NCBI GenBank assembly: GCA_003132445.1
Contig: PKXU01000088.1
Span: 105,942 to 169,941 of the forward strand
Direction of reading: 5' to 3'
DNA from: Acidobacteriaceae bacterium
GTDB lineage: Bacteria; Acidobacteriota; Terriglobia; Terriglobales; Acidobacteriaceae
Length of the DNA: 64,000 nt
Part shown: positions 1-64,000 of the stretch, in pieces
How positions within the stretch are numbered: position 1 is the first letter of the stretch
Layout: each line of letters begins with the position of its first letter
Program-made: the position numbers and the translations under genes
Notes under the pieces: model-generated
What the model saw: the letters and a program-made list of their open reading frames with translations, nothing else
Database searches by the model: none
Told to the model about the DNA's origin: nothing

Positions 1-655
1 TGAACTCGGGGTCGTCGGTTTTCGGATTGAGGCTCCCGCCCATGAACACTAGCTCCTTTGCCAGACTTGCGAACGCGGGGTCGATCGAGATGGCTAGCGC
101 TAGATTGGTCATAGGGCCGCCTTCATAGATAGTGACCTCGTGCGGATATTTGTGGACCATGCGCGAAAGAAAGTGCGCGGCGTCCTCATCCGCTGGCTTC
201 GTTGTGGGCTTACCCTCGGGCATTTCGCCCAACTGATCTGGCGGGTGATATCGTTGCGGAGTCCACGCACCCAGCCACACCACGGAGCCGTACTGCTGCT
301 CCCAAAGTTCCGTTTCTTCCTTGCGGCGTACCAACGGATATTCCGCTCCCGGCACCACCGGAATGTCGGTTCGTCCAATGATCTCGAGCGTGCGCAAGGT
401 ATGGGCGACTTCCTCGTGCAACCAGCCATCGCCGGTCACGACGGTTACGCCGAGCACTTCGGTTTGTGGCGACTGAATAAGCAGTAAGATGGCTTGCTGA
501 TCGCTGCCTCCTGGTCCAGCTGCATCCTGATCGATAATGATCTTGCGCTTCGCGGAAGACTGTTGACTCCACACGGAAAGACACGTCAACAGCAGCACCG
601 CGATCGCCGACAGCCGGACCCTCAGTCGAAGCAGTCTCACTCGAACCAGCTTCAT
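1..655 (-). CDS. Secreted nucleoside hydrolase-like protein (3' end outside window)
   Basis: Inosine/uridine-type nucleoside hydrolases cleave the N-glycosidic bond of ribonucleosides. The minus-strand frame starts at ATG 655 with GGAGG directly before it and runs off the left edge (about 218 codons seen). The N-terminus is a signal peptide (basic MKLVRVRLLRLRVR, hydrophobic core, Ala/Ser-Gln boundary), so export is likely. Family blocks follow: an Asp-rich start (IIIDQDAAGPGGSDQQA), GRTDIPVVPGAEYPL, and GPMTNLALAISIDP followed by LVFMGG near the edge. The first block is not the usual DTDPGxDD: it has an inserted AAGPGGS and a single Asp before Gln-Gln, so calcium binding and activity may differ. 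No operon partner is visible; the next gene upstream is divergent. Confidence 0.8.
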   Translation of the reverse strand, partial: MKLVRVRLLRLRVRLSAIAVLLLTCLSVWSQQSSAKRKIIIDQDAAGPGGSDQQAILLLIQSPQTEVLGVTVVTGDGWLHEEVAHTLRTLEIIGRTDIPVVPGAEYPLVRRKEETELWEQQYGSVVWLGAWTPQRYHPPDQLGEMPEGKPTTKPADEDAAHFLSRMVHKYPHEVTIYEGGPMTNLALAISIDPAFASLAKELVFMGGSLNPKTDDPEF

Positions 656-772
656 CCTCCGCACCTCCGGGTACTTCGAAAATAGGACGCACACGAGTTT
701 CGCCAGAATATTTGCGAGAGATTGCATTCTATTTTGTGATGCGTGAATCCGGCCAGTGCTTTAGGTGGGTGC

Positions 773-803
773 CCCACTTCTCGCTTCTTTTGCGAGAAGT
801 GGG
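773..803. repeat. Intergenic hairpin repeat (CCCACTTCTCGC type)
   Basis: A perfect 12-bp stem, CCCACTTCTCGC / GCGAGAAGTGGG, with a 7-base loop lies in the divergent spacer between the nucleoside hydrolase and the TPR gene. A related stem (CCCACGTCTC / GAGACGTGGG) occurs at 46504-46534, so this is probably a dispersed repeat rather than a gene-specific operator. It falls in an open frame that extends upstream of the TPR gene, which argues that the true start of that gene is downstream. Confidence 0.7.
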
Positions 804-862
804 ATCTCACAGGCGCAGGTTGCGAGAGACCCACTCGAAAGATAGAATTTCGGTCCAGGCAC

Positions 863-2476
863 ATGGGAAGCAACCTCATTGCAGTGCGGAGAATTATTCC
901 CTTTGTGCTCTTTGCCGTGCTCTCTCCGTTTGTATATTCCCAGGAGACAGGGAAGTCAGCATCATTGCGCGGGATAGTTCGCGACTCTCAAGGCAAAGCG
1001 GTTGCAGGCGCGACCCTTCGTTTGGAGAACAAAGGCGAAATGCAAGGCGCGCAGTCGGATGCACAGGGGAATTACAGTTTCGCGGCGGTTCGCGGCGGAG
1101 TCTATGCTTTGCGGGCGGGCATGCCCGGATACGCGGACACGGAAATTCCTGCACTCTTTTTTGCTGCGAGAGAAACAAAGAATGTCGATCTCATCCTATT
1201 GCCGGCTAAATCCTTAGCATCGCAATCGGCGGAAGCACCGCGGTTTTTCGATGAGCCGCAATTTGCAGTGGCCGGCGTCACCGATACGACAAATCTCGGC
1301 GGCCATGGCTCCAACACGATGGTCCGAACGCGTGAAACGCTGGCCAAAGAAACGTTATCGCTGAACTTATCTCTGAACAACACTTCGGCGTTACCCTCAT
1401 CCGGAACCGAGCAAGAAAAATCGCTGCGTGAACGCGTGGCGCGTGAACCGCATAGTCTCGAGGCAAACTATCTTCTGGGAAAGCAGCTGAACGAGAACGC
1501 CAAAGCTCACGACGCCATTCCGTACCTGGAGCGCGCCCACGAACTCAAGCCCGGCGACTATGACAGTTCTTACGAACTAGCATTAGCCGATGAGCACGCA
1601 GGCAATTTTGAAAACGCGCGCGACCAAGCGCAAGTATTGCTGTCGCATGCCGACAAGGCCGAACTGCATCACTTGCTCGCAGATGCGCAAGAGAAGCTGG
1701 GGAATTCTCTGGACGCTGTGCGCGAGTACGAGCGCGCAGCTGAACTCGACCCGCGCGAGACATATATATTTGACTGGGGTTCGGAGCTTTTATTGCATCA
1801 TGCGCCTGAACCCGCCGTCGACGTTTTCACCAAAGGCAATCAGCTTTTCCCGCATTCCGTGCGCATGCTGATTGCACTGAGTGCTGCCTGGTTTTCGCGC
1901 GGATCCTACGATCACGCTGTGCAGCGAATTTGCGAAGCCTCTGATCTGAATCCGAATGATCCCATGCCCTATTTGTTCATGGGCAAGATGCAGATCGCGG
2001 AGCCTGAGCCCTCCCAACAAATCGTCGACAAATTGCGGCGCTTCGTTGCCTTGCAACCCGAGAATGCCGAAGCGAATTATTACTATGCAGTCGCACTTTG
2101 GCCGCTGCGCGGTGTATCCCAGGATGCGGCGCGCGCGGCGCAGATCGAATCCTTACTCAATCATGCGACTCATCTCGATCCGAAATTTGCCGCCGCTTAC
2201 CTGCAGCTGGGAATTCTGCATGCGGAGGAAAAAGATTATCCGCGGGCGATTTCCGATTATCAGCAAGCCATTCATTTGGACCCGAAGATGGAGGACGCCC
2301 ACTATCGGCTGGCGCAGGCTTATCGCCAGGTGGGAGATACAGGCAAGTCTACGGCGGAGTTGCAGATTTATGAGCAGATCGCCAAAGAGTCGGCGCAGGA
2401 GCTGGAACGCAGCCGTCATGAGATTCGGCAGTTCGTGTATGTCCTGCGCGACCAAAGTCCGACCCTGGCCCACTAG
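863..2476 (+). CDS. Secreted carboxypeptidase-regulatory-like/TPR protein
   Basis: A 537-residue exported protein of unknown specific role. The ATG at 863 is chosen because it gives a signal peptide (MGSNLIAVRRIIPFVLFAVL, cleavage after VYSQ); the open frame continues upstream through a hairpin repeat. Residues about 33-115 form a carboxypeptidase-regulatory-like beta sandwich (SLRGIVRDSQGKAVAGATL...GNYSF...LRAGMPGY). From about residue 185 to the end are TPR-type helical repeats (for example YLLGKQLNENAKAHDAIPYL and AAYLQLGILHAEEKDYPRAI), the usual module for protein-protein contact. This CarboxypepD-reg plus TPR combination is common among acidobacterial secreted proteins. It stands alone on the plus strand. 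Confidence 0.8.
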   Translation: MGSNLIAVRRIIPFVLFAVLSPFVYSQETGKSASLRGIVRDSQGKAVAGATLRLENKGEMQGAQSDAQGNYSFAAVRGGVYALRAGMPGYADTEIPALFFAARETKNVDLILLPAKSLASQSAEAPRFFDEPQFAVAGVTDTTNLGGHGSNTMVRTRETLAKETLSLNLSLNNTSALPSSGTEQEKSLRERVAREPHSLEANYLLGKQLNENAKAHDAIPYLERAHELKPGDYDSSYELALADEHAGNFENARDQAQVLLSHADKAELHHLLADAQEKLGNSLDAVREYERAAELDPRETYIFDWGSELLLHHAPEPAVDVFTKGNQLFPHSVRMLIALSAAWFSRGSYDHAVQRICEASDLNPNDPMPYLFMGKMQIAEPEPSQQIVDKLRRFVALQPENAEANYYYAVALWPLRGVSQDAARAAQIESLLNHATHLDPKFAAAYLQLGILHAEEKDYPRAISDYQQAIHLDPKMEDAHYRLAQAYRQVGDTGKSTAELQIYEQIAKESAQELERSRHEIRQFVYVLRDQSPTLAH

Positions 2477-2540
2477 TTCAGATACTGGCTCTGGTAGGTT
2501 AAAGGGCGGCAAGTCGGACCTGTAGATTTGTGCGTGCGAG

Positions 2541-2582
2541 ATCCTTCCCTCCGCCTGAAAAACGGCTACGGTCAGGACGACG
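2541..2582 (-). repeat. Dispersed TCATCCTGAGCG-type repeat, degenerate copy
   Basis: Read on the minus strand this is CGTCGTCCTGACCGTAGCC followed by GTTTTTCAGGCGGAGGGAAGGAT. It matches other copies in the window (14330-14375, 32158-32222, 43198-43248, 60868-60915) built on the plan TCATCCTGAGCG...TCAGGCGGA...GAAGGATC. It lies between the TPR gene and the DUF507 pair. Confidence 0.6.
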
Positions 2583-2707
2583 CCCTTCCAGAGAGCGCAC
2601 ACGACTAACAGTCCCGCTATGGAACCGCGCTCCGCACTGGCTTCGGCTGTGTTACACTTTTTGGTTCATACTGACAAATTGTTGCACGCAGGACTCCCAA
2701 TCCACAC

Positions 2708-2986
2708 ATGCTCTTGTCGAAAGGATATGTGGGCTATCTGGCCCGCGAAGTCACCAAGAAACTGATTGCCGGCAAGTTCATCGAAACCTCGGCCATTCCC
2801 GCAGTGACCGAGCGGGTGAATGCGGCGTTGGTCGACGAACTCTCGCTGGAAGACCGCATCAATGACGAAGTGCGCGTGATTCTCGAGGCCTATTCCGAGG
2901 AGATGCGCAACAGCGGCGCCAATTACCAGGAAATGTTCCGCAAGGTTAAGACTGAACTGGTGCGCAAGTACAAGGCGGTGCTGTGA
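2708..2986 (+). CDS. DUF507 family protein (first of a tandem pair)
   Basis: A 92-residue soluble, charged, helical protein. It matches the DUF507 pattern: an N-terminal LSKGYVGYLAREVTKKL helix, then a middle stretch of acidic residues, then a C-terminal helix ending in EMFRKVKTELVRKYK. The family occurs in acidobacteria, Aquificae and deltaproteobacteria and has no known function. The ATG start fits the family length. The next gene is a paralogue and overlaps it by 4 bases (GTGA), implying translational coupling and perhaps a heteromer. No signal peptide, so cytoplasmic. Confidence 0.85.
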   Translation: MLLSKGYVGYLAREVTKKLIAGKFIETSAIPAVTERVNAALVDELSLEDRINDEVRVILEAYSEEMRNSGANYQEMFRKVKTELVRKYKAVL

Positions 2987-3258
2987 GACTCAGCCGCGAT
3001 AAAGTCAACGTGCTGGCCCGGGCCGTTTCCGAGGTGCTCAAGCAGATGGACGAGGTCGAGTTCATCGAAGATCCAAATACTATCCGCCAGGAAACGCGCA
3101 AGATTCTCGAAGAACTGCTCAATCAGGAAGCCAGAATCGACGTCGCCGCCCGCCAGAAAATCGAGAGCCAGAAACGCACCATCCTCGAAGGCTCGCAAGA
3201 GTGGGACATTCTTTACCGCAAGTATTACAACGAGGAAGTTAAGAAGCTGGGCGTTTAG
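2983..3258 (+). CDS. DUF507 family protein (second of a tandem pair)
   Basis: A 91-residue paralogue of the preceding gene. It has the same layout: MRLSRDKVNVLARAVSEVL helix, acidic centre (MDEVEFIEDPNTIRQETRKI), and a C-terminal helix with EWDILYRKYYNEEVKKLGV. The GTG start sits inside the stop of the upstream gene (GTGA overlap), so the two are almost certainly co-translated. The function is unknown. A short convergent spacer separates it from the next gene. Confidence 0.85.
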   Translation: MRLSRDKVNVLARAVSEVLKQMDEVEFIEDPNTIRQETRKILEELLNQEARIDVAARQKIESQKRTILEGSQEWDILYRKYYNEEVKKLGV

Positions 3259-3297
3259 CGCCTCCGATTGCGACTCTTCGTTTTCGCTGTTCTCAAT

Positions 3298-4155
3298 CTA
3301 AGGGATTAATTTCAGTTCAATGGTTGTCAGGTTGCGAACCGAGCGCGCTGGGCGCTTGTCCTCTGTAACTACCAGTTTCAGCGGACCGGAGTGACCGTCG
3401 AGCGGTTTGCCATTCATCGTGTCGGCGACCAGAACTTCTCCGGGATGAAAACTGGGATCGACTTCGGCCAAGGCCAGAATGGCCTGATATCCATCCGCGC
3501 CGGTCGCGACCACGAAGTTCGTAAGCGCCTCGCCATGAAGTTCGCTGCCGATGGGCGCACCCACTTTGCTGAGAAGATCGGATAGGCGAACGCCCGAGTA
3601 AGTCTCATCGGCGTTGGTGTGCGTGTTGTGGAAAATCGCCGTAATGTGCGGCATCGATTTCAAGTCCGCCAGCGAGAATGCCGTCGGATCGTGGTACGGA
3701 TAAGCTAATACGAGCAGACGATCTTTCCCCGACATCGGCGGCGAATCCGTGATGACCGGCCCCGAACCTGCGGTTCCTCCCACTTCCAGCACAATCTTGA
3801 AAGTCTGTGCCGGCTTCAACTGCGCCGCGCCAGACTGGGGAAGGTCCGCGTTTACCACGTCGAGGTGTGCAACCGCATTCTTAAAACCCGGAACACGCAC
3901 GAAGATCGCGTATCCTCCCGGCTTCAACTGAAGGGCGAGTTTGCCCTGGTCGTCGCTTTCGAGTTTAGAGGCAGCCTGCGGAGCCGGAACCACCCGCACC
4001 TGCGCACGGGCAACCGCGGCCCCGCTCTGATCGGTCACCTGGATTACGGCGGCGACCGCGGCCGTTTGCTGCGCTCGTGGAACTGATGGAAATAGCAGGC
4101 CCAGTGCAATAACAGAAATAAAAGACCGCGTCTTTTTTCGCATGCGGAAAAGCAT
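3298..4155 (-). CDS. Secreted protein: carboxypeptidase-regulatory-like plus oxidoreductase Moco-domain-like
   Basis: 285 residues with a signal peptide (RMRKKTRSFISVIALGLLFPSVPRAQ). Residues about 36-125 look like a carboxypeptidase-regulatory-like domain (VIQVTDQSGAAVARAQVRV...PGGYAIFVRVPGF). The C-terminal half follows the pattern of small molybdopterin oxidoreductase-fold domains: GVRLSDLLSKVGAP, VVATGADGYQAILALAEVDP, GPLKLVVTEDKRPARSVRNL. The cysteine that ligates molybdenum in true sulfite-oxidase relatives is absent, so this is probably a non-enzymatic relative. Start is uncertain: an ATG four codons later (4143) is possible and neither has a good ribosome binding site. Confidence 0.65.
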   Translation of the reverse strand: MLFRMRKKTRSFISVIALGLLFPSVPRAQQTAAVAAVIQVTDQSGAAVARAQVRVVPAPQAASKLESDDQGKLALQLKPGGYAIFVRVPGFKNAVAHLDVVNADLPQSGAAQLKPAQTFKIVLEVGGTAGSGPVITDSPPMSGKDRLLVLAYPYHDPTAFSLADLKSMPHITAIFHNTHTNADETYSGVRLSDLLSKVGAPIGSELHGEALTNFVVATGADGYQAILALAEVDPSFHPGEVLVADTMNGKPLDGHSGPLKLVVTEDKRPARSVRNLTTIELKLIP

Positions 4156-4244
4156 AGCTCAGGCGGGCTTCGATGTCAGCAGGCAGGCTTGGCGAATGCT
4201 GAGGTTGCGTTGTCTCCAGCTTGTTATCCTGTACTTTAAAGACA

Positions 4245-5333
4245 ATGGAGTCGACAAAGACAACCGGCCTGACCGATCTGAAGGGTGTGGTCAAGCGCGC
4301 CGCCGAGGACGCTGGGTTCAACATTGTGGGTATTGCTCCCGCTGCTGACGCTCCGGAGCACAAGTATTTCCCCGAGTGGATTTCCGCTGGCTATGCCGGC
4401 GAGATGAAATACATGGCCGCGCGCGATGAGCACGGCGAATTTAAGCGTGGATCGCTGGCTCGCGTGGCACCGTGGGCGCGAAGTGTCGTGGTTTGTGCCA
4501 TCAACTACAACACCGATCACCCATATTCAACCGAAGAGCACGCACCCGGCTGCGGCTGGATTTCGCGCTATGCTTGGAGCCGCGAAGACTATCACGACGC
4601 TGTGCTTCGTCGTCTGCAGCAGCTTGAGGCCGCGTTGCAACAATCTGTGCCTACAGATTTTCAGCCGGTTCTGACTCGCAGCTATGTAGATACGGGCCCG
4701 ATCGTGGAGCGTGTTTATGCGAAGTACGCGGGCGTGGGATGGATCGGCAAGAATACCTGCATCATCAATCAGAAAAAAGGCTCGTGGCTTTTCCTCGGAG
4801 TGATTCTCACGTCGCTTCAACTTGTGCCCGACATTCCTGCGCCGGACCGCTGCGGGAGCTGCACTCGTTGCATAGAAGCATGCCCGACTGAAGCGCTGAC
4901 GGAACCATACCAGCTCGACTCCAACAAATGCATTTCTTATCTCACGATCGAAAAACGGGGTTCAATTCCGGAGGGTCTCCGCGCTGGAATGGGTCGTCAT
5001 GTCTTCGGCTGCGACATTTGCCAGGACGTTTGCCCGTGGAACCGTAAAGCGCCTACGTCGACGGCGGCTGAGTTCGAGCCACGCGCGGGCCTTGTCAATC
5101 CCGACCTTGCCTGGCTCGCCGAAATCTCGGCAGAAGAATTTCATGTGGCCTTTCGCGGATCGCCAATCCGCCGCACCAAGCGTTCCGGATTAAGGCGCAA
5201 TGCCGCCATTGCCCTGGGAAACAGTGGTGAGCAACAGTTCCTGCCTCTTCTCAAGCGACTTGCGGACGATGAAGATGAATCTGTCGCGGAGAGCGCACAA
5301 TGGGCGGTAACGCAATTGACGCATCCCGAGTGA
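4245..5333 (+). CDS. queG: Epoxyqueuosine reductase QueG
   Basis: Catalyses the last step of queuosine synthesis, reducing epoxyqueuosine to queuosine in tRNA with a cobalamin cofactor. 362 residues from ATG 4245, close to the usual family length; a TTG eight codons earlier is less likely. Two ferredoxin-type [4Fe-4S] clusters are evident: CGSCTRCIEACP (about residues 203-214) plus a later Cys (NKCISY), and CDICQDVCPWN (about 255-265). The N-terminal cobalamin-binding region includes GIAPAADAP and the conserved RSYVDTGPIVERVYAKYAG. The last about 45 residues form a HEAT-like repeat (LKRLADDEDESVAESAQWAV), as in many QueG proteins. Cytoplasmic, stand-alone gene. Confidence 0.95.
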   Translation: MESTKTTGLTDLKGVVKRAAEDAGFNIVGIAPAADAPEHKYFPEWISAGYAGEMKYMAARDEHGEFKRGSLARVAPWARSVVVCAINYNTDHPYSTEEHAPGCGWISRYAWSREDYHDAVLRRLQQLEAALQQSVPTDFQPVLTRSYVDTGPIVERVYAKYAGVGWIGKNTCIINQKKGSWLFLGVILTSLQLVPDIPAPDRCGSCTRCIEACPTEALTEPYQLDSNKCISYLTIEKRGSIPEGLRAGMGRHVFGCDICQDVCPWNRKAPTSTAAEFEPRAGLVNPDLAWLAEISAEEFHVAFRGSPIRRTKRSGLRRNAAIALGNSGEQQFLPLLKRLADDEDESVAESAQWAVTQLTHPE

Positions 5334-5497
5334 ACTCGCCTTCATCGAATACTTACTTCGCATTGTCTTCGCTCAGTCTACGGGAAGTTTTAGCTCGCTG
5401 TACTGCAACTTAGGTAACTGGTTTTTACGATTACCAGCAACTAAACTTTGGCTAAAGGGTTCTTATTAGCTGAGTTAGTCTAGCCATAGGGGGAAGT

Positions 5498-6865
5498 ATG
5501 TTGTCACGCCACATTGGAACGATGCGGCGCGTTTTTATTAAGTTAGCGGTGATGCTTCTTGCTTCTGCCTCTTTGGCGAGCGCTTCCGCTACTCTTCTTT
5601 TGGAAGAACCCTACGGGCACATGGGGTTGTTTACTGCGACTGGCCATGCCGCGGTTTATCTTTCCGGCATCTGCGCCGATACTCCAGTGCTTCTGCGCCA
5701 CTGCGCTCCCGGAGAAACGGGAATCGTCCTCAGCCGCTACGACGGCGTGGGGGGGTACGATTGGGTGGCGATTCCCCTGATCCCCTATTTGTACGCGGTC
5801 GAACGTCCCGAAGACGTGCCGCTATTTGCCAACGCGAAGATGGCGGCGTTTCTGCGCGACCGTTACCGGCGCAAGTATCTTGAAGATATCGTGCCCGACG
5901 GAAAGAATGGCGCGGCTCCCGGTGGCAATTGGTATCAGCTGGTCGGGTCTTCCTATGACCGCGCCATCTATGGTTTCGAAATTGAAACAACTCCCGAACA
6001 AGATGATGCTCTGATCCGCAAATATAACGCGACGCCGAATGTGTCGCATTTCCACCTGGCTACGAATAACTGCGCCGACTTCGCCAAAGGAGTGCTTAAT
6101 TTTTATTATCCGAAATCTCTGCATCGCAGCCTGGTCGCCGATGTCGGCATCACTACGCCGAAACAGATTTCGAAAATGCTGACTAAGTTCAGCGCGCGAC
6201 ATCCGGAGCTGGAGTTTTCCCGAATCATCATCTCGCAGGTGCCTGGTTCCATGCCGCGCAGCACGAATGTCCATGGAGTTGTGGAATCGTTTCTCAAATC
6301 GAAAAAGTATATTGTGCCCAGCGCAGTGTTGAATCCGATCTTTGCCGGGTGCGTGGCGGCGGTTTATGTCGGCACTGGTGGCGGCCACTTCGAGCCGGCC
6401 CGCAACGCTATGATCTTCGAAGGGGGCAGTGACCCAGAGCGTCCGTTAGATGCTGAAGATCGCCGCGCTTACCAGCAGCAGTTGAAACATTTCCTGGCCG
6501 ACGCCTATCCTGAAACGCCGCGACGCAAGGCCGACAAGATGTGGGCGAAGCTGCAAGCGAAAGCTAAAACGGGCGTGGACGACCAAGGCAGGCCGATCCT
6601 TGATATGCGGATCGGGGATAGTCTGGTGCGGGTCGGCGTATCCGCCAACAATGTTTTGAACGGCACCGTTCCGCTGGAAGTGGAGCGGGAGCTCCTGGAG
6701 GCTCGTCTAGAGGCGGAATTGCGCGGCCGATCGGCTCAGCAACTCTCCGAACAACAGGTGTCGCGCGATTGGGATCTGCTGCAAGAAACTATGGCAGAGA
6801 AGGATTCCCCGATTGCCCTAAGAATCACTCCACGCTCTGAGAATGTTCGGGGAAACCAGCCGTAA
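5498..6865 (+). CDS. Secreted protein with His...NCADF pattern, possible permuted papain-like fold
   Basis: 455 residues preceded by AGGGGGAAGT and ATG, a good ribosome binding site. The N-terminus is a signal peptide (MRRVFIKLAVMLLASASLASASA). Near the mature N-terminus is GHAAVYLSG, and about 130 residues later FHLATNNCADFAKGVLNFYYP. A His that precedes a Cys in an NCxxF context is the order found in circularly permuted NlpC/P60 and related papain-fold enzymes, so a cysteine hydrolase acting on the envelope is possible. This is an inference from two motifs. The C-terminal about 120 residues are charged and helical with no recognised domain. Confidence 0.6.
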   Translation: MLSRHIGTMRRVFIKLAVMLLASASLASASATLLLEEPYGHMGLFTATGHAAVYLSGICADTPVLLRHCAPGETGIVLSRYDGVGGYDWVAIPLIPYLYAVERPEDVPLFANAKMAAFLRDRYRRKYLEDIVPDGKNGAAPGGNWYQLVGSSYDRAIYGFEIETTPEQDDALIRKYNATPNVSHFHLATNNCADFAKGVLNFYYPKSLHRSLVADVGITTPKQISKMLTKFSARHPELEFSRIIISQVPGSMPRSTNVHGVVESFLKSKKYIVPSAVLNPIFAGCVAAVYVGTGGGHFEPARNAMIFEGGSDPERPLDAEDRRAYQQQLKHFLADAYPETPRRKADKMWAKLQAKAKTGVDDQGRPILDMRIGDSLVRVGVSANNVLNGTVPLEVERELLEARLEAELRGRSAQQLSEQQVSRDWDLLQETMAEKDSPIALRITPRSENVRGNQP

Positions 6866-6927
6866 CCCGCTTTAATCTCTAAACGTAGTGGGGCGCGTCG
6901 TTATTATCTTCGCTTATTGCTCTTCGC

Positions 6928-7776
6928 TTATTGCTCTTGGGGAGGCCGTTGCGGGAGGGCCTGACCCGGCCCCAGCGGTTGACCGGATTGTTGCTGCTGC
7001 TGGAGTTGCAATTGCCGTTGCTGCATCTCCTGCAGCATTTGCTGCGGCGTTTTCACCCCAGGCTGATCCGCAGGGGGTGGCGTCTGTTCCGCTTCCGCGG
7101 CCGCCTGGTCTGCGGCATCATCTTCCGTCGCTTCCGCTTCGTTCGCCTCACCTGGCCCGCCCGGGTGTGGACCGTTCGGTTGCTCTGCGACTGCCGGCGT
7201 ATTCGGGGCAGCATTATCGGGTCCAGTTTTTGCCACTAAGACGACTCGCGTAAGCACTGTGTTGTCTGCGGGAGATCCCAAGATCACGTAATTGAACCGA
7301 GACCCGTTTAAAAGTTCGGCCACAACCTCTCGTGCCGGACCAGGTCCCAGATGAGTTACCACTCGTTCCGTCGCCGCCGGAATCTCAATTTCTGCTCCCG
7401 TCTGTTTGCGGACGGCTCGCAAAATGTCACCGAGTGTGGAGTTGGGCGCGACGATGGTTAACTGCGAATTCTGATAACTCACCTGCGGGGGCACGGGAGA
7501 CATCGAATCCAGTGGAACCTGCTGGACTGGACCGGTAGGTCCCGAGGGCAGGGGCGCCAGCGGAGGTTTTTGCGGTTTCTTTGTCTTTCTCGTCTTCGGC
7601 GCGTTCGTCTTCGGCTGGTTCGTCTGGGTCTGGTTCGTCGGCTGGATTAGCGGGGGCTGGCTTTGCGCGGTTTGCGGGGAGTCGGCGCGTGCCGGGCTGA
7701 ACACCCCAAGGCACGACGAAATCAGGCACAGGAGAAGGATTTCACCGAGTCTCTTGAATTTCCGCCTCCCGCTCAT
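6928..7776 (-). CDS. Secreted STN-like domain protein with Pro/Gln-rich tails
   Basis: 282 residues with a signal peptide (MSGRRKFKRLGEILLLCLISSCLGVFSPARA). A Pro/Thr/Lys-rich linker (about 35-80) leads to a compact domain at about 100-180 (QLTIVAPNSTLGDILRAVRK...EVVAELLNGSRFNYVILG). This resembles the short secretin/TonB N-terminal (STN) domain seen in secretins and TonB receptors. The last about 100 residues are low complexity: Ala/Glu-rich, then QQRQLQLQQQQQSGQ, then Pro-rich. Two direct copies of CTTCGCTTATTGCT overlap the stop codon at 6928. The role is unknown; it may be a periplasmic adaptor. Confidence 0.65.
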   Translation of the reverse strand: MSGRRKFKRLGEILLLCLISSCLGVFSPARADSPQTAQSQPPLIQPTNQTQTNQPKTNAPKTRKTKKPQKPPLAPLPSGPTGPVQQVPLDSMSPVPPQVSYQNSQLTIVAPNSTLGDILRAVRKQTGAEIEIPAATERVVTHLGPGPAREVVAELLNGSRFNYVILGSPADNTVLTRVVLVAKTGPDNAAPNTPAVAEQPNGPHPGGPGEANEAEATEDDAADQAAAEAEQTPPPADQPGVKTPQQMLQEMQQRQLQLQQQQQSGQPLGPGQALPQRPPQEQ

Positions 7777-8094
7777 GCTACTCCTCCCAGAAATCTGCCA
7801 ACAACAAAAGCGCCAGGACTTGCTTCATCCAATCTTACCATCGCCGGTGCAGCGTTGGATGCCGCATCATCCCGACGCATGATGCTGCTGCATAATCCTA
7901 TTGGAAAGAACGCCTTAACGGCTGCCTCTTGCATTCTTTGATGCCACGCATACCGCGTGTTGCGAAGACAAATTCCGCAAGGGGATCACAGTCAACCATT
8001 TCCTTTGATGCTCAATCTTACAAGCGAAGGCTGAAGCAAGGTAAACTGGACCTAGCGTTTCAAAAATCGAGGAAAGTAAAGGCGGAGTTCATCT

Positions 8095-9111
8095 ATGAGT
8101 CCGGCCCGCGTGAATCTGGCCCGCAGTCTTAACCCCGCTCTTTGGATTGCCCTGGCAGCTGTGGCGTTTGCGCCCTTGAGGTCCGGTGCGCAGAGTTGTC
8201 AGACGGCAAGCGATCTCGACGATGCCGCGCGCAGCGCTATCACTGCGGCTGGTCAGCGCTATTTCGCGATGGCCACTGCGGGCGATGTCGCCGGTTTACG
8301 GCAAAACTCGATTCCCAGTCTCGCTGCCGGTTTCTCCGGAATTCAGACGACCATCAACGACCATCAAACCGAGCTGGCCGGCGCCCAGGCTACGGTGAAG
8401 GGTGTCTTTCTACTCGATGGAACCACTCCAGTCGCTCACGCGGAGTTCGACTGCGGAGTTTTTGGCAAGAACGGCCAGACCTCGGGCAGCGCTATCTTTT
8501 ATCTCGATAATCTTCCCGCCGGTAAATATGGCGTCGTCCTTTTTGATGCGAATTCCGCGAAAGGGCGAACGATGGTTTCCTTCATCCTGCAACAGATAGG
8601 AACCGACTGGAAGTTAGGCGGTCTCTATATCAAGTCGGCGCAGGTCGCCGGACACGATAGCGACTGGTTTCTCGCCAGGGCCGCTGAATATAAATCCAAG
8701 GGCCAGATGCACAATGCGTGGTTTTTCTATACTCAGTCCCGCGAACTTCTTCAGCCCGTGCCGTTTATGAGTACGCTTGCCACCGACAAACTGTATCAGG
8801 ATGCGCAGAGCATGCAGCCTGCCGACATCCCCGCCGGGAAGGCAGTCGATCTCCCGGTCGGGGCGACCACGTATAAACTCACTGAAATGTTTCCCCAAGT
8901 GGTGGGTAACGATCTCGATTTGATCGTGAGGTACCAGGTCGCCGATATCTCCAACACCAATCAGACTTACGACAGCAATGTTGCCGTGATTAAAGCCGTT
9001 GCAGCGAAATATCCGGAAGTAAGGAACGCGTTTGCGGCGATTGTCGCCCGCGCCGTGGCTCCGAACGGGCAAGATTACGGAACCATGCTGGCCATAAAGG
9101 ACATCAAGTAA
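8095..9111 (+). CDS. Secreted protein of unknown function
   Basis: 338 residues with a clear signal peptide (SLNPALWIALAAVAFAPLRSGAQ). The mature part begins with a helix-rich segment (SDLDDAARSAITAAGQRYFAMATAGD) that recalls the first helix of SnoaL/NTF2-like folds. It then has beta-rich segments and a paired-Cys context (SCQTAS and EFDCGVF) that could form a disulfide. I do not recognise a family. Start ATG 8095 has a weak GGCGGAG upstream. It stands alone between divergent and convergent neighbours. Confidence 0.6.
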   Translation: MSPARVNLARSLNPALWIALAAVAFAPLRSGAQSCQTASDLDDAARSAITAAGQRYFAMATAGDVAGLRQNSIPSLAAGFSGIQTTINDHQTELAGAQATVKGVFLLDGTTPVAHAEFDCGVFGKNGQTSGSAIFYLDNLPAGKYGVVLFDANSAKGRTMVSFILQQIGTDWKLGGLYIKSAQVAGHDSDWFLARAAEYKSKGQMHNAWFFYTQSRELLQPVPFMSTLATDKLYQDAQSMQPADIPAGKAVDLPVGATTYKLTEMFPQVVGNDLDLIVRYQVADISNTNQTYDSNVAVIKAVAAKYPEVRNAFAAIVARAVAPNGQDYGTMLAIKDIK

Positions 9112-9154
9112 TCCGGTTCGCAGCAGGCAGTCTCAGTTCGTCACGAACGACGAT

Positions 9155-10246
9155 TTAGTTTTGATCAAACAGGCATTCTTTTGGGTCTTTGTCGTCGCGC
9201 AATCCCAGGAAGACCGGCGCGCGAAGTTTCGGGCCGCTGCCTGTGTTAGCGCCGCCAGTCCACTCTGCATACTCGATTTCGGCGACTAACTCCGGTTTCA
9301 CGAAACTTACTTTTCGCAGAGCGTCCACATCTCCGAAAAACGGATTCTTATTCGTCTCCAATTTCTTCAGGACATTCGCAATGTCGCCGAGGGATTTTTG
9401 ATTAAATCCGCTGCCCGCCTGGCCCACATGGATCAGTCGCCCTTGCTTGTCGTAGAGTCCAAGCACGAGTGACCCAAAGTGCGTGCGGCTGCCTTTGGTT
9501 TCGGTATAGCCGCCGATCACCGCTTCCAGGCGATGACGAATCTTGATCTTCAGCCACTCGCTGCTGCGGCGTTCCTGGTAACAGCTGGTACGGAGTTTCG
9601 CAACGATTCCCTCTAGCCCTCTGCCACGCGCGATTTCGAACAACGCCTTGCCGTGCTCCTGATAATGATCTGAATAGCGCACGCCATTGCCGGATTGCAC
9701 CACCGACGCCAGCTTACGCTTACGTTCTTCCAGCGGCACGCGGTGCCAGTCATAACCATCGAGATACAACAGATCAAAGGCATAGTACAGAACTGGAACG
9801 TCGGCGTTGCCGGCCGCTCGACGCCCGCCGGGACGAAATCCGGTGCGCTGCTGCATCAGGCTAAACGAAGCTTTTCCTTCTTCATCAAGCGCCACCACTT
9901 CGCCATCGAGAATGGCGGTTTTTGCCTGGACAAGTTTCGCCATGTCTTTCAGTTCCGGATAACGCGCGGTCAGTTCATTCTGATTCCGCGATACCAGCCG
10001 GACCTTGCCGTTTTCGAGGAATGCAATCGCGCGGTAGCCGTCCCACTTGATTTCGAACAGCCACTCTGGCCCGTCGAACGGCTCCGCAATGGATTCGGCC
10101 AGCATGGGATAAATCGCGGTAGGCATCGGCCGCTTTACCGGAGTGCCCTTGCACTCTTCAGCCTCGGAAGAGGCTGAACCCGCGGATGGAGCCGAAGAAC
10201 TCGCAGGCAGGGATTTCGATTTCTTGCTGGAAGTCTGTTTCTGCAA
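9155..10246 (-). CDS. ligD: ATP-dependent DNA ligase, LigD ligase domain as a separate protein
   Basis: Seals DNA breaks in bacterial non-homologous end joining. 363 residues: a Lys/Ser-rich N-terminal linker (1-45), then an ATP-ligase adenylation domain with motif I EIKWDGYR (adenylated Lys about residue 67), motif III-like FDLLYLDGYD, motif IV EGIVAKL and motif V SEWLKIKIR. A C-terminal OB fold carries the IGGYTETKG...LVLGLYD pattern. Classical LigD fuses polymerase, phosphoesterase and ligase; here only the ligase module is in this gene. The phosphoesterase module is the next gene upstream on the same strand (48-base gap, different frame). No Ku gene or polymerase domain is in the window. 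Confidence 0.92.
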   Translation of the reverse strand: MQKQTSSKKSKSLPASSSAPSAGSASSEAEECKGTPVKRPMPTAIYPMLAESIAEPFDGPEWLFEIKWDGYRAIAFLENGKVRLVSRNQNELTARYPELKDMAKLVQAKTAILDGEVVALDEEGKASFSLMQQRTGFRPGGRRAAGNADVPVLYYAFDLLYLDGYDWHRVPLEERKRKLASVVQSGNGVRYSDHYQEHGKALFEIARGRGLEGIVAKLRTSCYQERRSSEWLKIKIRHRLEAVIGGYTETKGSRTHFGSLVLGLYDKQGRLIHVGQAGSGFNQKSLGDIANVLKKLETNKNPFFGDVDALRKVSFVKPELVAEIEYAEWTGGANTGSGPKLRAPVFLGLRDDKDPKECLFDQN

Positions 10247-10293
10247 CTGCGAGCTAGCAGAAATACTCTTAGCAGAAATATTTTCAGGCGACG

Positions 10294-11091
10294 CTAAGTC
10301 TTGCCCTTTATCTTCCTTCGCGTTCTCGGTGTTTTTGTCTTTGGAGTTTCGGGAGGCTGTCGCTGCGGCTTTTTTTTTTGCCCGCTCGCCGCCGCTTTCT
10401 TCTGGTCAAGTTTTGCCACGGCATCGGCCAGCCACGCCGCTTTCAACTTGCCGCGTCCGGTCGCGGGACGACTACTCTTCCACTCGCGCGCGCCCGCGTC
10501 GCTGGCCACCTGTTCCAGATTGCGTCCGCTCAGCACGGAGTCATCGATCGCTTCGATGTTGTATCCCTCTTCCGCGTAATCATCGTGCTTTTTAATCAGC
10601 AGCCATTCGTTCCCCTTGCTTCCCGGGCGCCGGCCTTTCATCTTGATCAACGCGAAATCGCCCTTCAGGCGTTTGCCGTTCAAGCGAAACTTGAGGTCAC
10701 CCTTGGCCAGCATCGCCGCCGCTTCCGTGCCCGGAACGTACTTGCCGTTGACCGGTACTGGCGAGAGCGGCTGCCACGTTCCCACGTCCCACACAATCAC
10801 GGTTCCGGCGCCATAATTGTTTTCCGGAATGGTGCCTTCAAAGTCGAAATATGAGACGGGATGATCCTCGACCTGCATAGCCAGTCGCTTGTCGGCGGGA
10901 TCGAGCGATGGCCCCTTCGGAACCGCCCAAGACTTTAAAACGCCTTCCATCTCCAGCCGAAAATCGTAGTGCAGCCGCGTGGCGTCGTGCTTTTGCACGA
11001 CGAACCGGTTCCCGGCCTTCGCCGCAACTTTCGGCGGAGGCTCAGGCGTCTCTTCAAAGCGTCGCTTTCGTTTGTATTCTTCCAGTGCCAT
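10294..11091 (-). CDS. DNA 3'-phosphoesterase, LigD PE domain as a separate protein
   Basis: The LigD phosphoesterase trims 3' ribonucleotides and phosphates at broken DNA ends before ligation. The chosen start is ATG 11091 (MALEEYKRKRRF), nine codons inside the longest frame, because family members start there. The PE domain covers about residues 30-190, with the metal-site motifs QKHDATRLHYDFRLE (His and Asp ligands) and EDHPVSYFDFEGTIPE, then YGAGTVIVWD. The last about 60 residues are Lys/Pro-rich and look like a linker that in other species joins to the ligase. Same strand and immediately upstream of the ligase gene, so co-expression is likely. Confidence 0.9.
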   Translation of the reverse strand: MALEEYKRKRRFEETPEPPPKVAAKAGNRFVVQKHDATRLHYDFRLEMEGVLKSWAVPKGPSLDPADKRLAMQVEDHPVSYFDFEGTIPENNYGAGTVIVWDVGTWQPLSPVPVNGKYVPGTEAAAMLAKGDLKFRLNGKRLKGDFALIKMKGRRPGSKGNEWLLIKKHDDYAEEGYNIEAIDDSVLSGRNLEQVASDAGAREWKSSRPATGRGKLKAAWLADAVAKLDQKKAAASGQKKKPQRQPPETPKTKTPRTRRKIKGKT

Positions 11092-11170
11092 CGAAACACT
11101 ATTTAACCACAGAGACACAGAGTCACAGAGGAACCCAATTGCTCAAAAACGAATCCAGCCGGACCGCCAG

Positions 11171-11222
11171 TGTGGGGACGGGCGCCCTCGCCCGTCCATG
11201 CCGAGCAACGCTCGGCGGCTGC
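11171..11222. repeat. Hairpin repeat (GTGGGGACGGGCGCCCTCGC type)
   Basis: Two adjacent palindromes: GGGCG..CGCCC within GACGGGCGCCCTCGCCCGTC, then CCGAGC/GCTCGG. The same two-hairpin plan, with different arms, occurs at 53748-53790 (GGACAGCCGCCCTCGGCTGTCC then CCGAGC..GCTCGG). Lies upstream of the Nudix gene. Confidence 0.6.
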
Positions 11223-11266
11223 CTGCGCCCGCCACAACTCTGGGTTCGATTTAAAATCCTCGCACC

Positions 11267-11704
11267 ATGCAACGTGAATTTCCGGAAGTTCCGCTGGTCG
11301 GCGTGGGCGCGATTATTATCGAGGATTCGCGCGTCCTTCTCGTCAAACGCGCGCATCCGCCGCTGCAGGCGCAGTGGTCCATCCCCGGAGGCGTACTCGA
11401 AGTCGGCGAACTTGTTCGCGAAGCCGCCATCCGCGAGGCCCGCGAAGAGACCGGACTCACCGTTGAACCCGGTGAGCTTCTTGGTGTCTACGACCGCATC
11501 CTGCGCGACGTTGAGCAGCGCGTGCAATATCACTATGTTTTGATTGATTTTCTATGCCGCCGGGTTGCGGGAGATCTCGCCGCGGCCAGCGATGCGGCGG
11601 AAGTTCGTTGGTTCAGCCGGGAAGAACTTCCTGAATTGAAGCTGGCGGAAGATACCGCGGACGTGATTCGCAAAGGGTTTATTAAGTGTGGGGCCGCTTC
11701 GTAA
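11267..11704 (+). CDS. Nudix hydrolase
   Basis: Hydrolyses a nucleoside diphosphate linked to another moiety; substrate unknown. 145 residues with a complete Nudix box at about residues 41-63: G-x5-E-x7-REAREETGL, as GGVLEVGELVREAAIREAREE. The start MQREFPEVPLVGVGAIII leads directly into the first strand of the fold, so ATG 11267 is secure. The order and length resemble ADP-ribose or 8-oxo-dGTP type Nudix enzymes, but substrate cannot be read from sequence. Single gene after a hairpin repeat. Confidence 0.92.
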   Translation: MQREFPEVPLVGVGAIIIEDSRVLLVKRAHPPLQAQWSIPGGVLEVGELVREAAIREAREETGLTVEPGELLGVYDRILRDVEQRVQYHYVLIDFLCRRVAGDLAAASDAAEVRWFSREELPELKLAEDTADVIRKGFIKCGAAS

Positions 11705-11947
11705 AGGTTTTGCCAATTCTCAATACTTTGTCACAGCCAGTTAGATTTCTAAAATGCCGCACCGTAGTCCCGAGGCCAGGTTAGGACTCGGGATGTCATC
11801 TTCATCGACGGCCCTAAGACTTCTTATCTTGAATCCCTCGCAGCGAAAAATTGCGCGCGTCTCGCCCACCGAAGCGTGGTATTTTATCCGAATTCTCAGA
11901 TTCCAGTTTTTCCCGCAGTACATTGCGACAAGAAGGTTGACGAAGAG

Positions 11948-13525
11948 ATGACCATCAGCAGACGCGATTTCATCGGGGCGGGTGGATACGGCGCTGCATT
12001 CATGACCATGCATTCGCTTGGCCTCTGGGGCATGGTCGAAACCGAAAGGCAGAAAGACTTTCCCCTGCCGGCAACTACTGGCAAGAGAACGAAAGTGGTT
12101 ATTCTTGGCGCTGGAATCGCTGGCCTGGTCGCTGCCTACGAAATGCGGCGGGCAGGTTTCGACTGCATGGTTCTAGAGGCACGGGAGCGTCCCGGCGGTC
12201 GGAATTGGACGTTACGTAGAGGATCGAAGCTGGTCTTTAGCGATGGCAGCTCGCAGGAATGCACCTTCGATGAAGGAAATTATTTCAACTGCGGCCCTGC
12301 GCGTCTTCCTTCGATTCACAAGACGATACTGGGCTACTGCAGCGAATTGAACGTGGAGCTTGAGGTTGAGGTGAATAGCTCGCGTAGCGCGCTGCTGCAA
12401 AATGACGACGTCTTCAGCGGAAAACCAATTCGCCAGGGGCAAGCGATCAACGATACTCGCGGCTACATCGCGGAATTGCTGGCGAAGTGCGCGCAGCAGG
12501 GAGCGCTCGATCAGGCGTTCTCCGCGGACGATCATGCTGCGGTAATGGCATTTCTCAAGTCTTACGGCGCCCTGGATAAGAACTATCAATATAAGGGCTC
12601 TTCGCGGTCCGGCGACCGGCAGTTGCCGGGCGCGGGCGATCAAATTGAAATTCTGCGCCAGCCGCTTTCGATTTCCGACCTGCTCCGTTCGAAGTTCTGC
12701 CGGCCGATGCTCTTCGAGGAAATGCTCGACATGCAAGCCACCATGTTTCAGCCGATTGGCGGCATGGATCGAATTGCCTATGCACTGGCCGCTTCGCTGG
12801 GCAAGATCATTCGCTACGACTCTCCTATCACGGAAATTCGAAAGACTACAACTGGAGTGAAAGTGATGTACCGCGACGGCCAAGCTGGCCCGACTCGATC
12901 GGTTGAAGCAGCTTATTGCATTTGTGCGCTGCCGCTCCCCATTCTCCGGACTATACCGAATGATTTTGCTCCGCAGGTGAAATCAGCAGTGGAACAGGTG
13001 AATTATGATTCCGCCTACAAAGTTGCGTGGGAGTCACGACGTTTCTGGGAACAGGAGGATGGAATTTACGGCGGCATTTCGTTTCTCGCATCCGGCCCGA
13101 TTCCGCAAGTCTGGTATCCCAGTGCGAAGCTGCTGTCGAAGCGCGGCGTACTGATATCCGGCTATGCGATGGAGAATTGGGATGATTTCGGGAAGCTTCC
13201 GTCGTACGAGGCGAAGATTGCAGCTTCGCGAGCCGCGGTTGAAAAGCTGCATCCCGGCAGAGGCAAGGAACTGCAAAAGCCGGTTTATATATGCTGGGGC
13301 AAAGTGCCTTATAACCTGGGCTCGTGGGTCAGCCGCGGACCAGATTATCCTCCCGCTGACGAAGACGCTTACTATAGCGGGCCCTACCGGGAATTCATCG
13401 TCCCTGATGATCGCATCTACTTTGCGGGGGACCACTGCAGCCATCTGATCGGCTGGCAGGAAGGCGCGGCCCTGGCAGCCCGGCGTGTGGTTGCGATGAT
13501 CGCCAGCCGCGTCAATCAAGCGTAG
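11948..13525 (+). CDS. Tat-exported flavin amine oxidase
   Basis: FAD-dependent oxidase of the monoamine oxidase/L-amino-acid oxidase family; substrate unknown. ATG 11948 is chosen over the longer frame because it gives a twin-arginine signal, TISRRDFIGAGGYG. The 525-residue protein has the FAD dinucleotide fold at about 50-85 (VVILGAGIAGLVAAYEMRRAGF...LEARERPGGR) and the C-terminal flavin motif (IYFAGDHCSHLIGWQEGAALAA). The Tat signal implies folding with FAD before export. Stand-alone gene with a convergent gene downstream. Confidence 0.88.
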   Translation: MTISRRDFIGAGGYGAAFMTMHSLGLWGMVETERQKDFPLPATTGKRTKVVILGAGIAGLVAAYEMRRAGFDCMVLEARERPGGRNWTLRRGSKLVFSDGSSQECTFDEGNYFNCGPARLPSIHKTILGYCSELNVELEVEVNSSRSALLQNDDVFSGKPIRQGQAINDTRGYIAELLAKCAQQGALDQAFSADDHAAVMAFLKSYGALDKNYQYKGSSRSGDRQLPGAGDQIEILRQPLSISDLLRSKFCRPMLFEEMLDMQATMFQPIGGMDRIAYALAASLGKIIRYDSPITEIRKTTTGVKVMYRDGQAGPTRSVEAAYCICALPLPILRTIPNDFAPQVKSAVEQVNYDSAYKVAWESRRFWEQEDGIYGGISFLASGPIPQVWYPSAKLLSKRGVLISGYAMENWDDFGKLPSYEAKIAASRAAVEKLHPGRGKELQKPVYICWGKVPYNLGSWVSRGPDYPPADEDAYYSGPYREFIVPDDRIYFAGDHCSHLIGWQEGAALAARRVVAMIASRVNQA

Positions 13526-13581
13526 GCGAGATAAAGAGTTCTACGCGCAGATTGCTAAAGCATCTTTATCCTCGACCTCGC

Positions 13582-14280
13582 TTACGAGACGGATTCGCCG
13601 CCGTTCCCGTCGGGCGCACTGTCCTCCCATTCCGCATCGCAAGAGCGGCAATGCCACGCCGGGCGCTGCACCGGCAAGGGCACGCGCAGGAATGCGCTCA
13701 TGTATGCGATGGGGCGGTCCAGGGGCTGGAAGTTCACATCGAGGGACTGGCAGATAGGACAGCGCGGCTGTTCATACAGGCCTACGCCTTGCACGTAGAG
13801 ACCTTCGAGAATTGGTTCGTCGAGAATCTTCTGCGCATTCTCCGCATCCCCGACTTTCACTTTGAGTTTGATCCCGCCAATGAAGTTGGAAATGAACCAA
13901 TCCAGCCGAACCAGGTTGTCGTCCCCCAGAAAACATTCGATGCCGACCGATTCCAGACAGCCTTTGGCCAACAGAGCCTCTGGCAAATCGCGAAACTGGC
14001 GAACGGTCACAAGTTGCTGTAGTTCCAGTTCCTGCCGGTGTTCCGTCACCGCGTATTCGCAAGCTGCGTCGTCGGGATATTTCAGGTGCCGACGGTCCAG
14101 TTCGTCTTCGAGGGCTTCCCAGGCCAACTCGGTCAGCGAATCGGCACTCTGCGCCAGGCGCTGCAACTCTCCGTCGGTCATGGCAGCGTAAGTGGCCGTC
14201 AGGCGCTGGCGTTCGCGTTGGTCGTCCAGATAAGACTCCGACACTCGCTCAGCATACTTCGAGTGCTTGCCATCGGCCAA
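13582..14280 (-). CDS. DUF2007-like protein with C-terminal zinc ribbon
   Basis: 232 residues, no signal peptide. An N-terminal charged helical part (about 1-85) precedes a DUF2007-like ferredoxin-type domain at about 90-160 (LPEALLAKGCLESVGIECFLGDDN...GIKLKVKVGDAENAQKIL). This domain is found in putative signal-transducing proteins. The C-terminus has a CPICQS...CRSC pair, a likely zinc ribbon. Function unknown. It is convergent with the amine oxidase. Confidence 0.7.
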   Translation of the reverse strand: MADGKHSKYAERVSESYLDDQRERQRLTATYAAMTDGELQRLAQSADSLTELAWEALEDELDRRHLKYPDDAACEYAVTEHRQELELQQLVTVRQFRDLPEALLAKGCLESVGIECFLGDDNLVRLDWFISNFIGGIKLKVKVGDAENAQKILDEPILEGLYVQGVGLYEQPRCPICQSLDVNFQPLDRPIAYMSAFLRVPLPVQRPAWHCRSCDAEWEDSAPDGNGGESVS

Positions 14281-14329
14281 GGGGCCAAAAGAACAACGGC
14301 GGCCGGAAGGCGGATTGGGCGCGGTCTTC

Positions 14330-14375
14330 GCGGGATCCTACACTCCGCCTGAAAAGCGGCTGCGCTCAGGATGAC
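14330..14375 (-). repeat. Dispersed TCATCCTGAGCG-type repeat
   Basis: Read on the minus strand: GTCATCCTGAGCGCAGCCGC, then TTTTCAGGCGGAGTGTAGGATCC. One of the best-preserved copies of the repeat family in the window. It lies just downstream (in minus-strand sense) of the RNA unit terminator, before the DUF2007 gene. Confidence 0.7.
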
Positions 14376-14440
14376 TTCTACAAGAGGAACGGCGGGCGAT
14401 GAGTCCTGCGCGAAGAATTGCCAGAACAAGAAACGCCGAG

Positions 14441-14492
14441 AAAAGGAACGGCCCGCAGGGGCGTTGACAGAATCAACGCTGGCCTGCGGGCC
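14441..14492 (-). terminator. Rho-independent terminator of the RNA unit
   Basis: On the minus strand an interrupted stem forms: outer arms GGCCCGCAGG / CCTGCGGGCC (10 bp, perfect), inner arms GCGTTGA / TCAACGC (7 bp) and a 5-base loop, followed by GTTCCTTTTC. It fits an intrinsic terminator. It lies about 30 bases past the last conserved-looking pairing of the RNA unit, so it would end that transcript near 14445. Confidence 0.75.
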
Positions 14493-14771
14493 GCCCGGTG
14501 GACTGTTTGGGATTGACCAAGAGGTGGTCACTCTAACGTGGCCTCTACGGCAACTCCGGGTTCGTCTTAACGACGATCCTGACCGACCTGCGTCAGGCGG
14601 AATCAATCCTTATTCACCGGTAGTGTGCGGGCTGTAGCTTCGGGCGCGGTTCCGCGTCTGAAGCCCCGCTTAGAGCAACCGCTCTAAGTCTCAGCCACCT
14701 CACCTGGTCTTTGAACAGTACAACTACTGCCGTCAGAACTTGTCATCCGACCACCTCCTTTCCGGTGTTAT
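14450..14771 (-). ncRNA. Candidate structured RNA with short leader peptide (unknown family)
   Basis: No protein-coding frame explains this stretch, but it has promoter, body and terminator in order. The body (minus strand) begins with AAAGGAGGTGGTC at 14761-14749, whose last nine bases (GAGGTGGTC) pair perfectly with GACCACCTC at 14529-14521 near the 3' end, closing the molecule. Inside are several hairpins: CTTAGAGC/GCTCTAAG (8 bp), GGGCTTC...GAAGC with an inner CGCG-GAAC-CGCG, CCTG-ACG-CAGG, and TCGTC/GACGA. A 20-codon frame with ideal spacing after GGAGG starts at ATG 14746 and ends at TAG 14684. The RNA could be a regulatory or ribosome-binding RNA, an attenuator, or a dispersed element. 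I cannot assign it to a known family. Confidence 0.55.
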
Positions 14772-14775
14772 TCGC

Positions 14776-14805
14776 ACCTTAACGCTGGAGGCGAATTGTT
14801 GTCAA
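14776..14805 (-). promoter_or_regulatory. Candidate sigma-70 promoter of the RNA unit
   Basis: A consensus -35 TTGACA lies at 14805-14800. With 17 or 18 bases spacing the -10 region is TTAAGG or TAAGGT (14782-14776), a weak match to TATAAT. Transcription would start near 14770, directly before the AAAGGAGGTG block. The -35 is exact, the -10 is poor. Confidence 0.45.
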
Positions 14806-14824
14806 TACCGGGAGGGAGGCTCTT

Positions 14825-15323
14825 TTAGCAATGCCAGATTCGATTACAGACCTGAATTTGGGCGGTGCACAAGGCGACGGGCAACGAGTAGAGTTTTGCG
14901 ACGACGCAATCGCTGACACATTTCAGGTTTAGTTCCATATCTGAGCAATTTTGAACAGACACCAAATAAGCGACGATTATAAATTCACTGGGAGAGGTGA
15001 AATAACGTGCCCTCCCCGTTTCCCGTCTATGCTGGCCGATCAAGAGAATCTATGCGCTACCTCATTTTCTCGGAAGAGTGTCACGCGCGATGCGTGTGGT
15101 GTTTCAAATCGACCTCTTCCGTGAATGAAGAGACTATTCTCTTGCAACTAAGCTGCAAATAATCGGCGCTCTTGCGGGGTTTGAATTCTTTTTTGCAAGT
15201 CTTTCGAGTACCTAAGTCTCTGATGCGAGAACACTTTATCAACGCTGCTTGGGTGGGGAAGCGCATTGGTGGGCAAAGTGCTATCACTTTTGTTGGCCGA
15301 AGAACTAGAAAGTAGGAAAAGAT
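14825..15323. other. Intergenic region upstream of the ice-binding gene
   Basis: About 500 bases without a convincing gene. Short frames on both strands have no family resemblance. I see no strong hairpin, terminator or repeat; the only clear signal is GTAGGAAAAGAT just before the ATG at 15324, a ribosome binding site. The stretch is less GC-rich than its neighbours, which suits promoters for the two divergent units. Confidence 0.4.
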
Positions 15324-16160
15324 ATGAAACACCGCGCCGTTCGTCTGTTAGTTTTCTCGTTCTTACCGCTTCCGCTCTTGGTGCTCAGTGCTTTCGCCAA
15401 CTCAGTCAATCTGGGAACCGCCGGCAGTTATGCGGTGCTGGCCGGCTCGGCCGTGACCAATACCCTCGCAACTACCCTCAGCGGAGACTTAGGGCTATCT
15501 CCAAGTACGGCATACTCCGGCGGGGGAACGATTACCTTCGCGAGTGGAACGACCAATATAAATAACGCGGCCGCGCTTCAGGCTCAGAGTGATCTAACCA
15601 CCGGGTACCTCCAGGCAAAGAATTTAGCGTCCACTGACAACTTGAGTGGTATGGACTTGGGCGGGCAGACCCTCAAGACCGGCGTTTACTCTTTTACCAG
15701 TTCTGCCGGTTTGGCAACGGGGACGACGCTGACCCTGACGGGTACGCCCGGTGCACTGTTCGTTTTTCAGGTAGGCAGTGCGCTCACGACCGGAAGCGGC
15801 TCGTCGGTTATTTTCATCAATAGTCTGACGGGTAAGCCGATGACGGACCCGAACATATTTTGGCAGATTGGCAGCTCCGCAACGCTAGGTACAAGCACCT
15901 CGTTCGAAGGAAACATTCTCGCGCTCACCAGCATCACACTGGATACCAGCGCGAGTATCACTTGCGGGAGCGCCTTGGCACAAAATGGTGCAGTGACGCT
16001 GCAGGGTAATACAATCACTAATTGCGGCAGCAGTAGCGGAGGCACGGGCATATCGACCGTTCCAGAACCGGGTACGGTGGGAATGCTGGGAACCGGTCTC
16101 ATCCTGCTCGCCGGCGCCGCGTTTCGGAAGATGCGGCATCCGCTGGTGGTTAGCCGGTAA
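15324..16160 (+). CDS. Ice-binding-like (DUF3494) protein with PEP-CTERM anchor
   Basis: 278 residues: signal peptide (MKHRAVRLLVFSFLPLPLLVLSAFA), a DUF3494 ice-binding-type beta-solenoid domain at about 28-235, and a C-terminal PEP-CTERM signal. The domain starts with VNLGTAGSYAVLAGSAVTNT and has the family blocks LSGDLGLSP, LKTGVYSFTSSAGLATGTTL, FVFQVGSALTTGSGSSV and GNILALTSITLDTSASI. The tail (VPEPGTVGMLGTGLILLAGA then FRKMRH) is a textbook sorting motif, hydrophobic helix and basic end, normally handled by an exosortase. No exosortase gene is in this window. DUF3494 proteins bind ice or act as adhesins. Good GTAGGAAAAG ribosome site. Confidence 0.9.
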   Translation: MKHRAVRLLVFSFLPLPLLVLSAFANSVNLGTAGSYAVLAGSAVTNTLATTLSGDLGLSPSTAYSGGGTITFASGTTNINNAAALQAQSDLTTGYLQAKNLASTDNLSGMDLGGQTLKTGVYSFTSSAGLATGTTLTLTGTPGALFVFQVGSALTTGSGSSVIFINSLTGKPMTDPNIFWQIGSSATLGTSTSFEGNILALTSITLDTSASITCGSALAQNGAVTLQGNTITNCGSSSGGTGISTVPEPGTVGMLGTGLILLAGAAFRKMRHPLVVSR

Positions 16161-16206
16161 CGCTGAGACAACTTTAGCGGTTCGCTAGAGTGGCAATCTC
16201 CTAGGT

Positions 16207-17871
16207 CTAGGGCAAGCCGAAGGCATAAATCGCGCTGCCAGCGGCCATTGCCACATATTCTTTGCCGTCGACTGCGAAGGCCATGGGCGCAGCGTAGACT
16301 GCGCCGCCCATCTGAAAGTGCCACAGCGGCTTACCAGACGCCGCCTCGAAGGCGATGAAATTTCCTTCCGCATCGCCGCTGAAAACCAGGCCACCGGCGG
16401 TTGAGAGCACTCCAGACCAGGTGGGCGAAGTGTGCTCAAACTTCCACTTTATCTGGCCGGTCGCGGGATCGATTGCCTTCAAGAATCCGCGATAGGGCTC
16501 AGCCTCTTCGGACGGAAAATAGGCGCTGCCGTAAAAAGCATGGCCTGCTTCATAGGGCTGCGGAGCAGTGCTGAAAATGTCGCATTGATCGCGCGCCGTC
16601 ACGTAGAACAGCCCCGTCTGCGGATCGTAAGTCGGGGCCATGAAGTTGGTGGTTCCCAGCGCGCCGGGACACACCGTGTGCCCTTCGAGCGTGGGAGATG
16701 CGTTCTGGTTCGCAATGGGACGGCCCTCGCCGTCTCTTGTGTCGCTCCACGTCGTCTTGCCATATGCCGTTGCCGAGAGCAGCTTCCCGGTGCTGCGATC
16801 GAGTACATAAAAAAATCCGTTGCGATCCGCTTGCGCGATCAAGTGCTTGCCGGCTGCGTCGGACGTTTTCGCATCGGGCGTTTTCACGTCGATCATGACC
16901 GGAACCTGCGTAGCATCCCAGTCATGCTGGTCGTGCTTGGTGAACTGAAAATACCAATTCATCTTGCCGGTGTCGGCGTTCAGCGCCAGAAGGGAATTGC
17001 TGTAGAGGTTGTCGCCGGCGCGGCCGGCGCCGCGATTCGACGGCGCAGGATTTCCCGTGGGCCAAAAGATTTGATTCGTGATGGGATCATACGTTCCCGT
17101 ATTCCATGCCGGAGCGCCGCCAGTCTTCCACGAATCGCCTTCCCAACTATCATTCCCCGGCTCACCCCTCGCCGGAACTGTATAGAAGCGCCATTTCCGT
17201 TGACCCGTTTCAGCGTCGTAGGCGTCAATGAATCCGCGCACTCCGTATTCACCGCCGGAAATACCGATGACGATCAGATTCTTTACTGCCAGCGGCGCCA
17301 CGGTGAAGCTGTGGCCGGTGCGATAGTCGGCCGCAACGACGTCCCAAACTACGTTTCCGGTCTTCGAGTCGAGAGCGACGACATGCGCATCCAGCGTCCC
17401 CAGAAAAACCTTATCGCCGAGAATGGCCAGTCCACGATTCACCCGCCCGCAGCAGGGGCGAATATCGCTCGGCAATTGCCGCTGGTACATCCAGATCGGC
17501 CGACCGGTGCGGGCATCGAGCGCAAAGGCGCGGTTATCCTGCGCGGTCGCATAGAGAATACCGTCGACGACGAGTGGCGAGGTCTCCAGTTTTCCGGTTG
17601 CTGCGGTTTGATACACCCACTTGGCAACCATCGTGTGAGCATTTTTCGCATTGATCTGATCGAGGGTGCTGAAGCGCTTGCCGGAATAATCTCCAGAATA
17701 AGTCATCCAGTTCTGCGGTTCTTTGGCCGAATTCACCAAACGTTCGAAGGTGACCTGCGCCTGCGCGCAACTCGCGAACGCGGCCACCATCAGCCACGCC
17801 GCCAGAATGCCCTTAGCCTTGAGAAATCCGCGAATCTTCGCGACATCCTGTCCCGTTGTCGCACCCCTCAC
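16207..17871 (-). CDS. PQQ-dependent alcohol dehydrogenase-type quinoprotein
   Basis: Periplasmic eight-bladed propeller dehydrogenase that oxidises alcohols or sugars with PQQ. Blade motifs repeat along the chain (VVALDSKTGNVVWD, IDAYDAETGQRKWRF, LLALNADTGKMNWYF, FIAFEAASGKPLWHF). The vicinal Cys pair IRPCCGRVNRG is the disulfide that lies over PQQ in alcohol dehydrogenases. About 554 residues from a GTG at 17871, giving a signal peptide (KIRGFLKAKGILAAWLMVAAF...CAQAQ). The frame stays open to ATG 18123, overlapping the upstream cytochrome by ATGA, but that extension is made of intergenic hairpin repeats. No cytochrome domain is fused; the upstream gene supplies one. Confidence 0.88.
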   Translation of the reverse strand: MRGATTGQDVAKIRGFLKAKGILAAWLMVAAFASCAQAQVTFERLVNSAKEPQNWMTYSGDYSGKRFSTLDQINAKNAHTMVAKWVYQTAATGKLETSPLVVDGILYATAQDNRAFALDARTGRPIWMYQRQLPSDIRPCCGRVNRGLAILGDKVFLGTLDAHVVALDSKTGNVVWDVVAADYRTGHSFTVAPLAVKNLIVIGISGGEYGVRGFIDAYDAETGQRKWRFYTVPARGEPGNDSWEGDSWKTGGAPAWNTGTYDPITNQIFWPTGNPAPSNRGAGRAGDNLYSNSLLALNADTGKMNWYFQFTKHDQHDWDATQVPVMIDVKTPDAKTSDAAGKHLIAQADRNGFFYVLDRSTGKLLSATAYGKTTWSDTRDGEGRPIANQNASPTLEGHTVCPGALGTTNFMAPTYDPQTGLFYVTARDQCDIFSTAPQPYEAGHAFYGSAYFPSEEAEPYRGFLKAIDPATGQIKWKFEHTSPTWSGVLSTAGGLVFSGDAEGNFIAFEAASGKPLWHFQMGGAVYAAPMAFAVDGKEYVAMAAGSAIYAFGLP

Positions 17872-17916
17872 GGCACCGTGCGCAATGTTGGCGGTAACCA
17901 CAACGTTGGCAGCAAC

Positions 17917-18040
17917 GTGGAAGAGCGGCCCTTTCAGGGCCGCGTCACGAATTGGCAAAGTAACCGCCTTTAGGCCCTGTGGGTTGAGGCCCGCGCATGG
18001 AAGGGGAGCTTTACGCGGCGCTAAAGCGCCGCTCTTCCAC
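17917..18040. repeat. Palindromic repeats between cytochrome and PQQ dehydrogenase genes
   Basis: Contains GCGGCCCT-TTC-AGGGCCGC (about 17925-17943) and GCGGCGCT-AA-AGCGCCGC (18016-18033), flanked by GTGGAAGAGCGGC and its inverse CGCCGCTCTTCCAC. This is an inverted pair of a dispersed repeat. It keeps the dehydrogenase frame open for 80 codons upstream without resembling protein. Confidence 0.65.
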
Positions 18041-18119
18041 CCTCGTCTCCACCGTCGTCGAGACGCTTCCGGATAGCCGCGATACACTCCCATCTCCGCC
18101 TTACCCGCGCCCGGCCCCG

Positions 18120-18977
18120 TCATTTTGCCCCCACGCTGGTCAAATACGCGACAATGTCGTCCAGATCTTTGTCACTCAATAAGTCGGCGCCATACACCGG
18201 CATCGTCGATTGCCGAGTCTTCTGAAACGATCGCAGTTTGTCTTTTTCAAGCAGATGAATCTGCTCGCTGGTGTCCATGATCTGCACGCTAAAGCTGTCT
18301 TCATTTAGCGTCACGCCCTTGACTTCCTTTCCCTCCGCCAGGACTACCGTAACGCTTTCGTACTCCTGCGGAAATTCTTTGGTGGCCTCGGTCAATCCCC
18401 AAGCCAGGCGTCGGCTAGGGTTACGAACCGAATCAATGATTGCGGCGCGTGTGCGTGATCCCGCAACCCCCGTCAAATCCGGCCCAACTCTGCCGCCTTT
18501 GCCTTCCACCATGTGACACAGGGAGCAGTTCGCGTCGCCATAAAACAGATTTTTGCCATGCTCTGCATTTCCAACCGGCTTAGCGGGGGCTTTTACTTCC
18601 TGGCTGCGAATGTAGGTAATGATCTGCCAAATCTCCTCATCGGTCATGCCGACGCCCTGCCCGTTGGTCCCGTTGGCGGGCATCGCAGTTCCGGGAATGC
18701 CGTTGCTGATGACTTGAAACATCTCGGCGTCGGAGTGCGTGTGCTTTTTCTGCGCCCGCGTGAGATCGGGACCACGTCCGCCGCCGCGCGCGCCTAACCC
18801 GTGACACAAAGCGCAATTGATGCGGAACTGGTACTCGCCGGCCTTTGCCGCCTTAGCATCGCCGACAAAGGGATTGCGGTCGTCAGTGGCGTGAGCCGAG
18901 ATTCCTATCAGAACAAATGCGACGAGCCCAACGCGCCAAGGTCTGAGCATGAAATCACCTGAACCAATTTGCGGCAT
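18120..18977 (-). CDS. Dihaem c-type cytochrome, partner of the PQQ dehydrogenase
   Basis: 285 residues with a signal peptide (RPWRVGLVAFVLIGISAHA). Two class I haem sites are seen: CALCHGLG (about residue 57) with a later GTAMPANG Met ligand, and CSLCHMVEGKG (about residue 152), the second in a domain of the kind seen with haem-binding Planctomycetes/Verrucomicrobia proteins (VGPDLTGVAGSRTRAAIIDSVRNPSRRL...VTLNEDSFSVQIMDTSEQIHLLEKDKL). It ends in DLDDIVAYLTSVGAK. It lies upstream of the PQQ dehydrogenase on the same strand and probably takes its electrons. Confidence 0.9.
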   Translation of the reverse strand: MPQIGSGDFMLRPWRVGLVAFVLIGISAHATDDRNPFVGDAKAAKAGEYQFRINCALCHGLGARGGGRGPDLTRAQKKHTHSDAEMFQVISNGIPGTAMPANGTNGQGVGMTDEEIWQIITYIRSQEVKAPAKPVGNAEHGKNLFYGDANCSLCHMVEGKGGRVGPDLTGVAGSRTRAAIIDSVRNPSRRLAWGLTEATKEFPQEYESVTVVLAEGKEVKGVTLNEDSFSVQIMDTSEQIHLLEKDKLRSFQKTRQSTMPVYGADLLSDKDLDDIVAYLTSVGAK

Positions 18978-19055
18978 TCTACGCCTTTGAATTGAAATTC
19001 GCGCTTTGGAAAACTGGGACCGAACCGATAGACAGCGATGCAGTTGGATTTGTGC

Positions 19056-20288
19056 TTACTGACGTTGAGTCGGTACTTGCGGCGTGCGTACATGCTCGGG
19101 TCGGAAGCCCATCCCGATCACGCGGGCAGGAACGCGGCGCAGAACGGGCCAATGTTGCAGCAGCCGGAGCGGCCAAGGGAGTGTCAGTGGCTGCGAGCTG
19201 GCCAGGACCCGACCGATCGCTCGGTTCTGCACAATCAACTGGAGTCTTTGCGTGACGCGAGTCGGGAATTCTCTACGCCACTGGACTGCGAGCAGATCGC
19301 CGTCGCTGAGATTACCCGCGGCCAACTTCGCGGCCAGAATATTTGCGGCGGCCACTGCGTCCTGAATTGCGAGATTAATTCCCACGCCGCCGATCGGAGA
19401 CATGGCGTGGGCGGCATCGCCAATGCACAAAAGGCCGGGACGAGACCAGTTCTTGAGGCGATCCACCTTTACGGTAAGCAAGCTGACGTCGTTCCAGTCG
19501 CGCAGTTCGCCCACGCGGTTGCGCAAGAAGGGCTGGAGACTGGCGACCTCTTCGCGAAAGTTTTCAATCCCTCGGTTGCGAAGCTGGTCCGCTGCGCCCT
19601 TGGGAATTACAAAACCACATTGCCAGTAATTCTCGCGGTCGATCATGACGAACACTTTTTCGGCTTCAGCGTGGCCGAAAGATTGATCTGGATCGCTGGC
19701 GCGGCGGCTGATTCGCATCCACAAAACGTCCATGGGCGCGCCTAAGTCCATTACCTGCAAACCAGCGCGCTCGCGCACAATCGAATGCCGGCCGTCAGTC
19801 CCTACGATAAGAGCGGCACGGACTTCGACTGTGCCGCTGGGAGTTTTTGCAGAGACTCCAACCACGCGTCCCTCCTCAACCATCAAGTCGGTTGCTTCGC
19901 TCTGCATTTTCACCTGAAATCCGGGATAGCGTTTGCCTTGTTCGACGATGAAGTTCAGAAAGTCCCACTGCGGCATCAAAGCCAAAAATTTGCAGTGAGT
20001 CGGAAGGTGAGTAAAATCGCCGATCTGCACCGTCTCCGTGCCGACCTGCCCAGCCAGCGCACGCAGCTCTTGATGAGGCCGCTTGAGGAATTCCTGAAGA
20101 ATTCCTAGTTCATACATCAACTCCAGCGTGGAGGGATGAATCGTATCGCCGCGAAAATCCCGCAGAAAATCGGCATGCTTTTCCAGCACGATGACTTCGA
20201 TTCCGGCGCGAGCTAGAAGGAAGCCGAGCATCATTCCGGCGGGCCCTCCGCCGACGATGCAGCAACGAGTTTGTAGTGTGCGCGTCAC
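19056..20288 (-). CDS. FAD-dependent aromatic monooxygenase family protein
   Basis: 410 residues of the p-hydroxybenzoate hydroxylase/UbiH family, which inserts oxygen using NAD(P)H and O2. Motifs in order: GxGxxG at the N-terminus (CCIVGGGPAGMMLGFLLARAG), the DG motif (VGTDGRHSIVRERAG) and the GD motif (LLCIGDAAHAMSPIGGVGIN). No signal peptide. The substrate cannot be told from sequence. The next gene in the same direction is ubiX, about 210 bases upstream; that could hint at a quinone or aromatic pathway, but the gap does not prove an operon. Confidence 0.88.
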   Translation of the reverse strand: MTRTLQTRCCIVGGGPAGMMLGFLLARAGIEVIVLEKHADFLRDFRGDTIHPSTLELMYELGILQEFLKRPHQELRALAGQVGTETVQIGDFTHLPTHCKFLALMPQWDFLNFIVEQGKRYPGFQVKMQSEATDLMVEEGRVVGVSAKTPSGTVEVRAALIVGTDGRHSIVRERAGLQVMDLGAPMDVLWMRISRRASDPDQSFGHAEAEKVFVMIDRENYWQCGFVIPKGAADQLRNRGIENFREEVASLQPFLRNRVGELRDWNDVSLLTVKVDRLKNWSRPGLLCIGDAAHAMSPIGGVGINLAIQDAVAAANILAAKLAAGNLSDGDLLAVQWRREFPTRVTQRLQLIVQNRAIGRVLASSQPLTLPWPLRLLQHWPVLRRVPARVIGMGFRPEHVRTPQVPTQRQ

Positions 20289-20499
20289 ATTTTCTCCGCT
20301 TAGCCCTTCATCTTAGGCTCCCGGGCGGCGAGAGCACCGGGCTTGCGATCTCCTATCGGGCCTTTGTCTCCCGCCCGTACATGGCCGCCGGGCATCTGCC
20401 CCCAGCACCTCTGGCTGCCTACACTAAATCCTAGCCTTCGGATGCCGATGTACCTGAGGAAAGAGAGGTATTTTCCTTAGACGCCAAGTGATTGAGTGC

Positions 20500-21171
20500 T
20501 CAGCCTTTCCACTGGAAGGCCTGGGGCTGTGGCAGACCCAAGTGAGCCAGCACGCGATAGGCAAATTCGCGGGCCATTTCATCTAAGGATGCGGGCCGGA
20601 AATAGAACGCCGGAATGAGAGGAAAGACAGTAGCGCCAGCATCGGCGGCCCGGTACATGTTGCGGATGTGGATTTTATTGAGCGGTGTCTCGCGCACGCA
20701 CAGCACCAGCGGACGCTTCTCCTTAAGAGCAACGTCGGCGGCGCGCTCGATCAGATGTGAGGCCACGCCGTTCGCGATGCGGGCCAGAGTGCCCACGCTG
20801 CAAGGCAGAACAATCATGGCGTCGGCGGGATAAGAGCCGCTGGCCACGTTCGCGCCAATGTCAGTGTTCGATTGTTCTTTTATTTTGCGCGAATTATAGC
20901 CGCCGGAGTCGCCGGTCGAAGCGCCCAGAAGTTGGCTGACCACCTTGGACCGTCCGCTAAGGCCTAACTCTTCGGCCATGACGCGCAGCGCGCTGTCAGA
21001 GGCGATGAAGTTTACAGCGGTGATGCGCCGGTCGCGTTCGACGGCAAGCAGCAACTGCCGCAGAAAAATGGCGCCGCTGGCCCCGGTAGTGGCAATGGTC
21101 AGATTCTGCGGTGGGTGGTTGGGCAAGAAGGCTCCGGACGAGACGGCAAAATCGCCTCGACCAAGGAGCAT
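20500..21171 (-). CDS. ubiX: Flavin prenyltransferase UbiX
   Basis: Makes prenylated FMN, the cofactor of UbiD-type decarboxylases, from FMN and dimethylallyl phosphate. Flavoprotein motifs: IATTGASGAIFLRQLL at the start of the fold, PCSVGTLARIANGVASHLIE, and ALKEKRPLVLCVRETPLNKI followed by NMYRAADAGATVFPLIPAFY. The 223-residue frame begins about 25 residues before the fold; a TTG start at FLPNHPPQNLTIATTG preceded by GGAG may be the real one. No ubiD is in the window. Confidence 0.93.
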   Translation of the reverse strand: MLLGRGDFAVSSGAFLPNHPPQNLTIATTGASGAIFLRQLLLAVERDRRITAVNFIASDSALRVMAEELGLSGRSKVVSQLLGASTGDSGGYNSRKIKEQSNTDIGANVASGSYPADAMIVLPCSVGTLARIANGVASHLIERAADVALKEKRPLVLCVRETPLNKIHIRNMYRAADAGATVFPLIPAFYFRPASLDEMAREFAYRVLAHLGLPQPQAFQWKG

Positions 21172-21184
21172 AGGGAGTCGGGCA

Positions 21185-21290
21185 ATCTGAAGTCAAGAAC
21201 GAGCAAAGTCAAGACGGGCGAAGTCAAGACGAGCAATGAGTCAAAACGGGCAATGAGAGGTCAAGGGCTGGAAGCTAAAACTGAAAGCTG
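21185..21290. repeat. Degenerate tandem repeat, word GTCAAGACGAGCAA
   Basis: The spacer between ubiX and the ChaN-like gene is a series of imperfect copies of a 14-15 base word: GTCAAGAACGAGCAAA, GTCAAGACGGGCGAA, GTCAAGACGAGCAATGA, GTCAAAACGGGCAATGA, then GGTCAAGGGCTGGAAGC. It ends next to the start codon at 21294. Similar degenerate arrays precede other genes here. Confidence 0.7.
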
Positions 21291-21293
21291 ATC

Positions 21294-22871
21294 ATGGCTA
21301 GCACCGTCAATCTTCGTCTCCGCCGCAGCGCCGCCCAGTTGCATGCGCTGGCGGGAGTAGAGCGCGAAATTCGTGCCCAGGATTCGCACCATCGCCGCAA
21401 ATATCTTCGTGAATTCAACCAGGCGTTTCGCAGTTACGATTCGCTCCTAGACTCGGGACAGATTCAAAGTGCGTTGCACTCCGCGGATGTCGTTCTGATC
21501 GGCGACTATCACGCGTTGCCTGCCGCGCAGCGCCACGCCGCCTCGCTGATCGAGCAGCGCGCTCTGGGCGGGGATCGTCCCGTAGTGTTGGGCGTGGAAA
21601 CGATTTATGCGCGCGATCAGCATATTCTCGATGAATGGTGGCGCCGAGAAATTGACGAGAACGAACTGCGTCAGCGCATTCGCTTCGATCTCGACTGGGG
21701 ATACGACTGGGCGCCGTTTTACAATTTGCTGGTCACGGCGCGCGACCATGGCGAGGCCGTCTACGGATTGGATTGCATGCCGCGCGAAGATTTGCGCAAA
21801 ATCGGCGCGCGCGATCGCCATGCGGCCGCGAAAATTGGTGAAATCCGGCTGCGTCATCTCGAGGCGGCCATCTTCGTTTTGTTCGGCGAGTCGCATCTCG
21901 CTCCCAGCCACTTGCCCCGCGAAGTGCATCGCTTCATGCCCGGTGCAAAGATCCTTACTGTGCTGCAGAATATCGACGCGCTTTACTGGCGCGCCGCAGG
22001 TGAGCCCGCCCACAAAGTTGAAGCGGTGCGCGTCAACGATGATGTCCTATGCGTCTTCAATGCTACGCCGCTCGAGAAATATGAGAGCTATCGTCTTTTT
22101 CTCGACCAGTGGAGCCGCTGCGACGATGGTCCCGACTTTGCTCCCACCATTTACAACTTGATTGACAGTTTGGTCCGTTTTCTCGAAATCAACCGGTACT
22201 CGCCGCACAACAGCACACAGCCGAAATTCCTGGTCGACATGCTGCCGGAAGTTTACGGCGGAGCGGGTGATGCTTTGGTGCGGCGCCTGTTGTCGCGTGC
22301 AGGCATCGACGAAGCGGAGCGCGAAGCTATGCTCGGCAGCGTTGAGGATCGCGGCAGCGCCTACTTTCCTCAAGTGAATGCCTTCTATGTGCGCGAATTT
22401 AAAATGATTCATGCGGCCGAAGATGCAACCCGCTTCCTGCATCAGGCCTGCCAGGGTCTGCCGCAGCGACTGAATGGCAATCCGGCGTCGAGCGGAAACG
22501 CCCCGCGCAGGAGTGCAGTCGACGAGTTTTATGCGCGCGTCATCGAGCATGCAGTCGCTTATTTCGGATCGCGAGTGCTTTATCCCTCGCGGCCAGTGCC
22601 TGGCGATCCGTCGTCGCTGTCGCGTGCGGCCTGCGAAGCCCTGGCAAAGGCGTCTATTCGCATGGATCGCAATAAGAGCGATGCCCTCGCACGGGAGTTG
22701 GGTTATCGCATCGGAAGCCGCATTTACGATGCCTATCTCGAGGGCAAAGTCGCTCCTAGCGGCTTGCGTCGCCTGTCCCTGGTGCACCTGAATGAGCCCG
22801 GCGTGGCCCGCAAAGTGTGCGCCACGGTGATTGCTAAACTCCGCTCGTTCTCCCGCCCGCTGTCGCGCTAA
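21294..22871 (+). CDS. ChaN-like domain protein
   Basis: 525 residues, no signal peptide. The N-terminal about 270 residues follow the ChaN/haem-binding-uptake (Tiki/erythromycin-esterase superfamily) layout: VVLIGDYHALPAAQRHAA (the G-[DE]-x-H motif), VVLGVETIYARDQ, a central WGYDWAPFYNLL and a late FGESHLAPSHLPREV. Family members bind haem or act as metal-dependent proteases. The C-terminal half (about 280-525) is helical with no clear domain. Next gene downstream is larB in the same direction after 87 bases of degenerate repeat. Confidence 0.75.
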   Translation: MASTVNLRLRRSAAQLHALAGVEREIRAQDSHHRRKYLREFNQAFRSYDSLLDSGQIQSALHSADVVLIGDYHALPAAQRHAASLIEQRALGGDRPVVLGVETIYARDQHILDEWWRREIDENELRQRIRFDLDWGYDWAPFYNLLVTARDHGEAVYGLDCMPREDLRKIGARDRHAAAKIGEIRLRHLEAAIFVLFGESHLAPSHLPREVHRFMPGAKILTVLQNIDALYWRAAGEPAHKVEAVRVNDDVLCVFNATPLEKYESYRLFLDQWSRCDDGPDFAPTIYNLIDSLVRFLEINRYSPHNSTQPKFLVDMLPEVYGGAGDALVRRLLSRAGIDEAEREAMLGSVEDRGSAYFPQVNAFYVREFKMIHAAEDATRFLHQACQGLPQRLNGNPASSGNAPRRSAVDEFYARVIEHAVAYFGSRVLYPSRPVPGDPSSLSRAACEALAKASIRMDRNKSDALARELGYRIGSRIYDAYLEGKVAPSGLRRLSLVHLNEPGVARKVCATVIAKLRSFSRPLSR

Positions 22872-22917
22872 CCAGAGCCTTGATTTCGAAATCATTCCCC
22901 AATGCTAATCTAGACTT

Positions 22918-22958
22918 GAGTTCGGCTGAATGCTGAGTGCCGACGACTGAGTGCTTCA
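22918..22958. repeat. Degenerate repeat before larB, word CTGAGTGC
   Basis: GGCTGAATGCTGAGTGCC followed by GACGACTGAGTGCTTCA: imperfect copies of CTGA(A/G)TGC run up to the TTG start of larB. It is another short degenerate array placed directly before a start codon. Confidence 0.55.
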
Positions 22959-23705
22959 TTGAACGCAGAATCCATCCGCAAGCTTTTCGAGCAAGTCCGC
23001 CAAGGCAAAGTCACGCCCGACGACGCCGTCACCCGCTTGCGCCACATGCCATTCGAAGACCTCGGCTTCGCCAAAGTCGATCATCATCGCGCACTGCGCA
23101 ACGGTATGCCTGAGGTAATTCTCGGCGAAGGCAAAACTCCGGCCCAGGTTGCGGGAATCTTCCGCCGGCTCGCCGATCATGGCGGCAACGTTTTGGCCAC
23201 GCGCGCGAATGAAAAACAATTTGCCGCAGTAAAGAAAAAAGTTCGCAAAGTCGAATATCGCGATCTCGCCCGCGCGATCGTTTTGCAGCGGGATCCTACG
23301 AAATATGGCAAGGGGATCGTTGCCGTTGTATCCGCCGGAACCAGCGACATTCCTGTGGCAGAAGAGGCCGTCGTTACCGCCGAAGTAATGGGCAACGAAG
23401 TGGAACATTTCTACGATGTCGGCGTCGCCGGAATTCACCGCCTGCTGGCCAACCGCGAAGCTTTAACGCGCGCGCGTGTTGTCATCGTCTGCGCCGGGAT
23501 GGAAGGCGCATTGCCCAGCGTCGTCGGAGGTCTCGTCGGCGTTCCGGTGATTGCCGTCCCTACGAGCGTAGGCTACGGTGCGTCATTTAAAGGAATGGCG
23601 GCGCTGCTGGGCATGTTAAATTCCTGTGCCTCGAATGTCAGCGTCGTCAACATCGACAACGGATTCGGCGCCGGTTATGTCGCATCGCTGATTAACCGGC
23701 TGTAG
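22959..23705 (+). CDS. larB: Nickel-pincer cofactor biosynthesis protein LarB
   Basis: LarB carboxylates and hydrolyses nicotinic acid adenine dinucleotide to pyridinium-3,5-biscarboxylic acid mononucleotide, the first step to the nickel pincer of lactate racemase. 248 residues from TTG; the family N-terminus ([20 protein letters not shown]) begins right there, supporting the rare start. Then [21 protein letters not shown] and the PurE-like domain ([70 protein letters not shown]). No LarC, LarE or LarA gene is in the window. Confidence 0.93.
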
Positions 23706-23715
23706 GGAGGAGTTG

Positions 23716-25014
23716 ATGAAGTGGTTGTCGATCACAGCAGTCGTATGCATCCTATCCGGCGCGTTGCGGGCGGACGATACAAAGTCCGTGCCGTTGGCGG
23801 ATGTCGCGCAGCACGCTGTTGAACAATCGAAGCTGACCTCACCCGGGAGTTCGCCGTTTCACCTGCGGGCTAAGATTGTCGAAACCACAAACCCGAGTTC
23901 TGGCTACAAGGCGGAAATCGAAGAATACTGGGTCTCCCCCGAAAAATGGCGCCGGACTATAACTTCACGGGGGTTCTCGCAAACGCTGGTTGTGAACGCG
24001 GACAGGATTTCAGAGCAAGACACCGGAGACTACTTTCCCTGGTGGCTAAACGATCTAGTCACGGCCATCTTCGATCCTCTACCGATGCTCGACGAGATAA
24101 GAAAAGTAAACACGTTGCTACAAAAACCAAGCGGCGCAGAGCGTTCAACTACATGCGCACGCTTGCAGACGAAAGTTGGTACACCTCCGGCGGAGAACAG
24201 CGCCTTCCTGGTCTTTTGCTTTGAGGGAAGCCATGGTCTTCTGGACTCCGTCTTCACGCCGGGGTATGACGCGGAATTCAAGGACTACTGGGATTTCAAA
24301 GGCAAGCGGATTGCTCGTCGCCTGGTGATCGACCCTGAACCCGGGACCACAATCGAGGCCAAGCTGACCGAGGTAAGCGAACTCAAGAGTCCCCAGGAGC
24401 CGATGTTCGCCATAAACCAGCCGACTCCTTCCGGCGAGCGGATAAAGAGCGTGCGCGTCAGCGAAGCGACCGCTCGCGCTCTCTCTTTGCTTACACCTGA
24501 CATCATTTGGCCCACTGTCCGCAGCGGCAAGACCTCAGGAGTTCTGAGCATGTACGTTTCAGTGGATCGCGCCGGATACGTGCGCGAGGCATGGCCTCTT
24601 AATTCAGACAACGCTGGCTTGGAGGACCCGGCGCGAGCGCAGGTCATGAAGTGGAGGTTCAAGCCCGCTACGGTCGAGGGCTCGCGAGTGCAGGTCGAGA
24701 CCGTGCTGACCTTTGCTTTCGGCACGCAGATTGCGAATTCAATTAGTGCTCTATCCGATCAGGAGGCGCGCAAGCTTGCCACTAGGATCGTCGAGCCAAG
24801 GTTTCCCACCGGAGGTGTGAAGGGTACAGAGGTTAAGATTCAGGTAGGAGTATCTGCGGGCGGTTCGATCAGCGGTGTCACAAATCCTTATAACGTACCT
24901 ACAGACTTGTTTATGGTCGCCGCTAATGTGGTAAGACTTTGGCGCTTCCGCCCCTACGTGAAGAATGGCAAACCCGATACCTTCTCCGCCGATATCATCT
25001 TTCATGTGGAGTAG
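23716..25014 (+). CDS. TonB C-terminal domain protein with signal peptide
   Basis: 432 residues; ATG 23716 follows GGGAGGAGTTG, a better start than the TTG one codon earlier. The first about 20 residues are a signal peptide (MKWLSITAVVCILSGALRA). The middle (about 40-250) has a beta-rich, outer-membrane-lipoprotein-like part. Two regions resemble TonB C-terminal domains: about 265-345 (SGVLSMYVSVDRAGYVREAW...VMKWRFKPATVEG) and about 365-432 (EVKIQVGVSAGGSISGV...VRLWRFRPYVKNGKP). It lacks the TM helix and Pro-rich linker of classic TonB, so it is probably periplasmic. Function unknown. Confidence 0.75.
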   Translation: MKWLSITAVVCILSGALRADDTKSVPLADVAQHAVEQSKLTSPGSSPFHLRAKIVETTNPSSGYKAEIEEYWVSPEKWRRTITSRGFSQTLVVNADRISEQDTGDYFPWWLNDLVTAIFDPLPMLDEIRKVNTLLQKPSGAERSTTCARLQTKVGTPPAENSAFLVFCFEGSHGLLDSVFTPGYDAEFKDYWDFKGKRIARRLVIDPEPGTTIEAKLTEVSELKSPQEPMFAINQPTPSGERIKSVRVSEATARALSLLTPDIIWPTVRSGKTSGVLSMYVSVDRAGYVREAWPLNSDNAGLEDPARAQVMKWRFKPATVEGSRVQVETVLTFAFGTQIANSISALSDQEARKLATRIVEPRFPTGGVKGTEVKIQVGVSAGGSISGVTNPYNVPTDLFMVAANVVRLWRFRPYVKNGKPDTFSADIIFHVE

Positions 25015-25084
25015 GGCATTTGTTGAGCCGAAGATAAAGCACCGCATACGGTGCGAAATGCGATGCAGACACGACGAATCCCAC

Positions 25085-25115
25085 CAAAAAAAGACGCGGC
25101 TCGTGGCCGCGTCTT
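25085..25115 (-). terminator. Rho-independent terminator of the BON gene
   Basis: On the minus strand: AAGACGCGGC, loop CACGA, GCCGCGTCTT, then a run of Ts (poly-A on the plus strand at 25085-25091). A perfect 10-bp stem with a T-tract, 23 bases past the BON gene stop. Confidence 0.9.
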
Positions 25116-25137
25116 GCTCTCACCGCTTCTAAAAGAC

Positions 25138-25941
25138 TTACAAGCCCTGCTGGCCCGACTTGCCTTCCACTTGCAATTTGTTGTCCACGCTGAAGGCGCC
25201 GGGGAGTTGGTTGGCTCTGATTCCGGCAACTTCCTTTTCCATCTTGCTGTCGACGGTGCCGTACAGCGTCAGGTGCCCATTATCCACAATGATGCGAATC
25301 GGACGCGCCGGATCCATCGCATACTTATTCAACACTGAATCGCCGTAAATGACCCGCATCGCCCGCAAACGCAGACCGTCGTCGAACATTGAAACCGGCT
25401 CCAGCGAAATTTTGTCGATCACGTCCTTTACGCCGGGCATGTTCGCAATGTCCGCCAAAGCTTCATCGCGGCCCATGCCGGTGCGATCCTGACCCTCCAC
25501 CGTGACCACGCCATCCTGAACTCCCAGCGCGAAGTAATCGAACGTGATGTCATACCCTTCGCGAACGAAGCGCAGCTTCCTGGCCAGTTTCTGCTCAAGT
25601 TCTGCGTCCGCTACATTGGGGCCGGCAACGCTTACAAGATTTCGCACGCCCTGAGCGTGAGCCGCTTTGCGCGCCAGTTTCGCGGCGTCCAGTTTGCCCT
25701 GAAGTAAATCGACCGTACCAGTCAGAGTTACAACGCCGTCTTGAACGGTCGCCTTCACCTGACTGAATTGACGCTTGCCCGCTAGTTTATGCGTCACCAT
25801 TGCCTGAATTTGATTGTCATACCGCGAAGCGGCGCTTGTCTCAGCGCTTGACGTAGCCATGAGTGTTGCGCCCAACAGCCCCACCGCCAACAGAGTTTCC
25901 GCCGCTCCCAACCACTTCATCTTCTTGAACGCTACTGCCAT
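25138..25941 (-). CDS. BON-domain protein (osmotically inducible OsmY-like)
   Basis: 267 residues from ATG 25941, which has CGGAGG nine bases upstream; an ATG seven codons earlier is less likely. A signal peptide (FKKMKWLGAAETLLAVGLL...SSAETSA) is followed by three BON domains at about 45-110, 115-185 and 190-262. Each has the G(V/H)(V/L)TL-G-TV pattern (QDGVVTLTGTVDLLQGKLDA, QDGVVTVEGQDRTGMGRDEA, DNGHLTLYGTVDSKMEKEVA). BON domains bind phospholipid and are found in OsmY, which protects the envelope under stress. An inverted repeat lies upstream and a strong terminator downstream, so it is monocistronic. Confidence 0.9.
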   Translation of the reverse strand: MAVAFKKMKWLGAAETLLAVGLLGATLMATSSAETSAASRYDNQIQAMVTHKLAGKRQFSQVKATVQDGVVTLTGTVDLLQGKLDAAKLARKAAHAQGVRNLVSVAGPNVADAELEQKLARKLRFVREGYDITFDYFALGVQDGVVTVEGQDRTGMGRDEALADIANMPGVKDVIDKISLEPVSMFDDGLRLRAMRVIYGDSVLNKYAMDPARPIRIIVDNGHLTLYGTVDSKMEKEVAGIRANQLPGAFSVDNKLQVEGKSGQQGL

Positions 25942-25976
25942 AACAAACAACCTCCGAATCATTGACGAATCTTTAC

Positions 25977-25998
25977 GAATTAACTATCCGGTTAATTC
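25977..25998. promoter_or_regulatory. Inverted repeat upstream of the BON gene, possible operator
   Basis: GAATTAAC-TATCCG-GTTAATTC is a perfect 8-bp inverted repeat with a 6-base centre, about 36 bases before the BON start codon. Its AT-rich arms and 14-base centre-to-centre spacing fit a dimeric regulator site overlapping the promoter. No regulator gene is adjacent, so the binder is unknown. Confidence 0.4.
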
Positions 25999-26151
25999 AT
26001 TCGATGCGGAGTAAATAGCTGAAGATGCATAACTGAGGGCGCAGTCGCGCTCAAAAATGTCGGCGCAACTTCTTGTCTTGGTGTGGGTTAATTAAAATTG
26101 GCGCGGTGTAGGTGTGTCTCATCCCAACCCGCGATGCCGGCCCGGCTGTCG

Positions 26152-27350
26152 TTATTTCCCGATCGCCGACCAATTCGTCAGCAGCGTGGCGTGGCCGTCT
26201 TTTACGATGGTCGGATAAACGTCGTCGAATCCTTTGTGATCGTCAGGTCCGTAGGCCAGCAGCAGCTTCGATCCTAAGCCCACGTTCATTTCGTGAATGG
26301 ATTCGATAGCCTTGATGAAGTTTTCCCGATTTACATTCCTGCCGGCGCGCGCTTCAGTCCTTCCACCACGACCATCGCATCGACGAAGCCTTCAAGACTC
26401 ACAAAGCTTGGCGTCGCATCCGGATAATATTTTGAAAGGCATTTGCGATAGAGCGCCACCGTCGGATAATCGGTCCGATCAAAGGGAGGAACCACCTGCG
26501 TGATGATCGTGCCCTCGGCGTCGGGCCCCGCTTCCTTAATAAACTCCTCAGTCCCTACAAAAGAGACCGTTAGAAATTGCGGCCGCCATCCTGCGGCGTG
26601 TGCCTTCTTCACGATCGCGGCTACCGGCGCATAAGGTCCAACCAACACCACCGCCTGCGGATGCGACGCCATCGCGGCCTTGATTCCATCATCCACATCG
26701 AGCGAGTTGCGCGCGAACGTGCCCAGGCGGACTGGAGCAGAATTGTGTTTCTGCAACGCGAGTTTCACTCCATCGAGCACCGTCTTGCCAAAGGCATCAT
26801 CCTGATAAATCACCGCGATCTTACGGACATTCGCGCCCCAAAGCTTGTCAACCTGTTCTCGGGTCTCGTCATAATAAGAGGCTCGCACGTTGATGACGTA
26901 GCGCTTGAGCGGTTCGTAAAGCATCTGCGCTCCGGTGAAAAGTCCCACCACCGGAATTTTTTCTTCCTGCGCCAACGGAACGTAGACCTTCGCGGTTGGT
27001 GTGCCCACGAAAAAACCCAGCGCGAAGACTCCCTCTTTCGTCATGCGCTTAAAGCAAGCCGGCGCCTTATCGGGATCATAGCCGTCATCGAAAGCCAGCA
27101 ACTGTAGCTTGCGGCCAAACACGCCGCCCTCGTCATTCACGGAATGCAGGTAGGTCGTGGCGCCCAGCACAGTCTGGCTGCCCAGAAAACGCGCCGAGCC
27201 GTCCAGCGCCGAGCACGATCCAATCAGAACGCTGTTTTCGGTGATGCCAGGAGTTTGCGCCGTGCAAGTGCCGATCGCGATGGCGGCTGTGAGAAGTAGA
27301 AACACCGTAGGCCGAACGAAAATCTTCGCTCTTGCGTTTGGATAGTTCAT
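26152..27350 (-). pseudogene. Branched-chain amino-acid-type ABC binding protein with a one-base frameshift
   Basis: Periplasmic binding protein of the LivK-like (Peripla_BP_6) type. From ATG 27350: signal peptide (VRPTVFLLLTAAIAIGTCTAQ), then ITENSVLIGSCSALDGSARFLG and ...RKIAVIYQDDAFGKTVLDGV, SFVSLEGFVDAMVVVEGLKR. The frame stops early at 26331 (APAGM-stop), but in a neighbouring frame it resumes at once as VNRENFIKAIESIHEMNVGL and runs to TAA at 26152, giving the normal family C-terminus. One missing base near 26333 would repair it to 399 residues. Either a recent mutation or a sequencing/assembly error. No permease or ATPase genes are nearby; a hybrid sensor kinase is divergent. Confidence 0.8.
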
Positions 27351-27625
27351 GCGCAATTCAATCTGTTTCGATTTCCCAGCATCAGTTTTCGCGTCCTCAG
27401 TTTTACGCTGCGCGTGTGCGAGATCAGTGCGGCTATTGTGGCACGACAAACTGGGAGGAGATTGATCGCTTCTCTGCAAACAACTAACCAAAGTAACGCC
27501 GCCGCGCCCACTTCCAACCAATCGTCCTTGCAAACAGAGCCTGCAATCGCAACCAGTTTGAACTCTCCAGTTTTGGGATTACCCCCGTAACCTTTCTGCT
27601 CGATACTTGGCGTTCTACCATCGCC

Positions 27626-30217
27626 TTGCACTGCGGGATTCGGAGGGGGAATCCGCGGATGAGGGAACGTGTCACCCAATCGGGGCGGGCGGACCTGGCA
27701 CACGCCAACCGCCTGAAAAAAGCGTTGGAGCGCGGAGCTCCGCCTTCGTTCGTCAAGCCTGGAAACGGCGCCGCGCCGGCCGAAGGCATTTGTTCTGAAC
27801 GTTCCTGCCCAGTGCCTCCGCTGGAGCCGCAGGAAAAAAATCAACAGAGCGCTGCGATCCGCCTGCAATTTCTGGAACAGATGTTTCAAGCATCTCCCGA
27901 CGGATTGAGTATCGCGGATAGCAACCATCGCGTCCTTTTGGCGAATGAAACCTTCGTGCGCATGTTCGATTACGAAGCCTCCGAGGTGGTAGGGCAGCCT
28001 CTCGAAAATCTGGTGGTCCCTCCGGATCGGCTGGCCGAATCGAACTGGGTGACCGAGGCTTTGACGAAAGGTCAGCGCATCACTCTGGAAACGCAACGCA
28101 GGAAGAAAGACGGCACCTTGCTCGATGTTTCCGTTTCCTGCGCGCCTCTGCTGCTCGATGGAAAGATGGCCGGCTTTTATGCCGGCTATCACGACATTTC
28201 CGATCGCAAGCGCGTAGAAGCTTTGAGCTCGGCGCTCTACCGGGTCGCCGAGAAGTCCAGCAGCGCGCATGATCTGCATCAGTTCTTCGCCGCGGTTCAC
28301 AGCATCGTCGCTGAATTGATGTACGCTCGAAATTTTTACATTGCCCTATATGATCCAGCTTCTGAGTTGCTTTCTTTCCCTTATTTCGTTGATGAGCACG
28401 ATCAGGCACCTGCTCCGAAGAAACTGGGCCAAGGATTGACCGACTACGTCATTCGTGCCGGACAAGCGCTCCTGGCCACGCCCGAAGTATTGCAAGCCAT
28501 GGAAGAGCGCGGTGAGGTAGCCCACAACGGATCCCGTTCTCTCGACTGGATGGGCGTTCCGCTAAAAGTCAACAACCATACCTTTGGCGCCTTAGTGGTT
28601 CAGACTTATTCGAAGAACATTCGATACGGTGAGCGCGACAAGGAAATTCTTACTTTCGTGGCGCGGCAACTGGCCAGCGCCGTAGAGATCAAGAGAAACG
28701 AGCAGGCGCTGCGCCGCTCCGAAGCCCGCTACCGCTCGCTGGTGCAGAGTTCGGCCTACGGAATCTATCGCTCCAGTCTGGAAGGAAGATTTCTGGATGT
28801 GAATCCCGCGCTCATCGCCATGTTGGGATATGAATCGGCAGAGGAAGTGCTGATGTTGGATCCTACCAATGACGTATTTGCGCACACCGAAGAGCACACG
28901 CGACTGATCGAGGAGTTCCGCCGCGCCGGCCGGTTGGATGGAATGGAAGTGAAGTGGAAACGGCACGACGGCAAAGTCATTACCGTCCGCATCAGCGGAC
29001 GGGCCGTCAGCAGCGCGGATGAGCCGGCCGATGTGCTGGAGGCGATTGCCGAGGACGTCACCGACCGCCGCATGCTCGAAGATCAATTCCGTCAGGCCCA
29101 GAAAATGGAGGCCGTGGGAAGGCTCGCTGGAGGCGTGGCCCACGACTTTAACAATCTACTCATGGTGATCAGCGGATATGCAGAAGTAATGCTGGCCCGG
29201 CTGGAATCGGATCATTCTCTGCGCGAGAAGGCCATGGCCATCCAGCAAGCCTCAGACCGCGCCACAACTCTGACGCGACAACTGCTCGCCTTCAGTCGCA
29301 AGCAGTTGCTGGAACTGAAAGTTGTCGACATAAACGCGATTGTCGCCGACATGGAACGATTGCTCCGGCCATTGATCGGCGAAAACGTGGAGTTCATCAC
29401 CAGCATGGCGCCCGAAGCTGCTCACACTCGCGCCGATGCCGGCCAGTTGGAACAGGTTTTGATGAATCTTGTGGTGAATGCCAAAGATGCCATGCCTGCC
29501 GGCGGTACTCTCACCATCCAGACCGAAAAAATCGCGGTGGATGAAAGCCGTCGCCCTGGTCCTACGTTCATCCGTCCCGGCCATTACGTCATGCTTTCCG
29601 TTACCGACACCGGCTCGGGTATGGATAAAGAAACGCAATCGCGAATCTTTGAGCCATTCTTCACAACCAAAGAAAAAGGCAAGGGAACCGGACTGGGCCT
29701 CTCGACCGTGTACGGCATCGTGAAGCAAACCGGTGGATATATCATGGTGCGAAGCGAACCGGGTCATGGCAGCACCTTCCAGATTTATCTGCCTCAGGTT
29801 GACTGCGTTCCCGAGCCGCATCCACTTCCCGTGCCCCACACAGCCTTAGGGGGCACCGAAACCGTTCTGCTGGTGGAGGACGAAGAATCGGTTCGTCAAC
29901 TGGTGCGGGAAACGCTCGCGGCCAAAGGATATGAAGTGATGGAGGCGGAAAATGGCGAAGACGGCATCGCCGTCGCCGCCCAGCATGACGGCAGGATCGA
30001 TCTGGTTATTACCGATGTGGTGATGCCCGGAATGGGTGGCCGAGAACTGGTGAAGCATCTCGCACAGTCGCGTCCGCAAACCCGAGTCCTTTATCTTTCC
30101 GGATATACCGAGGATGCGATTGTCAGCGAAGGCACTATTGAGAGTGGAGCCGCATTCCTGCAAAAGCCCTTCACCCTTCAGAACTTGTCGCGAAAGGTTC
30201 GGGAAGTCCTGGGTTAG
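27626..30217 (+). CDS. Hybrid sensor histidine kinase (PAS-GAF-PAS-HisKA-HATPase-REC)
   Basis: 863 residues in the longest frame. Domains: PAS (about 82-195), GAF (about 205-355), PAS with PAC (about 365-485), HisKA with the phosphorylated His in [12 protein letters not shown] (about His506), HATPase with N-box [10 protein letters not shown] and G-boxes DTGSGM and [13 protein letters not shown] (about 600-725), and a receiver domain (about 743-862) with Asp in [11 protein letters not shown] (about Asp797) and Lys in LQKPF. No transmembrane segments, so a cytoplasmic phosphorelay sensor. The first about 70 residues have no family character and resemble repeat-derived sequence, so the start may lie downstream (GTG 27812 is one candidate). 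It is divergent from the binding-protein gene, which may be functionally linked. Confidence 0.92.
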
Positions 30218-30236
30218 CGTAGCAGCGTCGATACTG

Positions 30237-30297
30237 CGGGACCTTTGACCTCAGACCTCAGACCTTGGACCTCAGAATCTAGACTTCAGACTCACCT
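30237..30297. repeat. Heptamer degenerate repeat, word GACCTCA
   Basis: The sequence reads in register every 7 bases: GACCTCA GACCTCA GACCTTG GACCTCA GAATCTA GACTTCA GACTCAC. It lies in the spacer between the kinase gene and msrP. Confidence 0.75.
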
Positions 30298-30438
30298 CAA
30301 CTCCTGCGCTTCTTACTAGCCTGAAACTTTTTTCCCACGCTGGCGTCTTATCTGGTGGAAGATAGAGTGGAAGATAGAAAAGATAAGAGAACGACAAATC
30401 CGTCTGTGGCGGATTCGCGTACCAATAACAGGGGCCTC

Positions 30439-31422
30439 ATGCTGATTAAGAATGCGGACGACATACGGTCATCGGAAATTACGCCAAAGAGCTTGTATTT
30501 GAACCGCCGCAAATTTCTGGCGGGGGCGGCGATTGCCGGTACCGCTGCCGCGACCGGGTTGGGCCTGCGCCAGATCGTTTCGCCCTCCGTATCAGTCTTA
30601 GCTGGAAACATGGCTGGAAACACGGCTGGAAACAAAATTGACGGCATTCAGAAGAGCCCTTTCAGCACCACGGAAGCTATCACCCCGTACAAAGACGTCA
30701 CCAACTACAACAATTATTACGAATTCTCCACCGACAAGGACGGGCCCGCAAAGCTCGCGCAAAATTTCCGCACGCGCCCCTGGAAAGTGAAGATTGACGG
30801 TCTGGTCGAGAAAAAACAGGAACTCGATGTTGATGCCATCATCAAGATGGCGCCTCCCGAAGAGCGAATCTATCGCCATCGCTGCGTGGAAGGTTGGTCG
30901 ATCGTCGTTCCCTGGGTCGGCTTCTCATTGAGCGAATTGATCAAGCGCGTGAATCCTACGAGCAAAGCAAAGTTTGTGGAGTTCACGACCATTCTCGATC
31001 CCAACCAGATGCCCGGCCAGCGGCGTCAGGTGCTCGACTGGCCCTACGTCGAAGGTTTGCGCATGGACGAAGCCATGCACCCGCTCGCTCTCCTTTGTTT
31101 CGGCATGTATGGCGAAGAGCTTCCCAAACAGGATGGAGCGCCGATCCGCATCGTGCTTCCCTGGAAGTACGGGTTCAAGAGCGCGAAAGCGATTGTGCGC
31201 GTGCGCTTCACCGACAAGCAACCCCTGAACACCTGGAACATAGCCGCGCCCAATGAATACGGTTTCTATTCCAACGTCAATCCCAACGTGGATCATCCGC
31301 GCTGGAGTCAGGCGAAAGAGCGCAGACTCGGCGAATTCTTCAAACGTCCCACGCTTATGTTTAACGGTTACGATCAAGTCGCCAGCCTGTATACCGGCAT
31401 GGATTTGAAAAAGAATTTCTAA
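30439..31422 (+). CDS. msrP: Protein-methionine-sulfoxide reductase catalytic subunit MsrP
   Basis: Periplasmic molybdoenzyme that reduces oxidised methionines in exported proteins. 327 residues from ATG 30439, with a Tat signal ([19 protein letters not shown]); the longer frame adds 28 residues without character. The Moco-domain cysteine lies in [17 protein letters not shown], with [11 protein letters not shown] upstream and [19 protein letters not shown] downstream, and [17 protein letters not shown] near the C-terminus, all typical of YedY/MsrP. The next gene, after a heptamer repeat array, is msrQ, its membrane haem electron donor. Confidence 0.95.
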
Positions 31423-31423
31423 G

Positions 31424-31540
31424 TCGGACCTCGGACATCGGACGTCGGACAGTCTCGACCAAGGCCGACGTCTGAGGCTGGAAGAGGTCTGAAGTCCGAG
31501 GTCCAAAGTCCGAAGCCCGAAGCCTGAAGTCCGATTTTCC
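31424..31540. repeat. Long heptamer degenerate repeat, words CGGACNN and GTCCGAA
   Basis: Starts CGGACCT CGGACAT CGGACGT CGGACAG, and after a less regular middle continues TCTGAAG TCCGAGG TCCAAAG TCCGAAG CCCGAAG CCTGAAG TCCGATT, ending next to the msrQ start at 31541. A 7-base period is kept for much of 115 bases. Confidence 0.8.
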
Positions 31541-32167
31541 ATGCCCCGGTGGCTCAAACCCGTCGTTTTCCTGGCCTGCCTCGCGCCCCTGGCCTGGCTC
31601 GTCTGGAGGGGGTTTCATGCTCAACTCGGAGCCAATCCCATTGAAACCATCACTCACAGCACCGGCGATTGCACTCTGACTTTCCTGCTCATCACTCTAT
31701 CCGTCACGCCTTTGCGCAGAATCAGCCGGCAATACTGGCTGATCGGCCTGCGGCGCATGTTCGGTCTCTTCGCCTTCTTCTATGGCACGCTGCATCTGAT
31801 GACTTACGTCTGGCTCGACAAATTCTTCGATGTTCACGAGATGCTCGCCGACATCGCCAAGCGCAGGTTCATCACCGCAGGAATGACCGCGTACTTTCTA
31901 ATGATTCCTCTGGCGCTGACTTCCACAAAGTGGTCGATTCGAAAGCTGGGTGGCAAACGCTGGCAGGCTCTACACCGGCTCATTTATTTCAGCGCCACCG
32001 CCGGAGTGATTCATTACATATGGCTGGTCAAAGCGGACTTGAAGAAGCCTTTGGAATATGCAGCGGTGCTGGCAGTCTTGATCGTTTACCGGATGATTGG
32101 GTGGCTTGTCTCGCGCGCTGCCCCGTCCAAAGCAACTTCGGCTAAAGCAACTCCCTTGTCATCCTGA
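31541..32167 (+). CDS. msrQ: MsrQ haem-binding membrane subunit
   Basis: Passes electrons from the respiratory chain through haem b to MsrP. 208 residues with about six transmembrane segments (VVFLACLAPLAWLVW, LTFLLITLSVTPL, LFAFFYGTLHLMTYVWL, GMTAYFLMIPLALTS, LIYFSATAGVIHYIWLV, AAVLAVLIVYRMIGWLV). Candidate haem His residues lie in THSTGD, GTLHLMTY, LHRLIY and VIHYIW, as in the YedZ family. Directly downstream of msrP. Confidence 0.95.
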   Translation: MPRWLKPVVFLACLAPLAWLVWRGFHAQLGANPIETITHSTGDCTLTFLLITLSVTPLRRISRQYWLIGLRRMFGLFAFFYGTLHLMTYVWLDKFFDVHEMLADIAKRRFITAGMTAYFLMIPLALTSTKWSIRKLGGKRWQALHRLIYFSATAGVIHYIWLVKADLKKPLEYAAVLAVLIVYRMIGWLVSRAAPSKATSAKATPLSS

Positions 32168-32222
32168 GCGAAGATTTGCCTTCGCGCGCCGAGCGCGAAG
32201 GCAAACCGCAGTCGAAGGATCG
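32158..32222. repeat. Dispersed TCATCCTGAGCG repeat with a 13-bp internal hairpin
   Basis: Begins GTCATCCTGAGCGAAGA at the very end of msrQ and ends GTCGAAGGATCGC. Inside is a perfect stem TTTGCCTTCGCGC / GCGCGAAGGCAAA (32175-32187 and 32193-32205) with loop GCCGA. It may also serve as a transcription barrier between the convergent msrQ and lipoprotein genes, though no T-run follows. Confidence 0.7.
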
Positions 32223-32242
32223 CTACGTTTTGACCAAACCTG

Positions 32243-33841
32243 CTATTTTTTCTTCTGTTCTGCCCCATGCGTCCGCACCAGTGGCGGCGCAACGAACATG
32301 TGAGGTTTCGCGGAAGCAGTTGAACTGGGATTCTGCGCGACAAATACCCCAGCCGAAACCTGACCGTTGTCGGCTTCTATAAAGGGGAAGGTCGTGCCAT
32401 CCACAGTATAGAAAACGAGTTCAAATCCACCATTTAGCGTGCTGTTGGAACTGTTCCCCGCATTGGCGGCAATCTGACCACGGCCGCCGACCGGCGCTGC
32501 ATAAGTACCGGTCAACGCTATACCGTAGCTGGGCAAGCCCTGGGGATCGTAATTTTCGTCGATCACGCCGGTGATAGAAGTGCCCGTGCCAGACGCGAAC
32601 TCGGCAATGTCATCGACTTCAACATCGCTCGATAAATTCGAGCCTGTAAGATTTAATCCGTAGCCCTGTGACGCCGCAAAGGTTGCGCCCGACGTCTGCG
32701 CATAAGCCGCGCCCATCGTGATTCCCGCATTGTCGATCTCTAGCAGGAGCACGCCGCCGCTCGACGGGTATGCGGCATAAGTGGTTCCGCCCACGAACGT
32801 CGCAAAATTGCTCAGCGTGTATCGGCCGGTTCCGCCAGCAGCATAGGTAGCAGTAAACGGTGCTCCCAGAGTAGCTGATACGTTGCCCCCTTCGTTGTAG
32901 TCTTCGCTGGACGCGCTGGTGATGTTGCCATTTCCGTCGGTGACCATGAAACCGCCGGCGGCGAATGGATCTGACGAACTGGATGGATACTCACCCGACA
33001 CGACGAACGCAAGCGTCCCAGTCGGCATCGTGGTACTGGTCTGGGAATATGCATCGCCCACCAAGGTTGCCGTAGTGTCCATCTCGATGAATTTCAAATG
33101 GCTGGCATTGATCGCGAAAACATCGAAGAGCCCGCTGAATGCAGAACTATTCAGCGTTGTGGAGGGATTAGAAGATGGACCCACAGCCAGAGTGCCGGTG
33201 AGCGGCTCATTCGGAAAAGCATTCACACCGCCCTCGTTCACGTCTTCCAGACCTGATAAAGTTCCGCCATTGCTTACCGTAAAGTTGCCCGCAGCCGCGA
33301 AAGGGCTGCCGCTGGTAAAGGAGGCGCCCGACAAGCTGAAGGCATACGCTCCGCTGGCCGTAGTGCCACTCGACTGCAAGTCGAGAGTTCCGCTGCCCGT
33401 GGCGTTTCCGTCGAATTCAGTGATGAGGCCGTGCGCGCTATCCTGCAGAACAAAATCGAAGATCAAGGACGCCCCGAATGGCGAGGTGGCGTTGATCGTC
33501 GCTCGTCCTCGTCCATCTATCCCAATCGTATAGCTGCTGCCACTGCTGACCGCTGTATTCGGGACCGGCGCGGAAAAATCCGGGTCATTCATATCCAGCG
33601 CTCCCCCGGTGATTCCGCCGTTCCCATTCGCCGTAAGAGTGCCCACCAATGCATAAGGGCCGCCCATCACGTCCACGCCGGATATGGAGAAGACGTACGT
33701 GCCATTCAGATTGCTGTTGCTGAAGGTGCCGCTGGGCGGAGCTACTGGCTTGGTCACGCTGGCGCCGTTCCCTCCGCAGCCCACCAGCACTGCAAGTCCT
33801 GAAGCAATAACCGATAAAACCAAACCATTCCGTAACGACAT
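32243..33841 (-). CDS. Acidobacterial-type repeat lipoprotein
   Basis: 532 residues with a lipobox (SVIASGLAVLVGC, lipidated Cys22) and then a low-complexity linker. The rest is about four imperfect beta-rich repeats of about 110-130 residues. Each begins with a G-x-Y/L-x-F/L-x-(I/L/V)-(S/T)-G strand (LNGTYVFSISG, SGAYAFSLSG, TGTLAFVVSG, SQGYGLNLTG), contains a GNGGITGGALDMND-like or GNGNITSASSEDYNEGG motif and ends with GRY/GRG patterns. Cell-surface proteins of this build are widespread in acidobacteria with no known function. No helical domains. Confidence 0.8.
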   Translation of the reverse strand: MSLRNGLVLSVIASGLAVLVGCGGNGASVTKPVAPPSGTFSNSNLNGTYVFSISGVDVMGGPYALVGTLTANGNGGITGGALDMNDPDFSAPVPNTAVSSGSSYTIGIDGRGRATINATSPFGASLIFDFVLQDSAHGLITEFDGNATGSGTLDLQSSGTTASGAYAFSLSGASFTSGSPFAAAGNFTVSNGGTLSGLEDVNEGGVNAFPNEPLTGTLAVGPSSNPSTTLNSSAFSGLFDVFAINASHLKFIEMDTTATLVGDAYSQTSTTMPTGTLAFVVSGEYPSSSSDPFAAGGFMVTDGNGNITSASSEDYNEGGNVSATLGAPFTATYAAGGTGRYTLSNFATFVGGTTYAAYPSSGGVLLLEIDNAGITMGAAYAQTSGATFAASQGYGLNLTGSNLSSDVEVDDIAEFASGTGTSITGVIDENYDPQGLPSYGIALTGTYAAPVGGRGQIAANAGNSSNSTLNGGFELVFYTVDGTTFPFIEADNGQVSAGVFVAQNPSSTASAKPHMFVAPPLVRTHGAEQKKK

Positions 33842-34320
33842 AAGTTCCCCCTGACAAAGTCTCGGCGCAGATGGAGTCTTCTAAACTCAGGTTAGCACGA
33901 CTGTATGGCCGCTAAATACAACCCCAATGTCAACGATAAGTAGCGCCGCGCCACAAAAAAAATTGCGACTTTACAACTCTTTACGTTGAAGAAATGCCGG
34001 TTGGAATCTTCTTGAGATGATCCGAACTTGTACCTTGCGAGCCAATCTATTGCGGTAGCTTGGCAGTGTGGTGCAAGTTGAACCCAGATTTGTGTCAGGG
34101 CATGCCTTCAGGCATGCCGCCAAGATCGGTAGAGCGTGCTGGCTTTAGCCGCAGTGCCGTAACGAGCAAGCCTCGGCGGCCGAAGCCGTTCCGGATTGTC
34201 CATTTTGCCGGCATCGCTGAAGCGGTGCCATGATCCGAATCTTTTCCCAACTGCACCATTACCGGTACTACTCCCGCCCAGGCGCAAGAATCGCTCGAGA
34301 CAGTAGTGAACGCTTCCGTT
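33842..34320. other. Intergenic region with decayed palindromes
   Basis: About 480 bases without a gene. The right half holds GGCATGCC-TTCA-GGCATGCC (about 34098-34118) and short related pieces (GAAGCCGTTCC, GAAGCGGTGCC) of the hairpin-repeat kind seen elsewhere. The left half is AT-rich relative to the rest and may hold the promoter of the minus-strand lipoprotein gene. No RNA gene recognised. Confidence 0.45.
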
Positions 34321-36678
34321 TTATTTTCCTTTCAACAACGTCTTGGCTGCGCCCATATTTTCATACTTGTCATACACTCGAACGACAATCACGTGTTCAG
34401 CTTCTGCGTCTTTCGCTTCTTCGAGCGGAGACGTGAAGTCGTAATCTTCAATTTTCGCATCCGAGAGCTGGCCCACGGGCTCAACGTATTTCCAGTCGCC
34501 CGCATCCACCGAGTACTCCGCGCGCTTAATATCGGAATATCCATCTTCCGCGCGGAAGCGCACGTGAATCTGATTGCCTTCGATCGAAGCCGTCAGGTTT
34601 TCGACTCGCGGAGGCGTGGTATCGACCTCGAACCGCCGGCTCTCTTTGCTCGCGGTCAACGCCTCACCCGGCGAATGCGAGGGAGCGTCGGAAGCTACAA
34701 CCTTGACGGTGTAGCCGCCGTCGGGGAGCAAGCTGGCGTCGAAGGAATACGCTTTGTCGGTCAAGTCGTCCTTTAACAGCAGCCAGCGCGTCTCGCCATC
34801 ACCGCGGTAGTAGACGGAATAGACCAGTTGGTCGTCGTTATCGTCGTGCGCATTCCACTTCACGCCAATCGAATCCCGATCATGAGTGCTCGGTACCGGC
34901 GATTCAAAATGGCCTGCGGCAGATCCGCTCAGGTCCGTGCCCATCGTCAGCCCAGTGGATTTCGCCAGCGGCTGGTACCGCACTCCCGTCTGCACCGACA
35001 CATCTTCGATCTCCGGCGCCACATTTTTGGGCAGATAATTCAGCGTGACCGTGTCCACTGCCGGCTTTGTGTTCCCCGCATGCAGCACGGCTTTCCACTG
35101 GGCATAGCGCGCGGCCGGAATCCCCGTCTCAGAATCCTTGCTTAGATCCACCTGTTTCCACGGACTCCAGTTTCGGTCGGGATTGTCTACGTTCCCGCTG
35201 CGCGCCAGTAGCTCCACATTCCCCGAACCGCGAAACTCCGCCCGGCCCCAGCGCGAGAAAACTTTGGCGTCGAACACATCGCTTTCATACGTTCCCTCGT
35301 GTTCGGGACCTGGACCCAGGAGAAAAATCTTGCCCAAATTACTGCTGGCGGCGTACAGTCCGCCGCCGGGAGCTTTGGCGAAACCTGTGATTTGCGACGC
35401 TGGCGCCTTGAGCACATCGGAAAACTCATCCTGCTTCTCGATGGCAAAAAGGTGGCCGCGATTTCCCGTCCCCGCGAGTAGTTCATTGTGCGAATCGAAG
35501 GCGAGCGCATACACAATGTCATCGTGCGACGTCCATACCCGCGAAGGTGAGCCGTCGCTCGCAATCCGGTAAACATCGGAGCCGCCGCTCGAGTTCCCGT
35601 TTGAAAATGGAAATGATGCCACATGCGGGGTGCTGGTCGAAACGCCAACCGTCATCCCAGGCGTTGAAGGACCCGAGGAATCCGACGAGTTCGCCCCCAT
35701 GGAGAGCGCCGACGAAGAACCCGACGGCAATGCGGATGTACTCGCACGCTTTTCGCCTACGCCGGCGGCATAAATGTTGCCCTCGCGATCCAGCGCCAGC
35801 GCTGTGATTTCTTTCTTCGGCGCGCTGTAGAGAACGAATCCATCGCCCGCCGGCGAAATGCGATACACCAGGCCGCTGCCGTCCGTTCCCGCAATCACAT
35901 TGCCCTGACCGTCGAGCGCGAGCACCCGGATGTGCGTATCGTCGCTCTTGAAGAACAGAGAATGCTCTCCTTTGGGCGTCACTTTGTAAATCTCGCCGCG
36001 ATCGCCGGTGGCCACGTAAAGATTCCCTGCCTTATCCAGAACCAGATCCCAGATGTATTTCGTGCCCGGCGCAAAATATTCCGACGAGGTCCACGCAGGA
36101 TCAAGGGCGGGCTTCGCCGGATCCTTGGCCGAATCTTTGGGCTCGTCTTTCTTGGACTCGTCTTTTTTGGTTTCATCTTTCTCGCCGCCCTTGTTTCTTC
36201 CCTTCGTTCCTTTTTCCTGTGCCTTGGGTTCAATCTTGTAGACCTTGCCGTCGGGCGCCGTGGCGGCATAGATCACACCCCGAGGTCCCACCTTCAGCGT
36301 TTGCACCTGCAGTTCCTGCGGCTCAAAAATAATGGTCGCGCTTCCGTCCGGCGTAATCCGGTAGACCCGCGCCGGCGACCCTGTGGCCGCATAGACATTT
36401 CCCGATTCATCGGCCGCTACCGCCCAGATATACGTTGAAGGCGTGGCATAGAGCAGTTTGAAAGAGGGCGCGAGTTCCAAGCCTCCCGCGCTGCGAATCG
36501 CCACACCGGTGGCTGAACCCTTGGCCAGGTCGTCGAACTTCGATTGTTCCCAGGTGCGCGTTCCATCGGCGAAAACAGAAACCGCGAAGCCAGCGAATAC
36601 AAGTAGGGAAAGAAAAGAAAGGGCAAGAATTAAAAAGGGAACTCGACGCAAACTCTGCAATGTCACACCTCGCTTCAA
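34321..36678 (-). CDS. Large secreted beta-propeller protein
   Basis: 785 residues with a signal peptide (RRVPFLILALSFLSLLVFAGFAVSVFA). From about residue 70 to 450 there are propeller strands with NHL/SMP-30-like wording (GNVYAATGSPARVYRITPDG, GNLYVATGDRGEIYKVTPKG, GNVIAGTDGSGLVYRISPAG, GNIYAAGVGEK), interrupted by a Lys/Asp/Glu-rich stretch (about 150-190) and a Ser-rich stretch (about 320-360). The last about 200 residues look like Ig/fibronectin-type modules (KNVAPEIEDVSV, SIGVKWNAHDDNDDQLVYSV, VKVVASDAPSHSPGEAL). Probably an exported binding protein; function unknown. Confidence 0.8.
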   Translation of the reverse strand: MKRGVTLQSLRRVPFLILALSFLSLLVFAGFAVSVFADGTRTWEQSKFDDLAKGSATGVAIRSAGGLELAPSFKLLYATPSTYIWAVAADESGNVYAATGSPARVYRITPDGSATIIFEPQELQVQTLKVGPRGVIYAATAPDGKVYKIEPKAQEKGTKGRNKGGEKDETKKDESKKDEPKDSAKDPAKPALDPAWTSSEYFAPGTKYIWDLVLDKAGNLYVATGDRGEIYKVTPKGEHSLFFKSDDTHIRVLALDGQGNVIAGTDGSGLVYRISPAGDGFVLYSAPKKEITALALDREGNIYAAGVGEKRASTSALPSGSSSALSMGANSSDSSGPSTPGMTVGVSTSTPHVASFPFSNGNSSGGSDVYRIASDGSPSRVWTSHDDIVYALAFDSHNELLAGTGNRGHLFAIEKQDEFSDVLKAPASQITGFAKAPGGGLYAASSNLGKIFLLGPGPEHEGTYESDVFDAKVFSRWGRAEFRGSGNVELLARSGNVDNPDRNWSPWKQVDLSKDSETGIPAARYAQWKAVLHAGNTKPAVDTVTLNYLPKNVAPEIEDVSVQTGVRYQPLAKSTGLTMGTDLSGSAAGHFESPVPSTHDRDSIGVKWNAHDDNDDQLVYSVYYRGDGETRWLLLKDDLTDKAYSFDASLLPDGGYTVKVVASDAPSHSPGEALTASKESRRFEVDTTPPRVENLTASIEGNQIHVRFRAEDGYSDIKRAEYSVDAGDWKYVEPVGQLSDAKIEDYDFTSPLEEAKDAEAEHVIVVRVYDKYENMGAAKTLLKGK

Positions 36679-36886
36679 ATTACGCTCGGACGCGGGCCGC
36701 GTCCCTCACCACTCACCGGAAGTTTCAGGTTAACACGCAGTGGGGTTGTGTCGCGCGTGTGCCGGCGCTGCATCCTGTCCGCTCCCCGCAGCCGAGATTT
36801 TTCTGCATATTTTTCTGCATGAAGAGCGACTCGTCAGCATAAGGCCTTGCTGCCTGCCGGCGGCGACCGTGTTATCGTAGATTTTC

Positions 36887-37603
36887 ATGCATCCTTCGCG
36901 TCAGAAATTGCTGAGCACGCTGGCTCACAAGTCATTTCGGCTGGGCGAGTTCAAACTCTCTTCCGGAGGCACCAGCGATTACTACATTGACTGTCGCACA
37001 ACCACTCTCGATGCCAAAGGTTCGCGGCTCACTGGAGAAGTATTTCTCGAAGAAATTCAGCGGCGCGGCTGGAAGCCTCGCGCCATTGGCGGACTGACCA
37101 TGGGAGCCGATCCGATTGTCGTGGCCGTTTCAGTGGTCAGCGGCGAAGTAGACGGTTTTCTGGTGCGCAAGGCCGAGAAGCAACACGGCACCGGGCAGCG
37201 CATCGAAGGTTTCCGCGAGAAGGGCGCGCCAGTCGTGATTGTGGATGATGTTTGCACCACCGGCTCTTCCACGGTCCAGGCCATTGAGGCCGCGCGCGAT
37301 TTCGGCTTCGAAATCGTTGGCGTGATGTGCCTGGTGGAACGGGAAGAAGCCAAAGGACGCCCGAACGTGGAGAAGGCGGCCGGTGCGGCTCCGTTCGTTT
37401 CCATCTTCACCGCCAGCGATGTTCGCAAGGAACATATACTGCAGAACGACGACACTCAACCCGCTGTTTTCGCCGTGGCTGCAGTGTGCGAACTTTGCGG
37501 ACGACCCGCGGTTACAAACAATCCCAGAAACCGGTGCGAAGCTCACCAGCCATCTCTCAGAACCGAGCAATCTGACTCTGGGCGGCGAACGACCAACGAC
37601 TAG
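36887..37603 (+). CDS. pyrE: Orotate phosphoribosyltransferase with a Cys-rich tail
   Basis: Converts orotate and PRPP to OMP in pyrimidine synthesis. 238 residues: the usual PyrE fold (about 1-200) with [37 protein letters not shown] (active-site Lys) and the PRPP loop [14 protein letters not shown] (about 116-129). After it comes [20 protein letters not shown] (about 201-220), a C-x2-C...C-x2-H set that looks like a small zinc knuckle, not part of standard PyrE. The final residues run into the heptamer repeat region. mtnA follows 29 bases downstream. Confidence 0.94.
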
Positions 37604-37632
37604 CGACCAACGACGAACACCAACGACGAATC
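37580..37632. repeat. Heptamer degenerate repeat, word ACGACCA
   Basis: Overlaps the pyrE 3' end and the spacer to mtnA: ACGACCA ACGACTA GCGACCA ACGACGA ACACCA ACGACGA, then ATC and the mtnA ATG. Period 7 with one 6-base slip. Confidence 0.75.
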
Positions 37633-38688
37633 ATGATTCAAACCCTGCAATGGACCCCTCAAGGCGTACGCTTCATCGACCAGACCAAGCTCCCCATGGA
37701 AGAAGTCTACGTCACCTGCCAGACGCATGAGCAGGTAGCCGACGTTATCCGCAACATGGTAGTACGCGGCGCTCCAGCTATCGGCGTAGCCGCAGCCATG
37801 GGCATTGCCCTCGGTGTGAACAATTCGAAGGCGGAATCCAGCGGCGATCTGAAACGCGACCTCGACCAGATTTGTGACCTGATGGGAAAAACCCGTCCCA
37901 CGGCCGTGAATCTATTTTGGGCGATCCGTCGCATGCAGGAGAAATTCGAGCGTATCCGCATCCGGCCGATTTCACAGATCAAACAGGATTTGATCGAAGA
38001 AGCGCAACGCATGCACGCCGAAGATATTGCCGCCAACCAGGCGATGGGCCGCCACGGCGCTACGCTCATGCCCAGCTCCGGCGGAGTGCTCACCCACTGC
38101 AATGCCGGCGCGCTCGCCACTGCCGGATACGGAACCGCGCTCGGCGTGATCCGCGCGGCCGTTGAACAAGGCAAGAAAATTCACGTTTATGCCGATGAGA
38201 CTCGGCCGTTTCTGCAGGGCTCGCGTCTCACCGCGTGGGAGTTGGTGAAAGACGGCATCCCCACCACGGTGATTGCAGACAACATGGCCGGCTCCATGAT
38301 GAGTCAAGGTAAAATCGGCGCCATCGTGGTGGGCGCCGACCGCATTGCCGCCAACGGCGATGTTGCCAACAAGATCGGAACCTACACGGTCGCCATTCTT
38401 GCCCGCGAGCACAACATTCCGTTCTACGTCGCCGCGCCCATTTCGACCGTCGATTTGGCCTGCCCTGACGGCAATCAAATTCCCATCGAGCAAAGAAACG
38501 TCCGCGAAGTCACGCACATTGGTGGCAGACAAATGGTTCCGGACGGCGTGGAAGTGGAGAATCCGGCCTTCGACGTGACGCCTGCGAAATACGTGGCTGC
38601 GATTATTACCGAGAAGGGAATCGCGCGAGCGCCTTACGAAGATTCATTGCGCAAACTTGCCCAGCAGGATGTTGAAGCGCATCCCTAG
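37633..38688 (+). CDS. mtnA: Methylthioribose-1-phosphate isomerase
   Basis: Isomerises 5-methylthioribose-1-phosphate to the ribulose form in the methionine salvage pathway. 351 residues, normal length. Signature stretches of the eIF2B-like fold: [17 protein letters not shown] (about 50), [24 protein letters not shown] (catalytic Cys) and [20 protein letters not shown] (catalytic Asp). No other mtn genes nearby. Separated from pyrE by 29 bases of heptamer repeat, so the two may be co-transcribed. Confidence 0.96.
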
Positions 38689-38738
38689 CGTTTTCAGTCG
38701 AACCGCATTTTTCTGCTTCGGCCCTTACCCGCAGCCAG

Positions 38739-40034
38739 CTAACCTGCGGCCAGGTAGACATATCGCAAAATGAACAGCGCGGTCAGAATCCAAATCACCA
38801 CGCTCACCTCACGAAACTTTCCCGCGACCACCTTCACCAGCGTAAAGGAGATCAATCCAAAACTCAGCCCGGTCGCAATACTGAAAGTTAATGGCGTTGC
38901 CACCAGCGTGACGAAGGCGGGAACTGCCTCCGTAAAATCCTTCCAATCCACGCGGCCAATTGATTCCGTCATCAGGGCTCCGACCAGAATAAGAGCAGGC
39001 GCGGTCGCATATCCCGGAATGGCCGCCGCCAGCGGCGCACAAAACGCAGCCAGCAGAAAAAATCCTGCGACAAATATGTTGCTCAAACCTGTCCGCGCAC
39101 CCGCCGCTACGCCGGCCGCGCTCTCGATGTAACTTGTCACCGTGGAAGTTCCCGTCAACGCCCCGAAAATGGTTCCCACCGCGTCTGAGACCAGCGCCCG
39201 CCCCACCCGCGGAATTTTTCCATCCTTTACGAATCCGCCTTGTTCGCAAACTCCCACCAGCGTCCCAACATTGTCGAAAAGATCGACAAACAGAAAGACA
39301 AAAACAATTTCCAACAGTCCCAAATGCATTGCGCCGCGCAGATCAAGTTGCAGCCAGGTGGAAGAAGGATGTGGCCAGGAAAAAATCGCCGTCGGCCAGT
39401 TCGCCATCCCGCGCAGGATTCCCAGCACGGTCGTGGCGAAAATGCCGATCAGGATTGCTCCATTCATTTTTCTCGTCATGAGAACGAGCATGATCCCCAG
39501 TCCCACGCACGCCAGTTGTGTTTCTCGATTGGCGAAGCTGCCCAGGCTCACGAAGGTTGCCGCATTCGCCACCACCAGCTTGGCATTTCGCATCCCCACA
39601 AACGCAATGAACATTCCAATGCCGCCGGCGGTGGAATATTTCAGGCACTCCGGAATTCCATTGACGATCTGTTCCCGCACCCGAGTGACGGTGAGAATCA
39701 GAAAGAACACGCCGGAAAAGAAGATAACGCCCAGCGCCGTGCGCCAGGGGACGTGCATGCCCAGGCAAACCACGTAAGTAAAATAGGCGTTGAGCGACAT
39801 TCCCGGCGCCAGCGCTATGGGATAGTTTGCATAAAGTCCCATCACCAGCGTGGCGATTCCCGCGGCCACGCAGGTCGCAAACAAAACGCCATCGACTGGC
39901 ATTCCCGCCTGCGACAGAATCTGCGGATTCACCACGACGATGTACGCCATGGTGATGAACGTGGTCAGTCCGCCCAGAAATTCGCGGCGCACCGTGGTCT
40001 GGTTTTCAGAGAGACGGAAGTAGCGTTCGATCAA
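38739..40034 (-). CDS. AzgA-type purine (hypoxanthine/adenine/guanine) permease
   Basis: NCS2-superfamily proton symporter for purine bases. 431 residues with about 12-14 membrane segments and the family start REFLGGLTTFITMAYIVVVNP (about 17-37), followed by ALAPGMSLNAYFTY (conserved substrate region), KYSTAGGIGMFIAFVG and LFDNVGTLVGVCEQGGF (conserved D-x-x-G-T/GT). Located next to pyrE-mtnA on the opposite strand. Confidence 0.92.
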   Translation of the reverse strand: MIERYFRLSENQTTVRREFLGGLTTFITMAYIVVVNPQILSQAGMPVDGVLFATCVAAGIATLVMGLYANYPIALAPGMSLNAYFTYVVCLGMHVPWRTALGVIFFSGVFFLILTVTRVREQIVNGIPECLKYSTAGGIGMFIAFVGMRNAKLVVANAATFVSLGSFANRETQLACVGLGIMLVLMTRKMNGAILIGIFATTVLGILRGMANWPTAIFSWPHPSSTWLQLDLRGAMHLGLLEIVFVFLFVDLFDNVGTLVGVCEQGGFVKDGKIPRVGRALVSDAVGTIFGALTGTSTVTSYIESAAGVAAGARTGLSNIFVAGFFLLAAFCAPLAAAIPGYATAPALILVGALMTESIGRVDWKDFTEAVPAFVTLVATPLTFSIATGLSFGLISFTLVKVVAGKFREVSVVIWILTALFILRYVYLAAG

Positions 40035-40231
40035 TTCAGATCCTGGTAGCGCTGAGGAGTGCCTGCCAAATGAGTCGCCATTCTACACACACGTGGCGAC
40101 AGCCGCCCTTCGATCTGGTCGGCGTTCATGGCTCTTCAGCCTGAATCTGTGCTATGAACGCGGAGCGAATAGTGAGCCGCACTGCCTGGCGTGCCCCGAT
40201 CTTCTCTTCTGGTGCGTCGCTTCCTTCTTCG

Positions 40232-41515
40232 TTAGCGAGGCGCAGAAGTTTCAGTGGAGGCCTGCAACTCTTCGCTGCGAATGGCAGTTAATTCGCCCGC
40301 CTGGCGCAATTCCGGGAACATCCACGCCCAAAGCGCGATCACGACCAACGTTCCTATTCCGCCCAAAACCACCGCCGGCACCGTCCCAAACCACTGCGCC
40401 GTTACTCCAGACTCGAATTGGCCAAATTCATTCGACGTACCAATAAAAATCATATCGACTGCGGTCACGCGCCCACGCATTTCATCCGGCGTGGCCAGTT
40501 GCGTGAGCGTGGCGCGGATGATCACGCTGATCATGTCGCTCGCTCCCAGCAGCAGCAACGAGATCAGCGAGAGCGTGAGGCTGCGCGAAAGCCCGAAGAG
40601 AATGGTGAAGATTCCGAATCCACCAACCGACCAGAGCAGCGTTGGTCCCGAGCGCCCGCGCAACGGCCGGTGTGCCAGTAACACGGCCATTATCGCCGCG
40701 CCGACGCCGGGAGCGGTGCGCAACAGTCCCAGCCCCCACGGTCCGGTGTGCAGAATTTCGCGCGCGTATACCGGCAGCAGCGCGACTGCCCCACCCAGCA
40801 GCACCGCAAATAGATCCAGAGAAATCGCGCCCAGAATCAGCTTCTTATTCCAGATGTAATGCAGTCCGGCAAAAACTGTTCTTAAGCTCATCGCTTCTCG
40901 CGGCCGCGCTTTCACCTCCGGCTTAATGCGAAACGACGAGACTGTCGCGCCGATCGCCGTCAGCATGGCGATCACGTAGACGACCGATGGCCCGTGGAAT
41001 GCCGCATACACGATGCCGCCAAACGATGGTCCCAAAATCGTCGCCGCCTGGAAGATACTCGCATTCCACGCCACCGCGTTGGGGAAGTGCTCTTCCGGAA
41101 CAAGTTGCGGCAGAATGGCTCGGCTGGCCGTGCTGTTAAAGGAGCGCACCACTCCAATCAGGATCAATACGATGTAGATCGAGTGAACGGAATGTCCACG
41201 GCGTTGCGCCAGTGCAAGCAGCAAGGCAAAACACACCGCATAGCCGCCGTAGCAAATCGAGAGCACATGGCGGCGCTCGAACCGGTCGGAGGCGTGACCG
41301 GAAATCGGGAAGAGCAGAATTGCCGGCAGAAACTGCGCCAAGCCGACATAGCCGAGATCAAGCGGCCGCTTGGTGATCTCATAAACTTGCCAGCCCACGG
41401 CAACCGCTTGCATTTCGACCGCGGCCACAATCAAAAAGCGGGCGATCTGGAACAATGCAAATCCGGGATGGGTGAAGGCGGCGCGTCCGGCCCTGGCGTC
41501 GGAAGTGGCAGGCAT
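40232..41515 (-). CDS. MFS exporter (EntS-like family)
   Basis: 427 residues with 12 predicted membrane segments; the MFS loop motif between TM2 and TM3 is GHASDRFERRHVL. The overall layout (FALFQIARFLIVAAVEMQAVAVGWQVYE, VRSFNSTASRAILPQLVPEEHFPNAVA, WGLGLLRTAPGVGAAI) matches MFS_3 drug/siderophore exporters such as EntS. Substrate unknown. A separate gene on the minus strand between the purine permease and pncB. Confidence 0.85.
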   Translation of the reverse strand: MPATSDARAGRAAFTHPGFALFQIARFLIVAAVEMQAVAVGWQVYEITKRPLDLGYVGLAQFLPAILLFPISGHASDRFERRHVLSICYGGYAVCFALLLALAQRRGHSVHSIYIVLILIGVVRSFNSTASRAILPQLVPEEHFPNAVAWNASIFQAATILGPSFGGIVYAAFHGPSVVYVIAMLTAIGATVSSFRIKPEVKARPREAMSLRTVFAGLHYIWNKKLILGAISLDLFAVLLGGAVALLPVYAREILHTGPWGLGLLRTAPGVGAAIMAVLLAHRPLRGRSGPTLLWSVGGFGIFTILFGLSRSLTLSLISLLLLGASDMISVIIRATLTQLATPDEMRGRVTAVDMIFIGTSNEFGQFESGVTAQWFGTVPAVVLGGIGTLVVIALWAWMFPELRQAGELTAIRSEELQASTETSAPR

Positions 41516-41566
41516 GAACTATCTACTGTGCCATAGAAAAGTGCGGCTGCGCAGCGACCGAGATTC

Positions 41567-42952
41567 TTACGCCACCAACGGGGCGTTGGCAATTCCCGCG
41601 GTTCCAAATATTCGCCGGTATCGTTCGATCTCCGCCGGCGGCCCCAGCGCCTTGGAATAATTATCGGAAAGTTTCACCGCCGGCCGCCCTTCTACGCTTG
41701 AGACCTTGCAGATCAAGCTGATGGGATCGAACCCCCCACCAGCGTTCGGATTACACCCCCGAAAGTCATTGGTCAGAAGCGTGCCCCAGCCCGCGCTAAA
41801 TCGAATACGGCGCCCGGGCGTCCACTTGCTGCGATCGTGAAAATCCGCGGCTCTTACGAAATCTTCCAGGCCAACGCCATTCGCCACCGTCCCGCCAAAA
41901 TAAGCGTGCAGACCAAGAATCTGGTCCACATCCAGCGTATCCGATGCAATCAACAACTTATCTGCAGGATCTTTTCCGTGCGCCTGCAGCCAGTCGATAT
42001 ATTCATCCCCGGCAATACACGGATCTTTGCTGTCGACGCGCTGCCCAGTCCACTCCGCTACCCATCCGGGCGCATGCGTTAAAAATTGTGTCGTGCCAAA
42101 AGTGTCAGGCAACAACACGCGCAGCGCTCCTTCATACGTCTGCTGCCACAATTCCAGCACGCGATACTGCGATTCCTTCAGAGCTGTGTCATCGGGCGCC
42201 AGCGCAGCCATCACCATCGGAATTTCATGGGCATTGGTTCCAATCGCTTCCAGATCGTGCTTATGCGCCAGAAACGCATTTGAAGTCCCAATAAAATTGC
42301 TGCCCAGATTCGCCGCCATGGCTTCCACTACATATTCCTGCCATAAGAAGCTATGCCGCCGTCGAGTTCCAAAATCGCCCACGCTCAGTTCAGGAACGCC
42401 GCGCAGCCGTTCAATCTTGTTCCACAACTTCGTCTTAGCTCGCGCATACAAAATGTCGAGTCCGAACTCGCTCAACGTTTTCAGATTCGCCCGCGTCTTC
42501 AACTCATCCAAAATGGCCAGCGAGTAAAGCTCCCACATCGTCGTTTCAGCCCACGTGCCTTCGAAGGTGAGCTCAATTTGCCCATCCCGCACTCGCAGCC
42601 GGTAATCCGATAAGTGAAAGTCTCGATTCAGCCACTCGAGGAATGCCGGCTCAAAAATTCCCCGCCGGCCATAAAAAGTGTTGCCCGCCAGCCACACCAG
42701 TTCCGACTTTCGAAAGCGCTCTCCCCGCACGTGTTGTAACTGTACCTTGAGTTCTTCAATGTTGATTACCTCCGCCATGCGAACTGCGGGATGGCGATTG
42801 AAGAGCGAGAACTCCACACGCGTCTTTGGGAAATGTTTCCAGATGAACTGCAACATCAGCAGCTTGTAAAAATCGGTGTCCAGCAGCGAGCGAATGACGG
42901 GGTCGAGTTCCCAATTATGGTTATGCGCGCGCTCTGCGAAGTTGACGATCAT
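41567..42952 (-). CDS. pncB: Nicotinate phosphoribosyltransferase
   Basis: Converts nicotinate to nicotinate mononucleotide in NAD salvage. 461 residues: the N-terminal VIRSLLDTDFYKLLMLQFIW, then FGTRRRHSFLWQ (substrate binding), the phospho-His region IGTNAHEIPMVMAAL, and a late IRFSAGWGTLLTNDF. The chosen ATG gives the normal family start. The window has no other NAD genes. Confidence 0.95.
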   Translation of the reverse strand: MIVNFAERAHNHNWELDPVIRSLLDTDFYKLLMLQFIWKHFPKTRVEFSLFNRHPAVRMAEVINIEELKVQLQHVRGERFRKSELVWLAGNTFYGRRGIFEPAFLEWLNRDFHLSDYRLRVRDGQIELTFEGTWAETTMWELYSLAILDELKTRANLKTLSEFGLDILYARAKTKLWNKIERLRGVPELSVGDFGTRRRHSFLWQEYVVEAMAANLGSNFIGTSNAFLAHKHDLEAIGTNAHEIPMVMAALAPDDTALKESQYRVLELWQQTYEGALRVLLPDTFGTTQFLTHAPGWVAEWTGQRVDSKDPCIAGDEYIDWLQAHGKDPADKLLIASDTLDVDQILGLHAYFGGTVANGVGLEDFVRAADFHDRSKWTPGRRIRFSAGWGTLLTNDFRGCNPNAGGGFDPISLICKVSSVEGRPAVKLSDNYSKALGPPAEIERYRRIFGTAGIANAPLVA

Positions 42953-42989
42953 TGGAGCTAAGTAATTTAAGTTTCGACAATATCATGGG

Positions 42990-43250
42990 CGTCATTCCAA
43001 CGCATAAGACAGGTCTTCTTTTGACGTGATCATCCCACGCTTGGCGGTTGCATTTCGAAGGCGTCATCTTGTGTACCGCGCTTCGATTCTCAAAGGCGTC
43101 ATCCCGAAACTCGGCGCACTTCAGCCGAGTGAGGGATCTCCTAGTAGGCGGAATAGCAAGTGTTCGCGACTAAGGACCGCGGCGAGCGTTCGTGGCGAAA
43201 GAGATCCTCCCCTGCGCCTGAAGAGCGTCTCTGCTCAGAATGACGTCAGG
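42990..43250. repeat. Cluster of degenerate TCATCCTGAGCG-type repeats
   Basis: The 461-base gap between pncB and the SnoaL-like gene is filled by decayed copies: GGCGTCATCCCGAAACTCGG, then CACTTCAGCCGAGTGAGGGATCTC, and CCTGCGCCTGAAGAGCGTC followed by TCTGCTCAGAATGACGTCAG (inverse orientation). GGCGTCAT starts three near-identical pieces (about 42987, 43061, 43096). No gene recognised. Confidence 0.6.
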
Positions 43251-43413
43251 AAAAACCGATTCCCCGGAGGTCCGACGTCTGACGCCCAAAGTCCCGCGAT
43301 GTCGAAAGACTATTCCCCACACCGTCAGACATGCCCTTCGGTGCACTTTTGTTCGCCGGAGCCCGAGCGATAATCGGGATGCCCGAATCGCTTCACCGCT
43401 GCGGAGATCTACC

Positions 43414-43863
43414 ATGAAATGCGTTGTGCCGGCTTTCGCCTTGTGCCTATCCCTGTCCACCAATCTCGCAACCCTGGCCCAGGAAACTCAAGTTCCAAGC
43501 AACGACAAGTCCGCCGTTCGCGCCACCGTGACCAACTACATCGAAGCTTATTACACCGGCGACGCCCGCCGCATGGAGCAGACCCTTCATCCTCATTACC
43601 TCAAACACATGATTCATGGCGATATTCCGATGCGCGAAAAAACCGCTGCACAAATGGTCGAGGAGGTGCGCTCGCACGGCGTACCGGACATCTCCCAAGC
43701 TCAGAGGACCGAGCAGGTCAGCGTACTCGACGTTGCCGGTGACATCGCTTCCGCCAAACTGGTCACTCCCGGTTGGGTCGACTACGTAACCTTAACGAAA
43801 TCCGGAGGCGACTGGAAAATTCTTTCGATTGTTCAACGAATCGATAATCCAGCGAATCGATAA
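43414..43863 (+). CDS. Secreted SnoaL/lumazine-binding-like (NTF2-fold) protein
   Basis: 149 residues from ATG 43414 (CGGAG upstream) with a signal peptide (VVPAFALCLSLSTNLATLAQ). The mature part is an NTF2-like fold of the putative lumazine-binding kind: SAVRATVTNYIEAYYTGDARRMEQTLHPHYLKHM, then VAGDIASAKLVTPGW, YVTLTKSGGDWKILSIVQR. Such proteins bind small ligands; the role here is unknown. The 3' end is an imperfect direct repeat of TCCAGCGAATCGATAA with the following spacer. Confidence 0.82.
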   Translation: MKCVVPAFALCLSLSTNLATLAQETQVPSNDKSAVRATVTNYIEAYYTGDARRMEQTLHPHYLKHMIHGDIPMREKTAAQMVEEVRSHGVPDISQAQRTEQVSVLDVAGDIASAKLVTPGWVDYVTLTKSGGDWKILSIVQRIDNPANR

Positions 43864-43880
43864 CGTCCAGCGAATCGATA

Positions 43881-44675
43881 ATTAGGAAAACTTTTTTCAC
43901 TTCGGCTTCTGTCAGGCTCGCATGCCTGGCAGCGGTCTCGCTTCTGTATCTATGGCCGGCTTCGCTCGCCGCTCAGGTGGCGTCTGTTCCCTCTGCTTCC
44001 AGCTTTCAACCCGGTTCGCAAGCCCTGCTCGAACCTGCCAAAGACAACCCAACTCTGAATGCTGAACCGCCGCCGAAGCGAATGTTCGGAATGATTCCCG
44101 ATTTTGAGAATACCAACGATATTCCGGCCAACCAGGCGCCTCTGAGTGTGAGCGAAAAATATATTCTCTCGCTGCATCAGGCGTTCGACATCAGCGCCCA
44201 CCTCGGCAATCTATTTCAATCGGCTTTACAACAGGCAGGAAATGGCCAGCCTCACTACGGTCAGGGTTGGGTCGCTTTCGGCGAGCGTTTTGGCGCGAGT
44301 GAGGGCGATCAGATCAGCGGCAGCCTTCTGATCTATGGCGTTCTGCCCTCATTGCTGCATGAAGATCCGCGCTACTTCCGCCAGGGCCGGGAGCCGGCGA
44401 TGACTCGCGCCTGGTATGCCATCAACCGCACTTTCGTGACCCGTCGAGACGACGGATCGTCGGGATTCAATAACTCTGAGATTTTCGGTCAGCTGGTTTC
44501 CTCCAGCATCTCGATTACTTACTATCCTCCACAGGATCGCACCCCGGCAGAAATGCTGACCAACTACCTCATCAATCTGGGTGGCAACAGCGGCTACAAC
44601 GTGCTCTCGGAGTTTTATCCCGACATGATGCGGGCATTATTCGGTCGGCAAAAACGCTGGCGCCCTACGAACTAA
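43881..44675 (+). CDS. Exported protein of unknown function, apparent ATT start
   Basis: The plus-strand frame gives a good signal peptide (xRKTFFTSASVRLACLAAVS then LLYLWPASLAAQ) only if translation begins at ATT 43881; between the upstream stop (about 43848) and GTG 43977 there is no ATG, GTG or TTG in frame, and GTG 43977 would delete the signal. The 264-residue protein is Ser/Ala/Gln-rich after cleavage, with a loosely conserved acidobacterial-looking C-terminal half (YGQGWVAFGERFGASEGDQI, LLHEDPRYFRQG, SISITYYPPQDRTP, LGGNSGYNVLSEFYPD). Function unknown. No Shine-Dalgarno is evident before 43881. The stop region overlaps the convergent SulP gene by 11 bases. Confidence 0.6.
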   Translation: MRKTFFTSASVRLACLAAVSLLYLWPASLAAQVASVPSASSFQPGSQALLEPAKDNPTLNAEPPPKRMFGMIPDFENTNDIPANQAPLSVSEKYILSLHQAFDISAHLGNLFQSALQQAGNGQPHYGQGWVAFGERFGASEGDQISGSLLIYGVLPSLLHEDPRYFRQGREPAMTRAWYAINRTFVTRRDDGSSGFNNSEIFGQLVSSSISITYYPPQDRTPAEMLTNYLINLGGNSGYNVLSEFYPDMMRALFGRQKRWRPTN

Positions 44676-46368
44676 CCTTCGCCACTACGAACCGCTGCTC
44701 CAATCCTTCATACACTTCTTCCGCGCGGCACAGCGCATCCTGCACGTTGTCGCATATATTTTCTTCGCCGATCACCTCCGCGAACTCCGCCTGATGAATC
44801 AGTTGCGCCGGCTGCTCGCGCGCCCCGCAAAGAATCAGCGTGCGCTTGCTGGCGTGGAGTTGTTTTGCGACTTCTTCAATGGCGAACAATCCCGTGGCAT
44901 CGAGTGCCGTCATGTTGCGCAGCCGTAAAATTACGACCGGCGGCAGCGTGTGCAGGCTTTCCGTCACCGCCTGAATCTTGTCGGTCGCGCCAAATAAAAA
45001 CGGTCCGTGGATTCGAAAGATGGTGGCGTAATACGGAATATCTTTATCCTGCAGAATGTGGACTCGCCCATCTTCCACATAGTCGTCCGTTACCTGCGAC
45101 ACGGTGGTGGTCGCCGCCACCCGGCTGATGAACAGCAGTGCCGCCAGAATCATTCCGGCTTCGACGGCCACAGTAAGATCGGCAAATACCGTAAGCGCGA
45201 ACGTCACCAGCCAGATGCTGATGTCGGTCTTCGTAAGTTTCAGCAGTTGCGGAATCTCGCGCCACTCGCCCATGTTGTAAGCGACCATCATCAGAATCCC
45301 AGCCAGCGCCGCCATCGGCACATAACTCACCAGCGGCGCCGCAAACAGCAGAATGCACAGCAGCGTGAGCGCGTGAATCATTCCCGCTACCGGCGTTTGC
45401 GCTCCGGCGCGGATATTGGTTGCGGTCCGCGCAATCGCTCCCGTGGCTGGCAACCCGCCAAACATCGGTGAAAAAATATTTGCCACCCCCTGCCCAATCA
45501 GCTCCACGTTCGGATTGTGCCGGTCATTACTCATCCGGTCTGAAACCACGGCCGACATCAAAGACTCAATCGCTCCCAGCATTGCGACGGTAAACGCCGG
45601 ACCCAGCAATCCGTGGATCAAATCAGTGCGGAAATGGGGAATTTGCCAGTGCGGCAACCCGCTCGGGATTCCTCCAAATCTGGTGCCGATGGTTTCCACC
45701 GGAAGCTTGAAAAAATAAACCGCGCAGGTCGAAAGCAGAAGGGCAACGATTGGTCCTGGAATGCGGCTGGAAAGTCCCCGGCAAATAATCAGGACCAGTA
45801 ACGTAAACACCGCCAGCGCGGCCGCTTCCCACGACAGGGTATGAAAATTTCCCGCCAGCGCTTCCACTCGCAACCAGAACACGCCCGGAACTTTGTCAAG
45901 ATGCAGTCCAAAGAAATCTTTGACTTGCGTACTCGCGATCAGCACCGCAATCCCGTTCGTGAATCCAATGACGACCGGCCGCGGAATAAATTTCACTCCG
46001 GTGCCCAGTCCGGTCACGCCCATGATTACCAGCAGCACCCCCGCCATCACGGTGCACATAAACAAACCGTCGATTCCGTGCACGGCGACAATTCCGGCCA
46101 CGACCACGACGAAGGCGCCGGTGGGCCCTCCGATCTGCGTCTTCGATCCACCCAGCGCCGAAATCAAAAAGCCAGTTACAATCGCGCAGTAAATCCCCGC
46201 CTGTGGCGTCAATCCCGAAGCAATAGCAAACGCCATGGCCAGCGGCAGAGCCACCAGTCCCACAGTCACTCCTGCAATCAGATCAAGCAGGAATTTGTGC
46301 CGGTCATAGTCGCGAAGACACAGCACCGACTTCGGAAGCCAATTCTCGCTCAGGAAAATACGGGCCAT
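44665..46368 (-). CDS. SulP family anion transporter with STAS domain
   Basis: 567 residues from ATG 46368 (MARIFLSENWLPKSVLCL); the frame stays open another 87 codons into repeats, so the shorter start is preferred. About 12 membrane segments in the SulP pattern: DLIAGVTVGLVALPLAMAFAIASGL, GPTGAFVVVVAGIV, FGGLPATGAIARTATNIRAGAQTPVAG. The C-terminal STAS domain (about 455-550) includes VVILRLRNMTALDATGLFAI. SulP proteins carry sulfate, bicarbonate or other anions; the substrate is not readable. Confidence 0.92.
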   Translation of the reverse strand: MARIFLSENWLPKSVLCLRDYDRHKFLLDLIAGVTVGLVALPLAMAFAIASGLTPQAGIYCAIVTGFLISALGGSKTQIGGPTGAFVVVVAGIVAVHGIDGLFMCTVMAGVLLVIMGVTGLGTGVKFIPRPVVIGFTNGIAVLIASTQVKDFFGLHLDKVPGVFWLRVEALAGNFHTLSWEAAALAVFTLLVLIICRGLSSRIPGPIVALLLSTCAVYFFKLPVETIGTRFGGIPSGLPHWQIPHFRTDLIHGLLGPAFTVAMLGAIESLMSAVVSDRMSNDRHNPNVELIGQGVANIFSPMFGGLPATGAIARTATNIRAGAQTPVAGMIHALTLLCILLFAAPLVSYVPMAALAGILMMVAYNMGEWREIPQLLKLTKTDISIWLVTFALTVFADLTVAVEAGMILAALLFISRVAATTTVSQVTDDYVEDGRVHILQDKDIPYYATIFRIHGPFLFGATDKIQAVTESLHTLPPVVILRLRNMTALDATGLFAIEEVAKQLHASKRTLILCGAREQPAQLIHQAEFAEVIGEENICDNVQDALCRAEEVYEGLEQRFVVAKVSS

Positions 46369-46465
46369 TTTCACATTATCGCCCCGGCGCGGGGAATCGG
46401 ATAGATACCGGACCCCACATGCGATGAACCAAAGAACATGCCCGTTGTAGGGCACGGAACACGTA

Positions 46466-46545
46466 GCGGCGGACGCATTCGTCCGCCGCGCGATGTCTCG
46501 TGGCCCACGTCTCCCATCTCTTGTGAGACGTGGGGACTTTCTCAT
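46466..46545. repeat. Hairpin repeats: one REP-like element and one CCCACGTCTC hairpin
   Basis: First GCGGCGGAC-GCATTC-GTCCGCCGC (46466-46489, perfect 9-bp stem) with the same core, GGACGCATTCGTCC, as the hairpins next to the RAYT gene at 51.9-52.6 kb. Then CCCACGTCTC / GAGACGTGGG (46504-46534), related to the hairpin at 773-803. The first is a solo copy of a transposase-associated repeat. Confidence 0.7.
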
Positions 46546-46607
46546 TCGCAACCGTAAAGCCGTGCTCCTACAAAAACAGCCGCACGCCATCCCGCTATAA
46601 TCCGACT

Positions 46608-46648
46608 TGGCTGAAAGCTCGTAGCTCAAAGCTCACAGCTGATAGCTC
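46608..46648. repeat. Heptamer degenerate repeat, word AGCTCNN
   Basis: Reads AAAGCTCGT AGCTCAA AGCTCAC AGCTGAT AGCTC and meets the ATG at 46649. Period 7, five copies. Another array ending at a start codon. Confidence 0.75.
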
Positions 46649-46792
46649 ATGCGTTTCGAACTTTTCATTGCGACCCGCGACCTGCGTGCCAAGCGCCGCC
46701 AGGTTGAGGCGTTTTGCGGGCGTGACCCTGAGCGCAGCGAAGGGGTGAGCCCAAAGCCGAAATCCCGAGCGAAGCGAGGGACCTCTCGATGA
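46649..46792 (+). pseudogene. Truncated duplicate of the LolC/E N-terminus
   Basis: A 47-residue frame beginning MRFELFIATRDLRAKRRQVE. Its first 19 residues repeat those of the next gene (MRFELFIATRYLRAKRRQ) with one change, while the DNA differs at many third positions (for example CGTTTCGAA versus AGATTCGAG). After that it reads through a repeat piece (RDPERSEGVSPKPKSRAKRG, the translation of CCTGAGCGCAGCGAAGG) and stops at TGA overlapping the next ATG (ATGA). It looks like the remains of a second, diverged copy cut by a repeat insertion. Whether it is translated is unknown; the overlap would couple it to the intact gene. Confidence 0.6.
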
Positions 46793-48126
46793 GATTCGAG
46801 CTTTTCATCGCGACGCGGTATTTGCGAGCCAAAAGAAGGCAGGCCTTCATCGGCATCATTACCGGCATTTCGATTGCGGGCGTCGCAGCCGGCGTCGCTT
46901 CTCTCGTGGTTGCCATGGCCATCACCAACGGATTTCGTCAGGATTTACAAGAACGCCTGCTGGGTTCCACGTCGCACATCAGCCTGCAGCGCATTGCCGA
47001 CGATGGCATCCAAAACTGGCCCGCACTCATGGACCGTCTCGCCCAGCAGCCGCACGTTGTGGCCGCCGCTCCCGCGATCTTCGAGCAGGTTCTCATCTCT
47101 CGCGGCCCGCGGGCACGCGGCGCCGTTCTCAAAGGCATGATTCCCCGCTACGAACGCAAAGTCGGCGACTTGCTTAACTCGGTAAAGCAAGGTTCAGCCG
47201 CTCCCTTGGACGAAGCCAGCACCGTAATCGCACAATCAAATTCAGCGGACGCGAACATCGCGTCCACGAAGACGCCGTCGTCACCCGACTCTCTCGCCGA
47301 TTCTCTCGCCGATGTGCAACAGCGCGTCGCAGCCATGCCTCCGATCGTTCTCGGCCAGGACATGGCCGACAGTCTCGGCGCTACGGTCGGCTCCGTTGTC
47401 CTCGTAGTCAGCCCCCAGGGCGAACTGACTCCCTTTGGCACCGTGCCGAAATATAATCGCTTCCACGTGGTTGGAATCTTTAACTCCGGCTTCTTCGACT
47501 ACGACTCCAGTTGGGCGTTCGTTCGCTTGTCGGATGCGCAAAAATTGTTTGGCCTCGGCAATCTGATCTCCGTCATCGAATTCAAAGTCGATGATATCTA
47601 TCACGCTCCCGCCATTTCCCGCGAACTCGAAGACGCGGCTGGCAAAGGTTTCATGGCTACCAACTGGGAAGAGCAGAACAAAGCCTTGTTTCATGCACTA
47701 CGTCTGGAGCGACTGGTCACCTTCATCACCATCGGACTCATCGTCTTCGTGGCCGCTCTCAATATCCTGATTTCCCTGATTATGATGGTCATGGAAAAAA
47801 CCAAAGATATCGCCGTGCTCATGTCCATGGGCACTCGCCGGGCGCAGGTGCGGAATCTTTTCATTGCGCAGGGCGTGCTCATTGGCGCCATTGGCACCGC
47901 GATTGGCCTGGTCCTCGGCTATGCCATCTCCTATGCCGGCGCACACTACCACGTGCTAACGCTCTCTCCCGAGGTTTACTCCATCGACTACGTGCCCTTT
48001 GCGCCGCGAGCGAGCGACGGCGTACTCGTGGCCGTGGTCGCAGTGGGAATCTCATTTATTGCGACGCTTTATCCCTCCTGGTCCGCATCCCGCATCCTGC
48101 CCGCCGAGGCCCTGCGCTATGAGTGA
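46789..48126 (+). CDS. LolC/LolE-type lipoprotein-releasing ABC permease
   Basis: Inner-membrane subunit that, with LolD, releases lipoproteins from the inner membrane. 445 residues in the LolC/E layout: N-terminal TM1 (AFIGIITGISIAGVAAGVASLVVAMAI), then a large periplasmic domain (about 60-315), then three C-terminal segments (LVTFITIGLIVFVAALNILISLIMMVMEKTKDIAVLMSMG, VRNLFIAQGVLIGAIGTAIGLVLGY and VAVVAVGISFIATLYPSWSASRILPAEALRYE). It carries a Ser/Asp-rich insert about residues 145-180 (ASTKTPSSPDSLADSLAD) not usual in the family. lolD follows on the same strand after a 190-base gap. Confidence 0.88.
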   Translation: MRFELFIATRYLRAKRRQAFIGIITGISIAGVAAGVASLVVAMAITNGFRQDLQERLLGSTSHISLQRIADDGIQNWPALMDRLAQQPHVVAAAPAIFEQVLISRGPRARGAVLKGMIPRYERKVGDLLNSVKQGSAAPLDEASTVIAQSNSADANIASTKTPSSPDSLADSLADVQQRVAAMPPIVLGQDMADSLGATVGSVVLVVSPQGELTPFGTVPKYNRFHVVGIFNSGFFDYDSSWAFVRLSDAQKLFGLGNLISVIEFKVDDIYHAPAISRELEDAAGKGFMATNWEEQNKALFHALRLERLVTFITIGLIVFVAALNILISLIMMVMEKTKDIAVLMSMGTRRAQVRNLFIAQGVLIGAIGTAIGLVLGYAISYAGAHYHVLTLSPEVYSIDYVPFAPRASDGVLVAVVAVGISFIATLYPSWSASRILPAEALRYE

Positions 48127-48315
48127 ATTCTCTGGCCACAGATTCCAGAACCCGAACCCATGCCGCGATTTAAGTTTTGCAGCCGAAACGATTCCAAAGC
48201 CGCCCGCACTACTAAGAAAGCCGACGAATACCGGCCAAACCGTAGCTCTTAATCCTCCAAACTTTAGCGCCCGGAACGAAAGAGACATCTCTTGCATCTA
48301 ATTACTGAAGCAACC

Positions 48316-49005
48316 ATGCTTCGCGTCGAAGGTTTGAAGAAGGTTTTCCGGTCCGGCGAATCGGATCTGCTGCTCTTTGAAAATTTATCGTTCGAAGTGA
48401 AGCGCGGGGAAATGCTCGCCATTGTGGGTGAATCGGGAGCGGGGAAGAGTACCTTGTTGCACATCCTCAGCGCTCTTGATCGTGCTTCCGCGGGTGACGT
48501 ATACTGCGCCCACTTGCGATTGAATTCCTTATCGCACGAGGAAGCCGCCAACTTTCGCAACCGCGAAACCGGCTTCGTATGGCAGTTTCACTATCTGCTG
48601 CCCGAATTTACGGCCGCAGAAAACGTTGCCATGCCGCTGCTGTTGCGGGGGCGAGCCTGGCAGCAGGTCGAGCCAGAAGCTTTACGCTGGCTTCGCGAGG
48701 TCGGTCTGGAGCAACGCTCGCATCACCGCTCAGGCGAACTCTCCGGCGGCGAGCAACAGCGGGTGGCTCTGGCCCGTGCGCTCATTACCGGCCCCAAACT
48801 ATTGCTGGCGGATGAGCCTACGGGAGATTTGGACGGGCAGACGGCGGAAGCGGTTTTTGCTTTGATTGCGCGCCTGCATCGCGAGCATCAGCTCACCTCC
48901 TTGATCGCCACTCATAATCTGTCATTCGCTCGCCGTTGCCATCGAGTGCTGAGGTTGCAGCGAGGGCGCATGGAAGAAATTTCTCCGGAGTCATTGCCGG
49001 CTTGA
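48316..49005 (+). CDS. lolD: LolD-type ABC transporter ATP-binding protein
   Basis: Drives lipoprotein release with the upstream permease. 229 residues from ATG 48316, matching the family start MLRVEGLKKVFRSG; TTG 48292 is less likely. Walker A GESGAGKST (about 38-46), Q-loop VWQFHYLLPEF, signature LSGGEQQRVALARAL, Walker B LLLADEPTGDLD and H-loop IATHN are all intact. The family is the MacB/LolD branch. Placed directly after the LolC/E gene. Confidence 0.92.
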   Translation: MLRVEGLKKVFRSGESDLLLFENLSFEVKRGEMLAIVGESGAGKSTLLHILSALDRASAGDVYCAHLRLNSLSHEEAANFRNRETGFVWQFHYLLPEFTAAENVAMPLLLRGRAWQQVEPEALRWLREVGLEQRSHHRSGELSGGEQQRVALARALITGPKLLLADEPTGDLDGQTAEAVFALIARLHREHQLTSLIATHNLSFARRCHRVLRLQRGRMEEISPESLPA

Positions 49006-49407
49006 GAAAGTGTCAGTGACAAAGATTTAGCTTGCGCGCGCAAGATTAGAGACGGGATGGGAGAACAAGATTAGTACGACAAAGTGCAAGAATTTAGTGC
49101 AAACCGTAGACAGCAGAAGGTGGGCAACCGTTCCTTCGGTAACGTGATCAAAGGTTGGTAAAATCGCTTCCGAGCTTCGGTTTTGAGGCCCTTGGATTGC
49201 ATAATGGCGATAGAATAAGGTGAGGTAGAAGTCAGTCAGTGGAAGAAAGAGCCGAAGAAGTAGTAGAAGGGAAGTGAAAGAAGCAAGCAACACACAAGGC
49301 AAAGCTAGAACAGCTCGAAAAACTCAAGATAAGCAGTGAGGGTTCGGCAACAGGTTCAGTCGGGAGCAAAATTCTCCCGGCCAGGGACGACAGGGGGGAA
49401 GGGCATT
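49006..49407. other. Purine-rich leader before clpC
   Basis: About 400 bases between lolD and clpC. No gene is recognised. The second half (about 49215-49330) is very rich in A and G on the plus strand (GGAAGAAAGAGCCGAAGAAG, GAAGGGAAGTGAAAGAAGC), with short slips of AAG/GAAG. It may be an untranslated clpC leader. The ribosome site is GGGGGAAGGGCATT at 49394-49407. Confidence 0.45.
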
Positions 49408-51852
49408 ATGTTTGAACGCTATACGGAGAAAGCCAGGCGCGTCATCTTTTTCGCACGTTACGAAGCCAGCCAGTTCGGGTCCCCCTATATCGAGACCGAA
49501 CACCTCCTTCTGGGACTGCTGCGTGAAGACAAGGCCCTTACTAACCGCTTCCTGCGTTCGCATGCTTCAGTGGAATCGATCCGCAAGCAGATCGAGGGGC
49601 ATACCACCATTCGCGAGAAGGTTTCGACCTCCGTCGATCTCCCTTTAAGCAATGAGTGCAAACGAGTTCTGGCCTATGCCGCGGAAGAAGCGGAACGCCT
49701 TTCACACCGACATATTGGCACCGAACACCTGCTTTTGGGTTTACTGCGGGAAGAAAAGTGCTTCGCCGCCGAGATTTTGCACGAGCGCGGCCTGCGCCTC
49801 TCTACCATTCGCGAGGAACTCGCCCGCAGCACGCAGGAAAAAGCTCAGCCGCAGCGGCAGCGTGAAAGCTCGCTGCTATCGGAATTTTCGCGCGATTTGA
49901 CCCAGGCCGCTATGGACAGCCAGCTCGATCCCCTGGTCGGCCGAGATGGCGAGGTTGATCGCGTGATCCAGATCCTCTGCCGCCGCACCAAGAACAATCC
50001 AGTGCTGATCGGCGAACCTGGCGTGGGCAAAACCGCCATCGTTGAAGGCTTGGCCCAGCGCATCGCGGATGGCGAGGTTCCGTCGTTCCTCGCCGACAAG
50101 CGTATCCTTGGTCTCGATCTTTCGCTCATCGTGGCCGGCACCAAATACCGCGGCCAGTTCGAAGAGCGCCTCAAGACCATCATGAAGGAATTGATTGAGT
50201 CGCAGAACTCCATCATCTTCATCGACGAGCTTCATACGCTGGTCGGCGCAGGATCCGCCGAAGGCTCGCTCGATGCCGCCAACATTCTGAAGCCGGCATT
50301 ATCGCGCGGAGAAATTCAGTGCATCGGTGCTACGACTCCCGGCGAATACCGCAAGTCGATTGAGAAAGACCGCTCCCTCGAGCGCCGCTTTCAGGCCGTG
50401 AAAGTTCCGCCGCCGAATGAGGTGGACGCGATCAAGATTCTCTTCGGCATCAAAGATCGCTACGAGAAATTTCACGCCGTCACCTACACCGACGAAGCCA
50501 TCAACTTCGCGGTTTCGCATTCCAACCGCTACATTCCCGATCGCTTCCTGCCCGACAAGGCCATCGACTTAGTCGACGAAGCTGGTGCCCGCGTGAAACT
50601 GCGCCAGACTTCGCTGCCCGAAGAGTTGACCGAAGTCCAGAAGCGCATCAAATTCATCGTGCATCGCATGGAAAACGCCATTGCGAATCACGAATTTGAA
50701 AAGGCCCGCTTCTACTCCGACGAAGAACGCAAAGAGCGCGAGAACCTGCGCGCCCTGCGCGAGAAGTATCATCTCGACGAATCGTCCACCGGCGTAGTCA
50801 ACCGGGAAGATATTGAAGACGTGGTTTCGCGCTGGACCGGCGTGCCCATCACCTCGATCAAGGAAGAAGAGACGCAGAAGCTGTTGCGCATCGAAGAAGA
50901 GCTGCACAAGCGCATCATCTCGCAGGACAAATCCATCAGCGCCCTGGCGCGCGCCATCCGCCGTTCGCGGGCTGGTCTGAAGAATCCGAACCGTCCCATC
51001 GGCTCGTTCTTGTTCCTCGGCCCGACGGGCGTCGGCAAAACTGAAGTCGCCCGCACGCTGGCGCAATTCATGTTCGGCACCGAAAAAGCACTCGTCCGCT
51101 TCGACATGTCCGAATTCATGGAGAAGCATTCCGTCTCGAAGCTGATCGGCTCGCCTCCGGGATACGTTGGCTACGAAGAAGGCGGCCAGCTTACTGAACG
51201 CGTCAAGCGCGCTCCTTACTCGGTCGTGCTGCTTGACGAAATCGAGAAGGCGCATCCCGATGTCTTCAACATCCTGCTGCAAGTTTTCGAAGACGGCCAG
51301 TTGACCGACGGTCTCGGCAACACAGTCGACTTCAAGAACACGATCATCATCATGACCTCGAACATCGGCGCGCGCCATTTGCAGAAGCGCGAGGGCTTGG
51401 GCTTCCAGTCTTCCAATGAAGGCATGATTTCCGACAAAGTGGAAGAACTGGTGAAGGGCGAAGTCAAGCGCACCTTCAACCCCGAATTCCTCAACCGTCT
51501 GGACGAGATCATCCTGTTCCTGGCCCTCGGCGAGTCCGACCTGATCCAGATTCTCGAGCTCATGGTCACGCAGCTCAACCAGAACCTGGCGCAGAAAGCC
51601 ATCACCGTCACGGTGGCTGATGATGCCAAGAAATGGATCCTCAACCAGACCTTAACCGATCGCAGCTACGGCGCGCGCCCGCTTCGCCGCGCCCTGCAAA
51701 AGTACATCGAAGACCCACTGTCGGAGGCGCTGATCCAGGGCACCATCACCACGCGTCCCGCCTTCATCGAGGTCTTCCTCGAAGACAACAAGCTCTTCTA
51801 CCGCCCAGTCGACTCCGAAAAGGCGGAAGGCGTCCTGTTGTACGAGAAATAG
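49408..51852 (+). CDS. clpC: ClpC ATPase of the AAA+ protease/chaperone family
   Basis: Unfolds substrates for ClpP. 814 residues from ATG 49408 ([20 protein letters not shown]). N-terminal double Clp-N repeat (about 1-150, two [15 protein letters not shown]-like copies), first AAA+ domain with Walker [10 protein letters not shown] (about 201) and Walker [18 protein letters not shown]/middle segment (about 425-465, [20 protein letters not shown]), second AAA+ domain with Walker [10 protein letters not shown] (about 538), sensor [13 protein letters not shown], and the C-terminal D2 small domain. The UVR segment and order are ClpC, not ClpA or ClpB. No ctsR or mcsAB is seen upstream, so regulation may differ from Firmicutes. 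Confidence 0.95.
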
Positions 51853-51854
51853 CT

Positions 51855-51959
51855 CACGTAGGGGCGGATGCATTCGTCCGCCCCGCGAGCGCAGCGAGCA
51901 AAGCAAGGCAAATTAACCAGATCCCCGGACGAATGCGTCCGGGCTACGTGTTTCGTGCC
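51855..51959. repeat. REPIN, left copy (adjacent to RAYT gene)
   Basis: Bounded by CACGTAG and CTACGTG and containing two inverted hairpins: GGCGGATGCATTCGTCCGCC and CCGGACGAATGCGTCCGG. The second core (GGACGAATGCGTCC) is the exact inverse complement of the right copy's GGACGCATTCGTCC, the mirrored arrangement of a REPIN. Between them lie GCGAGCAAAGCAAGGCAAA and TTAACCAGATCC. It begins just past the clpC stop and overlaps the 3' end of the RAYT frame. Confidence 0.75.
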
Positions 51960-52534
51960 GCTACCTTCATCTCCGCTATGGGCCGATCCGCCCTCTGCCA
52001 AGCCCAGCGATACTCTTGCCAATCCGCAACCAGTCCACTTCGCGCCGGATTCTGCAAAACGCAATCGATCTTAGCGTCGAGACTCTCCGACGATCGCAGC
52101 ACGTGATCAAACGACTCTTCCTGCCACACAGCTCCATGTCCTCCCAACCGCAAGTTGATCGCACGTCCGCATGCCCCCTTGATCGCCTGCATAATCTTCA
52201 TCAGCGAAAAAATTTCCTGCTCCTGCTCGTCCACCAAAGGCGTGAGAATCAAGTGAACATGATCCCGCATGACGACCGCGACACAGAGTTCGTATTTTTC
52301 GCGATGACCGTGACAACACGACGATAGCGCAAGATCGCGGGCCCAATCGGGAAGAGTCCACCGGGATTTCGTCACGAACGTAACGAAATGCGGTTTGAAA
52401 TCACGCTGCAAATGCGGCAGATTTCGACGATAAAGTTGCGCGGCAAAAATTCTGCCACCTGAAAAGGTTGAAGAGAACACCCAAGAAACAAAGAATTCAA
52501 CAGATTCCCATACTGGGAACCCCCACGACACCAC
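51944..52534 (-). mobile_element. RAYT (REP-associated tyrosine transposase) gene
   Basis: An HUH/Y1 (IS200-like) transposase of the REP-associated group, which domesticates short hairpin repeats. 196 residues in the frame; the true start is uncertain because the first about 35 residues (MVSWGFPVWESVEFFVSW...) precede the family N-terminus (LYRRNLPHLQRDFKPHFVTFVT). The HUH motif is VVMRDHVHLIL. In relatives the catalytic Tyr is followed after three residues by N-P (Y-x3-N-P); here the place reads DCVLQNPARSGLV, with Cys (TGC at 52063-52061) instead of Tyr, so DNA nicking is probably lost. Flanked on both sides by direct copies of a REPIN. Confidence 0.85.
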
Positions 52535-52628
52535 GTAGGGGCGGACGCATTCGTCCGCCCAGCGAGCAAAGCAAGGTAAATTAACCAGATCCTCGGACGG
52601 ATGCGTCCGGGACTACGTGGTTTGTGCC
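52532..52628. repeat. REPIN, right copy (adjacent to RAYT gene)
   Basis: Nearly identical to the left copy and in the same orientation: CACGTAGGGGCGGACGCATT, TCGTCCGCCC, AGCGAGCAAAGCAAGGTAAA, TTAACCAGATCCTCGGACGG, ATGCGTCCGGGACTACGTG. It lacks about 8 bases present in the left copy (GCGCAGCG). Lies 5' of the RAYT gene. Confidence 0.75.
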
Positions 52629-52734
52629 CCGGCAAATCCTTATTGACCCAGCCCTCAAAACTGTGATTAGATTCGCGATACACGTAGTGGGCCATCCCGC
52701 GGCCTGCGAATCACCCAGCGACCGAGGTGAAACT

Positions 52735-53733
52735 ATGAAGTCCCGTCTTTTCCCTATGGCCCTAGCTGTCGCCGCGCTAGGTCTGTCGATCTCTCCCTTG
52801 AGCCTGAGCGCCAGCGCACGCGATGTGGTCCTGCCCGCCGGCACTCTTTTGCAATGCACCCTCAATGAACCCAATTTCTCCACAGCCACGGTCGCCGTCG
52901 GGGATCCCGTGCTCTGCCATCTGCGCGGCGTAACCGAATTCGGCCAGCAAGCTTTTCCCCGCGGGAGCTATTTAGTCGGTCACCTCGATTCAGCGAAAGA
53001 TCCGGGCCACTTCTGGGGCAAGGGATATCTCAAGATTCAATTCGACCGCATCGGCCTGCCCACGGGCGATCTCCCTCTGGAAGCCAAGGTCATTTCCACT
53101 CGCGGCTACAAGGTCGACAAGTCAGGCAAGATCGACGGCAAGGGCCACGCCACCCGCGATGTTGTCGAATGGCTGCTACCACCCCTGTGGCCCTGGAAGG
53201 TCATCATGCTGCCAGCGCGCGGTCCGCGTCCTATGCTGAAGGGCGAGACGGTGCTCAGCCTACGCCTGATGGACGACGTTCAAGTCCCGCAACTGGCGAA
53301 GACTTTTGGCCCGAACTGGCACTTCTTTACTCACGCTCAAAACGATTCCTACCAGCCGTCTGCCTACGATAGCGACGTACCGCAGCTCGCGGTGCGAACG
53401 GTTTCAGTCGCGGTGGGAACCAGCCAGCTCTCGGGTCAGGTTCAAGCGTCCTACGCCAGCGTCATCACGCGGACACTTCCGTCCACTAATGTCGCTCCTG
53501 GCATGCCCGTCTTCGTGCTGAACACCGGCACAGTGCTGGCGGTCAGCGGATACGGCTACCAAGACAGCCGTATCAGCTATTCCCTGGTCGGCGGCGGAAC
53601 AGGCGTAATCGATGCCAACGATATTGACTGGACCTCGACCACTCGCCTCAACGAAAAGCGCGGAGTTCGCCTGTCACTACACAATAGCCATGCCACCACC
53701 AGCCAAGCCGTCGCGGGAACGCCCGGCTTCTAA
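52735..53733 (+). CDS. Secreted protein of unknown function
   Basis: 332 residues from ATG 52735 (GAGGTGAAACT upstream) with a signal peptide (MKSRLFPMALAVAALGLSIS...SARD). The mature N-terminal half looks beta-rich: VLPAGTLLQCTLNEPNFSTA, PRGSYLVGHLDSAKDPGHFW, GYLKIQFDRIGLPTGDLPLEAKV. Patterns of this type (LPAGT...Cys) occur in acidobacterial exported proteins related in outline to VirB10/TrbI-like beta domains, but I cannot confirm that. The C-terminal half has no clear feature. A terminator follows after about 60 bases. Confidence 0.65.
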   Translation: MKSRLFPMALAVAALGLSISPLSLSASARDVVLPAGTLLQCTLNEPNFSTATVAVGDPVLCHLRGVTEFGQQAFPRGSYLVGHLDSAKDPGHFWGKGYLKIQFDRIGLPTGDLPLEAKVISTRGYKVDKSGKIDGKGHATRDVVEWLLPPLWPWKVIMLPARGPRPMLKGETVLSLRLMDDVQVPQLAKTFGPNWHFFTHAQNDSYQPSAYDSDVPQLAVRTVSVAVGTSQLSGQVQASYASVITRTLPSTNVAPGMPVFVLNTGTVLAVSGYGYQDSRISYSLVGGGTGVIDANDIDWTSTTRLNEKRGVRLSLHNSHATTSQAVAGTPGF

Positions 53734-53747
53734 AAATGCTCCTGTGG

Positions 53748-53790
53748 GGACAGCCGCCCTCGGCTGTCCGCCGAGCGCAGCTCGGCAAGG
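53748..53790. repeat. Two-hairpin repeat (GGACAGCCGCCCTCGGCTGTCC type)
   Basis: GGACAGCC-GCCCTC-GGCTGTCC followed by CCGAGC-GCA-GCTCGG. Same plan as 11171-11222, with different sequence in the first stem but the same second stem, so the two-stem form is conserved. Confidence 0.6.
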
Positions 53791-53794
53791 TTAT

Positions 53795-53826
53795 AAGCCG
53801 CCAGTGCAAGCTGGCGGCTTTTGTTT
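53795..53826 (+). terminator. Rho-independent terminator
   Basis: AAGCCGCCAG-TGCAAG-CTGGCGGCTT, a perfect 10-bp stem, followed by TTGTTTT. It ends the transcript of the secreted-protein gene at 52735-53733. Confidence 0.8.
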
Positions 53827-53929
53827 TGCCCCTTGCGGCATGCGCGCCGCCATAGAATCTAAACGCTGTCACCCCGCAGGATCTAAACGCCGTCACCCGG
53901 CAGCGAGGGGGGCAAGCAGCAGAAACGGA

Positions 53930-53996
53930 AAGGGCACGGCCTTCAGCCGTGCCGTAATCCGGCCGGCGCGTCGCGGCTTCAGCCGCTGTGGGTCTT
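53930..53996. repeat. GCACGGC-TTCA-GCCGTGC and related hairpin repeats
   Basis: GCACGGCcTTCAGCCGTGC, then GCGGCTTCAGCCGC. Short palindromes with a TTCA centre, as in GGCATGCC-TTCA-GGCATGCC near 34.1 kb. They fill the gap before the NIPSNAP gene together with the degenerate ATCTAAACGCCGTCACCC pair at about 53855-53900. Confidence 0.55.
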
Positions 53997-54065
53997 CAGC
54001 ACTAGTAAATTCCTCACGAGCCTTTGCGCCCGTGTGACGGCATTTCTTCTGTTAGAATCCCTCGC

Positions 54066-54497
54066 GTGAAAAGACGAACACTGCTCCAGGCACTTCCTGC
54101 CACATTCTTTTCCGCGTCTCTTAGGGCTCAAGGGAACAGCGCCGATCCCGCACACGACCCGATCGGCGTCTACGAACTCCGCGTCTATCACGCCGCAGCA
54201 GGAAAATTGCCAGAACTGCTGGCCCGCTTCCGCGATCACACGATGAAGATTTTCGACCGTCATGGCATCAAGAGCGTCGCTTATTGGACGCCGATCGATG
54301 AGCCGGAGAAGAGCAATACGCTGATCTACATCCTTTATCACCCCAGCCGCGAAGCCGCGACGGCGAACTGGAAATCCTTCCAGGACGATCCTGAGTGGAA
54401 GAGTGTCCGTGACAAATCCGAAGCCAACGGCAAGCTCGTCGACAAAGTTGACTCTACTTTCATGGCCCTCACCGACTTTTCTCCGCGATTGCTCTAG
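54066..54497 (+). CDS. Exported NIPSNAP-family protein
   Basis: 143 residues from GTG 54066 (VKRRTLLQALPATFFSASLR), with a short basic-hydrophobic signal of the Tat/Sec kind (KRRTLLQALP). The rest is a NIPSNAP/dimeric alpha-beta barrel domain: GVYELRVYHAAAGKLPELLARFRDHTMKIF, YWTPIDEPEKSNTLIYILYHPSREAAT, WKSFQDDPEWKSV. NIPSNAP domains occur in small proteins of unclear, possibly enzymatic or signalling, function. Confidence 0.82.
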   Translation: MKRRTLLQALPATFFSASLRAQGNSADPAHDPIGVYELRVYHAAAGKLPELLARFRDHTMKIFDRHGIKSVAYWTPIDEPEKSNTLIYILYHPSREAATANWKSFQDDPEWKSVRDKSEANGKLVDKVDSTFMALTDFSPRLL

Positions 54498-54633
54498 GAC
54501 GGATAGCGTGCCGCTCAATCCAGCAAAGTCTCGAGCCAAGCCCGCTCGGCAATCATAGGTTTGATTCTTGCGACTTCCAGCCGCCGAGCCTCATCTTAGA
54601 AAGGTTCCCAATATTTATCGAGGACGGTCCGCT

Positions 54634-55008
54634 ATGCGCAAAATCAACGTCGCCGAGAAGTTCTCCAAGATTTCCGAATACTACAAACCGCACATCGCCG
54701 GCGAACTCAACGGCCAAATGATTAAGCTGGTCAAAGCCAACACTGAATTCGTTTGGCATCATCACGACCACGAAGACGAAATGTTCCTGGTCGTGAAAGG
54801 CCGCTTCCGCATGGAGTTCAAAGAGGCCGATGCACGCGAACGTCAGGAATGGATTGAAACTGGCGAATTCATCATCGTCCCTCGCGGCGTCGAACATCGC
54901 CCCGTCGCCGAAGAAGAATGCTGGATCATGCTCTTCGAACCCGCGTCCACGCTAAACACCGGCAACGTGACCAACAAACTCACCCAACCCCAATTGGAGC
55001 ACGTGTAA
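54634..55008 (+). CDS. Cupin-domain protein
   Basis: 124 residues from ATG 54634. One cupin barrel with both motifs: WHHHDHEDEMFLVVKGRFRM (metal-binding His, His, Glu) and PRGVEHRPVAEEEC (second His). No signal peptide. Single-cupin proteins of this kind bind metal and act as isomerases, dioxygenases or sensors; the sequence does not say which. A frame upstream of the ATG has no family character. Followed by a glutaredoxin gene on the same strand. Confidence 0.88.
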   Translation: MRKINVAEKFSKISEYYKPHIAGELNGQMIKLVKANTEFVWHHHDHEDEMFLVVKGRFRMEFKEADARERQEWIETGEFIIVPRGVEHRPVAEEECWIMLFEPASTLNTGNVTNKLTQPQLEHV

Positions 55009-55052
55009 AATCAATCGCCAGTCAACCTGAATCGCTGGCATAAACTAGAGCT

Positions 55053-55310
55053 ATGGATCTCACCGTCTATTCGGCCGCATGGTGCCCCGACTGCCGCGAA
55101 GCCAAACGCTTCCTCGCCAAGCACGACATTCCCTATAAAGAAATCGACGTCGAAACCACCCCCGGCGCCGTCGACGAAATCATTAAGCGCACGGGCAAAC
55201 GGGCCATCCCCCAATTCGTCATCGATGGCGAATGGGTCCAGCCCTACCGCCCCGGTCAAGGCTTCCTCTACGAAGCCATGTCCAAGCGCCTGGGAATCAA
55301 GACCCCATAG
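55053..55310 (+). CDS. Glutaredoxin-like thiol-disulfide protein
   Basis: 85 residues of the glutaredoxin fold with active site WCPDC (about residues 10-14), then FLAKHDIPYKEIDVETT, the cis-Pro IPQFVIDGEWVQ, and a C-terminal FLYEAMSKRLGI. CPDC differs from classic CPYC and is found in mycoredoxin/NrdH-like proteins. Cytoplasmic. It follows the cupin gene by 44 bases, possibly in one transcript. Confidence 0.9.
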   Translation: MDLTVYSAAWCPDCREAKRFLAKHDIPYKEIDVETTPGAVDEIIKRTGKRAIPQFVIDGEWVQPYRPGQGFLYEAMSKRLGIKTP

Positions 55311-55536
55311 CCCTCTGGTTTACCCAGTGAACCTCAGTGCCCTCTGTGGTTAAAGGTTCTGGTCTTGAGTTTGACTCCCCTAGATATCGCCCGGACATCA
55401 TCTTCGGTACCGTAGTAAACCCCGCCCAGACCGACGAAGATAAGCACTCCAAGTCTTCGGCTATTTCGGTGTATTTTGCCGTAAATAGCTGAAAAACAGC
55501 GACTTGGCGTAGAAATTGAGGCCCCCGTCGACGCTT

Positions 55537-56544
55537 ATGGCCGAAACTCAGATCAATCAGACTCCGGTTTCGCTTCAGCCGCCGGCGCAGACGCAGGAAT
55601 CCAGCATCGTCAGCGATAGCTGGCAGCAGACTGTGCAAACGGTGCTCGGAGTCGTCCTGCTTCTGGGAACCCTCGCCATGGTCCATTACTATTCACCCAC
55701 GGCCACGCTGGCCCAGCCGCCCGGCGATCTCACACTGCAAAAACAAGTTCACGAACTGACCGCTCAGGTCGAGCAATTACAACAAGACCAGGCCATGCCC
55801 GCCGTCGTGCTGAACCGCTATCGCAATTCCATCGGCTACATTTATGGCGTCTATCAAGTCGGCTTCGCCAACCAGCCACCGCTGGTTCGCGCCCGCGTTT
55901 CGGGTACAGGATTTTTAGTCGGCAATGGCCTCATGGCAACCAACCGCCACGTCGCCGAGCCCTGGTACGAAGACTCCGAAGCCGAGAAGTTCATCGATCA
56001 GGGAGCTACCGGGATGATCGAAAGCCTGGTGGTATTTTTCCCGGGTTCTCCTACGCCCGTAACCTTATCGCCCGCGTCGGTCTCGAAGACTTCTGATCTG
56101 GCCATCCTGCACGTGGAAGACCTGGCAGCCATCCGCTCTCTGCCCATACTTCCCCTGGCAAAGTCGGCCGGTTCTCCCGGTCAACTTGTCACTGTGATTG
56201 GCTATCCCATGGGGATTGCCGGCATGGTCGCCAAGTCCCCCAGCGGCATTTACGAGCGCATGGCTTACCGCCCCAACGACATCAGCGCAGCCAGCGAGTT
56301 GGCCGCGTTGTCTCTCATTCGTCCCTCCACCACTTTTGGACATCTCGGCGATGTAGTCGGAGAAAAGCTGATCTACGATGCGCCCACCGCACACGGCGGA
56401 AGCGGCGGTCCGGTCTTCAACACCCGAGGCGAGGTCATCGGTGTCAACTCCGCTTATATGGACGGATTTTCCGGAGGAACCATCGGAGTCTCCGTCGACT
56501 CCCTCCGTCCCTTACTGCAAGAAGCCCAGAAATCCCAGAACTGA
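55537..56544 (+). CDS. Membrane-anchored trypsin-like serine protease
   Basis: 335 residues from ATG 55537. A single N-terminal TM helix (TVQTVLGVVLLLGTLAMVHYY) and a short coiled-coil linker (LQKQVHELTAQVEQLQQDQ) lead to a chymotrypsin-fold domain. The triad is visible: His in NGLMATNRHVAEPW, Asp in KTSDLAILHVEDL, Ser in APTAHGGSGGPVFNTRGEV. No PDZ domain follows, so it is not a full DegP. The active site faces the periplasm. Confidence 0.88.
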   Translation: MAETQINQTPVSLQPPAQTQESSIVSDSWQQTVQTVLGVVLLLGTLAMVHYYSPTATLAQPPGDLTLQKQVHELTAQVEQLQQDQAMPAVVLNRYRNSIGYIYGVYQVGFANQPPLVRARVSGTGFLVGNGLMATNRHVAEPWYEDSEAEKFIDQGATGMIESLVVFFPGSPTPVTLSPASVSKTSDLAILHVEDLAAIRSLPILPLAKSAGSPGQLVTVIGYPMGIAGMVAKSPSGIYERMAYRPNDISAASELAALSLIRPSTTFGHLGDVVGEKLIYDAPTAHGGSGGPVFNTRGEVIGVNSAYMDGFSGGTIGVSVDSLRPLLQEAQKSQN

Positions 56545-56820
56545 ATCCCGCACAAAAAGCGCCGCCGTCGAACATGGGCATCCCGCGTCACGAAAGCCTT
56601 GGGCCCGCCGAGTAGTTAAGATGTGGTGAAACAACAAAATATCTGCTTGACTGCGAGTAGAACTTACTCAGGCCAGTTATCCAAGTTACGAGAATCCCAC
56701 GCGCGAAGTAATTGTCATTCGCCAGAACTTCACCCACAAAACAATTGGACATACCGTGGCTCCGGTGTATGATGCTGCCGTCCGAATCGCCGCATCTTTG
56801 GAAATCGGGAGGAGGAACCT

Positions 56821-57702
56821 ATGAGTCGTTTCCTAATTGTCCCGGTCGCAGCAATGTTTTTCTTTTGCCTGGCATTTATTGTTCCCGTGAGAGCGTCGGC
56901 CGGAGTAACCACCGGAAAGGCCATCTGTCCCCAGGGAAAGATAGAGAAGATGGGCAACGGGGTAGGTTGCGTGATTCAGCTCCCAGTCCGTCCGCCGGGC
57001 CACGGCGGCGGCAGCAATCCCAACGATTGGGGAATGTGTGGCGTTCTGAACTTGTCGGCAAATTTCGGTCCTCCTACTGTGGCGCGAATCATCGTCGACC
57101 CGAGCGGCTATTATGCGGTCGAGCTGGTAGGTTTTACCGCAAGCGTGATACCGACCTTAGACTGGACATGCGTACTTTTCTCGGACTTCAAACGAGTGCC
57201 CGCTGTCTCGGAGGCGCGCTCTGTCGTGCCACCGTCTTATGACGGCCACGGCGGAGGCAGCGAAAATATTGCGGCCTCCCCGAAGAACGCTTGCATCTGG
57301 GCGGGTCTTTCCGGCAACTTGGAGACAATAATACCGACTCAGGATAATGGTGCGTTTGGCTACGCGTATGCGCAATATGTTGGACCAGACACTGTCATCG
57401 GGTCACAGAATGTCACGACTTATGCGTTCTGTAGCGGCTATGCGGCCGCAAGCTGGACAGGCTGGAAGTATTTCCATCACGGCGTTGGTTACTATGACCC
57501 TTTGCATGTTACATCGATAGGGGTCAACGATACGCATTACTGGTGCTACATGGATCGAATCCAGGCCAACTTGCTATACCCAAATTACTCCGTCGGACCT
57601 ATCAGCGCCGGCCTCAGCCTTTCTGGCGGCAATTACAGTATGGATGCTACTCCTGCTGGGGGTGTGTACGTGAACTACAACTGCTTGCCACTCGAGCAAT
57701 GA
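56821..57702 (+). CDS. Secreted protein of unknown function
   Basis: 293 residues after a strong GGGAGGAGGAACCT ribosome site. Signal peptide MSRFLIVPVAAMFFFCLAFIVPVRASA. The mature part is Cys-rich (about 9 Cys, e.g. GVGCVIQLPV, MCGVLNLS, WTCVLFSDF, AFCSGYAAAS, YWCYMDRIQ), with Gly/His-rich HGGGS stretches and many aromatic residues. Not a family I recognise; disulfides are likely, as in exported domains. Confidence 0.6.
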   Translation: MSRFLIVPVAAMFFFCLAFIVPVRASAGVTTGKAICPQGKIEKMGNGVGCVIQLPVRPPGHGGGSNPNDWGMCGVLNLSANFGPPTVARIIVDPSGYYAVELVGFTASVIPTLDWTCVLFSDFKRVPAVSEARSVVPPSYDGHGGGSENIAASPKNACIWAGLSGNLETIIPTQDNGAFGYAYAQYVGPDTVIGSQNVTTYAFCSGYAAASWTGWKYFHHGVGYYDPLHVTSIGVNDTHYWCYMDRIQANLLYPNYSVGPISAGLSLSGGNYSMDATPAGGVYVNYNCLPLEQ

Positions 57703-57847
57703 GTTACGTTATTGTTGAAACGCGATCCGCAAGAAATAAGGGCAAGAAATCACTTAGATTGGCTGAATGGCAGCCTGCGCAGAGTGCGTGAGCTAACCCG
57801 CTATTCCCTTTGTGTTGTCACGTGACAAAATGCTGCAGGCGCCCGTC

Positions 57848-59644
57848 TCAGCTCTCGCCAAATTCGCGGTACCTTTCCAGAACGTCGCGCTGCGAGATCA
57901 CGCCTTCGAGCTGGCGGAAGTCAGCTCGGCTCACCACCGGCACCAGCGGCCACCGGTCCACGTATCGCAACGCCGTCTCCAGCGGCAGATCAGGATGTAA
58001 AGCTGGAATCGGCGCGCTCGCCAACACCGATACCAAACTAGCTCCGCCCTTTCCGTCTGCAGCCAGCGTACGAAGTTGTTCTTTGGTCACGCTGCTCCAG
58101 CCGCTCGGGCTCAGCCGAACCATCATTTCGTCGGCCTTCGCAGGCTCCGCCGCCAGCCACGCCTGCTCGACCGTTCCCTGTGCATCGAGCACCGGACCAT
58201 CCACCGGACGCATCGCATCTTCCACGTGCAGAATGCCCTCTTCGCGTTGTTCTTCCATCGACGGCAATTCCAGCCCATCCTGCCGGGTCAAAGCGTCAAA
58301 GATGGCAATCGGCTGCAATCCGCGTGAAATCACATAAGCAATCGTATTCGCCACGATCACCGGCAGAATGATCGAGTAATTTCCGCTCACCTCCAGCACC
58401 ATGAACACCGATGTCATCGGCGCGCGCAAGAATCCTGCGAATAAAACTCCCATGCCCACCAGCGCATAAGTCCCCGGCGAGCCAGTCAGGTGCGGCATAA
58501 AAACATGCTCCGCTCCTCCCACCGCTGCGCCCAGCATGGCGCCAATAAACAAAGTCGGTGCGAACATTCCTCCCGGCGTTCCGCTCACAAACGAAAGCAG
58601 CGTAGCCACAATCTTCAACCCCGCCAGCATGGCCAGAAATTGCCACGTGAAGCGCCCGTGCATCGCCTCATCCATCGCCTCGTAACCGGCCCCCATTACC
58701 TGCGGCGCGCCCAGCCACGCAATTACTCCAATGAGCAGTCCTGCCACTGCCGGCTGAAAATATTGCGTCCATAGCGGCAGTGCTTTGAACTTCGGACGCA
58801 ACGTGGAAATGCCCGTCGAAAATACTACCGCAGCCAATCCTCCTACCACTCCCAGAATTGCGTACGCAATCAGCTCCGAAGGCCGTTCCAACTGCACCGC
58901 CGGAATTCTGAATAAAGATTCCGACCCCAGGAAGGCCCGCATGACCACCACGCTCGACACTGCCGAGAGCACCACTGAGCCCAGAATTCCCGCCGTCCAA
59001 CGCCCAATGACTTCCTCAATGACGAACAGCACCGCCGAGATCGGTGCGTTGAACGCCGCCGCCAGTCCCGCCGCAGCCCCCACTGGCGCAATCAGTCGCA
59101 TGCGATCCCGCGACAATCGCATCTGCCGTCCCAGCACCGAGGCCAGGCAGGCTCCAATCTGCAGCGACGGATCTTCCGGCCCCAACGAATGCCCCGATCC
59201 AATCGCCAACGCCGCGGTAATAAATTTTCCGATCGCGGTGCGAAACGGAATATAGCCGTTGTAGATATACAGCGCCGCCTTCGTTTGGTTCACTCCGCTG
59301 CCGCGAGCCAGCGGAAAGACATGAATCACCAGCACCGCAATCACCAGCCCCGCCAGCGTAGGCGCCAGCAAAAGACGTGTCGGCGAAAGTACCGCTCCCG
59401 ATCCCAGCAAATACAGCCGGCACCACCCAATCGCAAAGCGAAAACACACCACTGCCAGTCCGGAAAAAATGCCGATGAATACCGAGAGAATCAAAAAGAA
59501 TCGTTCTTCTCGAAAAACCGATTTCAAAAGCGCCTTCGGCGAATGCCCGTTCACCGGGCGAGTGACCACCGGCTGGTCGCTATCGATTACGACCCGGTCA
59601 AGCGCAGAGTCCGTCACCGCTTCAGAATTTATTTCGGGGTCCAC
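57848..59644 (-). CDS. CLC-type voltage-gated chloride channel/transporter with CBS-like tail
   Basis: 598 residues. CLC motifs: GSGVNQTK (Ser selectivity region), GSGHSLGPEDPSLQIGACLAS (the G-x-E-x-P site: here PEDPS in place of the usual GREGP, the gating Glu kept), and GTPGGMFAPTLFIGAMLGA (GxFxP). About 17 membrane helices, then a cytoplasmic C-terminus (about 455-598) with CBS-like halves (VEDAMRPVDGPVL, WPLVPVVSRADFRQLEGVISQRDVLERY). Its ATG lies 2 bases after the stop of the TPR gene upstream, so they form an operon. Confidence 0.92.
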   Translation of the reverse strand: MDPEINSEAVTDSALDRVVIDSDQPVVTRPVNGHSPKALLKSVFREERFFLILSVFIGIFSGLAVVCFRFAIGWCRLYLLGSGAVLSPTRLLLAPTLAGLVIAVLVIHVFPLARGSGVNQTKAALYIYNGYIPFRTAIGKFITAALAIGSGHSLGPEDPSLQIGACLASVLGRQMRLSRDRMRLIAPVGAAAGLAAAFNAPISAVLFVIEEVIGRWTAGILGSVVLSAVSSVVVMRAFLGSESLFRIPAVQLERPSELIAYAILGVVGGLAAVVFSTGISTLRPKFKALPLWTQYFQPAVAGLLIGVIAWLGAPQVMGAGYEAMDEAMHGRFTWQFLAMLAGLKIVATLLSFVSGTPGGMFAPTLFIGAMLGAAVGGAEHVFMPHLTGSPGTYALVGMGVLFAGFLRAPMTSVFMVLEVSGNYSIILPVIVANTIAYVISRGLQPIAIFDALTRQDGLELPSMEEQREEGILHVEDAMRPVDGPVLDAQGTVEQAWLAAEPAKADEMMVRLSPSGWSSVTKEQLRTLAADGKGGASLVSVLASAPIPALHPDLPLETALRYVDRWPLVPVVSRADFRQLEGVISQRDVLERYREFGES

Positions 59645-59646
59645 TC

Positions 59647-60816
59647 TTAGCTTCCTTCGTGCAGTTTTGCGATCAACAGCAGCGCCAGATCCGCGCCCTC
59701 TGGAGTTCCACAGGTCGCGTTGGTTTGACGTTCGATTCGGAACACCAGATCCATCGCCTCTTCCACCAGGTCTGGATCGCGCCGCAAGTTCCCGGCACTA
59801 ATCTGCGGCTTCATCTTCGCCCAGCTATCCGCCAAAGTGGCCTGCGCCCCGACCGGCATCGCGCTCGAACTCGTCATCCCACAGGATTTCAGCCGCTGCC
59901 CTGCCGTTTCAAAAGCATCCACGACTATATCGTCGCGATGCGCCACCGAAATCTGCCGGCGGAACGGATCCATTCGCAGCACCTCCTCGGTGGTCTTCAG
60001 CAAATCTTCGCTCTTCGTGTCGCCAGCGTTGCTGGCCACTGCCTCCTGCAAGTAGCGCTCAGCCAGCGGATAACGCCCTAACTGAAAGGCGGCCAATCCT
60101 GCGCCCGCCAGGGCCGCCATATTGTGCGGATCGGATTTTAGGGCCATGTGATACGCACCCAGCGCATGTTCATAATCCTGGGCTCGCACAAAAAGATCGC
60201 CCGCGTGTTCCTGCTGCGCGGCGTCGTCGCCCAAATTTTGCTCCAGCGCAATCAACTCCGCTTGCGCTTCCGCGGTAGAGTGAATGCGCAACAAATACTC
60301 GATCAGTTCCACTCGCGTGTCACGCCGTTTCCCCTCCTGATCGCCAGGCCAGACCGCATAAATCGCATTGTTGTAGTAACGTTGAGCCTGTTCCGTTCGA
60401 CCGCGTTGCGCCGCGATCCGGGCCAACTCCAAATTCACTACGCCATCTTCCGGTTGACGGTCCCACAGGTTTACCAGGTAGGAATACGCTTCGTCGGTCC
60501 GCTTTAATCCAATCAAAGCCTCGGCGAGAGTAAGTTGGTAGCCGTAGTTGTCCCGCGAATAAAGCAGCGCGGAGCGCGATTCGTTCATGGCACTGACGAA
60601 ATTCCCCGCCTTCAGATCCCCAACCGCGCGATTGAACCACCGGCTCCCCAGAGCGTTCCGCTGCGTATGATAGGCTCGCGACAATCCCGCCGTGGCCAGG
60701 AAAAACATCACTCCCAACCCCGCCACCAGAGCCAGCATCACCGGCTGTTGCCGGAAATAAAGGCGCACATCCATGCGCCTGGGAGCGGCCTTCTTTTCCT
60801 CTTGCGCTTCCATCAT
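59647..60816 (-). CDS. Membrane-anchored TPR protein
   Basis: 389 residues: an N-terminal TM helix (QQPVMLALVAGLGVMFFLATAGL) and TPR-like helical repeats about 55-270 (YQLTLAEALIGLKRTDEAYSYL, LARIAAQRGRTEQAQRYYNNAI, ALGAYHMALKSDPHNMAALAGAG). The C-terminal about 110 residues have Cys and charged helices with no known domain. It lies directly upstream of the CLC gene in one unit; a role as a partner or scaffold is inferred. Confidence 0.82.
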   Translation of the reverse strand: MMEAQEEKKAAPRRMDVRLYFRQQPVMLALVAGLGVMFFLATAGLSRAYHTQRNALGSRWFNRAVGDLKAGNFVSAMNESRSALLYSRDNYGYQLTLAEALIGLKRTDEAYSYLVNLWDRQPEDGVVNLELARIAAQRGRTEQAQRYYNNAIYAVWPGDQEGKRRDTRVELIEYLLRIHSTAEAQAELIALEQNLGDDAAQQEHAGDLFVRAQDYEHALGAYHMALKSDPHNMAALAGAGLAAFQLGRYPLAERYLQEAVASNAGDTKSEDLLKTTEEVLRMDPFRRQISVAHRDDIVVDAFETAGQRLKSCGMTSSSAMPVGAQATLADSWAKMKPQISAGNLRRDPDLVEEAMDLVFRIERQTNATCGTPEGADLALLLIAKLHEGS

Positions 60817-60867
60817 CTATGACTACTATGCGGAAAATTAAAGCGGAATTGCAATCCCGCCGGAAGC

Positions 60868-60955
60868 CGGCGTCATCCTGAACGGAGCCGTTTCTCAGGC
60901 GAAGTGAAGGATCTCCCAGTCCTCAACCTCGTCATTCCGACCGGAGCGCACATCA
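60868..60955. repeat. Dispersed TCATCCTGAGCG-type repeat
   Basis: GTCATCCTGAACGGAGCC, then GTTTCTCAGGCGAAGTGAAG, GATCTCCC, then GTCATTCCGACCGGAGCGCA. One complete copy followed by the start of another, between the TPR and DUF2127 genes. Confidence 0.65.
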
Positions 60956-61429
60956 TCGCGCGGCGCCTCGAGTCCGAATGTGCCTCTCCGTTCGAATGTG
61001 ATAAATCAGATATCCCACAATCGCAACATTAATCACCAGCGCGCCAACTTTTACCGCGCTCGGATGCCGGTGTATCTCATAAATCTCCACCGGAACCAGG
61101 CTGCCTGTAATAATCACTGTTAGCCATTCACCCCAGCGTTTCTTCAGCCACAAACCAGTCCCTTCCGCTAAGAACAATCCAGCATAGAAAAAGCTTCCCA
61201 GCCCCAGTTTCTTGATCTGTTCAGGCCGCAGATGCGCCGCCTTCGCCAGCGCCGCATCCACAAACCGATTCCCCGGAGCCAGTTTCAACGCTTCCGCCCA
61301 ATGTTCTGCCATCCCGCCCACATCTCGATGCAGTAATTTGAAAGCTCCCACGCCGAGCGCAATCAGCGTCGCGCATTTGAAAAACTTGAACACCGCAATC
61401 AACCGCAAAAACGTTTCATCATTTTTCAT
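60953..61429 (-). CDS. DUF2127 membrane protein
   Basis: 158 residues with about four TM helices: FKFFKCATLIALGVGAFKLL, LGLGSFFYAGLFLAEGTGLWL, GEWLTVIITGSLVPVEIYEI, VKVGALVINVAIVGYLIYHI. The family pattern (FKFxK, GLWLKKRWGEWL) matches DUF2127, widespread and of unknown function. The start M-K-N-D-E-T-F fits. Divergent from the TonB-receptor-like gene. Confidence 0.88.
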   Translation of the reverse strand: MKNDETFLRLIAVFKFFKCATLIALGVGAFKLLHRDVGGMAEHWAEALKLAPGNRFVDAALAKAAHLRPEQIKKLGLGSFFYAGLFLAEGTGLWLKKRWGEWLTVIITGSLVPVEIYEIHRHPSAVKVGALVINVAIVGYLIYHIRTERHIRTRGAAR

Positions 61430-61622
61430 GTAAGACCCGCGTAGGGACGCGGTTGGACACTAAACTACCCCGCAAGGTTGGCAACAATCCAAAAAAAATG
61501 CAGTGGCTTGCGTTCAAAAGAGAGTCGCCGCCGGCTCCTGCGCTAAACCTTCCTTTGGAGCGCCCCACGAATGCACCACTCTCCCCCAAACCAGTAAGCC
61601 CCGTCCGGCATCCGACAGTAAA

Positions 61623-64000
61623 ATGTTCCCACACCGCATGCGTGCCCTCATTCTCACGCTCGCCCTCGTCTGCACCGCTGCGGCCCAATCCGTTCCCACG
61701 CCGATTATCGCTGTCGCCGACGAAAACGGAGTCGCCGTTTCCTCCGCCCGCGTCTCAGTCCAATTGCCGCCTTTGCCTCCCATCTACTGCCAAACCGATT
61801 TCACCGGACGCTGCTCCTTCCCCTCACTTCCAACCGGAACTTATCTCCTGCGCGTCGAAAAAGAAGGCTTCTACGAGCTCGCCGAGCCCGTCCAGATTAA
61901 TCCCAACTCCACTGTTGAAGTCTCCATCTCGCACCAGCAGGAAGTTCGTGAGACCGTCGAGGTTCACGAATCCCCTCCCATCATTGATCCCGCGCAAGTG
62001 GCCTCTCAGGAAACCGTCAGCGGCCTCGACGTTATCAACATCGTGTATCCGGCCACCAACGACTACCGCAACGTCCTCAACTTCATCCCCGGCGTCGTGC
62101 AGGATCAATCCGGCCAGCCCCACGTTGCCGGAGCCGAAACGTATCAGACCGAAACTCTTCTCGACGGCTTCAATGTCACCCAACCCGCCAACGGCCAGCT
62201 GCTCGTTCGCGTCAGTACAGACGCTTTTCGCAGTATTCAGGTCGAGCCCTCCCGCGAGCCTGCCAAAGCTGGCAAAGGATCCGGCGGCTTGCTCAGCCTC
62301 AACACCGGCATCGGCGACGATCATTTCCGCTTTCTCGCCACCGACTTCATTCCCTCCATCCAGGACAAGCATGGATTGCGCTTCGACCAATTCCTTCCAC
62401 GCTTCATCTTTTCCGGCCCAATCGAAAAGAAAAAGATATGGTTCTACAACGCCTTCGACGGCGAATACGACAACCTCGTCTACACTGAACTTCCTGTCGG
62501 CGCAGACAACGATCACATTCTCCGCCTCGGCAATCTCTCCAAAGTTCAAACCAACCTCACCAGCCGCAACATCCTCACCACCAGTTTTCTGGTGAACGAT
62601 CTTCACGACCAATACGCATACCTCTCGCCGCAAAGTCCGCAACTTTCGGATCCAAAAGATGTGGAATCCGCCTACGTCGCCAGCATCAAAGATCAGCACT
62701 ACTTCGCCGGAGAACAGCTGCTCGAAACCGGATTCGCCTTCGATCAATACAATCTGCAACTCACTCCCTACGGCACGCTACCGTATTTCGTCAATCCCAC
62801 AACCGCGGGCGGCAGCTACTATCTCCGCGACGAAACTCACGCCCGCCGTTTGCAAGCTCTTTCCAACTTATTTCTCCCTCCGCGCCAGTGGCATGGCCGG
62901 CACGACCTCAAAGTCGGCGTCGATCTCGACCGGCTTTCCTACAATGCAGAATTCGCGCGTCAACCGATCTCATTCTTAAGCGGCAACAACACGCTGACTT
63001 CGCCCGACCTCTGCCTCACCGCTCCGCAAAATGCAAACTTCCCCTGCACCCGCTACTCCACCTTCAGCCCCGCGCCATTGCACGACCAATACAATGCAGA
63101 AGTCAGCGCCTACGCCGAAGATCGCTGGCTCCTCACCGATCGCCTATTGATCGCGCCCGGCGTCCGCCTCGACTGGGACGAAATCATCCGTCACGCCGTC
63201 ATCTCTCCACGCCTCGCCGGAACCTACGTCCTCGACAACTCCGGCAACACCAAGCTTTCTGCCGGAATCGGAATCGTCTACGACTCCACTCCCATCTTTT
63301 TAATTGCCCGTCCCTATGCCGGCACACGCGAAGATATTTTCTATTCGATCCCCAATTCCACCTGCACCGCGAACTGCGTGACCACCACCGGTCCCGTCGA
63401 AACTTCATTCACCGCCAACAACAGCACGCTCCAATTCCCGCGCTCCATGAATTGGAGCTTGGCTCTCGAAAAAAAACTTCCCGCCGCAATTTATTTGAAA
63501 GCCGAATTCCTCGATCGCCACGGAGCCCGCGGATTCCTCTACAACACGCCCAACAACGCCCCCAGCGGCGACTACGTTCTTCAGAACACACGCGACGATC
63601 ATTACCAGGCCCTGCAATTCACTCTTCGCCACAACTTCCGCGAAACTTATATGCTCATGGGTTCCTACACGCGCTCCAGCGCCCGCTCCAATCAGGTCCT
63701 CGACTTCAACGTCGATAGTCCCATCCTCAGTCCGCAGCAACCCGGCCCCTATCCCTGGGACACTCCCAACCGTTTTCTCTCCTGGGGATATTTCCCGCTG
63801 TTCAAACTGCCAATCGTCCATCAACTCGAAGTCGCCTACTCCGCAGAAGCGCGCACCGGATTCCCCTACAATCTCCTCACCGACCAGCAACAACTCATCG
63901 GCCCACCCGGCGCACAACGTTTCCCCGAATATTTTTCACTCAACCTCCAACTCGAAAAACGCTTTCACCTCTTCGGATACTATTTAGCCCTGCGCGGCGG
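61623..64000 (+). CDS. TonB-dependent receptor-like outer-membrane protein, 3' end outside window
   Basis: From ATG 61623 the frame runs to the window edge (about 792 codons seen). It has a signal peptide (MRALILTLALVCTAAAQS), a carboxypeptidase-regulatory-like N-terminal domain (IIAVADENGVAVSSARVSVQ...FPSLPTGTYLLRVEKEGFYE, about 25-110), and a plug-like part (ETVSGLDVINIVYPATNDYR, then VLNFIPGVVQDQSGQPHVAG and TLLDGFNVTQP). Long aromatic-rich strands follow, typical of the barrel. This CarbopepD-reg plus TonB-receptor build is characteristic of acidobacterial OM proteins. An overlapping long frame at 61453-62595 is Ser/Pro-rich and is a shadow. Confidence 0.85.
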   Translation, partial: MFPHRMRALILTLALVCTAAAQSVPTPIIAVADENGVAVSSARVSVQLPPLPPIYCQTDFTGRCSFPSLPTGTYLLRVEKEGFYELAEPVQINPNSTVEVSISHQQEVRETVEVHESPPIIDPAQVASQETVSGLDVINIVYPATNDYRNVLNFIPGVVQDQSGQPHVAGAETYQTETLLDGFNVTQPANGQLLVRVSTDAFRSIQVEPSREPAKAGKGSGGLLSLNTGIGDDHFRFLATDFIPSIQDKHGLRFDQFLPRFIFSGPIEKKKIWFYNAFDGEYDNLVYTELPVGADNDHILRLGNLSKVQTNLTSRNILTTSFLVNDLHDQYAYLSPQSPQLSDPKDVESAYVASIKDQHYFAGEQLLETGFAFDQYNLQLTPYGTLPYFVNPTTAGGSYYLRDETHARRLQALSNLFLPPRQWHGRHDLKVGVDLDRLSYNAEFARQPISFLSGNNTLTSPDLCLTAPQNANFPCTRYSTFSPAPLHDQYNAEVSAYAEDRWLLTDRLLIAPGVRLDWDEIIRHAVISPRLAGTYVLDNSGNTKLSAGIGIVYDSTPIFLIARPYAGTREDIFYSIPNSTCTANCVTTTGPVETSFTANNSTLQFPRSMNWSLALEKKLPAAIYLKAEFLDRHGARGFLYNTPNNAPSGDYVLQNTRDDHYQALQFTLRHNFRETYMLMGSYTRSSARSNQVLDFNVDSPILSPQQPGPYPWDTPNRFLSWGYFPLFKLPIVHQLEVAYSAEARTGFPYNLLTDQQQLIGPPGAQRFPEYFSLNLQLEKRFHLFGYYLALRG

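Follow-up and report, generated by a model that had tools for sequence, protein, structure and literature searches.

A single-copy acidobacterial RNA with a short reading frame and a covarying helix on its last codons, apparently related to Ms_IGR-5

Introduction

What does a genome encode where a promoter box, a series of hairpins and a terminator follow one another and no protein gene accounts for them? The question is raised by positions 14441-14805 of the 64-kb stretch of DNA analysed here (the window). An earlier note had taken this locus for a transcription unit of its own, encoding a structured RNA with a short reading frame and closed by a 9-bp helix between its two ends that takes in the ribosome site, and had suggested an sRNA, an attenuator or a dispersed element as its nature. 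The analysis confirms the unit and places it on the minus strand. As judged from the sequences, comparison with relatives shows it to be a free-standing gene for a structured RNA, with a short reading frame as its 5′ half. The helix that is supported across the family is a different one from the closing helix, and it joins the end of the frame to a motif in front of the terminator.

Elements of the unit

The elements that had been named, a TTGACA box, hairpins and a terminator in this order, are all present on the minus strand (Table 1), and the 20-codon frame (14746-14684) indeed stands at ideal spacing behind its ribosome site, with 7 nt from GGAGG to ATG. That the locus is self-contained and encodes a structured RNA with a translated-looking short frame is supported by the homologues and the covariation described below. 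The −10 region is weak in the window copy; nearly all aligned relatives with upstream sequence carry TACTAAT or a close variant at its position, and similar hairpins with other loops occupy the terminator position (both by eye). A consensus scan of 13800-15600 found no sigma-70 promoter, and the terminator of the unit is not in its list. Among the parts listed for a 30-locus alignment, conservation extends to the −35 box, the ribosome site, the frame ends, the 3′ motif, the terminator and most of the −10 region, but not to the outer flanks.

The minus strand has an MFE of −147 kcal/mol compared to a shuffled mean of −118.4 (z −5.15; 0/100 shuffles as good). The plus strand folds even better (z −6.63), so that folding alone leaves the strand open; it is fixed as minus by the conservation of promoter, ribosome site and frame. 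Two open reading frames overlap the unit, at 14371-14637 on the plus and 14199-14606 on the minus strand. They were rejected as protein genes, since the loops there vary by single bases between relatives (by eye). In their upstream flanks, many of the divergent units L224-L239 share a G-rich stretch (e.g., GGGCGGG...GGGACCYGCCG) where other units have the TTGAC box (by eye).

Table 1. Features of the unit in window coordinates
Feature	Position	Strand	Basis
−35 box TTGACA	14800-14805	−	sequence; TTGAC at same place in 30-locus alignment
−10 region, weak in window copy (GTTAAG)	14778-14784	−	30-locus alignment by eye
AAAGGAGGTG	14761-14752	−	sequence
Ribosome site AAAGGAGGTGGTC, complementary to 16S 3′ tail GAUCACCUCCUUU (one G-U)	14749-14761	−	16S ends of relatives
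sORF, 20 codons, peptide MTSSDGSSCTVQRPGEVAET, ATG 14746 to TAG 14684	14684-14746	−	frame kept in relatives
Strands of the proposed closing helix, GAGGTGGTC and GACCACCTC	14757-14749 and 14529-14521	−	sequence
Helix P1, 5′ strand GGTGGCTG, inside last sense codons	14692-14699	−	covariation on A2 and A3; permutation
Helix P1, 3′ strand CAGTCCACC, immediately 5′ of terminator	14497-14505	−	covariation; permutation; part of conserved 3′ motif
16S-tail-like element GACCACCTCTTGGTC	14515-14529	−	14529-14521 is the SD partner in the closing helix; 14527-14515 pairs with 14709-14695 in the MFE
Stop-codon hairpin CTTAGAGC-GGTT-GCTCTAAG	14669-14688	−	sequence; conserved in genus
Variable middle domain, strongly reduced in compact relatives	14530-14668	−	alignments A1 and A2
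Intrinsic terminator GGCCCGCAGG...CCTGCGGGCC with T-rich tail	14441-14492	−	GC-rich hairpin in MFE

Homologues and distribution

BLAST finds the homologues that the earlier note had proposed to look for: the unit is present in 47 of 101 genomes, its own included. Searching named genomes with a two-part DNA pattern gave 87 matching stretches. The relatives found with the pattern belong to the Acidobacteriota, many of them to Candidatus Sulfotelmatobacter, apart from one Deltaproteobacterium (L081). A covariance model of 149 positions and 8 pairs, R2, matches 105 of 396 Acidobacteriota genomes at E values up to 0.001, and a sequence-only model, R1, matches 80 of the 396 without any match in family f2. 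Families f2, f3, f5 and f8 were reached via a 13-mer pattern, and nine of the 14 f2 genomes in the 13-mer search set have the unit, as read individually. In family f1, 42 genomes match R2 and two are listed without a match. Nineteen divergent R2 matches were read, of which 16 are units and three (L240, L241, and L242) are not; six further matches with E values of 2.9e-4 to 6.8e-4 lie outside these 19. Actinobacteria were covered through Rfam's model alone.

The unit occurs once in its assembly, which is 87% complete, and R2 gives a single match in 104 of the 105 matching genomes. The sole genome with two matches is G282, whose second match is false. The single copy per genome rules out a dispersed structured element, one of the possibilities raised earlier. 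A plasmid search with the L081 and L215 units returned no match, and viral contigs gave 0 matches to one two-part pattern.

A covarying helix at the frame end

RNAalifold, applied to the 23 diverse units of alignment A1, proposed one helix, in which the frame end GGUGGCUG pairs with CAG-n-CACC before the terminator. In the window this helix, P1, joins GGUGGCUG (14699-14692) to CAGUCCACC (14505-14497). It was evaluated on two alignments that have no locus in common. A2 is a MAFFT alignment of 30 diverse units with the 3′ ends set by hand at the pairing motif; A3 holds 18 units, of which 16 (L224-L239) were found with R2, a model that contains P1. Compared to shuffles that ignore the kinship among units, P1 shows two-sided changes in 4/8 pairs on A2 (3/500 shuffles as high) and in 3/8 pairs on A3 (1/500), and its covariation score is reached by 0/500 shuffles on either alignment; further pair types on A3 are not above shuffles (82/500). 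In A2, 95.7% of the cells are paired compared to 24-65% in slid versions of the helix, and in A3 97.2% compared to 33-69%.

When the 5′ strand was exchanged among 71 distinct combinations, the observed score was never reached in 1000 permutations, in a test that leans towards P1 through windows picked as the best partner of their own strand. Four of 127 units had been dropped from it (truncated or with N) and 12 of the 123 left out because their best site lies outside the 3′ motif context. In the swap table, the own strand is best in 73/97 for GGTGGCTG, in 1/4 for GGTGGCGG, and in neither single case of GGTAGCTG (0/1) and GGTGGTGG (0/1). Changes in one P1 strand are matched in the other, GGUGCCUG occurring with CAGGCCACC, GGUGGCGA with TCGCCACC, GGUGGCGU with ACGCCACC, and GGUAGCUG with CGGCUGCC; such matched changes are hard to explain without P1 pairing. 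In L186-L188 only seven of the eight P1 bases pair. The covariation looked for in the helices was found for P1, and the family-wide covarying helix is this pairing of the frame end with the 3′ motif.

Competing pairings in the window copy

The complementary strands of the closing helix of the earlier note exist, but this helix shows no covariation, does not form in the MFE of the window copy and is given a probability of 0.06 there. On A2, 74.6% of its cells are paired, and 234 to 339 of 500 shuffles are as high. A perfect downstream complement of the SD 9-mer is found in 65/72 genus-type units compared to 42/360 shuffles, and in 19/51 other units compared to 33/255 shuffles, some of these complements at unrelated sites. 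CCRCCTCTTGGTC is present in 55 of the 72 genus-type units, and the 16S-tail-like element GACCRCCTC in 64.

In the MFE of the window copy, the frame end (14709-14695) pairs with 14527-14515, and four SD bases (14755-14752) pair with 14500-14497. The predicted probability of the frame end pairing with 14527-14521 is 0.41-0.58, and that of P1 is 0.04. Forcing the closing helix costs 2.5 kcal/mol over the MFE, and forcing P1 1.2 kcal/mol. Since the window copy carries two GAGGUGG strands and two CCACC strands, they can be matched in two ways, and the RNA is predicted to have competing pairing partners. The pairing of the frame end with CCACCUC shows no covariation on A2 (74.0% of cells paired; 409 to 450 of 500 shuffles as high). 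R2 itself placed the 3′ part of the window copy on an internal ACCGG near 14617 and not on the 3′ motif. Within the genus, the closing helix may be one among several pairings that compete. A stop-codon stem of at least 4 bp is found in 16/21 divergent units compared to 42% of shuffled and 65% of swapped sequences, which is a weak control.

Ribosome site, reading frame and peptide

The ribosome site AAAGGAGGTGRTC pairs with all of the 16S tail GAUCACCUCCUUU. The 16S 3′ end was taken not from the unit's own genome but from the relatives L199, L201, L211, L218, L219, and L223, whose 3′ ends we take to be 16S. Among 14 distinct 14-mers with up to two mismatches, positions 1-13 keep the pairing to 16S with one exception. 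An SD position that is unpaired to the 16S tail is found in 6 of 163 loci (four distinct sources) and also in L229; L185, L194, and L195, which fall outside the two-mismatch table, have three SD mismatches with positions 10 and 12 unpaired. SD variants thus mostly keep their 16S pairing. The 13-mer alone is not rare, with 53 matches in 61 genomes compared to 31 for the reversed pattern, and its matches include 16S ends and unrelated sites. A second GAGGUG lies about 6 nt before the last sense codon, like an SD before a start codon.

The frame is kept in 85/85 distinct 5′ regions from a pattern search that did not require it, compared to 7.5% after interval shuffling; the test asked for an ATG or GTG 7-8 nt behind GGAGG and in frame with the conserved end, in relatives that are not independent of one another. 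Across relatives the frame starts 7-15 nt behind the ribosome site, the peptide ranges from 11 to 22 residues, and TAG, TAA, and TGA are all found as stop codons. In 16/16 divergent units the frame ends two codons past the E-V-A position (EVAxx-stop), and the residues there are E-V-A in 15 of the 16, which were not selected for E-V-A apart from a mild bias of R2. WT[CS]EVA occurs in the nine f2 units read and also in the Ms_IGR-5 (RF02471) consensus, as translated here. L202 keeps the valine with a GTA codon, and five units (L217, L238, L141, L142, and L151) alter the E-V-A residues and keep P1 pairing.

The codons of genus-type units differ strongly from those of 34 long ORFs in the window. 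AGT makes up 70% of Ser codons (8% in the window ORFs), TGT 93% of Cys codons (19%), and AGA 93% of Arg codons (5%), much of the latter from an invariant RPG; in the other units AGT reaches 54% and AGA 40%. The middle of the peptide is weakly constrained, with a pN/pS of 0.73 compared to 0.56 for the ends, in units that, like the 163-locus set and the strand-change units, were chosen for an in-frame GAGGTG or for a C-terminus of the form E[VG] and are no evidence for the frame or for E-V. Codon bias and weak middle constraint suggest selection for translation through an open, C-poor frame and not for a peptide sequence, and the sORF is apparently translated. NCBIfam gave no match for four of the peptides. 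A type I toxin was rejected, as the peptides are hydrophilic (rich in Ser, Gly, Arg, Thr, and Cys).

Relation to Ms_IGR-5

The earlier note had recognized no known family. For the window copy itself this holds at the level of scores: nowhere in the 64-kb window does any Rfam family score up to its cut-off, and RF02471 (Ms_IGR-5) scores 15.5 bits (E 0.35) against a gathering score of 45. It does not hold for three relatives, all with full-length matches. L081 reaches 47.5 bits, the f2 unit L212 reaches 47.0 bits, and among 149 Acidobacteriota genomes searched with RF02471 six gave matches, one of them above the cut-off (L141, 50.6 bits). The low-scoring match to the window copy runs from end to end, with model positions 1-184 over 14444-14768 on the minus, and correct, strand. 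Because this match is end to end and three relatives pass the cut-off, we take the window unit to be a homologue of Ms_IGR-5 through intermediates, though not a member by score, and place it as a divergent arm of RF02471. Ten divergent units gave no Ms_IGR-5 row in Rfam at E values up to 1, and RF02471 matched 0/14 control genomes, Corynebacterium included.

The two RNAs share their order of elements. Ms_IGR-5 has AGGAGGUGGUCC, GUGAGGUGGCUG, CAGUCACC, and a terminator, and the window copy holds AGGAGGUGGUC, GUGAGGUGGCUG, CAGUC(C)ACC, and a terminator in the same order (by eye against the consensus). As read here, the Ms_IGR-5 consensus also contains the complement GGUGGCUG/CAGUCACC; Rfam's consensus line draws CAGUCACC as unpaired, although the consensus itself can form GGUGGCUG:CAGUCACC. 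The window copy differs by a large extra middle domain and by its acidobacterial host: Ms_IGR-5 was described from Actinobacteria, whereas the nearest named records of the window unit are Acidobacteriota.

Several papers describe Ms_IGR-5 as an expressed RNA. Ribosome reads on MS_IGR-5 homologues are significant in both M. abscessus and M. smegmatis; the authors themselves caution that RNPs co-purify with ribosomes in Ribo-seq preparations (PMC4974804). Ms_IGR-5 was validated by RNA-seq in Streptomyces lividans (PMC8079986), and in S. avermitilis an sRNA transcription unit corresponds to it (PMC8780764). In M. smegmatis it overlaps a cold-stress sRNA (ncMSMEG15794c by the order of names) and, as cited in the same source, an sRNA from an Hfq-based screen (PMC10454040). 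The excerpts of the literature searched (including PMC4974804, PMC8079986, PMC8780764, PMC10454040, PMC3828370, and PMC4109619) state no function or peptide for Ms_IGR-5.

Two well-known structured RNAs were rejected as identities of the unit. The window is not matched by tmRNA (RF00023), which has six hits of 17-90 nt on other contigs of the same genome, all below the cut-off, and 6S RNA (RF00013) has no match in this genome and none at gathering score in the window. The genome thus has no 6S match and no tmRNA above cut-off; with the assembly 87% complete, this absence is uncertain.

Genomic context

The neighbours of the unit differ among the 18 loci read, and there is no common downstream gene. 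In the window, a DUF2007-like protein (13582-14280, minus strand; 21.4 bits against a Pfam cut-off of 25.7) lies downstream of the RNA, and an ice-binding-like protein with a PEP-CTERM sorting motif (15324-16160, plus strand) lies upstream. A protein similar to the DUF2007-like one is also found after the RNA in L002, and by eye the same holds for L033, L040, and L047. Proteins that are presumably NUDIX-like, by their motif, adjoin the unit in some loci. At f2 loci, a tRNA gene on the same strand lies downstream in six of the eight scanned (L207, L208, L212, L214, L215, and L216), that of L207 being Gly by its anticodon; in L209 and L210 no tRNA gene was found within the stretch scanned.

Proposed mechanism and alternative explanations

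A conserved frame with its ribosome site, a covarying helix on the last codons, a single copy per genome and the absence of a common neighbour have to be explained together. The explanation that fits them best, held with slightly less than even confidence, is a single-copy peptide-frame RNA homologous to Ms_IGR-5 that acts as a ribosome-gated RNA switch. The cycle would start with the capture of a 30S subunit by the strong ribosome site. The ribosome would subsequently translate the C-poor frame, which is rich in rare codons, and on reaching the stop codon would melt the frame-end pairing (P1, or the pairing with the GACCACCTCTTGGTC element in the genus) together with the stop-codon hairpin. 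The terminating ribosome may be kept in place there by the second GAGGUG, which is spaced from the last sense codon much as an SD would be. The 3′ strands set free by the melting could alter how stable the RNA is, or find new pairing partners in other RNAs or in the ribosome site. Since a ribosome on the sORF would open the frame-end pairing, the fold would report translation, and the state of the RNA, with any activity in trans, would reflect the availability of ribosomes. What we infer in this proposal is that the frame is translated, that the ribosome gates the fold and that there is an output in trans. The fold predictions for the window copy take some weight from ribosome gating and shift a little of it to an antisense sRNA.

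If the EVAxx peptide were the product, the unit would be a small-protein mRNA whose structure merely stabilizes or tunes the message. We rate this as unlikely. In its favour, the strong ribosome site and open frame suit it, E-V-A in 15/16 divergent units and WT[CS]EVA in f2 units and the Ms_IGR-5 consensus are near-invariant, and a valine kept with GTA in L202 could mean that the peptide itself matters. However, the EVA codons double as the P1 strand and as GAGGUG and are hence constrained at the RNA level, the five units that change E-V-A keep P1, and a middle pN/pS of 0.73, a length of 11 to 22 residues and four peptides without an NCBIfam match do not speak for a selected protein. Somewhat less probable still is a decoy for the ribosome or the 16S tail, in which 13-14 anti-SD pairs sequester the 30S subunit and the frame is incidental or serves to load ribosomes. 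Near-complete complementarity to the 16S tail, kept by most variants, and a further GAGGUG placed ahead of the stop codon as an SD would be are what such a role predicts, whereas a pure decoy needs neither the frame conserved in 85/85 regions nor a covarying 3′ helix.

A classical antisense sRNA would block the ribosome sites of target mRNAs with an anti-SD-like seed, either GACCACCUC or the 3′ motif. The 16S-tail-like element in 64/72 genus-type units and the overlap of Ms_IGR-5 with an Hfq-screen sRNA of M. smegmatis (PMC10454040) point in this direction; against it, many relatives have an element that does not match their SD (74.6% of cells paired), and the covariation of the 3′ motif is with the end of the frame itself, and we rate this role as improbable, a shade below the decoy. 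A short frame, hairpins and a terminator in order are also what a cis-acting attenuator or leader of a downstream gene would present, as the earlier note had considered; with neighbours that vary among the 18 loci, from DUF2007-like proteins in some genus members to NUDIX-like ones and the tRNA genes of f2, and no downstream gene common to them, it is very improbable. That the motifs stand together by chance could draw on the weak −10 box and on a scan that gives neither promoter nor terminator, but homologues, frame conservation and covariation reduce it to a negligible probability.

Implications and analogous RNAs

The ribosome-gated switch, if real, might extend to the whole family. Ms_IGR-5 and the acidobacterial RNAs could form one ancient ribosome-gated class, found at least in Acidobacteriota, Actinobacteria, and one Deltaproteobacterium, that would read ribosome availability through a start complementary to the 16S tail and through pairing at the stop region, and would pass it on in trans; we regard this as possible, but doubtful. 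What has been an orphan actinobacterial sRNA would thereby become a class of RNAs that is widespread, stands in single copy and carries a reading frame so far overlooked. It would have a covarying helix, drawn as unpaired in the Rfam consensus, and a link to the ribosome that can be tested. Should ribosome gating hold, RNAs of this class would serve quite generally to sense translation capacity, and would do so outside the model Proteobacteria.

Staphylococcus RNAIII and SgrS are examples of dual-function RNAs, with a short frame inside a structured RNA. The window unit resembles them in this respect, and no sequence relation is claimed. A leader-type peptide that acts in trans is peTrpL of Sinorhizobium (PMC7298713); peTrpL is encoded by a transcription attenuator, whereas the window unit has no common downstream gene. 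The Caulobacter sRNA CC2171 (RF01867) starts with GAAAGGAGGUGAUCCAGUG, the same complement of the 16S tail as in the window unit, but the printed part of its consensus has no GAGGUGGC. The best score of a relative with the CC2171 model is 30.3 bits compared to a cut-off of 75, and window positions 14300-15000 give no row at E values up to 10; the likeness is at most an analogy. In the CC2171 consensus the 16S-tail complement is followed by a GUG, and an analogous reading frame may exist there.
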